Shown in pieces: positions 1 through 54,074 of a stretch of DNA of 54,074 bases; the stretch's first letter is position 1; every line of letters starts with the position of its first letter. The stretch spans positions 1 through 54,074 of the forward strand of contig JAGXGY010000048.1 of the NCBI GenBank assembly GCA_024636505.1. The letters are read 5' to 3'. The position numbers were made by a program, and so were the translations under genes. The notes beneath the pieces are model-generated. The model was given only the letters and a program-made list of their open reading frames with translations, was not told where the DNA came from and did not search any database. The DNA comes from Methylobacter sp. GTDB lineage: Bacteria; Pseudomonadota; Gammaproteobacteria; Methylococcales; Methylomonadaceae.

Positions 1-234
1 GTGAATTACTCCTACCTAAAGGAAGGAGCTTCCAGCTTCAACGGGGCGATGCTCGGCATAATGCGGAGTCTAAAGTCCCCTCGACTGGCAGTACCGGATA
101 TTCCCTCCGGCAGGCTGAATTATCAGCACGGGAAAAATCGTACGCGGATTCACATGAAAAATCAAGAGCATCCTTATATCCCCCACCTGAAGGAAGGGGA
201 TTTACGGACAAAATGGTTAAAGTTAAAACATTAA
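1..234 (+). ncRNA. Structured, probably non-coding segment (possible orphan mobile-element RNA)
   Basis: This stretch can be read as a 77-codon frame, but it looks like structured RNA or element DNA instead. There are two hairpins of the same design: 9-28 (CTCCT / AGGAG, inner CC-TAAA-GG) and 178-201 (ATCCCC / GGGGAT, inner CC-TGAA-GG). Both contain ACCTRAAGGAAGG. Between them are further short helices: GGGG at about 43-46 with CCCC at about 77-80, CCGG with CCGG near 94-110, and CTGA/TCAG near 115-125. IscB-associated omega RNAs (HEARO) and TnpB element ends have this kind of compact multi-helix layout, but no nuclease gene follows. The family assignment is inference. The left edge of the window may truncate the element. 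Confidence 0.35.
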
Positions 235-284
235 CGGCCGCCAACTGAATATAAGATCCCATATATTTGATGCGGAGTATGTTG

Positions 285-968
285 ATGGACATTAAATCGG
301 AACAGCCGTTAAGCTACGCGGCCAAGACACCCAGGCAAGCAAATACCTCGTTCGGCGGACAGGTATCCGCACAAGCGCACGAGAAAAAAAATGAGGCGGT
401 ACAGGATCGCACTTCTTTTGGCGCGCAGGTATCGGAACAGGCGCATGCAAAAAAAGCCGATAACCCGCAGGATTCGGCGGCAGTAACGGCTAAAAAACAA
501 TTGAATCAGGCTATTTTGCAGACCTCGATGGCGGTTAGCCTGAGTACCGGCAATAACCCAATGGCCTTATTATTCAAGACCGCGTTAGAGGGCGTTAATA
601 AGGCTTTAGAGGGCGAACTAGGCCCTAACGCCATTCAAAAATCGTATGATTCGGGTCTCGACGTATCGCCACAGGCCACTGCCGATCGTATTGTCCAGCT
701 AAGTACCGCTTTTTTTGATCAGTATCAGGCTAAGCATCCAGAGCTAAGCACTGAAGATGCTCTGGATTCATTTACGACGTTAATTAGCGGCGGCATTGAT
801 AAAGGCTTTAAAGAAGCCCGAGATATTTTGGAGGGTCTTAATGTCTTAACCGAAGGGAATATCGGCAGTAATATTGATGCCACTTATGAGCGAGTACAAA
901 AAGGCTTGAAAGCTTTTGTCGACAATCATAAAACGCCTGAGGAAACAGCGCCGGACGCTTCGACTTAA
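285..968 (+). CDS. DUF5610 domain protein
   Basis: This encodes 227 residues of unknown function. The ATG at 285 is chosen because GGAG (274-277) sits 7 nt before it; in-frame starts at 267, 270 and 279 have no such site. The N-terminal third is low-complexity and polar, and contains an imperfect duplication: TSFGGQVSAQAHEKK followed by TSFGAQVSEQAHAKK. The C-terminal two thirds match what I remember of DUF5610, with the features LGPNAIQKSYDSGLDVSP, TAFFDQYQ..HPELS, EARDILEGL and NIDATYERVQKGL. No signal peptide or membrane segment is visible, so it is probably cytoplasmic. No function is claimed. It stands alone, 81 bp before the cigR-like gene. Confidence 0.75.
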   Translation: MDIKSEQPLSYAAKTPRQANTSFGGQVSAQAHEKKNEAVQDRTSFGAQVSEQAHAKKADNPQDSAAVTAKKQLNQAILQTSMAVSLSTGNNPMALLFKTALEGVNKALEGELGPNAIQKSYDSGLDVSPQATADRIVQLSTAFFDQYQAKHPELSTEDALDSFTTLISGGIDKGFKEARDILEGLNVLTEGNIGSNIDATYERVQKGLKAFVDNHKTPEETAPDAST

Positions 969-1049
969 GTTATGCAACAATGCCAGGGCAGAGATGATTT
1001 TGTGTGTGAGTCGGTAAGCGAACGTTAACTTTTTATTTGGGGATAAAAC

Positions 1050-1595
1050 ATGAAGCAATTTACTTTAAAAACCCGTCGAAGCTTAGCGGTTGTTGTCGCA
1101 GCGATGTTAGCGGCCACTGCGGCGCTTGCCGACAAACCTTCACGAAACGACCACGGTAAAGCCGGTAAATATGAGCAGCAACAACAGGGTAAAGCTAACA
1201 AACATGAGCAGCGACAACAACAAGATCATGATCGCGATGATCGGTCGTTTTCTCAAAGAGGCTCGGATGGCTTTAGAGAGCAGCGCTATTTCGGTGACCG
1301 GCATCGAACTGTCATCCGTCATTACTATGCCGAACAGTTCCGCAGAGGTCGCTGTCCTCCCGGACTTGCCAAGAAAAACAACGGTTGCCTGCCTCCCGGA
1401 CAGGCAAAAAAGTGGGTTCTAGGTCGACAGCTGCCTCGTAACGTCATTTACTACGATCTACCGCCGACAGTTCTTATGCAGTTGGGACCGCCTCCGCCTC
1501 GGCACCGTTATGTGCGTGTAGCCAACGATATTTTGTTAATCACTACGGGAACCGGAATGGTGGTAGACGCCATTACCGATCTGAGCGGGGGTTAA
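1050..1595 (+). CDS. CigR/RcnB-family secreted protein
   Basis: A periplasmic or secreted protein of 181 residues. A clear Sec signal peptide (residues 1-27, ending AALA-D) is followed by a Gln/His/Lys/Arg-rich linker with a KYEQQQQGK / KHEQRQQQ repeat. The conserved domain carries CPPGLAKKNNGCLPPGQAKKW, typical of the CigR-type branch of the RcnB family. It ends YYDLPP..LPPPPPRHRYVRV-like, then NDILLITTGTGMVVDAI. RcnB acts in nickel/cobalt homeostasis in E. coli and CigR is an anti-virulence protein in Salmonella; which role applies here cannot be told from sequence. The start is supported by GGGGA at 1039-1043. Two Cys in the CPPG/CLPPG motifs could pair. Confidence 0.8.
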   Translation: MKQFTLKTRRSLAVVVAAMLAATAALADKPSRNDHGKAGKYEQQQQGKANKHEQRQQQDHDRDDRSFSQRGSDGFREQRYFGDRHRTVIRHYYAEQFRRGRCPPGLAKKNNGCLPPGQAKKWVLGRQLPRNVIYYDLPPTVLMQLGPPPPRHRYVRVANDILLITTGTGMVVDAITDLSGG

Positions 1596-1687
1596 GCATC
1601 AATGTTCTAAGGGCGGGACACGCCCGGTTAGCTTACGCAGATACTTCGCCTGCTGTTGGGGCGTCGGGCCAAGAACCCATCGAAGCG

Positions 1688-1710
1688 ACTCAGGCTATCG
1701 CAGCCTGAGT
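1688..1710. terminator. Stem-loop between convergent genes
   Basis: A perfect 9-bp stem, ACTCAGGCT / AGCCTGAGT, with a 5-nt loop lies between the end of the cigR-like gene and the end of recC, which converge here. Neither side has a T-run, so intrinsic termination is only possible. A second small hairpin (GGGCG / CGCCC) sits near 1610-1625. Confidence 0.4.
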
Positions 1711-1719
1711 GCCTTAGGA

Positions 1720-1744
1720 ATTTAGGGCGACGAGGACGTCAAAT
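1720..1744. repeat. 25-bp dispersed repeat, copy 1
   Basis: ATTTAGGGCGACGAGG followed by ACGTCAAAT, ending on the recC stop codon. A second copy at 5875-5899 matches at 22 of 25 positions and lies just beyond the stop codon of gspD. Both copies sit at gene 3' ends. Confidence 0.6.
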
Positions 1745-4700
1745 CACCGGTGAGTCGCATCCCAAACCGGTTGCAGCAGGCTCTGGCATTGCTGCTCAAA
1801 TGACTCGCCCAACACCCGTCTCATATCCGCTATATTACCGTAAAGCCGTCTGAGTTCAGGCTCGTAGGGTTGTTCCACCGCTCTGGATAATTGCTCGATT
1901 GCGGCATCCATCGCCGATTTTGTGGCACGGCTGCCGACTTTTAATTTGTGAGCCTGTTTAATATAAGCCAGAGCCGCTTCCACAAAAAAGGCATCGGGCT
2001 GTTTTCGACCCAGCCGGTAGATGTCTATCAAGGCACTCAGGTGATCCGCTTGGCAATGCTCCGGCAATAAAACGATATTGTCATCGGTACTGAGTAAAAT
2101 GGTCGACTGCATGGATGCAGCAGCTACGACTTCATGAATAGAGCCGGCAGAATCGCGTCTCGAACGGTGATCAGCGATTGCCGAAGATTGCTGTTGAACC
2201 TGGTTAATAAGGAGATGATGCAGTAAGGCGCCGAGAAAATCCTTACCTTTCAAATCTGCGTAGCGATAAAACAGGCTGCTCTGCTGATAAAGGTTGCCGA
2301 GTTTGCCGACCAGTCGATAGCCGTTAACGTTTATATCTATCGGCAAATCGTCTAAAGGTGCGCCCGGGTTTTTAGCCTGTATGCGTTCAACAAAGTCATT
2401 CACTACCCTGTACTGCCGGTCAAACTCCAGCTTACCCGGTACGCCCGACAGCCACCGTCCTTGCGCTTGCAGTTTTTTTACCGTTACCGGTTTGCCGTTC
2501 AATGCCTGGTGTATCCATTCATGATAAATGGCGTAACTCTCCAGCTTGGCGATGCTGAACAACTCGCGTTCTTCGGCATCGGCTTCAATGCCGGTAAAGC
2601 GAAAATCCAGTTGTCGCTGCATAAAAAAGCGTTGCGGATGCCGGAAGAAGCTGAACAATTCGTTCAGTTCAATGACTTCGACAATATCTTCAGGGAGTGT
2701 TCCTTGCCACCACAAGCTCGCCGAATCGATTAAACCGTCATTCCTCGCCGACAAGGCGTCGGCAGTTTCACAGTCGGCTGTTGAAAAACTGAACAAACCG
2801 GCTGAACCGTCGAAATAATGTCGGCTGAACGACTGCAAGGGATGCCGGGTAATCAGCCCGGTACCGCATGGCAAAACTTCCAGCAATTCGCTGATCACCA
2901 CTGACGGCGGAATCGTATCATTGTGGCTGATCGACTGACCGATATAGGTCATGATCAGCTGCTGCCTGGCTGATAACAGAATCTCCAGAAACTGATAGCG
3001 GTCATCGCTACGGCGCGAACGGTCGCCTTTACGAAAGTTTTTAGTCAGCAAATCGAAGGTCGGATTCCGTTCGATTTTGGGAAATTCACCGTCATTGATG
3101 CCCAGCAGAGCAATCACCTTGAACGGGATGGAACGCATCGGCAGCATCGAACAAAAGGTCAACTGCCCGCGCAAAAAACCGTTGGACGATTTGCGTTCAG
3201 CGACTATGCCTTCCAGCCAGCTGACGATGACTTGCAGGGCGACATCATCATGATGCACTGCAGCCAGTTCGGCGGACAATTCCGCCAGCAACTCGTTAAG
3301 CTGTTGACGCTCAACGGGTTCTGCCGCCGCCAATAACTGATCTGCGTAATAATAAAGCTGCGCGCTCCAGTTTTTTAGCGATTTTGCCTGCTTGAGTTCC
3401 TTGCCGGCTTTAAACAACAGTTGCATAAATTCGCACAAACCGCCCAAGGCCAGCACTGTCGAGCCTTCAATAGCCTGATACGGCAGTACCCCGACAACAA
3501 AATCTTCATCGCTGCCTAGTGCATAGCCCATCAATAACCTGTCCAGCGTCGCTTGCCAGGTATTTTCGCTGAGTTCCGGCAGGCCAAGCTCCTGCTTGTG
3601 TTGCGCCGATTTCCCCCAGCGTACATGGGTATCCTGCACCCAATGTTTGATCAAATCCAGGTCGGTTTCAGACAAACCGAAACCTGGATATACTACCGGC
3701 TGTTCCAGTAAATCCAGCACGGTCTGCCAGCCGAATCGGCTTTGACTTAAATCTAAAAAACGGATGAAAGCATCCAGCACATTATTGCTCAGGCGCAAGC
3801 TTCGGTCAGCGATGGCATGTTGGATGTCGTCGAAAACCGCTGAGATAAACGGCTCGTACACCTGAATATCCGGGGCCATCACCACAATATCGCGCAGTTC
3901 CAGTGTCGGGTCGTTTTCCAGCGCTTGCAGCAACTGGTTTTTCAATACCTCCACTTCGCGCATTCTGGAATGACAGTTATGAATGCTGATCGAATCGTCT
4001 TGTTGCCAGACCTGTTCATCCGGCCGGTTATTTAAAATACCGTTTTGCAGCTGTTGCAGGTTAGTCTGCGCCTCGCCAGGTTCAAAACTTTCCGGTTCGA
4101 AATCGAACTGTACCTGCTCCAGCAGCATCTCCTGAAACTCGCGTCCCTGTTGACCTAATGTCGACAACAACGGATGGCCGCTAAGGTTTTCGTCGTTGGT
4201 GCGTTGTCTTTTTGTTGCCAGATCGGCCCAAAAATCCTGTGCCGGATTGAGCAGGAAAAGATGCAGCTGGCAGTGTTTGGACAGGCCTTGCAAATAACTT
4301 AAAAATAACGGCGGCATGGTATTCAGTCCGAACACCGAAATCCGCTCCGGCAGTTGTGAGCTGAACGCGCCTTCCTCGGCGGCATTCAATTTGGCGATCA
4401 CCTCCAGCCATAACGAGCCGCGGTGTTTATGACCGGTTTGTTCGGTTATTTGCCGCCACAGGGCTTGTTGCCAGCGTTCAGTCGATGTTTGATACAATAA
4501 CTGGCCTTTTTGCCAGGCCGCCAGCATATCCGGCCGCATCATCTGGTATTGATCGAAAATCTGCGACAGCTGCTGGGCTAACTGATAGCGCTTTAAGGCG
4601 ATATTTTCGCCGGACAGGTATTGCGTTAACGGCAAAAACGCCTCGCCGTCCAGCCTTCTCAGCAGGGCTTCGATCCGCCACAGCATCAGGTTACGTTCGA

Positions 4701-4953
4701 AAGCGGCATCGCTTAAGCGGCTGTCGATATTCTGCGCCAGGGAACTGAAAAACTTGCCGGGAAATAAAAAATCATAATTTCCCCAAACCTTAAATCGACT
4801 GGCCAGCTGTTGCGATAACCACCGCTCCATACCCTGACTTTGAATCAAAAAAACTTCCTTGGCAAACGGTGATGCCAGAGGTGCATTTTGAATGACTGCG
4901 GTCAGGTGAGTCACCAGGTTTTCGGTTTTATTGGAGCTGTGCAGAATGAACAT
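1744..4953 (-). CDS. recC: Exodeoxyribonuclease V subunit gamma, RecC
   Basis: The Chi-recognition subunit of RecBCD, which resects double-strand DNA ends for RecA loading. The protein is 1069 residues, close to the usual ~1120. The N-terminus carries FLIQSQGMERWLSQQLA (about residues 36-51), matching the RecC signature around IVQSPGM..WL. The long remainder follows the degenerate UvrD-like helicase fold, including NCHSRMREVEVLKNQLL, VVMAPDIQVYEPFI and GVLPYQAIEGSTVLALGGL. No Walker A is expected or seen. recB and recD are not in this window, so the subunits are unlinked here or lie outside. The ATG at 4953 is the only good start. It is divergent from rpiA, with 104 bp between. Confidence 0.95.
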   Translation of the reverse strand: MFILHSSNKTENLVTHLTAVIQNAPLASPFAKEVFLIQSQGMERWLSQQLASRFKVWGNYDFLFPGKFFSSLAQNIDSRLSDAAFERNLMLWRIEALLRRLDGEAFLPLTQYLSGENIALKRYQLAQQLSQIFDQYQMMRPDMLAAWQKGQLLYQTSTERWQQALWRQITEQTGHKHRGSLWLEVIAKLNAAEEGAFSSQLPERISVFGLNTMPPLFLSYLQGLSKHCQLHLFLLNPAQDFWADLATKRQRTNDENLSGHPLLSTLGQQGREFQEMLLEQVQFDFEPESFEPGEAQTNLQQLQNGILNNRPDEQVWQQDDSISIHNCHSRMREVEVLKNQLLQALENDPTLELRDIVVMAPDIQVYEPFISAVFDDIQHAIADRSLRLSNNVLDAFIRFLDLSQSRFGWQTVLDLLEQPVVYPGFGLSETDLDLIKHWVQDTHVRWGKSAQHKQELGLPELSENTWQATLDRLLMGYALGSDEDFVVGVLPYQAIEGSTVLALGGLCEFMQLLFKAGKELKQAKSLKNWSAQLYYYADQLLAAAEPVERQQLNELLAELSAELAAVHHDDVALQVIVSWLEGIVAERKSSNGFLRGQLTFCSMLPMRSIPFKVIALLGINDGEFPKIERNPTFDLLTKNFRKGDRSRRSDDRYQFLEILLSARQQLIMTYIGQSISHNDTIPPSVVISELLEVLPCGTGLITRHPLQSFSRHYFDGSAGLFSFSTADCETADALSARNDGLIDSASLWWQGTLPEDIVEVIELNELFSFFRHPQRFFMQRQLDFRFTGIEADAEERELFSIAKLESYAIYHEWIHQALNGKPVTVKKLQAQGRWLSGVPGKLEFDRQYRVVNDFVERIQAKNPGAPLDDLPIDINVNGYRLVGKLGNLYQQSSLFYRYADLKGKDFLGALLHHLLINQVQQQSSAIADHRSRRDSAGSIHEVVAAASMQSTILLSTDDNIVLLPEHCQADHLSALIDIYRLGRKQPDAFFVEAALAYIKQAHKLKVGSRATKSAMDAAIEQLSRAVEQPYEPELRRLYGNIADMRRVLGESFEQQCQSLLQPVWDATHR

Positions 4954-4995
4954 GTCGGCTTTAATTTATTTTTGTTAAAAATCAGCTGAGTAATC

Positions 4996-5024
4996 TTGGC
5001 TTCTGCGGTATTATCACATACCAT
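4996..5024 (+). promoter_or_regulatory. Possible sigma70 promoter for rpiA
   Basis: TTGGCT (4996-5001), a 17-bp spacer and TACCAT (5019-5024) lie 34 bp before the rpiA start in the recC-rpiA divergent gap. The matches are weak, particularly the -10. Confidence 0.3.
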
Positions 5025-5057
5025 TTACTTAGCTTTAATTAAAATCGGGATAGGCTT

Positions 5058-5711
5058 ATGACTCAAGACCAATTAAAACAAAAGGTGGCTCAAGCCGCTT
5101 TACACTATATTAAAGATGTTGCCATAGTTGGCGTAGGCACCGGCTCTACGGTGAAACATTTCATCGATTATTTGGCCGATATTAAAGGCGATATTGAAGG
5201 CGCGGTCTCCAGTTCTGAAATGAGCACCGCTCAGTTAAAAAAAGTCGGTATTCCGGTATTCGATTTAAATGCGGTAGGTACACTGGATGTTTATGTGGAT
5301 GGAGCGGATGAAGTCAACCAGCACAAATACCTGGTTAAAGGCGGCGGCGGCGCGTTGACCCGCGAAAAGATTATTGCCGCAGCCAGCAAGAAATTCATCT
5401 GTATTGCCGACGAAAGCAAGTGCGTCGATGTACTGGGTAAATTTCCGCTGCCGGTTGAAGTGATTCCGATGGCCAGAAGCTATGTTGCCAGAGAAATGGT
5501 TAAATTGGGCGGTCAACCGGTGTGGCGGGAAAACTTCATCACCGACAATCACAACGTGATCCTTGATGTGCATAATCTGGATATTATCGATCCGATTAAA
5601 CTGGAACAAATCATCAACAATATTACCGGCGTAGTCACTGTCGGTATTTTTGCGATGCGCCCTGCCGATGTGGTATTAATCGGCAAGGGAACCGAAGTCA
5701 CTACCTTATAA
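5058..5711 (+). CDS. rpiA: Ribose-5-phosphate isomerase A
   Basis: Interconverts ribose-5-phosphate and ribulose-5-phosphate in the non-oxidative pentose phosphate (and ribulose monophosphate) pathways in the cytoplasm. At 217 residues it is the standard RpiA length. The phosphate-binding GTGST is at 27-31, the catalytic DGADE near 80-85, [11 protein letters not shown] near 93-103, and [10 protein letters not shown] follows. All active-site elements appear intact. The start is supported by GGGATAGG (5047-5054) just upstream. It is a monocistronic gene, divergent from recC and convergent with gspD. Confidence 0.97.
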
Positions 5712-5731
5712 GATAACCGGCATACCTAAAA

Positions 5732-5785
5732 TCCACGAAAGACACCAAAAAATCATGTTGCTGCGTTTTTTATGTCTTTCGTGGA
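5732..5785. repeat. Palindromic intergenic element (CACGAAAGACA type)
   Basis: A 13-bp perfect inverted repeat, TCCACGAAAGACA (5732-5744) and TGTCTTTCGTGGA (5773-5785). Inside it AAAAAA pairs with TTTTTT around a short loop. It sits between the convergent rpiA and gspD genes and could end transcription both ways. A related palindrome is at 25208-25245. Confidence 0.7.
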
Positions 5786-5874
5786 CAAGTTCTTTTATCA
5801 AAACCCCGGCGTTACGGCCATTAAGTCAAGGGTCTTCAGCGGCGCTGTCAAGGGAGAGCGAATCAGTTGTGTCG

Positions 5875-5899
5875 ATTTAGGGCGGCGAGCATGTCAAAT
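5875..5899. repeat. 25-bp dispersed repeat, copy 2
   Basis: Second copy of the 1720-1744 sequence (22/25 identical), placed 2 bp beyond the gspD stop codon. Confidence 0.6.
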
Positions 5900-5901
5900 G
5901 T

Positions 5902-8037
5902 CTATTCGCTTAACGGCGCGGGCACATCCTCATAAATTCCGGTCAATTTACGCTTGAATTCGTCGGTAATCAGCCGGGCATCCTGGCGGGTGCCGACCAC
6001 GCGCGGGGTAATCAACACCACTAATTCGGTTTTGTTATTATTTTTAGTCGTGGTGCCAAATAACGGGCCTATCAACGGCAGATTATGCAAAAAAGGAATA
6101 CCGGATTCAGTATCGGTGTTGTCATCCTTGATTAATCCGCCCAGAACAATGGTTTCACCGCTTTGCACGGCAACGGAACTGGTAATTTCCCGTGTTGCTA
6201 TGGTCGGCGAATCAATATTGCTGCCGCTACCCGAAGGCTTAACGTTTTCAACACTTTGTTCAATATCCATAATGACTAAACCGTTGGCATTGACCCTGGG
6301 CTTGACTTTCAATTTCACGCCGGTTTTGCGCTGCTCAATGGAGCTGGTTTGCAGAAGGTTATTGACATCGACAGGGGCGCCTGTGGTGGGAATGGGAGAT
6401 GATTGAGAGGTTCTTATCGGCACTTCGTCACCGACTTGAATATTAGCCTCCTGATTGTTCAACACCATCAACGATGGCGAGGAAATCACATTGACATTGC
6501 CCATGGTGGCTTGCGCACTTAATAACGCTTTAACAGACCCCGAATTCTGTAACAAACTCAACCCGCCTGTTGCAGAAGCTACAGCACCTGCAACGGCAAT
6601 ATCGCTAAGTGAGGCTTGTCCTAGGCCGCTGCCGATACTCGTATTGCCTTCCTTAAGAAACCACTGAATGCCGTATATCAATTCATCGGTCAACGATACT
6701 TCGGCTATGGTCGCATCAATCAATACCTGTAACGGCATCGCATCCAGCTGATGGATAACCGGCAGTATAACTTCATACTCCTGAGCGGTAGCGACAATAA
6801 TGACCGAGTTATTGGCTTCATCGGCGATGATTCTGACCTCACCGATACTGGATAAATTAGTGGCTCCGATTTGGATGTTAGCGGTGTTTATTTTTTGGCT
6901 ATCCGACTGTTTTTTAGTGGTTATTTCAGCCGGTGTTTGCCCAGGTGCCAGCTTTGCCGCTTTGTCCTTTTTTTGGCCGCCGGAAAAAATTTCATTTAAG
7001 GTATCTGCCAGTTCCAACGCATCAACATGTTGGATTTTATAGACATTAACACCGCCGCCGGAAGCGACATTGGCACGATCCAAGCGGCTAATCCAGCTTT
7101 CAATATCCCTTAAATACCGGGCCTGATGAGTGATCGCCATAACAGCATTCAATCGTTCAATAGCGATAAAGCGAAAAAAGTCGGACTCATCGCTTTTGGA
7201 TTTGTGGTTAAAGACCTCTTCCAGTTCTTTAATAATGGTTTCGGCATCAACATGGGTCAACGGAAACAGAGCGAAAGACCGGCCTTTCAACACATTAATA
7301 TCAAAGGTGCTGACCATGTCCATGATCCGCGCCAATTCATCCGGGGTGCCGGAAGCGATCATGATATTGCGGGTACCGTCAACATTGAGTATGGTCTTTT
7401 CCTGCACTAGCGGCTTGATCACATCGATAAGGTCTTGTACCGCGACATTTCTGATCGGAATAACCCTGACTTGAAAGCCGGCTTTGTCGGCTGCACGGGG
7501 AGCTGTAAAACTGGAGCTGTACAGGGCCTCGCTATCCGGTTCGATATGGTAAATACTGGCATCCTTAATCAGTACCGCATTATTCATACGCAACAGCATT
7601 TCAAGCGTAGGAATCAGCTCGTCTTTACTTAAAGGATCGCTGGTTTGTAAAGTCACCTTGCCAGCCACTTTGGGGCTGAGTACATAATTTTGTCCGAGTA
7701 TGTCGCTTAAGATAACCTTAGCCACTTCGCCAAGATCCGCTTCATCAAAATTCAGGCTGTAGGTGCCTTCGCCTCCTCGTTTTGTTTTTCTATGCGGCGT
7801 TGCCGTATCCGATATAAACCGGTTGGTACCGGGAAATAGTTCAGGTTTAGCCTGGGTTGCTTCAGTAACAAGCGCTTTATTTTGCAGTTCTTCATAAATA
7901 ATATCGGCTTGATCGGTTTTTACCGGTGCCAACGGTAGTTTGGCCGGCTGCCTGGGGCCAAGCAATTCACAGCTTGACAGTGTCAAACCCACGACCACCA
8001 AACAGCCGGCTGTTGTTATTTTTTTAACATTAGTCAT
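5902..8037 (-). CDS. gspD: Type II secretion secretin GspD
   Basis: The outer-membrane secretin channel of the type II secretion system, 711 residues. The N-terminus is a lipoprotein-type signal with lipobox LSSC (Cys at about 23), so it may be self-lipidated and pilotin-independent. After a short linker comes the N0 domain (YSLNFDEADLGEVAKVILSD, about 93-112). N1-N3 modules follow, with a low-complexity Lys-rich insert in the third. The C-terminal secretin core has VPIRTSQSSP and the closing signature VVLGGLIKDD...GIPFLHNLPLIGPLFG. It is the last gene of the gsp operon and overlaps the preceding gene by 8 bp, which suggests translational coupling. Confidence 0.95.
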   Translation of the reverse strand: MTNVKKITTAGCLVVVGLTLSSCELLGPRQPAKLPLAPVKTDQADIIYEELQNKALVTEATQAKPELFPGTNRFISDTATPHRKTKRGGEGTYSLNFDEADLGEVAKVILSDILGQNYVLSPKVAGKVTLQTSDPLSKDELIPTLEMLLRMNNAVLIKDASIYHIEPDSEALYSSSFTAPRAADKAGFQVRVIPIRNVAVQDLIDVIKPLVQEKTILNVDGTRNIMIASGTPDELARIMDMVSTFDINVLKGRSFALFPLTHVDAETIIKELEEVFNHKSKSDESDFFRFIAIERLNAVMAITHQARYLRDIESWISRLDRANVASGGGVNVYKIQHVDALELADTLNEIFSGGQKKDKAAKLAPGQTPAEITTKKQSDSQKINTANIQIGATNLSSIGEVRIIADEANNSVIIVATAQEYEVILPVIHQLDAMPLQVLIDATIAEVSLTDELIYGIQWFLKEGNTSIGSGLGQASLSDIAVAGAVASATGGLSLLQNSGSVKALLSAQATMGNVNVISSPSLMVLNNQEANIQVGDEVPIRTSQSSPIPTTGAPVDVNNLLQTSSIEQRKTGVKLKVKPRVNANGLVIMDIEQSVENVKPSGSGSNIDSPTIATREITSSVAVQSGETIVLGGLIKDDNTDTESGIPFLHNLPLIGPLFGTTTKNNNKTELVVLITPRVVGTRQDARLITDEFKRKLTGIYEDVPAPLSE

Positions 8038-8656
8038 TGTCGTTACCTTCCGGGGTATCTTTAGTAGTGTCTGCTGCCGGTTGACGAATTGCGGCAGGAG
8101 CAGGAATGGGTGCAGCCGGTATTGCCCTTTTTATCCTTTGAGGCAATGTTTTTAATTTGGGTTTTCGAAGCAGCAGTTCTTTTTCTTTATCGCCTTGCTT
8201 GAGGATAGCCCTGTCTCTATTTATTTCGGTCAGTTTCCAGCCGTCAAGCTCATCTCCGAGGGTTATTTTTCGATGCTTATCTTTGGCCGTTGTTCCTTCA
8301 GACCGGCTGAATAATCCCGATAGATTTTCTTTCGTACCGTAAACCCCGGTCAGCTCCCAGTTAAAACGTTCCGATTGGGTAGACGCTTGCTGTGCTCTAG
8401 AAAGCGGTTCATCTACAGGTTTTCTGCCTTTAATAAATAACGGCCTGGCAACCAGATCGGTATAGTTTTCTTCCGGCTGCTGCATCAATTGTATTTTGGG
8501 CAATTCATCTACTTTATAGTCGTACGGTTTTTCCGCGCTTATTGATGTCAGCAAACGATGCCGCATATAACGGGCATACAACCACTCTGCGGCGATAATC
8601 AAACACAGGCCGATGCAGGCGGATACCAGCAGTTTTATGAGTTTACTATTCATCAA
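8030..8656 (-). CDS. GspC-like inner-membrane T2SS protein
   Basis: A 208-residue bitopic protein. The N-terminal membrane helix is at about 7-25 (LLVSACIGLCLIIAAEWLY), followed by a linker and a homology-region-like beta domain (ARPLFIKGRKP near 70-80; FNWELTGVYG; ITLGDELDGWKLTEINRDRAIL). The C-terminus is Pro/Ala-rich. It lacks the PDZ domain of classical GspC. Its position right before gspD and after gspM fits the inner-membrane partner that contacts the secretin. It may be annotated as GspC-like or 'type II secretion protein N'. It overlaps gspM by 4 bp and gspD by 8 bp. Confidence 0.75.
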   Translation of the reverse strand: MMNSKLIKLLVSACIGLCLIIAAEWLYARYMRHRLLTSISAEKPYDYKVDELPKIQLMQQPEENYTDLVARPLFIKGRKPVDEPLSRAQQASTQSERFNWELTGVYGTKENLSGLFSRSEGTTAKDKHRKITLGDELDGWKLTEINRDRAILKQGDKEKELLLRKPKLKTLPQRIKRAIPAAPIPAPAAIRQPAADTTKDTPEGNDND

Positions 8657-9237
8657 GGTTGCTTCCGCATAAAACTAACCGCCTGAAAGTTGATATTTAA
8701 TTCGTTACTCGGTTCAATCTGTCGCGTTGTTCTGTTTCTTATGCCGCGCATCGGCCTTATGTCCAGCTGATTAATAATAATCAGCGGGGTTGATGTTTCT
8801 ATCTTGTGCAGTACTGTGCGCAACACTTCGCTATTACCGGTCATTCTTACGCTGACGGTGATCCGGTTAAATTCATTTTTGGTGCTGACAGGTAGCGCCT
8901 GGGTGCTGCTCAATTGTCCGCCGGCCTCTACAATGGTTTTTTTAATGAACTCCTGAACCTCGGCGGATGCTAAAGCGCCGGTACTCTGACGGTTCAAAAG
9001 TCCACTCTGTTGATACTGCTCTTTTAGCGCATTCATACGGCTAATGACGGCCTCTTTTTTTGCCAGAATCCGTTCATATTGCTGTAGCCTGAAAGCAAGA
9101 TTATTTTTGGACTCGCGCAGTTCCAAGCCTTTGTTAACCACTGGCGCAATGACAACCAAAACAACGATTAATATTGCAACAACCAGCAGGGTCACCGCCA
9201 GCCATCGCTGCATGTTCTTGCTATCGAAGGCGCTCAC
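8653..9237 (-). CDS. gspM: Type II secretion system protein GspM
   Basis: An inner-membrane platform component that works with GspL. At 194 residues it has one N-terminal transmembrane helix (about 12-33, WLAVTLLVVAILIVVLVVIAP) and then a coiled-coil-prone stretch (LELRESKNNLAFRLQQYERILAK). A periplasmic ferredoxin-like domain follows, with the LSSTQALPV and IETSTPLIIINQLDIRP segments typical of the GspM/PilO-like type b family. It overlaps gspL by 4 bp. Confidence 0.85.
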   Translation of the reverse strand: MSAFDSKNMQRWLAVTLLVVAILIVVLVVIAPVVNKGLELRESKNNLAFRLQQYERILAKKEAVISRMNALKEQYQQSGLLNRQSTGALASAEVQEFIKKTIVEAGGQLSSTQALPVSTKNEFNRITVSVRMTGNSEVLRTVLHKIETSTPLIIINQLDIRPMRGIRNRTTRQIEPSNELNINFQAVSFMRKQP

Positions 9238-10358
9238 TTGCGTCTCCCGTTCGGTGACATGGGGGCAACGGTCGAGTTAACGTCAACAGTGATCTGGAAG
9301 CGCTCTTGTCCGCTCACTTTATCCTGGGTGACCGGCGAGACGAACCGGGCATTGGCGAACAATTCAGAATCTTCCAGAATGCCGATCAATGCTGAAGCGG
9401 CAGGCGACTCGCCTTGTATTTGCAGATGCCCATCCGAATACTGCGCATAGGTTAGCCAAGTATCGTCCTTTATTAATGCGCTTAAGGTATTCAACATATT
9501 GACGACCATGGGGGCAGCATTTTTCTCTGCTATCAGCAGTCGTGTTTCATCTATCATTGCATCGATCTCCAGTTGCAGGGCTTTAACGTCCTTAGCCTCT
9601 TTTTCTATGGCATCGATTTTCTCCTGTAAGACATTGACCATGCGGTATTCAAACCAAACAGGCAGCACCAGCACCGCACCTAGCAGCAAAAACAGTGCGG
9701 CAATCAGCGCCGAATAAACCAGGCGTGATGTATTGGCCGTTTTTTCCCTTAATGCTTCCGGCAATAAATTGTAGCCGTCATAGCGCTGCTCAAGGTCATT
9801 TGGCGCGGCTTCATAATCGACAAATAACGGCGACATGCCCATCGCCTTGATGTCTTCATACAGCGCATCAAGCGTTTCTCGGGGCGTTAACACCAGCATT
9901 ACCCTGATTTGTCCCGGTTCATGCTTTGCTTCCAGCGGTTGGATCGCAAAATAAACCTGTTCCGCCTTAAACGGAGTGTAGCGGTCAAGCTCATAGGCGA
10001 CAACCTGAGACAGGTTTTCTTTAACGGCAGCGGGCAACACCAGTTCCTTTTGAATCGCCTGTTGCGCGGTTAGCCGGAGTATTACATCGGCTTTAGCCAG
10101 TCGGTCGTCTTTGTCCAGCAAGGCTTTATACCCGGCTATGCCCGAGGCGTTGCGCGCCAGTATCGCCAAAGGCTCGGCGACGCCATTATGTCTATAAGTC
10201 AGCGCTAACTGACGGCCTTCGGGGCGAACGATGATAAAAGCCTGTTTTTCATTAACTAACAGTCTGATTTTTTCAGGCACCAGAAAGTCAAGTTCGCGCA
10301 GCCACCAGCGAAACAACTTTTTAATGTCCAGATTAACGGTTGAATTCAGGTTCGGCAT
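9234..10358 (-). CDS. gspL: Type II secretion system protein GspL
   Basis: Links the cytoplasmic ATPase GspE to the membrane platform. The protein is 374 residues. The N-terminal part is an actin-like/PilM-type cytoplasmic domain (ELVLPAAVKENLSQVVAYELDRYTPFKAEQVYF, about 105-140). A single membrane helix lies near 219-240 (LIAALFLLLGAVLVLPVWF). A coiled coil and a PilN-like periplasmic domain follow (MLNTLSALIKDDTWLTYAQ...LQIQGESPAASALIGILE). It overlaps the upstream gspK by 26 bp and the downstream gspM by 4 bp. Confidence 0.9.
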   Translation of the reverse strand: MPNLNSTVNLDIKKLFRWWLRELDFLVPEKIRLLVNEKQAFIIVRPEGRQLALTYRHNGVAEPLAILARNASGIAGYKALLDKDDRLAKADVILRLTAQQAIQKELVLPAAVKENLSQVVAYELDRYTPFKAEQVYFAIQPLEAKHEPGQIRVMLVLTPRETLDALYEDIKAMGMSPLFVDYEAAPNDLEQRYDGYNLLPEALREKTANTSRLVYSALIAALFLLLGAVLVLPVWFEYRMVNVLQEKIDAIEKEAKDVKALQLEIDAMIDETRLLIAEKNAAPMVVNMLNTLSALIKDDTWLTYAQYSDGHLQIQGESPAASALIGILEDSELFANARFVSPVTQDKVSGQERFQITVDVNSTVAPMSPNGRRK

Positions 10359-11319
10359 ACTGTCCCACTAATAAATCATTTTTTTCGTTTGCAAATAATG
10401 AACCGTCGTCGGCATGGCGCTGCCATTTCAATATCTGAAAAGGCAATTGCTCCGCCGGATTCTCCGATTTCTTGATCAACGCTTTGATGACAGCCGTTGT
10501 GCCATCGGCTAATCGCGCTTCGGCCACAACCGTAATCGCCGTTTTTTGTTCTCTGCCGCTATTGCCAGCTGTTACCGCTATGCTCTGACCGGTTGAATTA
10601 GCGGCTAAAGGAACCGCCGGGGCGGGCAAGCCGTTTATCGTATTTTCCCGTCTGGCGGCAATATAGCTATCTATCAATCCGCCATCTATTTCCGGTAACA
10701 CCTGCAAAACTTCCCTGGCCGCTTGAGTCAAGTCAACTTCAGGCTGTCCGGAATAGACGGTAACCAAGCCTTCAAGCCACTTGAAGACCTGTTCATCCAT
10801 GCCCAATACCAGCTGTAATTCCTCAATAGACTGAAATGGCTGGTTGCGCGGCCGGTAACTGAGTCCCGCCGCTTTATAGTCTTTTTTTTCCGCGCCGGCT
10901 ATGCGGACCAGATCATCGGCATCACGCCAATCGACAATCGAATTGACCAGCTTGGTTTGTCGCTCGGCATCCACAGGCGCGTAAGCCATAAGCCCTTGCA
11001 ACCGTATCGGATCTGCACTGTTTATATCGATCTTACCGCTCTCAGCTAACAAGCGAATCCGGACTGCAGACTCCGCAGAATCAATTTGGTAAATACTGCC
11101 GTCGGTATGCCAGCGTTGGCGCTGATCGGGATTCAATAGCATCAGCTCGGCAATCGTCAATCCCGATTCTGCAACAGCCATAGCCTGAGCATTAGTACGG
11201 CTGCCGGTCACAATAGCCGCCTCCCGACGCATACTCAGCGCAAAACTCGCGGCCATGATGGTTAGCAGGCTCAACACCCATAAAACCAGAATCAGAGCAA
11301 AGCCCTTTTGCCGGATCAA
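10333..11319 (-). CDS. gspK: Minor pseudopilin GspK
   Basis: The large minor pseudopilin that caps the type II secretion pseudopilus, 328 residues. It has a short leader MIRQKG then FALILVLWVLSLLTIMAASFAL; position +5 is not Glu, as is usual for GspK. The ESGKIDINSADP motif (about 93-104) and FQSIEELQLVLGMD are characteristic helix-hairpin segments of the GspK alpha domain. It overlaps gspJ by 4 bp. Confidence 0.92.
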   Translation of the reverse strand: MIRQKGFALILVLWVLSLLTIMAASFALSMRREAAIVTGSRTNAQAMAVAESGLTIAELMLLNPDQRQRWHTDGSIYQIDSAESAVRIRLLAESGKIDINSADPIRLQGLMAYAPVDAERQTKLVNSIVDWRDADDLVRIAGAEKKDYKAAGLSYRPRNQPFQSIEELQLVLGMDEQVFKWLEGLVTVYSGQPEVDLTQAAREVLQVLPEIDGGLIDSYIAARRENTINGLPAPAVPLAANSTGQSIAVTAGNSGREQKTAITVVAEARLADGTTAVIKALIKKSENPAEQLPFQILKWQRHADDGSLFANEKNDLLVGQYAEPEFNR

Positions 11320-12107
11320 TTGCTATCCGGTGACGATACGGCGCCATTTACCGTATTGGTTTCAACGCCTGCGCCTGTCACTTTAAGCGCGATGATCATG
11401 TCCGGCCAATAAATGCCATTGTCTGTACTGATGCTGATTTTGACCAGTTGGGGTTGAGCGTCTTTTTCCAGCCATTGATGCTGCCAAGCCCCTTCGCCTG
11501 AATCATCAACGCCAAAATAAGCCAACTCGAACTCATTGAGATGTTTTAATAAAACTACCTCTTCCTGACGCCAGGCTTCACCCTCGACCGCCGGATAAAA
11601 CGGCGTTAAAGTCACTTTAATATTCTGCTCGCCATCTTGTTGCTGGGTTTCTATTGAAAATAGCTGCATACCTGTTCTCCTGGCACTGGCCGGAAAAACC
11701 GAGACAAACTGCAACGACTGTTTTTTACCCTGGAAAGAGAAGGTTTTATCCTGATTTTCAATCGTCGTGCCATTGTTAACGGTAAAATCGTCCCAGACAG
11801 GGATAGCGGCGGATAGATGCCGCTGAAAAAAGTTATACACCGCTGCGACCTCATTCACGTCGGCTATCTTGTTTTCTCCCTGTTCCCAGCTTTTGGCGCA
11901 AATTCTCAAGCTGCTGAATAAAAGCACCACCATCATACTTAATAGCGTCATCGCGATTAGCACTTCAATCAATGTAAAGCCCGTCGCATATCTTAATCGT
12001 GGGGTAGTAAAACGGTAGGTGATGGCTGCCCTACCGCTTGGCACGGCCTTTGAATAAGGGGTTTTCGCCTTTCTCCCTTCGCCTTTCGCCTCGATTTTAC
12101 CGCTCAT
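11316..12107 (-). CDS. gspJ: Minor pseudopilin GspJ with long leader
   Basis: A minor pseudopilin of the GspI-J-K tip complex, 263 residues as read. The prepilin peptidase site is G43|FTLIEVLIAM with Glu at +5. The leader is 43 residues, far longer than the usual 6-10. The first part (KIEAKGEGRKAK) is encoded by GGCGAAAGG-type repeats like those found between genes here, so the leader may be a repeat-derived extension. No ATG lies closer to the cleavage site in frame before the FTLIEV core, so the long form is kept. It overlaps gspI by 4 bp. Confidence 0.85.
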   Translation of the reverse strand: MSGKIEAKGEGRKAKTPYSKAVPSGRAAITYRFTTPRLRYATGFTLIEVLIAMTLLSMMVVLLFSSLRICAKSWEQGENKIADVNEVAAVYNFFQRHLSAAIPVWDDFTVNNGTTIENQDKTFSFQGKKQSLQFVSVFPASARRTGMQLFSIETQQQDGEQNIKVTLTPFYPAVEGEAWRQEEVVLLKHLNEFELAYFGVDDSGEGAWQHQWLEKDAQPQLVKISISTDNGIYWPDMIIALKVTGAGVETNTVNGAVSSPDSN

Positions 12108-12517
12108 AACGCGTTATCAACCCGCTCTTTATTAGCCAGTTTTAAGGTGATCAGCTTAAGCTGCCGATCATCGCTCCAGCTTACCGTAACCGTAACCTTA
12201 AAAAGCTCTGCCGTCATAGTCGTGACCGCCAAATCTTCAGTCGTCAATTGAAATGGGCTGACCGACACCCGCCAATGATATTTTTCATTTTCCGGGCCGG
12301 TAGTTTCGCTTGGCTTCAAAGGTGCTTCTACACCGGCTTTAGCCATTAACGATTCGGCAATTTGCACCGCAGCATTATATTCTTCGGCAACACCGGCAGT
12401 ATTCACACCGGCAGAAAATATCTTCAGCAAAATTCCGAGTGAAAGCGCCAGAATTGAAAACGCAATCAGGATTTCCAGTAAAGAAAAACCGCGCTGTTTA
12501 TTGGTTTTCAAGCTCAA
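12104..12517 (-). CDS. gspI: Minor pseudopilin GspI
   Basis: A minor pseudopilin that starts tip assembly with GspJ and GspK. At 137 residues it has leader MSLKTNKQRG, the cleavage site G10|FSLLEILIAFSILALS with Glu +5, and the compact globular domain expected for GspI (EEYNAAVQIAESLMAKAG). It overlaps gspH by 20 bp. Confidence 0.88.
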   Translation of the reverse strand: MSLKTNKQRGFSLLEILIAFSILALSLGILLKIFSAGVNTAGVAEEYNAAVQIAESLMAKAGVEAPLKPSETTGPENEKYHWRVSVSPFQLTTEDLAVTTMTAELFKVTVTVSWSDDRQLKLITLKLANKERVDNAL

Positions 12518-12986
12518 TCTGCCCGGTTAACCAGTTTATATCGATTTGCCACGATACATTGCCTCGCTCCAGCGTGACTCTTCCTCCAGTTGAGGAACCA
12601 TCGGCAAAAAAACGAATATTCGCCGTGCCTTCTCCGCTTAATTCGGTTTGCGCAGTGACCACCGTAATATCGATAGTCTCGGGTATTTTATACCGCTTAC
12701 TCTTACCGCTGACGGTGTAATTTTTGCTGCTAAGATCAACGGCAACGGTGGTTTCTTCGCGAGTCATTAAAGCCTGTCCTCGGGCATAGCGTAAGGCTGA
12801 AGCCATATCCCTTGCCGCCGCCTTGATTTCTGTCGAGTCGCTGCCTGACGACAGATTAAGACCGATGACCGAAAAACCCAGTACCACGACAACAAGCACC
12901 ACGATCAGCTCCAGCAGCGTAAAACCATGCTGCGCATGGCTTTTTGCCTTGAGTCTTTCGCCTGTCGTCTTATCAATCACTCCCAA
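12498..12986 (-). CDS. gspH: Minor pseudopilin GspH
   Basis: A minor pseudopilin, 162 residues. The leader is 21 residues (ending KSHAQHG) before FTLLELIVVLVVVVLGFSVIGLNL. The globular part has ALRYARGQALMTREETTVAVDL, a pattern typical of GspH/FimT. The leader is moderately long and Lys-rich (TTGERLKAK), as in GspG and GspJ. It overlaps gspG by 10 bp and gspI by 20 bp. Confidence 0.88.
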   Translation of the reverse strand: MGVIDKTTGERLKAKSHAQHGFTLLELIVVLVVVVLGFSVIGLNLSSGSDSTEIKAAARDMASALRYARGQALMTREETTVAVDLSSKNYTVSGKSKRYKIPETIDITVVTAQTELSGEGTANIRFFADGSSTGGRVTLERGNVSWQIDINWLTGQIELENQ

Positions 12987-13462
12987 CTGTTAATATCCCG
13001 GTCTTCGCCTTCACCACCTTCCTTGCCATCCGCCCCTAAGGTATACAAATCGAATTTCCCGTGCTCGCCCGGAGAGACGTAATGATATTCCTGTTGCCAT
13101 GGATCCAGCGGCATTTTGGATTTACGCAAATAAGGGCCGCTCCAGCGCTGAGCATTATCGGGCGATTCAATCAAGGCCATCAAGCCTTGCTCGGAACTCG
13201 GATAGCGGCCCAAATCCAGCTTGTACATATCCAGAGCGGCCGCCAGATCTTCAATCTGCACCTTGGCCGCTTTGGTTTTGGATTCGCCCATGTGCTTCAT
13301 AACCTGCGGCCCGACTATACCGGCCAGCATCGCAATAATGCCCAACACCACCAATAGTTCCAGCAAGGTAAAACCTCGCTGCTGCAAGGTCGCAGCCTTT
13401 CGCTTTTGGCCTTTGGTCGTCAACCTTGCACCGTGTATTTTGAATCTAGTCATCTGTTTCAT
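12977..13462 (-). CDS. gspG: Major pseudopilin GspG
   Basis: The main subunit of the type II secretion pseudopilus, 161 residues. The leader is 30 residues with cleavage G30|FTLLELLVVLGIIAMLAGIVGP. Classical GspG features follow: ALDMYKLDLGRYPSSEQGL, WSGPYLRK..MPLDPW, and the calcium-loop region YTLGADGKEGGEGEDRDINSW. The leader is unusually long and contains TTKGQKRKAA, coded by the same AAAGGC-rich type of sequence as the GspJ leader. The gap to gspF is 19 bp. Confidence 0.93.
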   Translation of the reverse strand: MKQMTRFKIHGARLTTKGQKRKAATLQQRGFTLLELLVVLGIIAMLAGIVGPQVMKHMGESKTKAAKVQIEDLAAALDMYKLDLGRYPSSEQGLMALIESPDNAQRWSGPYLRKSKMPLDPWQQEYHYVSPGEHGKFDLYTLGADGKEGGEGEDRDINSWE

Positions 13463-13481
13463 ACTCTATTTTTCCTGCTAT

Positions 13482-14696
13482 TTAAAAAGCCAAATCATTA
13501 ACGCTCAGGATGGCCAGTAAAATCGACACGATGATGCCTGCAATCATCAAGCCTAAGGTAATGATCAACAAAGGTTCCAGCAATGCCAGCATCCGCTGTA
13601 TTGATAGCCTCAGTTGTTTATCGTAAATTGTCGCCACGCGCAACAACATTTCTTCCAGCCGTCCGGTCTCTTCGCCCATTTTTATCATTTGCATCGCCAT
13701 TTTGGGGAAAATGCCTTTTTCCATCAAGGCATCCGACATGTGCTTCCCTTGCTTCAACTGTTGTTCGGTGTCCTGAATGGCCGCCGCCAGAACCAGATTG
13801 TCTACCGTTTCGCGAACGATAGCCAGAGCCGCCAGTATCGACACGCCATTACCCAATAAAGTCCCCAGGGTGCGGCTGATATTGGCGGTTTCCTTGTGTA
13901 AAATAATGGTCCCGGCCAGCGGCAGTTTCAAAAAGCGACCGTCCCAGACCTGCTTTTTTGCCGGATCAGCCAGCTGAAGATTCATATATCCGGTGATCAA
14001 CACAATGCCTAAAGCCAGTATCCACCAATAGTTTTGCAGCCATTCGGCCAGTCCCACCACGATCTGGGTCGATACCGGCAAGGCCTTGCCCGCGCTTTCA
14101 AACATTTCGGAAAACTGCGGCACCACGAAAGTCAGCATTACAAACAGCGAAGCCAGCGACATAATCAATAAAATGGCCGGGTAGATCATCGCGGTGCTGA
14201 CCGTTTCTTTTAATTCCCGCGAACGCTCCAGATAGTCGGACAAGCGTGTCAATACTTCGCCGAGACTGCCGCCAGCCTCACCGGCGCGGATCATGTTCAG
14301 ATAAAACCTGCTGAAAATACCGGACTGTTTTTCCAGCGCATCGGCCAGCGTAGATCCGCTTTTTACTTTTTCCAGAACCCGGCCGATCAATTTGTTGACC
14401 CGTTCATTGTCTTCAGTCAAGTCGATCAACACCAGCAGAGATTTATCCAACGGCAGGCCGGATTCCAGCAAGGTTGCCAATTCGCCGGTGAACAAGGCGA
14501 TGTCTTTTTGCGATAATCTGGACTGCTTGACGCCCAGTCTCAAGCCCAAAAACGATTTGGCGTCGGCCGGCACTACGCGGATAGGGATATAGCCTTCCGA
14601 CTGCAAAGCCGTAATCAACTGCTGTTCATCAACCGCATCCCTGACGCCCTCTTCGGTTTCGCCCAGACTATTAACCGCTTTATAGGCAAATAACAT
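13482..14696 (-). CDS. gspF: Type II secretion inner-membrane platform protein GspF
   Basis: The polytopic platform protein around which the pseudopilus assembles, 404 residues. Two GspF domains are visible, at about 69-192 and 272-394: DIALFTGELATLLESGLPLDKSL / LYLNMIRAGEAGGSLGEVLTRLSDYLE-like and TANISRTLGTLLGNGVSI / MIKMGEETGRLEEML. Membrane helices lie near 170-190, 218-236 and 370-395. It abuts gspE, sharing one base. Confidence 0.95.
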   Translation of the reverse strand: MLFAYKAVNSLGETEEGVRDAVDEQQLITALQSEGYIPIRVVPADAKSFLGLRLGVKQSRLSQKDIALFTGELATLLESGLPLDKSLLVLIDLTEDNERVNKLIGRVLEKVKSGSTLADALEKQSGIFSRFYLNMIRAGEAGGSLGEVLTRLSDYLERSRELKETVSTAMIYPAILLIMSLASLFVMLTFVVPQFSEMFESAGKALPVSTQIVVGLAEWLQNYWWILALGIVLITGYMNLQLADPAKKQVWDGRFLKLPLAGTIILHKETANISRTLGTLLGNGVSILAALAIVRETVDNLVLAAAIQDTEQQLKQGKHMSDALMEKGIFPKMAMQMIKMGEETGRLEEMLLRVATIYDKQLRLSIQRMLALLEPLLIITLGLMIAGIIVSILLAILSVNDLAF

Positions 14697-16378
14697 TAGG
14701 TTTCCGAGGTAACCCGCAGTACTTCTTCCAGGGTGGTGATGCCTTGCAGGGCTTTAACCAGGCCGTTTTCATACATCGTCGTCATACCTTCCTCAATGGC
14801 CAGTCTTTGAATGGCGCCGGCCTCTTCATGCGCCATAATCAATTTGCGCAGAGGGTCGGTCATCTGCAGAAACTCGATAATCGCCAAGCGTCCGCGATAA
14901 CCCAAGCCGCCGCAAGACGGACAGCCGACAGCTTTGTATAGAACAATATCGTCTGTCTGGGCCAGTTGCTTTAACCTCATGCCCTCGATAATATCCGGCG
15001 ATGGCGTATAGCGTTGCTTGCAATCGGGACACAGTTTTCTGACCAGGCGTTGCGCCAAGATGCCGTTGACGGTGGAGGTCAGCAGATATTCTTCAAGGCC
15101 CATATCCAGCAAGCGGGTGACGCCGCCGGCCGCGTCGTTAGTATGCAGCGTCGATAACACCAAATGCCCGGTCAGCGCAGACTGCACGGCGATTCTTGCC
15201 GTTTCCAGATCGCGCATTTCACCGATCATGATCACATCGGGATCCTGGCGCACGATAGAACGCAACGCCGATGCAAAGGTCAGGCCGATTTGCGGTTTTG
15301 CCTGGATCTGATTGACCCCGTCCATCTGGTATTCGACCGGGTCTTCAACGGTAATGATTTTTCGCTCGGAGGTATTGAGCTGCTTTAACGCGGCATACAT
15401 GGTCGTGGATTTTCCGCTGCCCGTAGGGCCGGTAATCAGGATAATGCCGTGCGGCTGAGACAGCACCTCGATAAACTGCTGTAGATGCTTGCCGGAAAAA
15501 CCTAAGGCGGCAAAATCCAGCACCGTAGTTTCCTTGTCCAGTAAGCGGATCACCACGCTTTCGCCGTACATCGTTGGAATGGTCGAAACCCGCAAATCCA
15601 GTTCCTTGCCTAGCATTTGCACCTTGATGCGGCCGTCCTGCGGCAGGCGGCGTTCGGCAATGTTCAGCTTGGCCATGATCTTGATCCGGGAAATCACCGC
15701 TGCGGTGGATTTGACCGATGGCGCATCGATTTCTTTCAACACGCCGTCAACGCGCAGCCTGACTTTCAGGGATTGCTCAAAAGGTTCGATGTGAATATCC
15801 GAAGCCCTGCTTTCAATGGCCCGCTGCATGATCAGATTGACCATTTTGATCACCGGTGCTTCACTGGCCAGATCTTTTAAATGCTCCAGGTCTTCCTCGC
15901 GCAGATCATCGACGCTCAGGTCGTCAACCGGTTTATCCATTTGCGAGTGGCTTTCGCCATACTGTACTTCCAATGCGGCATCGATTTCCGACAGCAGGCC
16001 GACTTTGGGAATAATGTTTTTTCCGGTCGCCAGCTTTAACGCATCGATCACAAAGCGGTCTTCGGGATCCATCAGCGCCACGGTAATATCGTCATTGTGA
16101 CTCAAACCGACCGCATGGTAGTTTTTTAGAAAGCGCAACGGCACGGTTTCCGGCAATTGCATTTCCAGCGGATATTGATCCGGCGCCACTTTTTCAAATT
16201 GGCCTGACTCGACAAAAGCGTCGGCGACATCCAGCTCCGAACACAAACCGAGCTTAACCAGCAACTGCGGCACAGTTTCCGATACCGAAGTCTTTTGCAC
16301 GCGCTCAACTTTCTTCAATTCTGTAACAGAAAGTTTCTGTTTATCCTGCAAAACAGTTAGCAACGATTCATATGCCAT
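14696..16378 (-). CDS. gspE: Type II secretion ATPase GspE
   Basis: The cytoplasmic ATPase that powers pseudopilus assembly. The ATG at 16378 gives 560 residues starting MAYESLLTVLQ. An in-frame TTG 66 bp further upstream adds an implausible hydrophobic extension. The N-terminal MshEN-type domain is followed by the ATPase core with Walker A GPTGSGKSTT (about residue 315-325), the Asp box TVEDPVEY, Walker B VIMIGEMRD and the His box LVLSTLHTNDA. A zinc-binding tetracysteine loop follows: CPDC about 30 residues before CPSCGGLGYRGR. It is the first gene of the gsp operon and begins 112 bp after the jetD-like gene, with no clear terminator between. Confidence 0.95.
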   Translation of the reverse strand: MAYESLLTVLQDKQKLSVTELKKVERVQKTSVSETVPQLLVKLGLCSELDVADAFVESGQFEKVAPDQYPLEMQLPETVPLRFLKNYHAVGLSHNDDITVALMDPEDRFVIDALKLATGKNIIPKVGLLSEIDAALEVQYGESHSQMDKPVDDLSVDDLREEDLEHLKDLASEAPVIKMVNLIMQRAIESRASDIHIEPFEQSLKVRLRVDGVLKEIDAPSVKSTAAVISRIKIMAKLNIAERRLPQDGRIKVQMLGKELDLRVSTIPTMYGESVVIRLLDKETTVLDFAALGFSGKHLQQFIEVLSQPHGIILITGPTGSGKSTTMYAALKQLNTSERKIITVEDPVEYQMDGVNQIQAKPQIGLTFASALRSIVRQDPDVIMIGEMRDLETARIAVQSALTGHLVLSTLHTNDAAGGVTRLLDMGLEEYLLTSTVNGILAQRLVRKLCPDCKQRYTPSPDIIEGMRLKQLAQTDDIVLYKAVGCPSCGGLGYRGRLAIIEFLQMTDPLRKLIMAHEEAGAIQRLAIEEGMTTMYENGLVKALQGITTLEEVLRVTSET

Positions 16379-16490
16379 GATTAAAAAACCGATTAGTATG
16401 GTAGTTAGTGTCTGTAGGTTAGAACGTTCAACTTCTTCAATCAATAAGTGTTATTACCTATCAAATGAAGCGGCTGTTTAACAGGATGTT

Positions 16491-17432
16491 TTATAGTAAC
16501 AAAGTCCCGGGTATTTTTAATGCTGAATGTTGAGACATTTCTTGTTTGATCGGAAACAGCGATAGACCGATATTATGGGCATAACTGTGTTCTTGTCGAT
16601 ACGAGCTGCGCTCATTTTTCATTCGCAATATCAGCTCTCGGAAGGGTTCGGACAAAAAACCCATATCGCATTTTTTCAACAGAAAAGCCATGGCAACAGC
16701 TTGTTGGTCATAGCCGCTACGACTGGCATAATCGCTCTTAAAGCAGTGGTCCCATGTCCTTAATCCCGGGCCTAGCCAGTATTGGGCGTGAGGCATAGTC
16801 AGCGCTATTTCCAATCCTTTGGGGTCCATATCACTGAAAACAACAACCGCTTTATTCTTACCGAAACGGTTCAATAAATTATAACAGGCATCAATTTTAG
16901 CTCCACTTTTGTAATCGCCGCGATATATCCATAACGCATTTTGACACAGAGCCGGGAGTGTCAATGTGCTACAAAGCTGCATGATCGCCAGGTTTTCAAC
17001 AACGACAATAGCATCATGATCGATTCGAGTAATACCGGAGCTTAAACACATCATGCCCGCACTGGGGATAAACTCCGTTTGCAACTGAATGCTCCGGCTA
17101 TTGAGCTTGAGTGTTTTGTTGGGGCAATTCAGCAAAATATGGTCATGGCTGACCGGGTTCTTGGCTAATTTTTCATTATTATGAAAATTAGCTGCCTCTA
17201 CTCGGTCAGCGGGTAATTCGGCATCAAAAGGATCGAGTTTAAATTCTTGTATCATTTGCCGGCGTAACGAGGTTTTATCGTCTGCGGTAAATATCAATGC
17301 ATTATTGCGGAGCCGTCCGCATTGATAGCGGTCAATCACAAAGCAACCCATTGCGCTCTTTCGGCGGGTGGAGGTTCCGCCGGGGTTGCTTTTAACCAAG
17401 CCCCTAACCCAGTTGAATGTTTTGAGACTCAT
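16491..17432 (-). CDS. JetD/MksG-like Toprim nuclease subunit
   Basis: The putative DNA-cleaving subunit of the SMC cassette (Wadjet JetD / MksG). The ATG at 17432 forms an ATGA overlap with the kleisin gene's stop and gives 313 residues; a start at 17450 is also possible. The C-terminal half has a Toprim fold: AIVVVENLAIM with the acidic Glu146, and AVVVFSDMDPKGLEIA with the DxD pair Asp201/Asp203. Metal-binding residues are therefore intact. The N-terminal part resembles the winged region of DUF2220-type proteins only weakly. It is shorter than the ~380-400 residues of type I JetD. In known Wadjet systems this protein nicks or cuts closed circular plasmids once the SMC motor has extruded them. 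Confidence 0.8.
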   Translation of the reverse strand: MSLKTFNWVRGLVKSNPGGTSTRRKSAMGCFVIDRYQCGRLRNNALIFTADDKTSLRRQMIQEFKLDPFDAELPADRVEAANFHNNEKLAKNPVSHDHILLNCPNKTLKLNSRSIQLQTEFIPSAGMMCLSSGITRIDHDAIVVVENLAIMQLCSTLTLPALCQNALWIYRGDYKSGAKIDACYNLLNRFGKNKAVVVFSDMDPKGLEIALTMPHAQYWLGPGLRTWDHCFKSDYASRSGYDQQAVAMAFLLKKCDMGFLSEPFRELILRMKNERSSYRQEHSYAHNIGLSLFPIKQEMSQHSALKIPGTLLL

Positions 17433-18658
17433 TGGACTCTGCGTAAGCAAATCTCGGTGATCAATTGATTGCCGTTAAAGTCCGGTAAGTTCTGGCCCTC
17501 CATTTCTATATCCAGCATTTGCTTGAAGCACTGTTGCATGCAGCAATATTTGGCAAAGACGATGTCCAGCCAGAGCTCCGGCCTGATTTGTAATTGTGCG
17601 GTTTGCCAATACTGTAAAGCGGAAACTTTATGGCCTTGTTGTTCAAGGGCTGATGAGAATAAGTTTTCAATATGCAATTCGTAAGGGTCGGAGCAATATT
17701 CAATACCTTCGGTTTCGCTCGAGTCGACCGGAATCGCATCCCGTTGCAAGTCCAGCGGTTTAATCGGGGTAGACTGCCGTTTTAATGCCTGAATAATTCC
17801 GATCAGCTCATCCTGGTGGCTCGACTTAACGGTATTGATGCCGGTATTGAAAACCAGGCCTTTGTTTCGTTTTAACAGCGTCGGCACAGCGCTTTCATCG
17901 CACCATTCACGGGGCTGCCATTCCGGGTGTTTTTTTAAAAACTGCGCCATGGCCCGTGTGCGGTTTGCGGTCTGTTCCTGCAAACGCAGCGTAAACAGCA
18001 AGGATTTCATACGGTCGACGATGCTGGCAAGGCGCACGACAATGCTTTTATATTGATCGATAAAGCGAATAACTTTGCCGGACAGTTCGGCCGGGGCGGC
18101 CCAGCAGCTTATCCATTGGTAACAGTCCTGGGTATTGATGATGCCAAGCTCTTTGACTAATTGCCGGGCATACGACAGCGCGCGCTCGTTTTCCCTGATC
18201 TTGCCGGACAGCGAATTAACGAAGCCGAACTGGCTGGTGATCGCGGTGAACATCACGCTGAGACTGTTTTCCAGCATTTCCAGCGACTCATACAGGCTGT
18301 CATCGATTTGTTCCAGATGATAATTGGCTTCATCCTGTTCATTTTGCTCCAATGCAGCGCGATAGGCATCTATGTCCTCGGCAACATTCCTGATCATCTT
18401 TGCTATGTCGGTATTTTGCCGATAACGATTGTTACGCAACAATAAGCGATCAATCAGCCGTTTAATATCGGTGCTTAAACGGAACTCATCGCTCCGTTCG
18501 GCAATGCGTAACAGGCCGCTTTTTTTAAGGCTATCGATGGACGGTTGGTTTTTTTCGTCGACAAAGATAGCGCCGTTAATATACGCCTCCGCCAGCAGTT
18601 GATCGGCGCTGCCTATTTTCCTGATCAGGCTTTCGACTTGGCTCTGGTCGAAACTCAT
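17429..18658 (-). CDS. JetA/MksF-like kleisin subunit
   Basis: The putative kleisin that bridges the SMC heads, 409 residues. The N-terminal winged-helix-like segment (about 1-72: LIRKIGSADQLLAEAYINGAIFVDEKNQPSIDSLKKSGLLRI) is followed by a long helical middle (RNVAEDIDAYRAALEQNEQ; LSGKIRENERALSYARQLVKELG). The C-terminal winged-helix part contains ALQYWQTAQLQIRPELWLDIVFAKYC. This is the layout of MksF/MukF-type kleisins. It overlaps the genes on both sides by 4 bp (ATGA), so stoichiometric translation is likely. It is identified by size, helical pattern and position more than by any single motif. Confidence 0.75.
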   Translation of the reverse strand: MSFDQSQVESLIRKIGSADQLLAEAYINGAIFVDEKNQPSIDSLKKSGLLRIAERSDEFRLSTDIKRLIDRLLLRNNRYRQNTDIAKMIRNVAEDIDAYRAALEQNEQDEANYHLEQIDDSLYESLEMLENSLSVMFTAITSQFGFVNSLSGKIRENERALSYARQLVKELGIINTQDCYQWISCWAAPAELSGKVIRFIDQYKSIVVRLASIVDRMKSLLFTLRLQEQTANRTRAMAQFLKKHPEWQPREWCDESAVPTLLKRNKGLVFNTGINTVKSSHQDELIGIIQALKRQSTPIKPLDLQRDAIPVDSSETEGIEYCSDPYELHIENLFSSALEQQGHKVSALQYWQTAQLQIRPELWLDIVFAKYCCMQQCFKQMLDIEMEGQNLPDFNGNQLITEICLRRVQ

Positions 18659-19290
18659 GAAAACAATTCCTGCTGCGGACTTTCATCCCGGCCGGCAGTT
18701 TGTTGATCCAGCTCCAAATCTTCGGCATCGTTTAAAAAGGCGATTATTTGATGCAGATAATTCATTTTGCCGGTGACGATATACAGCGCGCCTTGCGGAT
18801 TGGGTTTAACCAGATAACCGCATTGCTCCAGTTTTTGCAATATCCAGCCGAGTTGGTCGGTGATGGCGGTTTTGTTGGTTTTGAATAAACCCGTCTGGGT
18901 CAGGCGATTCATTTGTTCGCACAAAGACGGCTCTTGCTCGATCATGTTAAGCAGCTTGTGCAGGCGGATTTCATCGCGTGCCCTGATCGGCATATCCTGC
19001 CCGGTTGCGGTCATGACCATATCCATCCATTCGACCACCGGGCGCAGTTGCGAGCGAATTTCCGAAAACGCCTCTTTAATTTGACTACGATTAGTGCTGT
19101 CAATTTGCGCATAGGCCGCATAGTAGATTTCTTCGCCTTCCAATACGCATAATTCGCGCTCCAATTGGGCTAGGAACGCGTCGACTTTAGTAAAGTTTTC
19201 CGCTTTGGCTAAATAATCGAAAGCATCGGCAAAGGCCGTCGGACAAATAAACTGCCCCGTTAACAGGGCTTCGGTCACCTGTTTAAACAT
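18655..19290 (-). CDS. JetB/MksE-like KITE subunit
   Basis: A 211-residue acidic protein in the place of MksE/JetB, the tandem winged-helix (KITE) subunit that binds the kleisin. It begins MFKQVTEALLTGQFICP and contains RARDEIRLHKLLNMIEQEPSLCEQMNRLTQTGLF, then a second winged-helix-like part (AITDQLGWILQKLEQCGYLVKPNPQGALYIVTGKM). The C-terminus is a polar tail. Length (JetB about 200-230) and context support the call. It overlaps the SMC gene by 8 bp and the kleisin gene by 4 bp. Confidence 0.78.
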   Translation of the reverse strand: MFKQVTEALLTGQFICPTAFADAFDYLAKAENFTKVDAFLAQLERELCVLEGEEIYYAAYAQIDSTNRSQIKEAFSEIRSQLRPVVEWMDMVMTATGQDMPIRARDEIRLHKLLNMIEQEPSLCEQMNRLTQTGLFKTNKTAITDQLGWILQKLEQCGYLVKPNPQGALYIVTGKMNYLHQIIAFLNDAEDLELDQQTAGRDESPQQELFS

Positions 19291-22200
19291 GGCTGGCAGC
19301 TTCCTTGTTTATTTGCTGTAAAAGCTGATCCAATTTGCTTTCCGGCAGGTTCACTTCGTGGAGTTTTTGTTTATCCAGTTGATAGCGCCGTTTAAATAAG
19401 CCCAGAACATTACGGTCGGCGGTGGGCGTGGCCGACAGGATATGGATGTTTTGTTGCTCCAGCATCTCCATCATGGCTTCAATATTTTCCGGCGCCAAGT
19501 CGCCCAGCTCATCAATAGGCCAGCAAATAACGGTGGGGTTATTTCTACGTAACATGGAGGTGACGCCGGTAAAAAAGGTGATTAGCGCCAGATAAGACAG
19601 CCCCGTGGAGCTGACATCTTTAAGTTCCTTCGCATTTCTGGCATGTTTTATCTGACCGTTTTCGGTAATGCTAAACTCAATATCAAACAGCGACAGGTGC
19701 TTGATGCTGATACCGGTCGTCGGCAACAGGCTGGTTAGTTCGCCCATCGCTTCAAGCAAGGTGTCGGGAATTTGGGCGTTGCCGGTTAAATCCTGTTGAT
19801 CGCGATATTGGTGATAATTGTCGCCAAAGTTTTTCAGCGCCTGCCAGTATTCGAGGTCATTCATTTTAGAGCGGATATTCACCTTAATTTCGCCCAGCGC
19901 CTTAAAGTATTGTTTGTCGCTGACATGGCTGGATAAGGACTGGCCGGTCTGTTTAATCATGCGGTCAAACTGGCGTAAATGCTCGTAAAAAATAATCACA
20001 TCGTTGGCATGCAATTCAATTTGTTGACTGGTTACCTGTTTGATATGGGCGACCATGGACAGGACGGTTTTAAGCGGCAGTTCAATATCGAGCGCTTCCG
20101 CTTGAAAATAAGCGTTACCGGGTTGCTCGCTGGCTTTTTGCCATTCTTGCGCCAACCGGCTGCGATGGTGTGTGTTAAATAATCGCCGTAGCGTTAGCTT
20201 GCCATTGGTTAAGATTTGCTCTTGCTGCTTTCTTTTTTGCAACGTGGTTTTGGTCAAGCCGGGCAAGGTAGAGGCCGCATATTCCGGGAGATTTTCACTT
20301 AAAATCGGCGAACAGACTTTCAGCTGTTCCATGCTGTTGCCGAGCAGGGTTATCAAGCTTTGCTTTGCTTCCTGCAAGCGGCCTTGTTTGCTGATGTCCT
20401 CATTAATTTGCGAGCGCTGTTTTTTATAATCCCGTTTTAATTGCTCAATAGCCTCACTTAGTTTGGAGGCCTGTTGTTGGGCGTTACTGCGTTGCAGACA
20501 AAGGTTAGGATGCTGTTGCCAGCGTTTGCTTAACCAGTTTTGATAATCTTTATCCAGATCTTGGAACGCTTTGGCTTCGTCTTGTTGTTGCTTGAGCCGC
20601 TTTTGTTTAGCGCTCAATTCAATGACAGTGTCATCGGTACCGCTGGCTTGCAAGTCGGATTTTAACTGGTGCTCGATTCGCTTTTTTTCTTGCTTAAACT
20701 GCCGGTCAGCTTCTTCAATGTGCTGCTTAATCGCCTTGACGGTGTTTTCTGTATCCGAAGTGATGGTGGCTTCACGGCCTAAATGTTCGGTGCGCAATTT
20801 GTGCTGCTCGGCTTGATGTTCGTCCGTAATGTTTTTTATGCCTTGTCGGCAGGTTTCAATTTCTTGCGATAATCGAATTGTTTTTTGCTCGATCTCGGCC
20901 TGATTTTTTTCTTTTTCAGCCTTGATTTGATTTTGTAAGTCCTGTTCTTCTTGCTGTAAATTGGTTTCGGTATGGTTACAGCGGATCGCCGCCTGTTCTG
21001 CAGGATGGACTTGGTTTTTACCGTGTTCCCTGAGTTTATTGGCCGCAACCAAACCGGCTTCAAGTTGCTTTTGCTCTTCTTCCAGGCTAGTTAGACGGGC
21101 AAAAAGGTCTTTTTCCTGCTGTTCCAGCAAGGCTTTATCGGTGGTTTGGTTTTCCCTAGCCGCCAGCGCATCAAGATTGATATCCAGTCCGTAAAAATTG
21201 GCTTGCGCGAATTCCGAATGCTGTGGATTAAGGCCCTTGCTTTCCAATAACTCCGGCGCGATAACCCGGCCAATATTGCGTTCCCAGCCTTCGACTTCAT
21301 TATCCAGAAAATAGTGTAATGACCCGGTTTCAGGGCGCAGCCTTTTCAGGCATTGCTTATACTGTTGTTGGTAGCTGTGCAACTCGACTTTTTTACTCCT
21401 TAGCTCGGTTTCAATTGCTTGGTAGTTTGTCAGCGCGGCGCTGTAAGCGGTATTAGCCGTGTTTTGTGCTTGCAAAGCCAGCTTGATTTCTTGTCTAACC
21501 GTAGCCAGCTGATTCCGGGTTTGAGTGATTTGTTTTTCCAAGGCTTTCGGCGGTTTGATGTACCCTAAACTGGCTTTGGCAAGTTCAAAATCAAGGGTTA
21601 ATTGGGATGTTTGCTCTTCAATCGGTTTTAACCTGCCGTCTTTTTCTTGTTGCAGTTGTTCTTTTCGCTGTTGGTATAATTTTTTTGCCTCAGTAAGCTT
21701 TTGTTCTTTGGCTAGCTGCTCTTCGGTGCATTGATTGTCGAATTTTTGTTTTTGGCTGTTATGCAGATGCGCCAATTCAATCAGTTGTTTTTCATAAAGC
21801 TGTTTAATTTCTTTGCTTTTACTTTCCAGCGCGTCTATTTCAGCTTGGTTAGCTTGTTGTTGGCGGATGATTTGTTCAAGTAAAGAGCCTTTTACCGCAA
21901 AACTTTCCGCATCTTGTTGTTCGTAGCTTAACTTCTGCTCTTCCAGCAACTGGATTTCAGAGTCGTAATCCTTGATTGAGTTTTTTAGCGTACGCAACTT
22001 GTCCTCTTTCGGATCAAGCTGTAGTTCATGCGTTTGCTTAAGCTGCTCACGTTGGATTTTTAGCCCCGTCTGATTTTGCGTTATTTTATCCAACTCAAGC
22101 TGGGTTAATTGATGCTGTCGGCGGGCAAAATAATGGATATGGGACAGCTCGTTAAGCGTATCTTTTAATTCAGCAATGGTCAGCAACAGCCGGTCAAACT

Positions 22201-22951
22201 CGTCCTGCTTGGCTTCCAGTTCTTTAGAGGCGTTTAAGTCGGCAAGCCAGGCGTCGATATGTTGCTTATTCAACTGAAACGGGATTTTATCCTGTTCATG
22301 ATCCAGCAGGTGCTGGCTGAGTTTATCCCGGGAAATATCGATCAGCATCTGCTTAATGGTATCGAAATCGCCGATTTTGCCGATGACCGAGCCGATGACT
22401 TTTTCAATATGCGTCATTGGCCCTGAAGCCATCGAAAACCGGCTTTGCAACGGGCGCAACCCTTTTTTGCCGCTATGTGCTTGATGACATTGGATGACGC
22501 TGCAATAGTCATCAACGCTCATCAGATTGGAGGTTTCCACTGTGGCCCTGTAAAGCCTTTCTACGGAGGAGTTGTCGCGCGGCAGGTTGTTTTCATCAAC
22601 ATAGAATTCTTTATTAAACGGCGCGTCAATGAATCTGTATTTTGCCGCACGGCCGTCGCTTTGAATCATCACATGACAGGTTTGTTGCGCCGGACGCCGG
22701 TATTCATAGATTAAATAGCTGCTGTTGCGCGGCAGGTAATAGTCAAGAAAACCTTTTTTACTGCCGGTGCTGCTGACGATATTGCTGGGCCTCTCCCCCC
22801 AAAACAATTGGATCAGGCGCAGAAAAGTGGTTTTACCGGCGCCGTTGGTACCGCTCAGGTTAATATGGCCATCCAAATTCAACAGTACGGTTTTTCCAGC
22901 CCAGAAGCTGTCGATCAAAATAATTTTTTTTAGCTGATAAATAGCAGTCAT
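19283..22951 (-). CDS. JetC/MksB-like SMC ATPase
   Basis: The motor of the cassette, an SMC-like ATPase of 1222 residues. The N-terminal head has Walker A GTNGAGKTT (34-42). Two long coiled-coil arms follow, very rich in Gln, Glu and Lys, interrupted near 520-650 by a hinge-like region (LHYFLDNEVEGWERNIGRVIAPELL). The C-terminal head has the signature loop SSTGLSYLAL (from about 1114) and Walker B WPIDELGDL (Asp1147, Glu1148). These features match MksB/JetC better than a general repair SMC (RecN or SbcC lack this partner set). AAGGGA lies 6 nt before the ATG. It is the first gene of the cassette, 88 bp after waaC. Confidence 0.88.
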   Translation of the reverse strand: MTAIYQLKKIILIDSFWAGKTVLLNLDGHINLSGTNGAGKTTFLRLIQLFWGERPSNIVSSTGSKKGFLDYYLPRNSSYLIYEYRRPAQQTCHVMIQSDGRAAKYRFIDAPFNKEFYVDENNLPRDNSSVERLYRATVETSNLMSVDDYCSVIQCHQAHSGKKGLRPLQSRFSMASGPMTHIEKVIGSVIGKIGDFDTIKQMLIDISRDKLSQHLLDHEQDKIPFQLNKQHIDAWLADLNASKELEAKQDEFDRLLLTIAELKDTLNELSHIHYFARRQHQLTQLELDKITQNQTGLKIQREQLKQTHELQLDPKEDKLRTLKNSIKDYDSEIQLLEEQKLSYEQQDAESFAVKGSLLEQIIRQQQANQAEIDALESKSKEIKQLYEKQLIELAHLHNSQKQKFDNQCTEEQLAKEQKLTEAKKLYQQRKEQLQQEKDGRLKPIEEQTSQLTLDFELAKASLGYIKPPKALEKQITQTRNQLATVRQEIKLALQAQNTANTAYSAALTNYQAIETELRSKKVELHSYQQQYKQCLKRLRPETGSLHYFLDNEVEGWERNIGRVIAPELLESKGLNPQHSEFAQANFYGLDINLDALAARENQTTDKALLEQQEKDLFARLTSLEEEQKQLEAGLVAANKLREHGKNQVHPAEQAAIRCNHTETNLQQEEQDLQNQIKAEKEKNQAEIEQKTIRLSQEIETCRQGIKNITDEHQAEQHKLRTEHLGREATITSDTENTVKAIKQHIEEADRQFKQEKKRIEHQLKSDLQASGTDDTVIELSAKQKRLKQQQDEAKAFQDLDKDYQNWLSKRWQQHPNLCLQRSNAQQQASKLSEAIEQLKRDYKKQRSQINEDISKQGRLQEAKQSLITLLGNSMEQLKVCSPILSENLPEYAASTLPGLTKTTLQKRKQQEQILTNGKLTLRRLFNTHHRSRLAQEWQKASEQPGNAYFQAEALDIELPLKTVLSMVAHIKQVTSQQIELHANDVIIFYEHLRQFDRMIKQTGQSLSSHVSDKQYFKALGEIKVNIRSKMNDLEYWQALKNFGDNYHQYRDQQDLTGNAQIPDTLLEAMGELTSLLPTTGISIKHLSLFDIEFSITENGQIKHARNAKELKDVSSTGLSYLALITFFTGVTSMLRRNNPTVICWPIDELGDLAPENIEAMMEMLEQQNIHILSATPTADRNVLGLFKRRYQLDKQKLHEVNLPESKLDQLLQQINKEAASHV

Positions 22952-23039
22952 GGTGTCCCTTTAAAATGTAGAACGGCTCGACAAAGACCTATCCATTCTG
23001 CAAAGCTCAAAATAAATACCGGCTTAATCCTTGCTTTAT

Positions 23040-24038
23040 TCACAACGCCAACAAAAACTTCGCCTGCTTGATAATCTCCCGCTCATCAATATCCTTAATC
23101 GAATCATCCCGCTTGTCGAGTTTGCAAGGATTGACGATGGAAGCGGACTTGAGCACCTTATTGATCTCGGTCTGGTAAACCCGGCTGACCGGGGTCGGGC
23201 CGAAGAGGGTGATTGACGGCCGATTTAACCCCCAGGCCATGTGGGTCGGCCCGGTATCGTTGCCGATCAGCAAATCGGCGTTGGCGATCAGCGCTTTCAG
23301 GCTGTTTAAATCCAGTTCGGGTACGACTTTGATCAGGCCGGATTGCGTCGCCATCCACTCGGCCTTGGCTTTTTCCTGGCCGCTGCCCCAGACGACCAAG
23401 CAGTTTTGCTGCAACGCTTCGGCTATTTTTACGAACTTTTCCGCCGGATAGTTGCGGCTGTCCCAGGTCGAGCCGATTACGAACACGATATTGCGCCGGT
23501 CTTTGGCCAAGTGATCGTAGATTTGCGGATTCTCATTGTCGAACGACAGGAACGGTTTTTTATTCAGGATTTGCTCGCGCGTGATGCTAAAGCCCAACGG
23601 TCCCGATAACACTGTTGCATTTCTGTCGATGGTGTTGGCGTCGTAAGGGCTGTGGACTTTGATGTTGTAAAACCAGGATGCGGCTTTTTCGCGGACCGAA
23701 TCGGCATTGAATCCGGCAATGCGCTTTCCTATGATCTTAGCGATGACGGCCGATTTGATCAGGCCTTGGGCATCGATAACCAGATCGTAGTGGTTGTTTC
23801 GATAGCTGCGTATTTTTTTAAACTGGGCCAATATCCCGGCCTTGTCGGTTTTTAAGGCTTTCAGGTTGACGGTCAGGATGTTGTCGATGTCGGGGTTGTG
23901 TTTTAGAATTTCGGCAAAGCGTTCCTCAACGATCCAGTCGATCCGGATTGCCGGGCAATGCGCCTTGATGAACTGTAACGCGACCATCGCATGGACGATG
24001 TCTCCCAGTGCCGACAGTTTTACGATGGCGATTTTCAT
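23040..24038 (-). CDS. waaC: LPS heptosyltransferase I, WaaC
   Basis: Transfers the first L-glycero-D-manno-heptose from ADP-heptose to Kdo2-lipid A at the inner face of the inner membrane. At 332 residues it is a GT9 enzyme. It starts MKIAIVKLSALGDIVHAMVAL with the catalytic Asp13 in the SALGDIVHA motif, and has the acceptor-side HCPAIRIDWIVEERFAEI. The C-terminal nucleotide-sugar site is LIGNDTGPTHMAWGLNRPSITLFGPTP. It lies 45 bp after waaF on the same strand, and its substrate is made by the hld/gmh genes at 50.7-53.7 kb. Confidence 0.95.
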   Translation of the reverse strand: MKIAIVKLSALGDIVHAMVALQFIKAHCPAIRIDWIVEERFAEILKHNPDIDNILTVNLKALKTDKAGILAQFKKIRSYRNNHYDLVIDAQGLIKSAVIAKIIGKRIAGFNADSVREKAASWFYNIKVHSPYDANTIDRNATVLSGPLGFSITREQILNKKPFLSFDNENPQIYDHLAKDRRNIVFVIGSTWDSRNYPAEKFVKIAEALQQNCLVVWGSGQEKAKAEWMATQSGLIKVVPELDLNSLKALIANADLLIGNDTGPTHMAWGLNRPSITLFGPTPVSRVYQTEINKVLKSASIVNPCKLDKRDDSIKDIDEREIIKQAKFLLAL

Positions 24039-24083
24039 ATTATTTGAGTTGTAGCGGCGATTCGGCAGGCCGTTATCAATAAA

Positions 24084-25121
24084 TTAACCATTGATGGCAT
24101 CAAGCACTTGTTCTGGCGTGATTCCGGTCAGGCATCGGCTGTGGCCTAGCGGGCATTCGCGCTTGAAGCAGGGCGCACAGTCGAGATTCAACGAGATAAT
24201 CTCTGCCTTGTCGTTCAGCGGCGGCGTAAAGCCGGGGTCGGACGAGCCGTAAATGGCGATGAGTTTTTTGTCCAGCGCGGCGGCAACGTGCATCAGGCCG
24301 GAATCGTTGCTGACTACGGCGTCAGCCAGCGACATCAAGTCGACGGCTTCGGCCAGCGAGGTGCTGCCGGTGAAATCGCGGCATAACCCGGACACGGCTT
24401 GGTTGATCTGTGCTGCGTCAGCTTTATCTTTTTCGGAGCCGAACAGCCAGACCTGCCAGCCCTGGCCGATTTTTTGCCGGGCGACTTCGGCGTAATGCTC
24501 GGGCGGCCAACGTTTTGCCGGGCCGTATTCGGCGCCGGGGCATAGGGCCAGGATTCTCGAAGCGACTGGCATCAGTTGAAATTTGTCGATCACGGCTTGT
24601 TGCCGGTTTTTGCTGATCGTCAGTGCGGGCTTTGGGCATATCGGCGGCATAGGCGCATCTGCGGACAAGCCTAATGCGACGAAACGCTGCACGGTCATGG
24701 TCAGCAGGCTTTTATTGAGTTTCCGGGCATCGTTCAGCAAGCCCCAGCGGCATTCGCCGAGGTAGCCGGTACGCACCGGAATATGGGCAAAAAAAGTCGG
24801 AATCGCGGATTTCCAGGAATTCGGCAGCAAAATCGCCTGGTCGTAGCCTTCCGAGCGAAGACTCTTGCCCAGCTTGATGCGCTCCATCAGCGCAAAGCGT
24901 CCGCGCGGCACCGGCATGATGATCGCCCGGCTGACTTCGGGCATTCTTTCCAACAGGGACAATGTCGATGACGGCGCCAGTACGTCGATCCGGCAATGCG
25001 GACGGCTGTTTTTCAAGGCGATAAACAGGCTTTGCGCCATCACCATATCGCCGACCCAGGACGGGCCGACGATCAGGATTTTTTTTGCGGCGTTGGGGAT
25101 ATGTGTATTTGGGCTAGCCAT
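24084..25121 (-). CDS. waaF: LPS heptosyltransferase II, WaaF
   Basis: Adds the second heptose of the LPS inner core. At 345 residues it is a GT9 enzyme. The motif ILIVGPSWVGDMVMAQSLF (about 14-32) carries the family Asp. LLPNSWKSAIPTFFAHIPVRTGYLGECRW is a strong WaaF signature, and the sugar-nucleotide site VVSNDSGLMHVAAALDKKLIAIYGSSDP follows. The cysteine-containing tail CAPCFKRECPLGHSRCL is usual for WaaF. It is probably cotranscribed with waaC. Confidence 0.95.
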   Translation of the reverse strand: MASPNTHIPNAAKKILIVGPSWVGDMVMAQSLFIALKNSRPHCRIDVLAPSSTLSLLERMPEVSRAIIMPVPRGRFALMERIKLGKSLRSEGYDQAILLPNSWKSAIPTFFAHIPVRTGYLGECRWGLLNDARKLNKSLLTMTVQRFVALGLSADAPMPPICPKPALTISKNRQQAVIDKFQLMPVASRILALCPGAEYGPAKRWPPEHYAEVARQKIGQGWQVWLFGSEKDKADAAQINQAVSGLCRDFTGSTSLAEAVDLMSLADAVVSNDSGLMHVAAALDKKLIAIYGSSDPGFTPPLNDKAEIISLNLDCAPCFKRECPLGHSRCLTGITPEQVLDAING

Positions 25122-25207
25122 ATGATGTTTGTATCACGATCACGTAGGAATTGGTGCGGTACCTGGACATAGTACGCCCGGCGTCCCCTGCGTGCTGTAT
25201 TTTCGAT

Positions 25208-25245
25208 CCGCAAAGACATGAAGTTTTAGCCTCGTGTCTTTGTGG
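25208..25245. repeat. Palindromic intergenic element (CAAAGACATGA type)
   Basis: CCGCAAAGACATGA (25208-25221) faces TCGTGTCTTTGTGG (25232-25245), 12 of 14 complementary with two wobble positions and a 10-nt loop. It lies between ilvE and waaF, both on the minus strand, and shares the AAAGACA core with 5732-5785. Confidence 0.6.
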
Positions 25246-25267
25246 TGAAGCATGTTGTTAAAAAAGC

Positions 25268-26191
25268 TTAAGCGACGTACGTCAACCAGTCGGCATGATC
25301 GTCTCTGCGGCCATGTACGTAGTCGAAATACAGCGACTGCAATTGCTCGGTGATCGGCCCCCGACTGCCGGAACCTATGGTGCGATTATCCAACTCCCTG
25401 ATCGGCGTCACTTCAGCCGCAGAACCGGTAAAGAAGGCTTCGTCGGCAATGTAAATCTCATCGCGGGTGATGCGTTTTTCGATCACTTCATAGCCTTGTT
25501 CTCTGGCAATGGTTATCACGGTATCGCGGGTAATGCCTTCCAATGCGGAAGTGGTTTCCGGCGTGTAAATTTTGCCGTTACGCACGATAAACAGGTTTTC
25601 GGCGCTGCCTTCCGCCGCAAAGCCTTCGTGATCCAGCATCAACGCTTCATCGTAACCGTTGGCGCGCGCTTCTTGCAACGCCAGAATGGAGTTGATGTAA
25701 TTGCCGTTGGCTTTGGCTTTGCACATGGTGCTGTTGTGATGGTTGCGGGTATAAGACGAGGTACGGATACGAATGCCGTGCTCGATACTTTCCGCGCCCA
25801 GATACGCGCCCCACGACCATGCGGCAACCATCACATGCACTTTCAGGTTATCGGCTCTTAAGCCCATGCCTTCGGAGCCTAAAAAACACATGCTGCGAAT
25901 ATAGGCGCTATCCAGGTTATTTTTAGCCACTGCATCGCGTTGAACTTGATTCAGCTGCTCTTTACCGTAAGGCATTTTCATATTCATAATATGCGCGGAA
26001 CGGAACAGGCGATCGGTATGGTCCTGCATCTTGAAAATCGCCGTGCCTTTTTCCGCGTGATAGGCTCTTATGCCTTCAAACACGCCCAGTCCGTAATGCA
26101 AGGTATGCGTCAATACATGGACTTTCGCTTCGCGCCACTCAACCCATTGTCCGTCCAGCCAAATAACGCCGTCTCTGTCGTCCATCGTCAT
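25268..26191 (-). CDS. ilvE: Branched-chain amino acid aminotransferase
   Basis: A PLP enzyme for the last step of valine, leucine and isoleucine synthesis. At 307 residues it is a class IV aminotransferase. VIWLDGQWVEWREAKVHVLTHTLHYGLGVFEGIRAY is the family's opening. The PLP Lys is in the CKAKANGNYINSIL segment. EGSAENLFIVRNGKIYTP and GITRDTVITIARE follow, then TGSAAEVTPIRELDNRTIG. All are standard for IlvE. The start is supported by GGAG 8 nt before the ATG. It lies downstream of glnE with a 218-bp gap, so it may have its own promoter. Confidence 0.96.
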   Translation of the reverse strand: MTMDDRDGVIWLDGQWVEWREAKVHVLTHTLHYGLGVFEGIRAYHAEKGTAIFKMQDHTDRLFRSAHIMNMKMPYGKEQLNQVQRDAVAKNNLDSAYIRSMCFLGSEGMGLRADNLKVHVMVAAWSWGAYLGAESIEHGIRIRTSSYTRNHHNSTMCKAKANGNYINSILALQEARANGYDEALMLDHEGFAAEGSAENLFIVRNGKIYTPETTSALEGITRDTVITIAREQGYEVIEKRITRDEIYIADEAFFTGSAAEVTPIRELDNRTIGSGSRGPITEQLQSLYFDYVHGRRDDHADWLTYVA

Positions 26192-26409
26192 CGTTTATTC
26201 TCCAATATTAAGTTTATTTGTTACTACTCAGCAACCAACAATAGAACGCTGATAATTATGATGTGTAAGATTTTTTTTAAAACTTTGCAGTGAAAGGCGT
26301 CTTGTAGAAACTTAAGAACACACTCACTTTCAGCAATTTCTGAATGTTTACAGTTATCTGCGTTCCATTTTATTTGCTGATGTTAAGTCGCTATGTTTAC
26401 CAAGACGAC

Positions 26410-29331
26410 CTATTCCATGTAATCATGCCAAATCCGCTCGACTTGAGCGCTGATTTTGGCGACCTCGGCCTCGGCGATAACCGCCTTGTCCCCTTGTAAA
26501 ACCAGCTTATGCCCGAAATCCCGGTAGGCACAGTAAGCGTTTTTAAGTGTTTCTGCATCGGCTTGGGACATGAAGCCCTGCTGCTGTAAGCCTTCAAGCA
26601 GCCTGACATTATCGGTGTAAGTCGTCAGCGCTACATTAAGAGCCGCCTGGTCTAAAACGCCAAATTGTACTATAAACTCAATATCAGCAATACCGCCTTT
26701 GCTTTGTTTGAGATCAAAGCAGTCTTTATCTGTGGTAGTCAGGGCCTCGCGCATTTTCTCGCGCATCTCGCGGACTTGTTTTTTTAAGCTTTCAGTGTCG
26801 CGAGATAAACTCAAAACCCGGCTGCGAATAGCTTCATATCGGGTTTGCAGTTGCGGATCGCCGGCGATAAACCGGCCTCGGACCAGCGCCTGTAATTCCC
26901 AGGTCCAGGCCTGATTTTTCAGGTAGTCCTCATAGCCGTTAATATGACTGACCAGCAAGCCGGAGTCGCCATTGGGCCGTAAGCGCATATCCACTTCGTA
27001 AAGTACGCCGGACAACATTTTAGTATCGAGGATATGCCGGACTTTCAGCCCCAAGCGCCCGTAAAACTGGGCGCAGGCAATCGGCTTGCCACCGTTAGTC
27101 ATCGCATTGCCGTCCTGGCAATCGTACAAAAATACCAGGTCCAGATCGGAACCGTAGCCTAATTCGATACCGCCCAGCTTGCCAAAACCAATCACTGCAA
27201 AGCCTATCGCGGTATTGTCGGTATCCGGCGGCAAGCCGTGCTTGTCGGTCAGCATCAGCCACGCACGTTCAACCACATGATCGACTATGCTTTCGGCGAT
27301 ATAGGTCAAATAATCGCTGACCACCATCAGCGGAATGACGCCCATAATATCGGCGGCGGCTACTCTTAACACATTCAATTGTTTAAACTGGCGCAGCACC
27401 ACCATCAGCTGTTCCAAATCCTGTACCTCAATTTGCGCCAGTAAAATATCAAGCTGTTGATCAAGATCGGCTTTTTTAAGCGGCTCGTAAAGAGAGCGAG
27501 TATCGAGCAATTCATCGAATAACACCGGATACTGCGCTAAATAAGCGCAAATCCACGGACTGGCCGACGACAGCTTGATCAATTGAGACAGCGCATTCGA
27601 ATTTTCAGACAATAACGATAAATACACATTCCGACCCGCTACCGCCTCAAACAAAACCAGTATCCGCAGCAAGGTCTCATCCGGGTTATCAACCTGATGC
27701 ACCCCTTCTATTACTTGCGGCATCAACCGATCCAGCACACCGGCACCTTTGGTTGTCATTCTTCTGATGGCTGCGCAATGTTTAAACTCTTTTATTACCG
27801 CCAGCAGGGTGCCGGTATCATCAATGCCGTATTCTTTTAAATAATCCGCCAACTCGAAATCATCAGCCACGCAAGCCCAGATTTTCTGGCTGTGCTGATT
27901 GGCACTATCCTGTTTTGATAACGAAAAAACCTGGTCGAAAACTTCATGCACCTGCGCTCTGACCTTATCCAGGTCCTGTTTAAAGCCGGCCCAATCGGAA
28001 TAATCCAGCGAATACGCCAAACTCTGTTGCGCTAAAGGGTCTGACGGCAAATCATGGGTTTGAAGGTCTTGATATTGCTGGATATGGTTTTCCACTCGGC
28101 GCAAAAAGCGGTAGGACTGTTTTAACTGGTCGGCATCATGTTGTGGCAATAGCGCCAGCTCGCTCAACAAGTGCAAAACATCGAGAATACCGGGTGTTTG
28201 CAAGGCTTTTTCATTGCCGCCGCGTATCAGCTGAAACGCTTGGCCGATAAATTCGATTTCGCGGATGCCGCCCGGTCCCAGCTTGATATTTTCCATGCGG
28301 TCTTTGCGCCGCAACTCCTGGGTGATCTGCGCCTTTAACGAGCGCAATTCTTCAAACGCGCCGTAATCGAGGTAACGCCGATACACAAAAGGCCTGAACA
28401 TGGCCATCAGTTGTGCGCCCACGGTAAAATCCCCGGCAACTTGGCGCACTTTGATCATCGCATAACGCTCCCATTCCCGAGCCTGGGTCTGGTAATAGTT
28501 TTCCATGCCGTCAAAGGTCATGATGATAGGGCCGCTGTCGCCATAAGGCCGTAAACGTATATCGGTACGAAATACAAAACCGTCTACGGTGCTCTCATCC
28601 AGAACCTTCACCAGATTGCGGCATAGTCTGGTAAAAAACTCGCCATAGGTGGTTTCTTTCCTGTCCGGCAATACGCCGTCTTCTGCGTAGGCAAAAATCA
28701 GGTCGATGTCGGAAGAATAATTCAATTCGTAAGCGCCCAATTTGCCCATGCCCAACACTACGATCTGCTGCGGTGTGCCGTCGGCTAATAACGGCGTGCC
28801 TCGCAGCTCGCAGGCTTCCCGATAAAGAAAATCGAGCGCGTATTGAATGCAGGCATCGGCCAGATGCGATAAATCGGTTAGCGTTTCCGATAATTCGGCC
28901 CAGCCGGCCAAATCCCGCCAGGCTATCCTGACCATTTCCCGGCGCCGTAAATGGCGCAATTTGGTCATTAACCACGCCTGCTCCCGGCAGGCTTGCGGCA
29001 TACGCACCATTCCTGGCGATAACCCGGCTTGAGACTCGACAGGCGATTGCGCTAATTTTTCGACATACGTATTTTCGCCATAGACAAGCGACAAATCGCC
29101 GGAATTGACCAGATCGACCAGCAGATGAGGATTACGGGTGCAGCTTTCGGCAACAAACTGACTGGAACACCAAACTTTGACAATCGATGCGTTAAACTCA
29201 GGCGTTTGCGTAAAATTAAGCTTAAGCGCCTTAACCCGTTCATCCCATTTGGTCAGCGAGTCAATGACCGTTGCGGTTAACTGATCCGGTAGCGAAGCAC
29301 ATTCAGCTTCAATATTTTTAATAAAAGACAT
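26410..29331 (-). CDS. glnE: Glutamine synthetase adenylyltransferase/deadenylase GlnE
   Basis: A bifunctional enzyme that adenylylates and deadenylylates glutamine synthetase in response to PII and glutamine. The protein is 973 residues (usual about 950). Two nucleotidyltransferase domains each carry an intact metal motif: GMGKLGAYELNYSSDIDLIF (near 195-214) for the deadenylylating half and GFGKLGGIELGYGSDLDLVF (near 715-735) for the adenylylating half. MENIKLGPGGIREIEFIGQ and LKQSKGGIADIEFIVQ are the paired helical-domain signatures. It is the first gene of the long minus-strand block. Confidence 0.96.
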   Translation of the reverse strand: MSFIKNIEAECASLPDQLTATVIDSLTKWDERVKALKLNFTQTPEFNASIVKVWCSSQFVAESCTRNPHLLVDLVNSGDLSLVYGENTYVEKLAQSPVESQAGLSPGMVRMPQACREQAWLMTKLRHLRRREMVRIAWRDLAGWAELSETLTDLSHLADACIQYALDFLYREACELRGTPLLADGTPQQIVVLGMGKLGAYELNYSSDIDLIFAYAEDGVLPDRKETTYGEFFTRLCRNLVKVLDESTVDGFVFRTDIRLRPYGDSGPIIMTFDGMENYYQTQAREWERYAMIKVRQVAGDFTVGAQLMAMFRPFVYRRYLDYGAFEELRSLKAQITQELRRKDRMENIKLGPGGIREIEFIGQAFQLIRGGNEKALQTPGILDVLHLLSELALLPQHDADQLKQSYRFLRRVENHIQQYQDLQTHDLPSDPLAQQSLAYSLDYSDWAGFKQDLDKVRAQVHEVFDQVFSLSKQDSANQHSQKIWACVADDFELADYLKEYGIDDTGTLLAVIKEFKHCAAIRRMTTKGAGVLDRLMPQVIEGVHQVDNPDETLLRILVLFEAVAGRNVYLSLLSENSNALSQLIKLSSASPWICAYLAQYPVLFDELLDTRSLYEPLKKADLDQQLDILLAQIEVQDLEQLMVVLRQFKQLNVLRVAAADIMGVIPLMVVSDYLTYIAESIVDHVVERAWLMLTDKHGLPPDTDNTAIGFAVIGFGKLGGIELGYGSDLDLVFLYDCQDGNAMTNGGKPIACAQFYGRLGLKVRHILDTKMLSGVLYEVDMRLRPNGDSGLLVSHINGYEDYLKNQAWTWELQALVRGRFIAGDPQLQTRYEAIRSRVLSLSRDTESLKKQVREMREKMREALTTTDKDCFDLKQSKGGIADIEFIVQFGVLDQAALNVALTTYTDNVRLLEGLQQQGFMSQADAETLKNAYCAYRDFGHKLVLQGDKAVIAEAEVAKISAQVERIWHDYME

Positions 29332-29417
29332 GGGCGAAAATCATCAATGTTTCAATCCACACCCGACCTCATCCATCGAGTGACACCCTCCGACAGATAG
29401 TGGTCGGCGGACTGTTC

Positions 29418-29530
29418 CTCCCTGTAAACGAGGAGATTGCCAAAAAGGATAACGATGCGTGCGCCTCTTTGTCAATCCCAAATAATCCCCGCGAAACGAG
29501 AATCTTCAGACCGGCAATGAAATTTGATCA
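29418..29530. repeat. Diverged copy of the MITE-like repeat
   Basis: The CCTCCCTGTAAACGAGGAG segment, then GGATAACGATGC (29447-29458), AATAATCCCC and TTCAGACCGGCAATGAAATTTGAT parallel the right half of the 33309-33500 element. The best-matching part is about 80 bp. The rest of the 281-bp gap between glnE and the lipoprotein gene holds nothing else that I recognise. Confidence 0.55.
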
Positions 29531-29612
29531 ACGACGAAGATGGGTAGAATGCTTCTTGATAAAATGATAAAGTTCGGATAATCCTGATTAAACTATTGAC
29601 CACTTTACACTT

Positions 29613-30086
29613 ATGAAAACGCCCATATCGACAAAAAAAACCTGTATTGCTGCATTGGCCGGCATCGTTATCGCATTATCCATTACCGGTTGTTCGGACG
29701 ATAAAGAAAAAACGCTGAGCGCAAAACCTGCGACCACTCATACAGCTACCGCTGTACATAATCCATTCGATCATTCTCATGACGTCCAGGTAACCGACAT
29801 ACAAAAACACAAATTTGAGCATGATTTTGCTAAACAATGCGTACAAAGAGAATTGAAGCATTTCGACAATAAAGAGGCTGATGAAGCTAAATACACTCAA
29901 CCTTGCATGTGTATTGCTAAATTTTTGATGAAGGATTTAACCGCCGAAGAAGCTGAAAAATTTATCGGCGAACATAAAAATGCCCAGTCTTTAGTCATTA
30001 AGTATGAAAATGCCGCTTACCATTGCCTGCAACAAAATGCCCATCCTAAAGGACCGGATTTTTCCAGGGGTGCGCAGGTTAATTGA
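29613..30086 (+). CDS. Small lipoprotein of unknown function
   Basis: A 157-residue protein with a lipoprotein signal peptide (lipobox SITGC, lipid Cys27). The mature part is short and highly charged, with a His-rich opening (THTATAVHNPFDHSHDVQ) and four Cys in the domain: FAKQCVQREL, then QPCMCIAKFL and AAYHCLQQ. The spacing C-x2-C-like (CMC) and paired Cys could form disulphides or bind metal or haem weakly; no CxxCH is present. I do not recognise the family. It is the only plus-strand gene between glnE and the HvfC-like gene and is flanked by copies of a dispersed repeat. Confidence 0.7.
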   Translation: MKTPISTKKTCIAALAGIVIALSITGCSDDKEKTLSAKPATTHTATAVHNPFDHSHDVQVTDIQKHKFEHDFAKQCVQRELKHFDNKEADEAKYTQPCMCIAKFLMKDLTAEEAEKFIGEHKNAQSLVIKYENAAYHCLQQNAHPKGPDFSRGAQVN

Positions 30087-30154
30087 TCAACTTTCCTTGC
30101 TGGTTTGAAACCTCTTCCTTTAGGGAGAATCGTTAGATTTGACAGCGATGTATT
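30086..30154. repeat. Partial copy (one arm) of the MITE-like repeat
   Basis: 69 bp that match the reverse complement of 33432-33500 at 66 positions (from ATCAACTTTCCTTGCTGG to GCGATGTATT). It begins at the stop codon of the lipoprotein gene. Confidence 0.8.
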
Positions 30155-30173
30155 GAAGCATTACCAACAAGCT

Positions 30174-30202
30174 AACCGTAGGAGCCGCTCTTACGGTTTT
30201 AT
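30174..30202 (+). terminator. Probable intrinsic terminator
   Basis: An 11-bp stem, AACCGTAGGAG / CTCTTACGGTT with one G-T pair and a CCG loop, is followed by TTTTAT on the plus strand. It would end transcription of the lipoprotein gene. It abuts the stop codon of the HvfC-like gene coming from the other side, where no T-run follows. Confidence 0.6.
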
Positions 30203-30975
30203 CCTGCAAGCGTAATAATTGTTTTTTCAGCCAATTCCTTTAGTATCTGCAAGCCGCCTGCCGTAATGATGTCAGGATTGGGATGCCTCGATTCTTCAGC
30301 AACCTGCTTTAGACAATCGATAACCGATACCTGTTCATGCTCTTGAATGATTTCCAGCAACCGGTAAGTGATCGGGGTGATTTCCATAAAATTAACCTCA
30401 TCATCGGGATTGCGATAAACAATCAGGAAGGTGGCTTGTTCGGGCGGGCTTTCAGGCAAAAAATCGGGCGATATTTTGTGCACCGGATATTGATAAGCCA
30501 ACGGCCAAGCCAGAGGCGATAATTGAATGCGCTGATTTTGCAGTTTAGCAGGATTGTGGTGATGATCGGATACGGTTTCCTTGGCGATGGATAAAGCCAT
30601 TTCCACCCATTCGTAATGCGCCAGCTCTAGCATAAACGGAAAATCATTCGAACCGTCCCGCTCGTTTTGCAGATAAGCCAAAAACTCTTCCGGGATTTTT
30701 GAAAAATGCGGCGATTGACAGGCATGCCTGGCAAAAAAATCCTGCCCCAGTTCAAGCCATTGCCGGTCATCCAATATTGCCTGCAATACCGGAAAATTAG
30801 CCGACAAAAAACTGTCTATATTGTTAAAAAACAGCTCGCGATACATCGCTATGCGCTGTGGCTGAACATCGGCAGGCGGCGGATTGCGTTCAGGATCCCG
30901 GATATAGCCTGCAAACTCCAGCTGTTTGGCTTTAAAATCGACGCTCATACCGGTCTCAGGCGAATTGTTTGTCAT
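30199..30975 (-). CDS. HvfC-like partner protein (DUF2063)
   Basis: 258 residues, the 'DUF2063 / putative DNA-binding' family now known as the HvfC or MbnC-like partner that recruits RiPP precursors to MNIO enzymes. Family features are the N-terminal FAGYIRDPERNPPPADVQPQRIAMYRELFFNNIDSFLSANFPVL (about 21-65) and DFFARHACQSPHFSKIPEEFLAYL. FLLELAHYEWVEMAL-like (FMLELAHYEWVEMALSIA) and a C-terminal winged-helix-like part follow. The start at 30975 has GGGGAA upstream and overlaps the HvfB-like gene by 20 bp, so the two are translated together. It acts in the cytoplasm. Confidence 0.9.
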   Translation of the reverse strand: MTNNSPETGMSVDFKAKQLEFAGYIRDPERNPPPADVQPQRIAMYRELFFNNIDSFLSANFPVLQAILDDRQWLELGQDFFARHACQSPHFSKIPEEFLAYLQNERDGSNDFPFMLELAHYEWVEMALSIAKETVSDHHHNPAKLQNQRIQLSPLAWPLAYQYPVHKISPDFLPESPPEQATFLIVYRNPDDEVNFMEITPITYRLLEIIQEHEQVSVIDCLKQVAEESRHPNPDIITAGGLQILKELAEKTIITLAG

Positions 30976-31807
30976 GTTGGTTTCCCCAGGCAGTCTGTAT
31001 AGCGCTGATAGTATTTACTTCTCTGATTAATTCAGCCATTGCCGGAAGGTTAAAATCACGCTCCAATAGCGTCGGGAACACGCCATAAAGTTCATAAGCC
31101 TTGCCCAGCAGTTTCCAGACTGGGTCGATCACGTCTGCGCCGTGGGTATCGACCAGAAAATCTTCGGCCTCGACATAATGTCCGGCGATATGCGCGTAAG
31201 CGATGCGCTGTGCCGGCATGGCTTTTAAAAAAGCTTCGGCATCGTAACTGTGGTTAATGCTGTTTACGTAAATATTATTAATGTCGATCAGCACATCGCA
31301 ATCGGCTTCTTCGACAACGGCATTGAAAAAATCGATCTCAGCCATTTCCTGGCCGGGTGCGGCGTAATAAGACACATTTTCGAGGGCTATTTTTTGCTCC
31401 AGAATATCCTGGACGCGCTTAATCCGTCCGGCAACATGAGTCACCGCTTCCGTAGTAAACGGAATCGGCATCAGGTCGTATAAATGCCCGTCCTTGCTGC
31501 AATAACTTAAATGTTCGCTGTAAAACTTGATCTGATGTTCGGCCATGAACTGTTTGACTTCGCGGACAAATTTTTCATCCAGCGGATCAGTGCTGCCTAT
31601 CGACAACGATAAGCCGTGGCAGATAAAATCAAAGCGTTCGGTCATTGCGCGAAATTGTTTGGCGTATTTTCCGCCGATGGTAATCCAGTTTTCCGGCGCA
31701 ACTTCATAAAAGCCGACCTCTTCGGGAGGCGATTCTACCAGCTGACTTAAAAAAGACCGGCGCAGACCTAATCCGGCACCGTGAACGAGATTCTGGCTTG
31801 TGTCCAT
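30956..31807 (-). CDS. HvfB-like multinuclear iron oxygenase (DUF692/MNIO)
   Basis: 283 residues of the DUF692/MNIO family (MbnB relatives), TIM-barrel enzymes with two or three irons that oxidise Cys residues of RiPP precursors. The likely metal ligands are present: the His of FICHGLSLSIG, the Glu/His of FYSEHLSYC, the Glu of IALENVSYY, the Asp and Asn of VLIDINNIYVNSINH, the His of AYAHIAGHY, the Asp/His of VDTHGADV and the Glu of LLERDFN. Context (HvfC-like after it, EGACG precursor before it) indicates that the substrate is the 202-residue peptide encoded 100 bp upstream. The most likely product is a copper-binding heterocycle, as reported for Haemophilus HvfA. Confidence 0.92.
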   Translation of the reverse strand: MDTSQNLVHGAGLGLRRSFLSQLVESPPEEVGFYEVAPENWITIGGKYAKQFRAMTERFDFICHGLSLSIGSTDPLDEKFVREVKQFMAEHQIKFYSEHLSYCSKDGHLYDLMPIPFTTEAVTHVAGRIKRVQDILEQKIALENVSYYAAPGQEMAEIDFFNAVVEEADCDVLIDINNIYVNSINHSYDAEAFLKAMPAQRIAYAHIAGHYVEAEDFLVDTHGADVIDPVWKLLGKAYELYGVFPTLLERDFNLPAMAELIREVNTISAIQTAWGNQHDKQFA

Positions 31808-31907
31808 AAGAACACCCGTGAATGATTTAATAGAAACTGGAAGGCAGATGTCATGCCCTCCAGTATAAAATAGTTAATACGGGCATAAACAATGCCCAAC
31901 TTAACGC

Positions 31908-32516
31908 TTATTTCGCTGGGGTAGCGGGAGTTGCTGGAATAGCAGGAGTTGCCGGCATTTTCATTTTATCGCCGCAAGCGCCTTCTTTGCCCTTAGACAT
32001 TTCCTTGCAACCTTTCATATCTTCGCCGCAACCTTTCATCATAGCGCCGCAGGCACCTTCTTTGGTTTTTGCTGTATCGCAAGACTTCATGCCTTCGCCG
32101 CACTGATCACCGCAAGCGCCTTCTTTACCTTTCATCATAGCGCCCATATTGCCGCAAGCGCCTTCTTTGCCTTTCATCATAGCGCCGCAAGCCGCTTCCA
32201 TACCCGGTTTCATTTTACCGTCTTTCATCATGGAACCGCATGATCCGTCAGCCGCTTTTGCTGCAGATTTTGCGCTGCCGGTTGCTTTGTTGCCAGCGCA
32301 TGCGCCTTCTGCCGTTTTAGGCTTAGTCATGCCGCCCATTGCCGCACCGCAAGCCATTTCAGCCGCTTTATCGGCGGCAGCTATTTGCATGTAACCGGCA
32401 GACATTTCAGTCATTCCGAAAGGATTCGCTTCGGCATTAACCGCCGTTGCGGCAAAAGTTGATAAAAAAGCAGCGCCCATTGCAGCAACTAAAGGCGTTT
32501 TATTAATTTTTTTCAT
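31908..32516 (-). CDS. HvfA-like Cys-rich RiPP precursor with EGACG repeats
   Basis: A 202-residue precursor. It has a Sec signal peptide (1-28, ending AVNA-EANPFG). A conserved-looking segment NPFGMTEMSAGYMQIAAADK resembles the HvfA opening. A repeat region follows with 12 Cys in all. Exact EGACG occurs four times, and variants EGACA, DGSCG and EAACG once each. The spacers are Lys/Met-rich (MMKGK, MKGC). The tail is PATPAIPATPATPAK. In HvfA-type RiPPs the EGKCG motif Cys is modified by the HvfB enzyme into a copper-chelating heterocycle; the same is inferred here. Unlike typical HvfA (about 90-100 residues) it is twice as long, with an expanded array. The gap to the HvfB-like gene is 100 bp. 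Confidence 0.88.
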   Translation of the reverse strand: MKKINKTPLVAAMGAAFLSTFAATAVNAEANPFGMTEMSAGYMQIAAADKAAEMACGAAMGGMTKPKTAEGACAGNKATGSAKSAAKAADGSCGSMMKDGKMKPGMEAACGAMMKGKEGACGNMGAMMKGKEGACGDQCGEGMKSCDTAKTKEGACGAMMKGCGEDMKGCKEMSKGKEGACGDKMKMPATPAIPATPATPAK

Positions 32517-32664
32517 GTTGACTCCAGAGTATTGTTATAAATTTCAATCTGTTCCCGACGGCTAGGCCGAGAAATATCTCGACACTTAAAAGGTATCGAA
32601 TGCCGGTTATCATATCAAAATCGACTGAATAAAGAATGAATATCCTTCTATTTGCAGGCGTTGG

Positions 32665-33297
32665 CTATACTGACTTTTCCTTAAACTCGCACAAATCTTC
32701 AATCACACAACTCTGGCAACGCGGCTTTCTGGCGATACAAGTGTAACGACCATGGAGAATCAATAAATGATGCGCATCTTTTTTATGCTGTTTAGGCACC
32801 CATTTATCCAATTTGCGTTCCACTTCCCGCACATTTTTACCGGGCGCAATGCCGGTACGGTTGGCAACCCTGAAGATATGCGTATCCACTGCAATGGTAA
32901 GTCGCCCAAAAGCAGTATTGAGTATCACGTTGGCGGTCTTTCTGCCAACCCCCGCCAGCGCTTCCAATTCTTCCCGCGTTTCCGGTACCCGGCCTTCATG
33001 CTTATCGAGTAATTGCCGACAAAGGGTGATGATATGAGCCGCCTTGCTGTTAAATAAGCCGATGGTCTTGATGTATTCTTTCAGGCCGGTCTCGCCTAGC
33101 GCCAAAATATTGCTGGGGGTATTGGCGACGGCAAATAATTTAGCCGTGGCTTTATTAACCCCCTTATCGGTCGCCTGAGCCGATAAAACCACCGCAATTA
33201 ACAACTCAAAGTGACTGGTAAAATGCAGTTCCGTAGTCGGTTCAGGTATGGCTACAGCCAGTCGATCGAAAATTTCCAGGCGTTTTTTCAGGTTCAT
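32665..33297 (-). CDS. nth: Endonuclease III
   Basis: A DNA glycosylase/AP lyase for oxidised pyrimidines. The ATG at 33297 (MNLKKRLEIFDRLAV) gives 210 residues, the usual length; the longer frame upstream runs through a repeat element and is not coding. The helix-hairpin-helix LEALAGVGRKTANVIL contains the catalytic Lys, and VDTHIFRVANR contains the catalytic Asp. The [4Fe-4S] cluster ligands are in CIARKPRCQSCVIEDLC (C-x6-C-x2-C-x5-C). It is transcribed away from guaB and towards the HvfA-like gene. Confidence 0.96.
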   Translation of the reverse strand: MNLKKRLEIFDRLAVAIPEPTTELHFTSHFELLIAVVLSAQATDKGVNKATAKLFAVANTPSNILALGETGLKEYIKTIGLFNSKAAHIITLCRQLLDKHEGRVPETREELEALAGVGRKTANVILNTAFGRLTIAVDTHIFRVANRTGIAPGKNVREVERKLDKWVPKQHKKDAHHLLILHGRYTCIARKPRCQSCVIEDLCEFKEKSV

Positions 33298-33308
33298 CAA
33301 ATTTTTTC

Positions 33309-33500
33309 GCTGGTCTGAAACTTCCCCCTTCAGGGGGATTATTTGAGTTTGACAACGATGCACTGGCATCGTTATCCTTTTTGATGGCCTCCCTCGAGCG
33401 AACGAGGAGCTTACCAGAGGATAACGATGCGAATACATCGTTGTCAAATCTAACGATTCTCCCTAAAGTAAGAGGTTTCAAACCAGCAAGGAAATTTGAT
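33309..33500. mobile_element. MITE-like element with 69-bp inverted arms
   Basis: Left arm 33309-33377 and right arm 33419-33487 are inverted copies (53 of 69 bases). Both arms end in GCTGGT / ACCAGC outside and GTTATCC / GGATAAC inside. A 41-bp centre holds a small CTCC...GAGG hairpin. The right arm extends about 13 bp to 33500, as judged by the copy at 30086-30154. There is no ORF of its own; it fills most of the nth-guaB gap. I see no target-site duplication that I can assign with certainty. Confidence 0.65.
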
Positions 33501-33523
33501 GAATTTTGATGCATTTGCTCTGA

Positions 33524-35071
<1,548 letters not shown>

Positions 35072-35077
35072 TTTTTT

Positions 35078-35165
35078 TAGGCGAACGGTGAAAGATCAAA
35101 GGTGAAAAAACCTGGACGTCAATACAACCGCCTTTCGCCTTTCGCCTTTAACCTTTTGCCTGATC
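35078..35165. repeat. Purine/pyrimidine inverted simple repeat in the guaB-guaA gap
   Basis: The top strand first runs GGTGAAAGATCAAAGGTGAAAAA and then CCTTTCGCCTTTCGCC TTTAACCTTTTGCC-like, so the two halves can pair as a long imperfect stem. The same GGCGAAAGGC unit underlies the leader-coding parts of gspJ and gspG. Confidence 0.5.
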
Positions 35166-35182
35166 TTACAAAGAGCTCTATC

Positions 35183-36769
35183 GTGAAACAACAATCCCCA
35201 AACATCCATACCCATAAAATCCTGATCCTGGATTTCGGCTCGCAATACACCCAACTGATCGCGCGGCGTATTCGTGAAATCGGCGTTTATTGCGAAATTT
35301 ATTCCTGCGAATGCGACGCCGAGCAAATTAAAAAATTCGCGCCCAACGGCATTATCTTATCCGGCGGCCCCGAAACGGTAACCAGCGGCGATACGCCAAG
35401 GGCACCGCAGATCGTTTTTGAACTCGGTGTTCCGGTGCTGGGCATCTGCTACGGTCTGCAAACCATGACCGAGCAATTGGGCGGCAAGGTTGAAAGTTCC
35501 GATCACCGGGAATTCGGCTACGCGCAAATTAGGGCTAGGGGTCATTCCAAATTGCTGACCGGCATTGAGGATCATTTGTCCCCCGAAGGCTTTGGCCTGC
35601 TCGATGTGTGGATGAGTCACGGCGACCGCGTGGTTGCTTTGCCGACCGGTTTTATGCCTATTGCCAGCTCGGACGGTGCGCCGATTGCCGGTATCGCCAA
35701 TGAAGACAAGGGCTTTTACGGCTTACAGTTTCATCCCGAAGTCACCCATACCAAACAAGGTGGACGGATATTATCGCGCTTTGTACTGGACATTTGCGGA
35801 TGCGAGGTCTTATGGACAGCCAGCAATATTATCGAAGACAGTATCGCGGTCGTTCGTAAAACCGTCGGCAGCGATCATGTGGTTTTGGGGCTGTCCGGCG
35901 GTGTTGATTCGTCGGTGGTTGCGGCCTTGCTGCACAAAGCGATTGAGGATCAGTTGACCTGTGTGTTTGTCGATACCGGCTTGCTGCGTTTGCATGAAGG
36001 TAATCAGGTGATGGCGACCTTTGCTGAACACATGGGCGTCAAAGTGATTCGGGTCAACGCCGAACAGCGCTATCTGGACGCCTTGAGCGGCATTACCGAC
36101 CCGGAACAAAAACGCAAAATCATCGGCAGTCTGTTTATCGATATTTTCGATGAGGAAGCCGCGAAAATTACCGATGCCAAATGGCTGGCACAAGGCACCA
36201 TTTACCCCGATGTGATTGAGTCGGCCGGTTCCAAAAGCGGCAAGGCGCATTTGATCAAATCGCATCACAATGTCGGCGGTTTGCCGGAAAATATGCTGTT
36301 GAAATTGGTTGAGCCGTTGCGCGAACTGTTCAAGGATGAGGTCAGAAAGCTGGGCGTAGAGCTGGGTTTGCCTGCGGATATGGTGTACCGTCACCCATTT
36401 CCCGGCCCCGGTTTGGGCGTCAGGATTTTAGGCGAAGTGAAAAAAGAATTCGCCGATTTATTGCGTCAGGCCGATGCGATTTTTATCGAAGAGCTGTATC
36501 GCCATGATCTTTATGACAAAGTCAGTCAGGCTTTTGCGGTGTTTTTGCCGGTCAAGTCGGTCGGTGTAATGGGCGATGGTCGACGCTACGATTATGTGAT
36601 CGCGATACGTGCGGTCGAAACCATCGATTTTATGACGGCTCGCTGGGCGCATTTACCGTATGAGTTTCTGGATTTGATTTCCCGGCGCATTATCAATGAA
36701 GTTGCCGGTATTTCCCGCGTGGCTTACGACATCAGCGGCAAGCCTCCCGCAACGATTGAATGGGAATAA
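35183..36769 (+). CDS. guaA: GMP synthase (glutamine-hydrolysing)
   Basis: Converts XMP to GMP using glutamine and ATP. The GTG at 35183 ([24 protein letters not shown], with AAGAG 7 nt before) gives 528 residues, the normal size; an upstream in-frame GTG at 35102 lies in the simple repeat and is not favoured. The class I amidotransferase has the nucleophile Cys in GICYGLQT and the His/Glu of QFHPEVTHT. The ATP-pyrophosphatase P-loop SGGVDSSV and the dimerisation domain ([16 protein letters not shown]) follow. The 3' end overlaps tadA by 10 bp. Confidence 0.97.
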
Positions 36770-37221
36770 GCGAGACTACCGATGAAGCCTGGATGCGCTA
36801 TGCGATCAGGCTGGCGCAACGGGCCGAGCAGCAAGGTGAAGTTCCGGTCGGTGCTATCGTGGTCAGGGATAATCAATGTATCGCCGAAGGCTGGAATGTG
36901 CCGATCATCAGTCATGACCCGACCGCCCACGCCGAGGTGGTTGCCATGCGAGGCGCCGGTGTTCATGTTGCCAATTATCGGCTGACTGATGCGACCTTAT
37001 ATGTGACCCTGGAGCCTTGCGTGATGTGCATAGGAGCCATGAGTCATGCGCGAATTAAACGGCTGGTTTTCGGTGCGTATGATCCGAAACGGGGCGCAGT
37101 GTGCAATGCATTAAGCCTGACCGATGCGCCTTTTTTAAATCACCGGATCAGTTGGGATGGCGGCGTGCTGGAGACGGAATGCTCGGAAATGCTGAGAGAT
37201 TTTTTTAAGGCTAGGCGGTGA
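36760..37221 (+). CDS. tadA: tRNA adenosine(34) deaminase
   Basis: Deaminates A34 to inosine in tRNA-Arg(ACG). The protein is 153 residues. The zinc site is [11 protein letters not shown] (His and catalytic Glu) and [14 protein letters not shown] (two Cys). The C-terminus [37 protein letters not shown] is typical of TadA. The start overlaps the end of guaA by 10 bp, so the gene is translationally coupled to it. Confidence 0.95.
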
Positions 37222-37273
37222 CGGTGAATAACGAAAATTTGCAAATACTGAGCAGATGCTGGTTTTTAAAATG

Positions 37274-37386
37274 GAACACGGATGACGCAGATTAGGCTGA
37301 TAAACACTGATTAAAAAGTACATAACAATTAGTTGTGGCTTTTTAAAAATCCGCGTAAATCGGTCCAATCCGCGTCATCCGTGTTC
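37274..37386. repeat. Palindromic intergenic element (GAACACGGATGACGC type)
   Basis: The 20-bp ends GAACACGGATGACGCAGATT (37274-37293) and its near-perfect inverse at 37367-37386 (19/20) flank a 73-bp centre that also pairs in part (AAAAAGTACA.. / ..GGCTTTTTAAA). Elements of this wording are widespread in bacterial intergenic regions. It lies between the convergent tadA and mltF genes. Confidence 0.7.
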
Positions 37387-37413
37387 TATTAATCGTAGTC
37401 AACATTTGTTAAA

Positions 37414-37440
37414 TGGTCGAGGTGTCGTCGCCTCAGGCCA
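37414..37440 (-). terminator. Stem-loop after mltF
   Basis: TGGTCGAGG / CCTCAGGCCA forms a 9-bp stem with one bulged A. It starts 2 bp beyond the mltF stop and is followed on the minus strand by TTTAACAAATG, so the T-run is weak. Confidence 0.4.
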
Positions 37441-37442
37441 TT

Positions 37443-38948
37443 TTAAATCGCCGCCGGATCAATAGTTACCGCTTCATTCTCGGGCTTTCTACTATCGACC
37501 CCCATGGCATTTTTCTTAATCTGATTTTCCTCGGTCAACCAGACCAGTAAGTCGTAATAGCTGCGTATGTTTTCTACAAATATAACCGGCTCCTTGCCTC
37601 GGGCATAGCCGTGTTTGGTTTGTTGATGCCACTTCTTCTGGGTGAGTAATGGCAGACGCTGTTTGACATCCATCCATTTGTCGGGGTTGCCTCCTTGCTT
37701 TTCAGTTAACGCTCTAGCATCTTCAAGATGACCCAGGCCGACATTATAGGAGGCTAACGCAAACCAGGTACGATCCGGATCTAGAATCTGCCCGGAAATT
37801 AATTGGATTCTTTGTTGAAAATAGCGTGCGCCGCCATCAATGCTTTGACTCGAATCGGTTCGATCTTGAATGCCGAGTTCTGCGGCGGTGGTATTGGTTA
37901 GCATCATAATACCCTCTACGCCGGTCGGGGAAACGGCTTTATCCAGCCAGTGGGATTCCTGATAGCCGATTGCAGCCAACAAACGCCAATCTATATTGTA
38001 TTGGGCTGCTGCCAGTTTAAAATCTTTTTGATGCTGAGGGAGTCTGCTTTTTATTTGCTGGCGGAATGTGCAGTTGCCGATATAGCTCAAGCTGCTGGTA
38101 TGTCCGTAATGCTTTTCAAGAAGTTGATCGAGCGTCTTATCTTTTTTGATACGGGTAAAAAAGCGGACAACTTCATCGTATAAGCTGTTGTCATCCGATG
38201 GGCTTAATGCCCAAGCCAGTTGACGCGGTTCGGAAATATCGAAGGCAATATTAAGTTTGGGGTAGAAGCGGCGAATGAGTATGGCTTGATTCGAGTCCGC
38301 GACGGTGTAATCGATAAGTCCTTCATTAACCAGGTACAGCAGGCCATCGGTATCGAGCTCGTCGTTAACATTCCAGGTCAGTTCAGGCGTAGCCTCTTTT
38401 AGAGAGATCAGACTATCGATATGGCTGGTGCTTTTGGCAACTTCAATAATTCCATGGGTCAGACTATTGATATTATTGGGGCGGCGCATACCTGACCGGT
38501 AAATCAGCTGTTCAGTTATTTCATGGTAGGCAGGGGCAAAGCGCATGCTTTTGTTGCGCTGTTCGGTGATAGTCAGCCCTGCGGCGGCAATGTCGGCTTT
38601 ACCTTTGGAAATACGTTTTAGGATGTCAGCGAAGCTACTGGGGATTTCAAACTTTGCGGTAACACCTAACTGCTCAGCGAAAAGCATAACCAGGTCATAT
38701 TCAAGGCCGGTGTATCCTTCCGGACTTTCATAATAGGTTGTTGGGTCATTTCGTGTTAATACATGCAGAACGCCCGCCTGTTTGACTTGCTCTAGCTTGT
38801 TAATCGATAGAAATACGCTGTCGCAAGTCGTCAGGGCGGCAATAAACAGTAAGCCGATAATCAGTCTGGGTAGAGGTATCAAAATTGCCGGTCGCATCGG
38901 TTTCTTATGGATTGCGACATTTTCGTTATTTCCGGCAGTCGGTCGCAT
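37443..38948 (-). CDS. mltF: Membrane-bound lytic murein transglycosylase MltF
   Basis: A two-domain periplasmic enzyme that cleaves peptidoglycan glycan strands. The protein is 501 residues. After an N-terminal membrane/signal segment (about 24-43, ILIPLPRLIIGLLFIAALTTC) comes an ABC-substrate-binding-type domain (about 60-300: VLTRNDPTTYYESPEGYTGLEYDLVMLFAEQLG). The lytic transglycosylase domain follows, with the catalytic Glu in LLAAIGYQESHWLDKAVSPTGVEGIMML. The start is uncertain. ATG 38948 has AGGA before it, while ATG 38897 sits in a copied 14-bp stretch and gives a more usual signal length. Confidence 0.93.
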   Translation of the reverse strand: MRPTAGNNENVAIHKKPMRPAILIPLPRLIIGLLFIAALTTCDSVFLSINKLEQVKQAGVLHVLTRNDPTTYYESPEGYTGLEYDLVMLFAEQLGVTAKFEIPSSFADILKRISKGKADIAAAGLTITEQRNKSMRFAPAYHEITEQLIYRSGMRRPNNINSLTHGIIEVAKSTSHIDSLISLKEATPELTWNVNDELDTDGLLYLVNEGLIDYTVADSNQAILIRRFYPKLNIAFDISEPRQLAWALSPSDDNSLYDEVVRFFTRIKKDKTLDQLLEKHYGHTSSLSYIGNCTFRQQIKSRLPQHQKDFKLAAAQYNIDWRLLAAIGYQESHWLDKAVSPTGVEGIMMLTNTTAAELGIQDRTDSSQSIDGGARYFQQRIQLISGQILDPDRTWFALASYNVGLGHLEDARALTEKQGGNPDKWMDVKQRLPLLTQKKWHQQTKHGYARGKEPVIFVENIRSYYDLLVWLTEENQIKKNAMGVDSRKPENEAVTIDPAAI

Positions 38949-38962
38949 CGGTTCCTGACCGG

Positions 38963-40618
38963 TTACGACGCTTCCGCCATCCTTGGCAGTCGTAATTGTT
39001 TATAGGTGTTAATCAATGCATTGGTCGAGCAATCGTGGCTGTCGATTATTTTGTCGTTTTGAAGTTCTGGTAAGATGACTTTAGCTAAGGTTTTTCCTAA
39101 TTCGACACCCATCTGATCAAATGAGTTGATATTCCAGATAACCCCCTGAACATAAATTTTATGTTCATAAAATGCAATCAGTGAGCCTAAGGTTTTGGGG
39201 GTCAGTTTGCTAAATAAAAACGAATTGGAGGGTTTATTGCCGTCAAATATTTTGGAGGCGACCAGTACCTTATCGGCTTGGTCTTCGGCCGACAGTTCCT
39301 GCTTTACTTCTTCGGCTGTTTTGCCTTTCATCAAAGCTTCCGGCTGGGCAAGAAAGTTTGAAATCAAAATATCATGGTGTTCGGGTAATTTGTAGTGACT
39401 GTTCGCAGCAGCTAGAAAATCACAGGGTATCAGTTTGGTGCCTTGATGGATAAGCTGGAAAAAAGCGTGTTGACCATTGGTGCCGGGTTGTCCCCAAATA
39501 ATCTGTCCGGTGCTGTAATCGACTTTTTCGCCATTAAGGTCGATACTTTTACCGTTGCTCTCCATGTCTCCTTGCTGAAAATAATCAGCAAAATAAAGCA
39601 TCGACTGGTCGTAAGGTAAAAGAGCGTGGGATTCGGCATTATAAAAATTGTTATACCAGATACCCAGCAAGCCCATGATAACCGGAATGTTTTTTTCAAA
39701 AGATGTGGCGCGAAAATGTTCGTCAGCTTCATAAGCGCCTTGTAAAAGTTCTTCAAAATTATCCATGCCTACATATAAAGCAATGGACAGTCCTATGGCC
39801 GACCACAGTGAATAACGTCCGCCAACCCAATGCCTAAATTCGAACATATTATTGGTATCTATACCGAATTCGGCAACATTATGAGTGCTGGTAGAAATGG
39901 CGACAAAATGCTTCGCAATAGACTGTTGATTTTGCGCACTCTCGAGAAACCAACTTCTTGCCGATTTTGCATTGGTCATGGTTTCTTGTGTGGTAAATGT
40001 TTTAGAGGCAATAAGAAATAGTGTCGTCTCTGGGGATAAGTGTGTTAGGGTTTCAACAAGATCGGCTTGGTCGATGTTGGAGACAAAGTGAACTTTTAAT
40101 GACTCAGAAGCATAGGGAGTCAGAGCTGTTGACACCATCTTTGGCCCCAAATCAGAACCGCCTATGCCAATGTTGACGATGTCGGTAATAGCCTTGCCGG
40201 TATAACCGCGCCATTCGCCTGAGCGAACGCAGGTGCTGAAAGTTCGCATTTGGGCGAGTACACTGTTAATTTGCGGCATGACATCCTGTCCGTCAACATA
40301 GACAGGTTGATTGCTTCTATTACGCAAAGCGGTATGCAAAACGGATCTGTGTTCGGTCTTATTGATTTCTGCTCCGGAAAACATCGCCTTGATTTTTTCG
40401 TCCAGCCCGGCATATTTAGCCAGATCAATCAGTAAGGGCAGGGTTTGGTCCGTTATTCTGTTTTTGGAGTAATCAAAAAGTATGTCATTAAAATGCAGAG
40501 AGAATTTGATGTGGCGATTGTTATCCGCATTGAAACTGTCACGCAGGAGCATGTTTTTAGTTTCGTTATGATGCTTTTTTAAAGCTGTCCAGGCCGTAGA
40601 AGAGGTCAAAAATGACAT
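38963..40618 (-). CDS. pgi: Glucose-6-phosphate isomerase
   Basis: Interconverts glucose-6-phosphate and fructose-6-phosphate (glycolysis, gluconeogenesis, RuMP variants). The protein is 551 residues. The motifs [61 protein letters not shown] and the C-terminal [15 protein letters not shown] are all canonical, with the active-site Glu and His present. It lies 14 bp before mltF, so the two may share a transcript. Confidence 0.97.
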
Positions 40619-40800
40619 GCGGTAAAGCTCCGTTTGAATGAAATTAGTTTAAGTCTACGAAAAGCCGGGAAGGATAGCAATAGGACTGCAGCGCATTACT
40701 TTTATAACGGCATTTGCAGGCTGGTCTTCCATCAATTCCTTTATTTGGCCAAATTGATGTGCTAGAGTAATCCATTGCTATTAATCAAAAATACAGCGGA

Positions 40801-40864
40801 AGATGCTTGTTTGTCGATGAGTTCAAGCTATGAAGATGCTTGTTTGTCGATGAGTTCAAGCTAT
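40801..40864. repeat. 33-bp tandem duplication
   Basis: Two copies of a 31-bp identical unit (AGATGCTTGTTTGTCGATGA, then GTTCAAGCTAT) repeat with a 33-bp period, starting at 40801 and 40834. They lie 60-120 bp before the HGG-protein gene, in the region where its promoter would be. The rest of the 305-bp gap to pgi holds nothing else clear. Confidence 0.85.
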
Positions 40865-40923
40865 ATTGATAGCATTTACATTTTTTTCTCATAATAATAA
40901 ATTTATCAGAACTGGAAGGCATT

Positions 40924-41514
40924 ATGAATAGTATACACATTTTAAAAAAGGGTTCCCTGGTACTTCTAGGCTTGTTATTTTCTGCATCGTTATGGGCACA
41001 TGGTGGGGCCGCAGGTACTGATACTGATCAATGTAAGTTTGAATTGGAACCTACTCATTGGTTGCATTATACCGCTTATCAGCCTAACGCGTTTCCTGCC
41101 GAAGATTTTTGCGCCAATATTCCCCGCGCTAACGAACTGACTTTACTGGTGTTTGATTATCAGGACATAAAATACAGAAATATGTCAGTTGAATTTGAAG
41201 TGACAAAAGAACCTGAAGGCACTAGCGTATTCAAGCTGCCGGCAGCAAAGCATAAAAAAGGCTCGGTTGAATTGAGACTGCCGAATGGTGTGCCCGAAGC
41301 AGGCGACTATCTGATTCATATTACTCTGGTTCCTGATTCTGGCGATAGATTGGATGCACACATGAGTTTTAAAGCCGGTGGCGGTCAAGCAGTGAGCAGA
41401 AATAATATGCTCTTGTATGTTCTTTTCGCATTTGCCGGACTCTATGTCCTTTATCTGTCTCATGCTGGATTTAAAAGCAAGGTAGATGAAGCAATAGAGA
41501 AGATTAAAAGCTAA
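40924..41514 (+). CDS. Membrane-anchored HGG envelope protein, possibly copper-binding
   Basis: 196 residues. The signal peptide (1-25) is predicted to be cut at SLWA|HGG, which would leave His1 as the mature N-terminus. The domain has Cys at about 37 and 63 (DQCKF, DFCANIP), HWLHYTAYQPN, and a beta-rich body (VEFEVTKEPEG...GSVELRLPN). A C-terminal transmembrane helix (about 161-178, MLLYVLFAFAGLYVLYLS) is followed by a short positive tail. It matches the HGG/YQP/FC pattern of a family of small envelope proteins that I remember from copper-rich proteobacteria but cannot name. A copper role is inference from the N-terminal His and the cupredoxin next door. GGAAGG precedes the ATG. Confidence 0.7.
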   Translation: MNSIHILKKGSLVLLGLLFSASLWAHGGAAGTDTDQCKFELEPTHWLHYTAYQPNAFPAEDFCANIPRANELTLLVFDYQDIKYRNMSVEFEVTKEPEGTSVFKLPAAKHKKGSVELRLPNGVPEAGDYLIHITLVPDSGDRLDAHMSFKAGGGQAVSRNNMLLYVLFAFAGLYVLYLSHAGFKSKVDEAIEKIKS

Positions 41515-41543
41515 ATAAACACTATTTTACCGGATTGTCTGCT

Positions 41544-41574
41544 GATGCCATTGCCCCTTACCGGTAATGGCATC
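41544..41574 (+). other. Stem-loop after the HGG-protein gene
   Basis: A perfect 9-bp stem, GATGCCATT / AATGGCATC with a 13-nt loop, sits 30 bp after the stop codon. There is no T-run, so termination is only possible. Confidence 0.45.
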
Positions 41575-41796
41575 GGTAATGCGGCTACTTTAGCGTCCGC
41601 ATATTTATCATAAATAGCGTAAAACCCGCTATTCAGGGCGTGGACGTAAGCCGCTCAATTCGCGAGTGACTCATTATTTCCGATATTCGTTTAAATTTGT
41701 TTAGAAAAATTAAGTGCCTTATTGGTAATATTCCCTTAGCGGTAAAGACCTTGCATCACGATCGGCGATAACCAAGCGAGCCGAGTAAAGTCTTGA

Positions 41797-41960
41797 ATAC
41801 CGCAGTAAGTTAGTAAAAAACAACCGTCGGACTGACGGGGCTAGTCTGTGACGTGAACGGTGCGGTAATGTCGTTTTCAGCAGAAACCAGTGAGCAGCAG
41901 CGATATCCGCTCACTCCTGAGTCACACAGGAATCCCTTTAGTTGTGGGGAGGATGCAATT
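41797..41960 (+). ncRNA. Candidate structured RNA in a 525-bp gene-free gap
   Basis: The gap 41515-42039 has no credible ORF but many consistent helices: ACCGC/GCGGT (41799-41803 with 41862-41866), CCGTC/GACGG (41824-41828 with 41834-41838), AGTGAGC/GCTCACT (41889-41895 with 41909-41915) and CCTG/CAGG (41916-41919 with 41927-41930). The loop GGACT (41829-41833) can pair with AGTCT (41843-41847) as a pseudoknot. The end, AATCCCTTTAGTTGTGGGGAGGATG-like, resembles the right ends of TnpB/IscB-type elements. The identity is not established; it could be an orphan omega RNA, an element relic or a leader RNA of the cupredoxin gene. Confidence 0.35.
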
Positions 41961-42039
41961 AGGTAGGCGGCGTGAGCAAGAGCTTCGTCTAGAGGGGTCT
42001 GATTTTGGTGGATTTATTGATCAACGGGGGAAATGAGTA

Positions 42040-42933
42040 ATGGTGAAGTTATTATCGGCTGGGGCATTGATTTTTCTTTTTTCTGCGTCAGTATTGGCAG
42101 TTGAGTATGAAGATCACAGCGGTATGCTCATGGATCACGGTGATGGCCATTTAATGGACATGGCTGGTGGTATGGTTATGGGGCAGAATGTGAGTACGTT
42201 ACCGGGTGGCTGCGATAGTATTGCTGAGACCAAGGAAATTACGGTGCATGCCGGACATAAACATGCTGAGAAATTTCCCGGTAGAATGTTCGCGTTTGAT
42301 ACGCAGGAATTCAAGTTTAAACCGTGCACTAAATTGACGGTTAATTTTGTTAATGACGATCACGTTCGCCATCAATGGATGATGCATGGCTTGCCTAAGT
42401 ATTTATACCCGAAAGGCATGTTTCATTTAGAAGTAACCGGCCCTGCAAAAATTTCAGGAACATTAATTTTGCCTCCCGGCGATAAAACCTATCTAGTGCA
42501 TTGTGATATTGCCCAGCATATGGAAAAAGGCATGAAAGCGCAGTTGAAAGTCGGAAAGGGTGATGGAGATTTGCCTAGTATTCCGGGTGTGACTGCTTAT
42601 GTCATACCCGATGATTATGAGGGAAGTTTTTCGACAGTGATGGCCAATGTTGAAGCCGCAGCTGAAATCACAACACCGGTAGCTGTAGCTCCTCCGGTAA
42701 TTCAACGCGTAAAGGAAGATTCTTTTATTTCAGGTGTTACCGTGATTGGCTTAGCGATAGGCTTGTTACTCGCGCCATTTTTAGCGAAAAAATTTAAAGG
42801 TATGAGCGTATCAGAAGTGGTTGCTACTATTTTCGAGTTGTTAAGAACAGGAATTGAACTTATTGTAAAGCTGTTATCTGGTTTGGTTAAGCTGATTATA
42901 TCCAACAAAAACAAAATATTGCCTGGAAGTTAA
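42040..42933 (+). CDS. Membrane-anchored cupredoxin
   Basis: 297 residues. The signal peptide (1-20) is followed by a Met/His/Asp-rich segment (EDHSGMLMDHGDGHLMDMAGGMVMG, the sort that binds Cu(I)). The cupredoxin domain (about 63-172) has likely type 1 copper ligands His111 (VRHQWMMHGLP region), Cys155, His160 and Met165 in CDIAQHMEKGM (C-x4-H-x4-M). A linker rich in Ala/Pro/Val follows, then a membrane helix (about 231-250) and a second hydrophobic stretch near the C-terminus. It is probably a periplasmic electron carrier or copper carrier tethered to the inner membrane. GGGGGA precedes the start and a strong terminator follows. Confidence 0.85.
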   Translation: MVKLLSAGALIFLFSASVLAVEYEDHSGMLMDHGDGHLMDMAGGMVMGQNVSTLPGGCDSIAETKEITVHAGHKHAEKFPGRMFAFDTQEFKFKPCTKLTVNFVNDDHVRHQWMMHGLPKYLYPKGMFHLEVTGPAKISGTLILPPGDKTYLVHCDIAQHMEKGMKAQLKVGKGDGDLPSIPGVTAYVIPDDYEGSFSTVMANVEAAAEITTPVAVAPPVIQRVKEDSFISGVTVIGLAIGLLLAPFLAKKFKGMSVSEVVATIFELLRTGIELIVKLLSGLVKLIISNKNKILPGS

Positions 42934-42946
42934 ATTTTGATAACGT

Positions 42947-42985
42947 AAAAACCCCCTGTGCTCTTTGAGTCCGGGGGTTTTTTTT
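42947..42985 (+). terminator. Rho-independent terminator after the cupredoxin gene
   Basis: AAAAACCCCC (42947-42956) pairs with GGGGGTTTTT (from 42973), with a 16-nt loop containing a small CTC/GAG helix, and ends in eight T. It partly overlaps the earliest possible start of the next gene, so the following genes probably rely on read-through or their own promoter. Confidence 0.9.
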
Positions 42986-42995
42986 GAGAGAAAAA

Positions 42996-43421
42996 GTGCA
43001 GGATATAGGGATTGAAATAGGCGGGTTGTTTATCAGTGCATTCATATCATCAACGATAGCGCCCGGCGGTTCGGAAGCTATTTTGGCTTATATGGTTGCG
43101 GCAGGGCATTATCAGGTTGAACTTTTGGTCATCGTTGCCACGATAGGCAATACTCTGGGTGCCATAACCACATGGGGCTTGGGTGTGTTGACGGCAAAGA
43201 AATTTCCCGTAGCTTCGCTTTTATCAGAGAAAAAACAGAAAGCGTTGGATGTGCTTAGAAAAAAAGGTATCTGGACGCTGTTTTTTACCTGGCTACCGGT
43301 AGTTGGAGATGTTTTGTGTTTTGCGGGCGGCTGGTTAAAATTGCCGTTTTTTCAGGCGTGTTTAATCATCTTGCTGGGTAAGTTGAGCCGCTATGCGGTG
43401 ATAGCCTGGATGTTTGTATAG
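42996..43421 (+). CDS. YqaA-family (DedA/SNARE-associated) inner-membrane protein
   Basis: About 141 residues from the GTG at 42996; an alternative TTG at 42984 lies inside the terminator's T-run. It is a polytopic protein matching E. coli YqaA throughout: LFISAFISSTIAPGGSEAILAYMVAAGH, TIGNTLGAITTWGLG, TLFFTWLPVVGDVLCFAGGWLKLPF and LGKLSRYAVIAW. The conserved Glu/Gly and the WxPVxGD motif are present. Molecular function is not established for the family; DedA relatives are linked to lipid flipping. Its stop codon shares a base with an in-frame GTG of the next gene. Confidence 0.88.
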   Translation: MQDIGIEIGGLFISAFISSTIAPGGSEAILAYMVAAGHYQVELLVIVATIGNTLGAITTWGLGVLTAKKFPVASLLSEKKQKALDVLRKKGIWTLFFTWLPVVGDVLCFAGGWLKLPFFQACLIILLGKLSRYAVIAWMFV

Positions 43422-43477
43422 TGCAGGCATTAGCCAAGCGTAGAGTTAAGATCAATGAAAAATCAAAAGAGGTAATT

Positions 43478-44263
43478 GTGTTACGCCATTTTCCACAAGT
43501 TAACGCTGCTTATGCCCATAAAAAACGAGATTATTTTATAGCAGCTTTTACTTTTTTTTGCGTAGCGGTCTGTTTGATCAGTGATGCCAATGCCAGTTTA
43601 GAAAAACAAAATGCCCTAGGCGTCACTGGTTGGGTGTTTTTGATCGGTTTGTTACTAGGCGAAAATAAAGAAATAAGAGTTCAGGTTCTTATTGCTGTTA
43701 TTTTTGCTACTATCGGCGAACATTTTGCTTCCCCTTTTATGGGTGGATACACTTATCGGTTTGAGAACGTGCCAGCTTATGTGCCTCCCGGTCACGGCAT
43801 GGTTTATTTAACCGCTGTGGCGCTGGGTCGGTCAGGATTATTTCTGCGCTATGCTAGAAAAATAGCGACATTGGTGGTATTAGTCTGCGGTGCCTGGTCA
43901 GTTTGGGGTATCAGCGGTTATGCTGAGCAGGGCGATTCAGTGGGGGCTTTACTTTTTTGCGTTTTTTTAGGGTATCTTTTTAAAGGGCGTTCGCCGATGG
44001 TTTATCTGGCGGCTTTTTTTATTACTACATGGCTGGAGTTAATTGGTACAGCCGTTGGAACCTGGACGTGGGCGGCAATCGATCCGGTTCTGGGGTTGCC
44101 TCAAGGAAATCCGCCCAGCGGGGTTGCTGCTTGGTATTGCCTGGTTGATGCGGTGGCTATGGGGGGTGCCGCGCCCGTCTTAAAAAGGGCGAAGAGAGCT
44201 CGTGACTGGTTAAAGTCCGGCAAATTACGAAAAAGTGTCTGTCCAGTTTCAGAGAATAAATAA
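43478..44263 (+). CDS. Multi-span membrane protein of unknown function
   Basis: About 261 residues from the GTG at 43478, which has AAAAGAGG 5 nt before it; an in-frame GTG at 43421, overlapping the yqaA stop, would add 19 residues. About seven hydrophobic segments are visible. Recurrent polar motifs inside the membrane region stand out: TIGEHFASPFMGGYTYRFENVP and VPPGHGMVYLTAVALGRSG, then LELIGTAVGTWTWAAIDPVLGLPQGNPPSGVAAWYCLVD. The conserved-looking His, Glu, Tyr and Trp suggest a catalytic or cofactor-binding site in the membrane. I do not recognise the family by name. It is part of the copper/redox cluster by position. Confidence 0.7.
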   Translation: MLRHFPQVNAAYAHKKRDYFIAAFTFFCVAVCLISDANASLEKQNALGVTGWVFLIGLLLGENKEIRVQVLIAVIFATIGEHFASPFMGGYTYRFENVPAYVPPGHGMVYLTAVALGRSGLFLRYARKIATLVVLVCGAWSVWGISGYAEQGDSVGALLFCVFLGYLFKGRSPMVYLAAFFITTWLELIGTAVGTWTWAAIDPVLGLPQGNPPSGVAAWYCLVDAVAMGGAAPVLKRAKRARDWLKSGKLRKSVCPVSENK

Positions 44264-44346
44264 AATCATGTAGAACGGCTAATTTTTAAGCAAAGCAGTT
44301 CTGTCATAAATATGTATCTATTCAGTCATTAAAAAAGGAAAAGGTT

Positions 44347-44775
44347 ATGGAACGTCGTAAGTTTATTCGATTGAGTATGGTCGGCGTTGTTGGTGCCGGT
44401 ATAATAGCGCCAACAATTGCACCGGCTGACGGTAGTGAGCCGACAGTGGGAGCTGATATTTATTATACAAAAGAAGACCCCGGTCGCTGGAGCGGCAAGG
44501 TTGCAACGCATTTGCCTAACATTGAAATAGAAAAAGTGGGGGGCAAGGTCACTATAAAAATCGTAACAGCACACGAAATGAAAGGTTACGAACACTATAT
44601 TGTTAAGCATGTTTTGTTGGATCAAAACTATAAATTTATAGATGAATATCTTTTTAATCCGACCAAGGATCTGTTAGCAATATCAACATTTACATTACAT
44701 GATTACAGCGGTCCGATTTATGCGCTGAGCCTATGCAATAAGCATGATCTCTGGTTGAATAAGGCTGAAGTGTAA
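44347..44775 (+). CDS. Tat-exported superoxide reductase-like protein
   Basis: 142 residues. The N-terminal Tat signal ERRKFIRLSMVGVVGAGIIAP (twin Arg 3-4) means that it is exported folded with its metal. The rest is a desulfoferrodoxin/neelaredoxin (class II superoxide reductase) domain. The iron ligands appear to be His55 (VATHLP), His76 and His83 (TAHEMKGYEHYI), then Cys130 and His133 in SLCNKHDLW. The usual EKHxP Lys/Glu sixth-ligand segment is replaced by KVATHLPN. It would reduce superoxide in the periplasm; alternatively, SOR-like (SORL) domains in some bacteria act without this activity. AAGG lies before the ATG. Confidence 0.82.
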   Translation: MERRKFIRLSMVGVVGAGIIAPTIAPADGSEPTVGADIYYTKEDPGRWSGKVATHLPNIEIEKVGGKVTIKIVTAHEMKGYEHYIVKHVLLDQNYKFIDEYLFNPTKDLLAISTFTLHDYSGPIYALSLCNKHDLWLNKAEV

Positions 44776-44860
44776 AATTATATTTTGGCGTCGGTTTTAT
44801 TACAAGTTGCTGATTGGAATGTCCTATATTCAATGAAGTCGGTTTAATTATGGCCGGAAT

Positions 44861-45979
44861 ATGATTCAATCAATGAAAAAAAACCATCAATCCTTACAAC
44901 CGAAGCCGACAAAAATCCTGGTAATCGCAATGCGATATCTCGGTGATGTATTGCTGACAACGCCCTTATTGCATTCGTTGCGACAGGCTTATCCTGATGC
45001 CCGCCTTGATGTGCTGGTGTTTCGTAATACCGCTGCCATGCTCGAAGGCAATCCCGATATTAGCCATATTATTACCTCGCCTAACCGTCCCCATTTCGCC
45101 GATTACCGGCAATTATTTCGTCAGTTATTTCGGCAGTATGATCTTGCCATCGCTACGCAATCCGGGGATCGTCCTTTTTTGTATTCATTGCTTGCCGCAC
45201 CATTGCGAGTTGCCGTCGTGCCGCCGAAAAACAGTACGGGCTGGTGGAAACGTTTTTTTGTTCAACACTGGATAGCGTTTGACAACGACAATACGCATAC
45301 AGTTTTACAGCATTTGCAATTGCTGGATTTGATTGATGTGCCTCGGTTTTTTTCATTGGTTCCGCCGCAAATCAGCAATACTAAGCAACTAGCGCAGCAA
45401 TGGCCTTTTTTGGCGAATGATGCCGGTTATGTGGTGTTGCATCCGCATCCGCAATGGACATACAAGCAATGGACTGTAGAAGGCTGGATCGAGGTAGGTC
45501 TGTATCTCAAAAAGTTGGGATTGAAGCTGGTTCTTTCGGGAGGCCCTACTCAGCAGGAAATTGACTATGTCGCCAAAATTCAGCGCCAACTGCCCGATGA
45601 TACTATCAATCTGGCGGGTCGAACTTCGTTGGCACAGTTGGCAACTATTATTGCTCAGGCAAAATTATATATCGGCCCTGATACCGGTATCACGCATCTG
45701 GCGGCGGCAACCGGGATTCCGGTAATCGCCCTTTATGGGCCGACCAATCCGGTAAAATGGGCGCCTTGGCCTAGTACTTACGGCCAGAATAAAAATCCTT
45801 TTCATAAGGTAGGTAGTCAACAGGTTAATAATGTCTTCTTGGTTCAAGGAAAAGGCGTATGCGTGCCTTGCCATCAAGAAGGCTGTGATGGTCACCGCTT
45901 AAGTCACAGTGATTGTCTTAACAGTATACCGGCTAAAAAAATACAAGATATTGCGTTGACAATATTACAAAAAAACTAA
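44861..45979 (+). CDS. GT9 heptosyltransferase, WaaQ-like
   Basis: An LPS core heptosyltransferase, probably the type III/WaaQ branch, 372 residues. ILVIAMRYLGDVLLTTPLLHSLRQAYPDARLDVLVF (about 19-54) is the GT9 opening with the family Asp. FVQHWIAFDNDNTHTVLQHLQLL follows, and IGPDTGITHLAAATGIPVIALYGPTNPVKWAPWP is the donor site. A Cys-rich tail CVPCHQEGCDGHRLSHSDCL follows. It opens the plus-strand LPS block. Substrate specificity is inferred from family similarity only. Confidence 0.88.
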   Translation: MIQSMKKNHQSLQPKPTKILVIAMRYLGDVLLTTPLLHSLRQAYPDARLDVLVFRNTAAMLEGNPDISHIITSPNRPHFADYRQLFRQLFRQYDLAIATQSGDRPFLYSLLAAPLRVAVVPPKNSTGWWKRFFVQHWIAFDNDNTHTVLQHLQLLDLIDVPRFFSLVPPQISNTKQLAQQWPFLANDAGYVVLHPHPQWTYKQWTVEGWIEVGLYLKKLGLKLVLSGGPTQQEIDYVAKIQRQLPDDTINLAGRTSLAQLATIIAQAKLYIGPDTGITHLAAATGIPVIALYGPTNPVKWAPWPSTYGQNKNPFHKVGSQQVNNVFLVQGKGVCVPCHQEGCDGHRLSHSDCLNSIPAKKIQDIALTILQKN

Positions 45980-46115
45980 AACATGGATATTCTTCACGCA
46001 GAATGCAACGATGGATTAAGTGGGCAATAGTTTAAGGTTTTTAGAGGCTATTTATCATTTGATACTCTGATAAAAGCATTGAGTTATATGAGAAGTTCTA
46101 ACTATATTGAATTAA

Positions 46116-47327
46116 ATGGCTATTGACGTATTCGAGAACATACAAATAATGGCGGTTAAAGCGGGCGGTATTTTTACGGCATTATTGATAGGGAGTATTT
46201 ATTTCTCCACCAGTTTGGCCATTATTTTATCGGCTGTATTGGGCCTGTTATGGTTGCTTTCCGGCCAGCTTACAGGCATGCCCGGTCTGTTGAGAAAATA
46301 TCCGGTGGCATTATGGTCGCTGCTTCTATATGGCTGTTTTATTGCAGGTTTGAGTTATGGCAATGCCACAGATAGCGATGCTTTTTCTATGCTAAGAAAA
46401 TACAGGGAGTTGTTGTTTATTCCTATTTTAATTTCGTTTTTAACGACAGAGCGTTATCGTTATTGGGCATGGAATACGTTTATGATTGCTTCGGCAGCTA
46501 CATTGTTAATTTCTTATTTGATGAATTTTGGCATTATTAGTTTGAATGAACAAGGAGACCCTTGCTACAAGAGCCGTATTACTCATAGTATTTTTATCTC
46601 TTTCTTTGCTTTTTTTTGCATGCACAAAGTTTATGATGATAAGCGCTATGGAAAGCTGTATTTAACGTTAGCGATATTATGCCTATACAATCTTTTTTTT
46701 GTAGTGGAGGGTCGTACTGGGCAATTAATTGTTGCGGCCTTAATTTTATTATTTTCCATACAACGACTGACTATTAAAAAATGCGGAATCACTGTCGTTA
46801 TTGGCGCTGTGTTGTTCGCCCTTTTCCTTAATTTTTCCGATAAAGCCAGCCGAATTACCGAAGGCATTGCTAATACGCAAGCTTATTTACAACCCGTTTC
46901 CGAGCAAACCGAATCGTCTATGGGGCTGCGATATACTTTTTGGAAATATTCATTAAAACTGATGGCTGACAGCCCCATGGTAGGGCATGGCACCGGTAGT
47001 TTTGCTAAAGAATATCAACGAATTGCCATAGGCGAGCAGGTTATGACACACAATCCTCACAATGAGTTTTTCATGATTGGCGTTCAGCTGGGTTTATTTG
47101 GGCTGCTGGCATATTTGGGATTTCTCTCAAGCCAGCTCTATTACGCTAGAGAATTGTCTGATAACGAAAAATGGCTTGCTCAAGGGCTTCTGATGTCATT
47201 GCTCATTACCAGTTTGTTTAATACGCCATTCTTTGACTTCACTGAGGGGCACTGGTATGCGGTTATGGTAGCCTTGTGTTTTGCTGCTCTCGGGGTAGGC
47301 AATAAGGTTGCCATAAATAATGCTTAG
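46116..47327 (+). CDS. O-antigen ligase family protein (WaaL-like)
   Basis: 403 residues with about ten hydrophobic segments, including YFSTSLAIILSAVLGLLWLLSG near the N-terminus. The Wzy_C/ligase domain has VVEGRTGQLIVAALILLF and a periplasmic loop MLRKYRE..LFIPILIS. The C-terminal signature GHGTGSFAKEYQR and MTHNPHNEFFMIGVQLGLFGLLAYL carries the catalytic-type His. It would join O-antigen or another saccharide to the lipid A core at the periplasmic face. It overlaps the next gene by 8 bp. Confidence 0.88.
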   Translation: MAIDVFENIQIMAVKAGGIFTALLIGSIYFSTSLAIILSAVLGLLWLLSGQLTGMPGLLRKYPVALWSLLLYGCFIAGLSYGNATDSDAFSMLRKYRELLFIPILISFLTTERYRYWAWNTFMIASAATLLISYLMNFGIISLNEQGDPCYKSRITHSIFISFFAFFCMHKVYDDKRYGKLYLTLAILCLYNLFFVVEGRTGQLIVAALILLFSIQRLTIKKCGITVVIGAVLFALFLNFSDKASRITEGIANTQAYLQPVSEQTESSMGLRYTFWKYSLKLMADSPMVGHGTGSFAKEYQRIAIGEQVMTHNPHNEFFMIGVQLGLFGLLAYLGFLSSQLYYARELSDNEKWLAQGLLMSLLITSLFNTPFFDFTEGHWYAVMVALCFAALGVGNKVAINNA

Positions 47328-48072
47328 CGTCATCATCATCACCAAAAATGAAGCCTCGCATATTGGCCGCTGCCTGGAGTCTGTTTCATGGGCGGATGAA
47401 ATTATCGTTCTGGACTCAGGCAGTCAAGATGATACGGTATCTCTCTGTCGTCACTATACCGATAAGGTGTATGAAACAGACTGGCCGGGTTTTGGCATTC
47501 AGAAACAGCGAGCCTTGGATAAAGCCAAGGGAGATTGGGTTTTATCTATTGATGCCGATGAGGTTGTAACGCCCGAATTAAGGGCTGAAATCGGAAAAGC
47601 GCTCAGGCAGGAGCGCTATAATGGCTATGAAATCCCTCGCCTTTCCAGCTACTGCGGCAGGCAAATGCGTCATGGGGGCTGGTGGCCTGATCATGTGCTT
47701 AGGTTGTTTCGTCGAAATGACGGACACTTCACCGATTCGGTTGTTCATGAGCGTATTATTGTTCAGGGGCAAGTCAGTCGGTTAATTACCCCGCTGCTTC
47801 ATGATGCTTTTGTAAATCTGGATGAAGTCTTGCATAAAGTAAATAGCTATTCAGCTTTAGGCGCCGCTTTGCTTTACCGGCGGGGCGTTCGCTCATCTTT
47901 GGGCAAAGCGATCTTAAAAGCACTTTGGACATTTATACGCACTTATTGGATTCAAGCTGCCATTCTGGATGGACGGCAAGGACTAATGCTGTCAATTTCT
48001 AATGCAGAAGGTACTTATTACAAGTATCTTAAATTATGGGAATTACAAAATTCACAACCTTTTCAAAAATGA
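47320..48072 (+). CDS. Family 2 glycosyltransferase, WaaE/KdtX-like
   Basis: A cytoplasmic-face glycosyltransferase of LPS core synthesis, 250 residues. It is a GT-A fold enzyme with MLSVIIITKNEASHIGRCLESVSWADEIIVLDSGSQDDTV, LSIDADEVVTPEL (metal-binding DxD) and GGWWPDHVLRLFRRNDGHFTDSVVHE. This is the WaaE/beta-1,4-glucosyltransferase subtype. The end overlaps the next gene as ATGA. Confidence 0.88.
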   Translation: MLSVIIITKNEASHIGRCLESVSWADEIIVLDSGSQDDTVSLCRHYTDKVYETDWPGFGIQKQRALDKAKGDWVLSIDADEVVTPELRAEIGKALRQERYNGYEIPRLSSYCGRQMRHGGWWPDHVLRLFRRNDGHFTDSVVHERIIVQGQVSRLITPLLHDAFVNLDEVLHKVNSYSALGAALLYRRGVRSSLGKAILKALWTFIRTYWIQAAILDGRQGLMLSISNAEGTYYKYLKLWELQNSQPFQK

Positions 48073-48887
48073 ATTTGATTTCTGTTATTGTAACTACCTA
48101 TAACTGGCCGACGGCATTAGAGCTTTGTCTGGACAGTTTATTTGCCCAACAAGATCAGGCCTTTGAAATTATCATTGCTGACGATGGCTCTACATCCGTC
48201 AATAAGGCGAAGGCACAGGCCTACTGCTTTAAAAGTCCGGTACCCATTCAGTATGTGCATCATGATGATCAAGGATTCAGGGCAGGAACCATCCGAAATA
48301 AGGCGGTTGCTGCCAGCCTTGGATCATATCTACTGTTTATTGATGGCGACTGCGTTTGTTGCGCTGATTTTATCGCCCGCCATCGTCAGCTGGCAGAGTC
48401 GGGATGTTTTGTGCCGGGAAATCGGGTGTTGTTGAATGAGTCGTTTACTCAGGAAGTTATTGAAAACCATATCCCATTACATCAAAAATCATTGAATTAT
48501 TTTGTTTCTCTTTGGCTGCAAAAAAAAACCAACAGGATTTCTGCTTTTATTAGACTTCCTTTGGGGGTTTTGAGGAGATTACAGCCCAGAAAATGGCAAA
48601 AAGCCATGACCTGTAATTTGGCGCTATGGAAAAACGACTTTTTACGGGTGAATGGTTTTGATGAACTTTTTGAGGGCTGGGGCTTTGAAGATTCTGATCT
48701 GGTTATTCGTATGATACATGCCGGTGTTCAACGCAAGGAAGGGCGGTTTTCTGTGCCGGTGCTGCATTTGTGGCATCGCCAGAATGATAAGAGCAAGCAA
48801 GATAATAATTACCAGCGATTGTTGGATCGTTTGAAGCGGTGGGATTTTATTGTCGCAACAAAAGGCGTCTCTCAGTATCTTGAATAA
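48069..48887 (+). CDS. Family 2 glycosyltransferase with C-terminal GT7-like domain
   Basis: 272 residues from ATG 48069, which overlaps the previous stop (ATGA). The N-terminal GT-A domain has SVIVTTYNWPTALELCLDSLFAQQ, EIIIADDGS and FIDGDCVC (metal site). The C-terminal part AMTCNLALWKNDFLRVNGFDELFEGWGFEDSDLVIRMIHAGVQR is the galactosyl/chondroitin-synthase-like 'GWGxED' module. The donor sugar cannot be told from sequence. It is followed by msbA after 57 bp. Confidence 0.88.
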   Translation: MNLISVIVTTYNWPTALELCLDSLFAQQDQAFEIIIADDGSTSVNKAKAQAYCFKSPVPIQYVHHDDQGFRAGTIRNKAVAASLGSYLLFIDGDCVCCADFIARHRQLAESGCFVPGNRVLLNESFTQEVIENHIPLHQKSLNYFVSLWLQKKTNRISAFIRLPLGVLRRLQPRKWQKAMTCNLALWKNDFLRVNGFDELFEGWGFEDSDLVIRMIHAGVQRKEGRFSVPVLHLWHRQNDKSKQDNNYQRLLDRLKRWDFIVATKGVSQYLE

Positions 48888-48944
48888 CGCCATAATCGAG
48901 CTCAAACTTGAACAGTTCTACCTGTTAATAAAATTTTAAAATAT

Positions 48945-50738
48945 ATGAATAAGACGTCCAATGTCAGCGCTCAAATATATAAGCGTTTGTTGACCTATGT
49001 GAAGCCGCATTTGTGGCTTTTTGCCATCAGTATTTTCGGCTTCCTGATGTACTCAGGCACCCAGACCTTATTTGCGGCACTGATCAAGCATATTATCGAT
49101 ACGCTGCAAACTGAGGCGCGGGAGGGTATGAATTATTTGCCGTTAATGTTTAGCGGTTTAATTATCGTGCATGGGATCGGCGCTTATTTAGGCAACTATT
49201 TTTTAGCTAAGGTATCTACCAATGTGGTACATACCTTGCGCTGTGAAATTTTTGACCAGTACACGCGCTTGCCAACAGCTTATTTTGACGCGAATAACAG
49301 CGGTTACATGATTTCAAGGATAACCAATAATGTAGCATTGGTTACTCAGGCCGCTACGGATGCGGTGCGCACCATTGTGCGTGAAGGCTTTACCGCAATA
49401 GGCTTGTTAATTTATTTGTTTTATTCAAACTGGATGTTGTCGCTGGTTTTTGTCGCCATCGCGCCGATTATTGTGGTGTTGGTGGGTTATGTCAGTAAGC
49501 GCCTGCGCCGCATTAGTAAAAAAATACAGGAATCGATAGGCGACATAACTCATATTACTTCGGAATTGGTGGGCGGGCATAGGGTAGTACGCAGTTATGG
49601 CGGTGAAGAATATGAGCGGCGACGATTCCTGGAAAGTAGTTTATATCATCGCAGACAATCATTGAAGCTGGCTACAACTATGGCGGTACACAATCCGATT
49701 ATGCAATTTATCATCGCGATTGCATTGTCATTTCTGATGTATATGGCCTTATTTTTTATGAAGCAAGCCAGTGTCGGTGAGTTTGTCGGCTACTTGACGG
49801 CGGCATTTTTGTTACCGAGACCTATCAGACAATTGAGTGATGCCAATGGCGACATTCAAAAAGGTATTGCAGCGGCTCAATCGTTATTTGAAATTCTGGA
49901 CGAGCCTGGTGAGCTGGATCAAGGTACTTATCAGGCGGAAAGGTGTAAAGGGGCATTAGAATTTAAAAATCTGTCCTTTCAATATGCAGGCGCCAATGAA
50001 CCGGCGCTGATTGACATCAGTTTTAAGGCTGAGCCGGGGCAGACGATTGCGCTGGTAGGGGCTTCCGGTGGCGGAAAAAGTACGCTCGCTAATTTGGTGT
50101 CGCGTTTTTACCCGCATGATACCGGTGAAATATTGTTGGACGGTGTTGAAATAAATACTTATGAATTGGCAAATTTGAGAAAACAGTTGGCATTGGTTAA
50201 TCAGCAAGTCACTTTATTCAATGATACGATCGCCAATAATATCGCCTATGGATCACTTGCGACGGCAACCCGAAGTGAAATAACACAGGCTGCAACAGAC
50301 GCTTATGCCATGGAATTTATCGCCAAGTTGAATCAGGACTTGGATACGGAAATAGGTGAAAATGGCGTCAAGTTGTCTGGAGGGCAACGGCAAAGATTAG
50401 CTTTGGCGAGGGCCTTATTGAAGGATGCGCCTCTATTAATACTGGATGAGGCGACATCCGCGCTGGATACCGAATCGGAGCGGTATATCCAGGCGGCGCT
50501 GCAAAAAGTTATGAAGAACAGGACGACTCTGGTTATTGCTCACCGGCTATCGACCATTGAAAGTGCTGATATGATTCTGGTTATGGATCATGGTCATATT
50601 GTTGAACGAGGGTCTCATCGGGAGCTTATTGCAAAAAATGGAGTCTATGCGCGTTTGCATTCCATGCAATTTAAGGAACATGGTAGTAGTGACCAGCCGG
50701 TCGCCGCTACTGAGGTATCAAATTCAGACATTGCGTAG
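48945..50738 (+). CDS. msbA: Lipid A export ATP-binding/permease MsbA
   Basis: An ABC exporter that flips core-lipid A across the inner membrane. At 597 residues it has a six-helix membrane domain (about 20-310) and an ATPase domain with Walker A GASGGGKSTL, Q-loop LVNQQVTLFND, signature LSGGQRQRLALARALL, Walker B LLILDEATSALD and switch His (VIAHRLSTIE). Its place among LPS core genes supports MsbA rather than a drug exporter. Confidence 0.93.
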   Translation: MNKTSNVSAQIYKRLLTYVKPHLWLFAISIFGFLMYSGTQTLFAALIKHIIDTLQTEAREGMNYLPLMFSGLIIVHGIGAYLGNYFLAKVSTNVVHTLRCEIFDQYTRLPTAYFDANNSGYMISRITNNVALVTQAATDAVRTIVREGFTAIGLLIYLFYSNWMLSLVFVAIAPIIVVLVGYVSKRLRRISKKIQESIGDITHITSELVGGHRVVRSYGGEEYERRRFLESSLYHRRQSLKLATTMAVHNPIMQFIIAIALSFLMYMALFFMKQASVGEFVGYLTAAFLLPRPIRQLSDANGDIQKGIAAAQSLFEILDEPGELDQGTYQAERCKGALEFKNLSFQYAGANEPALIDISFKAEPGQTIALVGASGGGKSTLANLVSRFYPHDTGEILLDGVEINTYELANLRKQLALVNQQVTLFNDTIANNIAYGSLATATRSEITQAATDAYAMEFIAKLNQDLDTEIGENGVKLSGGQRQRLALARALLKDAPLLILDEATSALDTESERYIQAALQKVMKNRTTLVIAHRLSTIESADMILVMDHGHIVERGSHRELIAKNGVYARLHSMQFKEHGSSDQPVAATEVSNSDIA

Positions 50739-50747
50739 GACATTATT

Positions 50748-51323
50748 TTGAAGACATTTATTGCCGAACTCGAAGAGCATAAGGCGATAATGGAGCGATT
50801 GGCGGATTGTTCCGGTGCCATTGAGGCGACCGGAGCATTGCTGATTGAAACATTAAAGCGAGGTGGAAAAATATTATTGTGCGGCAATGGCGGCAGTGCG
50901 GCCGATTGTCAGCATATCGCTGCAGAGCTGGTAGTGCAATACCAAAAAAATCGTAAGGCGCTGGCCGCAATTGCGTTGACCACAGACAGTTCGATTTTAA
51001 CGGCGCACAGCAATGATTTTGGTTTTGAAACCGTGTATTCCCGGCAGATTGAGGCCATTGCCAGTGAAAAGGATTGTTTGATTGCCATTTCCACATCCGG
51101 ACGCAGCAAAAATATATTAAAAGCGGCGGAAGCTGCAAAGTTGAAAGGTATGGCTGTTATCGGCTTGACCGGCTGTGAAGGCGGCGAATTAAGTGGGCAA
51201 GTATCGCACCCGGTGATTGTCCCCTCGGATGTGACCGCAAGAATCCAAGAGGCGCATATATTGATAGGTCATTGGTGGTGTGGCGCGATTGAGGAGGCTG
51301 TAAGTGCTGGCAATTATTCCTGA
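50748..51323 (+). CDS. gmhA: Phosphoheptose isomerase GmhA-like (SIS domain)
   Basis: Converts sedoheptulose-7-phosphate to D-glycero-D-manno-heptose-7-phosphate, the first step to ADP-heptose. At 191 residues it has an SIS domain: GGKILLCGNGGSAADCQHIAAELVVQY, AIALTTDSSILTAHSNDFGFETVYSRQ and AISTSGRSKNILKAAEAA. The zinc-binding His and Glu of the GmhA family are present (DCQHIAAEL; ILIGHWWC). It starts at a TTG (50748) with AGGA 7 nt before. The end overlaps hldE by 20 bp. Context with hldE and hldD makes the call firm. Confidence 0.92.
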   Translation: MKTFIAELEEHKAIMERLADCSGAIEATGALLIETLKRGGKILLCGNGGSAADCQHIAAELVVQYQKNRKALAAIALTTDSSILTAHSNDFGFETVYSRQIEAIASEKDCLIAISTSGRSKNILKAAEAAKLKGMAVIGLTGCEGGELSGQVSHPVIVPSDVTARIQEAHILIGHWWCGAIEEAVSAGNYS

Positions 51324-52728
51324 ATTTACCAAGGCTCACATCATAGTTATTGGTGACGTGATGCTGGATCGATATTGGTCCGGGCAGGCTGCGCGTATTT
51401 CACCGGAAGCGCCGGTGCCGGTAGTGAGGGTTAATACTATTGAGGATCGCGTCGGCGGCGCCGGTAATGTCGCACTCAATATAGCTAAATTAGGCGGCAA
51501 GGTCACTCTGTTGGGTGTCGTTGGTGATGATGCCGAGGGCGACATACTACGACGACTGCTGGAAGCGGAAGGCGTAGTTTGCGATTTTGTCGTCGAGCAA
51601 GAAATTCGCAGTATCTGCAAGTTACGGGTTATGGCCCAACATCAGCAACTCATTCGAATCGATTTTGAAGAGACGTCTCTTAAGTTTGATTCAGATACCT
51701 TATTGGCCAGACTGGTTAAGCACCTACCTAAAAACCATACCACTGTTTTCTCGGACTATGGCAAAGGAACCTTGGCGAATATTTCAACTTATATTCTTGC
51801 AGCCAAGCAAGCTGGCATTAAGGTTTTGGTCGATCCGAAAGGCGTGGATTATCAGCGTTATGCTCATGCAGATCTGATAACGCCAAATTTGTCTGAATTA
51901 CAGGCTGTCGTTGGCGTTACTGAAAACGAAGAGGATTTGCTGGAAAAAGGACGCAGGCTGTTAAAGCAACATCAAATTCCGACACTTTTGCTGACTCGCG
52001 GCGAGGCGGGTATGACCTTGATACAAGATGATCAAGTGCATTCATTGCCGGCCCAGGCCAAGGATGTTTTTGACGTGACCGGCGCCGGAGATACTGTTAT
52101 TGCGGTAATGGCTTTATGTGTGGCATTGGACATGGTTTTGGATGATGCAATGTATCTGGCTAATCTGGCGGGCGGCATAGTGGTTGGAAAACTGGGTACC
52201 TCAACCGTGTCGATGCCCGAGTTAACGCGGGCTATGCACGGTGACCGGGATTCCCGATACGGTATCGTTTCGGAAGATGAGTTGGCGCAAATATTGGTCG
52301 GGGCCAAAGCCCATGATGAGCGGATCATCATGACCAATGGCTGCTTCGATTTATTGCATGCCGGACATGTGACTTATTTACAGCAGGCAAAGGCGCTAGG
52401 TGATCGCTTGGTGGTGGCGGTAAACTCCGATGCATCGGTCAGGCAGCTTAAAGGAGAGAGTCGGCCTATTAATGGCTTGCAGGAACGGATGACCGTTTTA
52501 GCGGCATTAGCCTGTGTGGACTGGGTGGTTTCATTCGAAGAGGAAACCCCTGAAAGACTGTATTGCAGACTGCTGCCGGATGTTATTGTTAAGGGTGGCG
52601 ATTACAGTTCGGAGCAAGTTGCCGGTGGCGATTGCGTGATTCGGGCGGGTGGTGAAGTAAAGATATTACAGTTTGTTGACGGTCAGTCGACAACGGCGAT
52701 GATTAAAAAAGCGAGGGGATTGGAATGA
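51304..52728 (+). CDS. hldE: Bifunctional heptose kinase/adenylyltransferase HldE
   Basis: Phosphorylates heptose-7-phosphate at C1 and then adenylylates it to ADP-D-glycero-D-manno-heptose. The protein is 474 residues from GTG 51304. The N-terminal ribokinase-like domain (1-320) has HIIVIGDVMLDRYWSG, RVGGAGNVALNIAKLGG and DVTGAGDTVIA with the catalytic Asp. The C-terminal nucleotidyltransferase (about 343-474) has TNGCFDLLHAGHVTYL and VNSDASVRQLKG. It overlaps gmhA by 20 bp and hldD by 4 bp. Confidence 0.96.
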   Translation: MLAIIPEFTKAHIIVIGDVMLDRYWSGQAARISPEAPVPVVRVNTIEDRVGGAGNVALNIAKLGGKVTLLGVVGDDAEGDILRRLLEAEGVVCDFVVEQEIRSICKLRVMAQHQQLIRIDFEETSLKFDSDTLLARLVKHLPKNHTTVFSDYGKGTLANISTYILAAKQAGIKVLVDPKGVDYQRYAHADLITPNLSELQAVVGVTENEEDLLEKGRRLLKQHQIPTLLLTRGEAGMTLIQDDQVHSLPAQAKDVFDVTGAGDTVIAVMALCVALDMVLDDAMYLANLAGGIVVGKLGTSTVSMPELTRAMHGDRDSRYGIVSEDELAQILVGAKAHDERIIMTNGCFDLLHAGHVTYLQQAKALGDRLVVAVNSDASVRQLKGESRPINGLQERMTVLAALACVDWVVSFEEETPERLYCRLLPDVIVKGGDYSSEQVAGGDCVIRAGGEVKILQFVDGQSTTAMIKKARGLE

Positions 52729-53669
52729 TTGTGGTGACGGGCGGTGCCGGTTTTATTGGCAGTAATCTTATTCGGGCATTAAACCAGCGGGGTGAGCGCG
52801 ATATATTGCTGGTGGATCATCTGTCTAATGGGCGAAAAATGCACAATATCGCCGATCTTGATATCGCCGATTACATGGACAAGGATGAGTTTATAGAGAA
52901 AATTGGCATGGCTCATTTTTTTGATGGGGTGCGGGCGGTTTTCCATCAGGGAGCTTGCTCTGCAACCACGGAATGGGATGGGCGGTATGTGATGACCAAT
53001 AATTATGATTATTCCAAACGTTTATTGCATTGGTGTATCGCAAAAAATGTCGCCTTTATGTATGCGTCTTCCGCTTCGGTTTACGGGGATGGCAAGCAGG
53101 GGTTCCGCGTTGATCGCAGTTGCGAACATCCTATCAATATGTATGCCTATTCGAAATTTCAATTCGATCAATATGTTCGACCTTTATTAGCTAAAACCAA
53201 CAGTCCAATTGTCGGTCTCCGCTATTTTAATGTTTACGGACCCAGAGAGCAACATAAAGGCTCCATGAGTAGCACGGCATTTCATTTTAATCGGCAGGTT
53301 ATTGAGCAAAAAAGAGCGAAGTTGTTTGAGGGCTGCGATGGCATGGCTAATGGCGAACAAAAGCGGGACTTTGTTTATGTTGATGATGTTGTCGATGTAA
53401 ATTTGTGGTTTTTGGACCATCCTGAGCAACGCGGTATTTATAACCTAGGAACGGGGCGAGCGGAAACTTTTAATGCGGTCGCTCAGGCGGTGACTGATTG
53501 GCATAATGAGGGGGAGATTGAGTATATCCCGTTTCCCGAGCATTTAAAGGGCGCGTATCAGAGCTATACCCAAGCGGATATTTCCGGGCTAAGAGAGGCT
53601 GGGTACACGAAGGACTTTTTGACCGTTAAGCAAGGCGTCGCAAGATATTTGGATTGGTTGAATACATAA
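52725..53669 (+). CDS. hldD: ADP-glyceromanno-heptose 6-epimerase HldD
   Basis: Epimerises ADP-D-glycero- to ADP-L-glycero-D-manno-heptose, the donor for WaaC and WaaF. The protein is 314 residues. It is a short-chain dehydrogenase fold: VVTGGAGFIGSNLIRAL at the start, YASSASVYGDGKQGF with the Ser, and the catalytic YAYSKFQFD (Tyr-x3-Lys). GLRYFNVYGPREQHKGSMSS and DFVYVDDVVDVNLWFLD follow. It is the last gene of the LPS block; no terminator is visible before the rRNA promoters. Confidence 0.95.
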   Translation: MIVVTGGAGFIGSNLIRALNQRGERDILLVDHLSNGRKMHNIADLDIADYMDKDEFIEKIGMAHFFDGVRAVFHQGACSATTEWDGRYVMTNNYDYSKRLLHWCIAKNVAFMYASSASVYGDGKQGFRVDRSCEHPINMYAYSKFQFDQYVRPLLAKTNSPIVGLRYFNVYGPREQHKGSMSSTAFHFNRQVIEQKRAKLFEGCDGMANGEQKRDFVYVDDVVDVNLWFLDHPEQRGIYNLGTGRAETFNAVAQAVTDWHNEGEIEYIPFPEHLKGAYQSYTQADISGLREAGYTKDFLTVKQGVARYLDWLNT

Positions 53670-53694
53670 GGAGCGTTTATAAGAAAATAACCTC

Positions 53695-53722
53695 TTGACG
53701 CAGTCAGAAAAAGCTGTAGAAT
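53695..53722 (+). promoter_or_regulatory. rRNA operon promoter P1
   Basis: TTGACG (53695-53700), a 16-bp spacer and TAGAAT (53717-53722), followed by GCGC. It is the first of three tandem sigma70-type promoters pointing to the right edge. Confidence 0.75.
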
Positions 53723-53798
53723 GCGCAGTTCTTTCAAGGCAGGGTCTTTGAAGAGTCGGCAGGACGCCGGGGTTTAGAAAATAAAGTAGGCAAGGATG

Positions 53799-53826
53799 TT
53801 GACAAGTTGGCCGGGTAGGTTATAAT
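53799..53826 (+). promoter_or_regulatory. rRNA operon promoter P2
   Basis: TTGACA (53799-53804), a 16-bp spacer and TATAAT (53821-53826): consensus in both hexamers. Confidence 0.85.
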
Positions 53827-53895
53827 GGTCGGCTTCTTCGGGGTCTGGTAATTGGCTTCGACAAGGACGGTTTAAAAATAAATGTCGACAAGGTG

Positions 53896-53923
53896 TTGAC
53901 AAGTTGAATTGGACCTGTATAAT
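53896..53923 (+). promoter_or_regulatory. rRNA operon promoter P3
   Basis: TTGACA (53896-53901), a 16-bp spacer and TATAAT (53918-53923): consensus in both hexamers. The TGTTGACAAGTTG context is shared with P2, so the two probably arose by duplication. Confidence 0.85.
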
Positions 53924-53952
53924 CGTCTAGCTCAACCGGGGTTTACTCCGAC

Positions 53953-54074
53953 GCTCTTTAAAAATCCGATCAAAATAATTTGTGTGGGTGCTTGTGATGA
54001 GCTATTTACGTTTGTAATAAATAGTCGACACAAGAGCTTGCGTAAAAAAGAAATTTTATACGTTTAATTCTGTA
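53953..54074 (+). ncRNA. Leader of an rRNA operon with boxA (16S lies beyond the window)
   Basis: GCTCTTTAAAAA (53953-53964) is the boxA antitermination site. It is followed by TTTGTGTGGGTGCTT, the conserved rrn leader wording of gammaproteobacteria. Then CTTGTG pairs with CACAAG and CTATTTA with TAAATAG, a nested stem (about 53990-54035) that probably belongs to the RNase III processing stalk before 16S rRNA. The 16S start itself is not in the window. Confidence 0.85.

Follow-up and report, generated by a model that had tools for sequence, protein, structure and literature searches.

Three adjacent minus-strand genes most likely make a secreted, chemically modified copper-binding protein. 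They lie in the window, the 54,074-nucleotide stretch of Methylobacter DNA analysed here, and belong to a known family; in this member, many added methionines and a changed modification motif have taken the protein out of reach of the standard profiles. We consider it probable that this is a captophorin/oxazolin-type (HvfABC) RiPP locus whose product is an exported, thiooxazole-bearing, Met-rich Cu(I) buffer or store. Long arrays and tolerance of EGACG are already published; new here, in that we did not find them in print, are a Met/Cys unit, the near-loss of Lys before Cys, an occasional six-Cys module, the usual absence of a DoxX gene and an intergenic hairpin. The novelty lies in a Met-rich, Lys-poor remodelling in bacteria for which copper matters.

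The three genes and their protein families

The gene order on the minus strand is nth, precursor, MNIO enzyme and partner. The HvfA-type, Met-rich precursor gene (31908..32516) encodes 202 residues with 12 Cys and is supported by its open reading frame, its dN/dS and orthologues in Methylobacter and relatives. It is followed by a 283-residue HvfB-type MNIO maturase (PF05114; 30956..31807) and a 258-residue HvfC-type partner with DUF2063 and NGO1945_C domains (30199..30975), whose gene start overlaps the end of the enzyme gene by 20 bases. Coordinates, lengths and order of precursor, DUF692 enzyme and DUF2063 protein had all been given correctly in the initial annotation.

The enzyme scored 353 bits with PF05114 and 444.8 bits with the NCBIfam HvfB model NF003818 (cut-off 360), but stayed below the cut-off of the bufferin BufB model (268.6 versus 310 bits) and far below that of the MbnB model (50 versus 325 bits). 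The partner matched DUF2063 and NGO1945_C and reached 317.7 bits on the HvfC model NF050145 (cut-off 142). Compared by sequence with proteins of solved structure, the enzyme came closest to 3BWW (E 3.4e-70) and the partner to 3DEE (E 2.8e-12). With both proteins over curated cut-offs and a Cys precursor that bears a signal and shares ancestry with HvfA-type peptides, the placement in the HvfA/HvfB/HvfC family put forward at the outset holds. Residues H64, H99, E143, D175, H206, D220 and H222 were invariant in 147 aligned enzymes covering both locus types, and E249 was present in 146; some of these residues are presumably metal ligands.

For comparisons among relatives, groups were set by enzyme identity to the window: near (at least 75%, n=97), more distant (n=34) and a second locus type (n=16). 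An Arg-Arg pair, a catalytic Asp and a Phe have been tied to enzymes acting on Lys-Cys substrates (PMC13097082, available portions). The corresponding R16 was found in 96 of 97 near and 33 of 34 distant enzymes, R17 and D251 in all members of both groups (97/97 and 34/34 each), and F252 in 96/97 near, 28/34 distant and 12/16 second-type enzymes. At a threshold of 85% within each group, a single alignment column told near and distant enzymes apart, indicating that the substrate changed while the enzyme shows no obvious change, in line with the acceptance of Ala for Lys by FonBC (PMC13097082, in part). Enzyme dN/dS between window and relatives was 0.041-0.079 in nine comparisons.

No DoxX-type gene adjoins the locus, as had been stated; the gene's correct name is HvfX, not the HvfD used then, and loci of this type as a rule lack it. 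DoxX genes lay near 2 of 185 window-type loci (fetched flanks of 1.5-3.5 kb, some of them cut) versus 12 of 17 second-type loci. The same flanks contained nth in 142 and a partner match in 182 of the 185 window-type loci, a set in which named and other entries overlap (L001, L003 and L034 all contain the window) and which does not represent 185 genomes. In two genomes of the same family (G041 and G066; loci L066 and L067), DoxX lies near a window-type enzyme and the leader pattern described below picked no precursor. A putative lipoprotein gene without a convincing family match occupies 29613-30086 on the plus strand, with similar genes in 69 of the 185 loci.

Descent and remodelling of the precursor

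The precursor opens with what reads by eye as a Sec signal peptide with n, h and c regions (residues 1-28, 32433..32516, minus strand), with cleavage expected after VNA; A28 is invariant in 94 aligned precursors. A leader block follows (NPFGMTEMSAGYMQ, residues 31-44, 32385..32426, minus strand), which the RRE partner may recognise. Its G41 and Y42 are invariant in 94/94 aligned precursors, as are P32 and F33, the latter two partly by construction, given that precursors were picked with the leader pattern [NSD]PF. The leader count of 131/131 is likewise partly by construction, and 12 of the 185 loci gave no precursor by this pattern, some being cut by contig ends. One precursor whose frame enters masked bases (L063) was kept in motif counts and tree analysis and left out of alignments.

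The initial annotation had counted 202 residues, 12 Cys and four EGACG motifs, exactly as we find them; against its three near copies we count four, EGACA, DGSCG, EAACG and EMACG. The remaining Cys pentads are GDQCG, MKGCG, MKSCD and MKGCK, and Lys precedes none of the 12 Cys. From N31 on, 22 of 172 residues are Met.

The window precursor alone gave no Pfam or NCBIfam match at E<=1, which counts against our preferred reading. Among the 94 aligned precursors, 56 matched NF050137 and 56 matched NF050188 (E<=0.01), the window matching neither. An orthologue from a genus mate (L008), identical to the peptide of Methylobacter tundripaludum SV96 (L161), scored 24 bits against NF050137, the HvfA domain model (cut-off 19.5), and the precursor of one relative in the order reached 55.7 bits. 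The SV96 version carries 6 Cys and that of Methylovulum miyakonense HT12 (L188), another cultured methanotroph, 13. A profile of the window group, built from 42 chosen precursors, was run against 274 genomes of the class and matched 56 at E<=1e-6, of which 53 belong to other orders. We inspected 19 of these loci and recovered a precursor from 18; in most, EGKCG repeats follow the same leader. Because orthologues match HvfA models and class-wide EGKCG precursors share its leader, the window precursor is, on sequence grounds, HvfA-type by descent. Profile search, named at the outset as the place where a lack of relation to HvfA would appear, did make the window peptide alone look unrelated, a result overturned only through its orthologues. 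The curated HvfA profiles thus miss a diverged branch, with 38 of the 94 aligned members, window included, lacking an NF050137 match at E<=0.01.

Motif counts were made on 131 unique precursors, with the Met/Cys and six-Cys patterns written after looking at the sequences. Lys stands before 201 of 228 Cys in the 34 distant precursors and before 27 of 232 in 28 Methylobacter-like precursors, in which Ala is commonest (134). The Met/Cys unit (CGSMMKDGKMKPGMEAACGAMMKGKEGACG, residues 93-122, 32151..32240, minus strand) follows the pattern CGxMM-x3/4-KMKxG[MLQ][EN]xxCGxMMK. It occurs in 27/28 precursors whose enzyme is at least 86% identical and in 62/69 at 75-86%, together 89 of 97 near precursors, as well as in one of 34 more distant precursors (L069, from the same family) and in none of 16 second-type ones. 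It was absent from 18 inspected precursors, 17 from elsewhere in the class and one (L211) from the same family. In an alignment of 42 hand-chosen rows (the window and 41 of the 76 named precursors), its Cys columns and most of its Met columns either do not vary or reach 90% conservation or more, values raised by a choice of rows that favours module-bearing and similar precursors.

The six-Cys module (CGDQCGEGMKSCDTAKTKEGACGAMMKGCGEDMKGC, residues 135-170, 32007..32114, minus strand) was found in 22 of the 131 unique precursors and requires eight changes on the enzyme tree, indicating that lineages gain and lose it. D or K comes directly after two of its Cys (MKSCD, MKGCK). A link between this module and complete loss of Lys-Cys was considered and dropped as unsupported over the tree: within genus rows, complete loss was seen in 8/8 module rows versus 1/13 others, but tree-wide Lys-Cys is also missing from 20 rows without the module and partly retained in 13 rows with it, and the tree offers four independent pairs, below the need of a sign test.

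We did not find the Met-rich remodelling in the consulted parts of PMC13097082, PMC12452194, PMC12538549, PMC13419390, PMC3621798, PMC12668002 and PMC4831470; supplements and most subscription journals lay outside the search.

Non-coding elements, host genome and distribution

A hairpin with an 11-bp stem lies between the precursor and enzyme genes (31836..31864, minus strand). An uninterrupted stem of at least 9 bp (G-T allowed) was present in 76 of 88 near loci, for which 20 shuffles that kept base composition only gave 5.05 on average and never more than 9; among distant loci, 5 of 9 had such a stem. Stem sequences differ between groups, and most near relatives keep the stem while its sequence changes. 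The searched hairpin pattern occurs once in the window's own genome, and a dispersed repeat of this form can therefore be set aside. Rfam gave no match at the gathering cut-off within 29000-34000. Counts of promoter-like and terminator-like signals did not exceed shuffles (6 versus a mean of 5.6, and 4 versus 4.8), so the case for the hairpin is its conservation across genomes. It may be an mRNA-processing or attenuation element favouring the precursor, and would then probably hold precursor output above enzyme output.

Upstream of the precursor gene (about 32578-32620), an alignment of 28 upstream regions revealed a TATGAT-like box, TTTGATATGATAA, and downstream of it an inverted repeat of TTCGATA..TATCGA type (32578..32600, minus strand), a candidate operator or 5' hairpin. 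The box and an ATTCGAT..ATCGA repeat were seen in many Methylobacter relatives, the repeat being partial or altered in several of the 28 regions. Neither a copper regulator nor expression evidence was found for the window locus.

The window genome, 86.7% complete, carries a second captophorin-type locus (L002, G000:C9:72343-76131) with genes for a precursor, an AhpD/CMD-type protein, an MNIO, an HvfC and an HvfX/DoxX protein over its cut-off; the precursor bears EGKCGEGKCG and EGGCSG repeats (Cys-Ser). Two DoxX matches occur in the genome, one next to this locus on C9, the other partial and located on contig C20. A bufferin precursor of the DUF2282 family (PF10048) was not found in it at E<=0.001.

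Within a sample of 121 genomes, comprising the window's own and 120 relatives of its order, 106 had an MNIO match at E<=1e-60. A window-type enzyme (at least 61% identity) was found in 103 genomes and the second type in 17; G014, G065 and G097, whose MNIO is either of the second type alone or a match of 40-43%, were not counted as window-type. Calculated for nine pairs of window and relative, the dN/dS of the precursor was 0.083-0.209, placing it under purifying selection; these values, together with the spread of the enzyme through the order, argue that the precursor is more than a chance reading frame. They also bear on the idea that the EGACG array is a decaying copy, its Lys-Cys eroded since the DoxX-linked second locus took over. 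Two loci in one genome, one of them with EGKCG motifs and DoxX, and a window peptide that HvfA profiles no longer recognise would fit such decay, but the selection on the precursor, its conserved Cys and Met columns and the far wider occurrence of window-type than second-type enzymes make it highly improbable.

A multi-site copper peptide was said at the outset to suit a copper-demanding organism; the host is a Methylobacter-like methanotroph that carries a PF02461 (PmoA/AmoA) gene, and the closest enzyme among named organisms is that of Candidatus Methylobacter titanis (95% identity). PF02461 was present in 94 of 106 MNIO-bearing genomes and also in 9 of 15 MNIO-free ones, so a tie of the locus to pMMO was not supported as a requirement. 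In family f6 of the same order, 7 of 10 genomes have PF02461, yet none of the 10 has a window-type enzyme, which counts against the preferred reading. The window-type locus appears to be old, mostly vertically kept and not required by pMMO.

A product acting as an exported, methanobactin-like chalkophore, scavenging scarce copper for pMMO rather than buffering an excess, would suit a methanotroph host with PF02461. In the same line, the incomplete genome shows two MNIOs only, each HvfB-type and well short of the MbnB cut-off, so a methanobactin system was not seen in it. At about 174 residues, however, the mature chain as predicted is large for a scavenger, and an importer gene was not recognised among the immediate neighbours examined; we regard a chalkophore as quite unlikely. 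A copper-RiPP locus widespread in the order offers a concrete gene set for studying how gammaproteobacterial methanotrophs without methanobactin handle copper for pMMO.

A proposed copper store and its known counterparts

In the captophorin-type reading that we prefer, the precursor would be made with a Sec signal, and its NPF..GYM segment would probably be bound by the HvfC-type partner. The HvfB-type iron enzyme would turn Cys in [E/D]-x-x-C-[G/A] into 5-thiooxazoles before export, with a loss of 4 H per Cys. In the periplasm, the flexible, Met-rich chain would bind several Cu(I) via thiooxazole sulfur, with conserved Met thioethers and the two probably unmodified Cys of MKSCD and MKGCK as extra ligands, and the modified peptide would buffer or store copper in the methanotroph. 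The geometry of these sites could not be read from an AlphaFold model, as the predicted precursor was disordered (pLDDT 48.3, pTM 0.17).

Published chemistry, as given in the available parts of the sources, guides this proposal. The HvfA-type heterocycle has been reassigned to 5-thiooxazole (PMC13097082, PMC13419390), which makes methanobactin, brought in by the initial annotation, a more distant comparison. All characterised MNIO-PME1 cases are stated to install 5-thiooxazole (PMC13097082). By homology to fontiphorin, oxazolin and gonophorin (PMC13097082), the enzyme pair studied here should do so too. FonBC accepts Ala for Lys in vitro (EAACG/EGACG) and also Cys-Ala (PMC13097082), so we expect 8 strict sites and about 10 with relaxed ones. 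The Ala-for-Lys motif pointed out earlier is real, but such tolerance had already been reported. Similarly, the array had been called longer than typical, which is unremarkable against a published family of 31-506 residues with up to 58 Cys (PMC12452194) and the seven sites of FonA (PMC13097082).

The same FonBC study, in its available portions, also holds evidence that counts against our reading: a single-repeat substrate was left unmodified, two repeats being needed, and the tested substrates had their sites at intervals of 5 residues (PMC13097082), against at least 11 for most strict sites in the window precursor. FonBC did not process Cys with a charged residue next to it (PMC13097082), and D or K follows two Cys here. 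Combined with the lack of any Lys-Cys and with Met columns nearly as conserved as the Cys, this wide spacing could mean that the peptide is mainly an unmodified, metallothionein-like Cys/Met protein or that few sites are modified. Against such a product stand a partner match kept in nearly all window-type loci, the low enzyme dN/dS and the acceptance of position-3 Ala by FonBC (PMC13097082); we consider it unlikely.

Returning to the captophorin-type product, a more specific version is that a mixed-ligand captophorin evolved in gammaproteobacterial methanotrophs as a high-capacity periplasmic Cu(I) reservoir passing copper to pMMO, in which conserved Met clusters (MM..KMKxGME..MM) would separate the thiooxazoles and certain lineages would add unmodified Cys. 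We offer this only tentatively, as a doubtful possibility. If true, its thiooxazole/thioether site would be of a type that we did not find in the consulted portions of the published work searched. The Met/Cys unit predicts a testable kind of copper site. The window locus itself was not found in the literature searched, including the consulted portions of the methanotroph papers PMC3621798 and PMC4831470; the main text of the latter, a copper transcriptome of Methylococcus capsulatus Bath, gave no DUF692, UPF0276, DUF2063 or DUF2282.

The comparison with known systems follows the accessible parts of their descriptions. Like FonABC of Fontimonas thermophila (PMC13097082), the locus has three genes without DoxX, a Cys-repeat precursor and an MNIO with a DUF2063/RRE partner, and its enzyme keeps the Arg-Arg and Asp-Phe of Lys-Cys enzymes; unlike the EGKCG peptide FonA, the window peptide is rich in Met, carries an extra Cys module and lacks both Lys-Cys and an HvfA-model match. 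With oxazolin HvfABC(X) of Haemophilus influenzae (PMC13419390) it shares HvfB/HvfC equivalog matches, repeated Cys pentads and a peptide that is exported, presumably so in our case; HvfA, however, has six EGKCG Cys in an operon with the DoxX-like hvfX, against 12 Cys, EGACG and no DoxX in the window. The bufferins (Buf1/DUF2282, Buf2; PMC12452194) likewise combine an MNIO, a DUF2063/RRE partner, a Sec signal and a copper context, but the window enzyme falls below the BufB cut-off and its genome showed no DUF2282. Methanobactin MbnABC has the enzyme superfamily and copper in methanotrophs in common with the locus and differs in its MbnB score, its partner type and, by homology, probably its heterocycle. 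Together, these comparisons place the window locus as a variant of captophorin/HvfABC, because Lys-Cys pentads are absent from its precursor.
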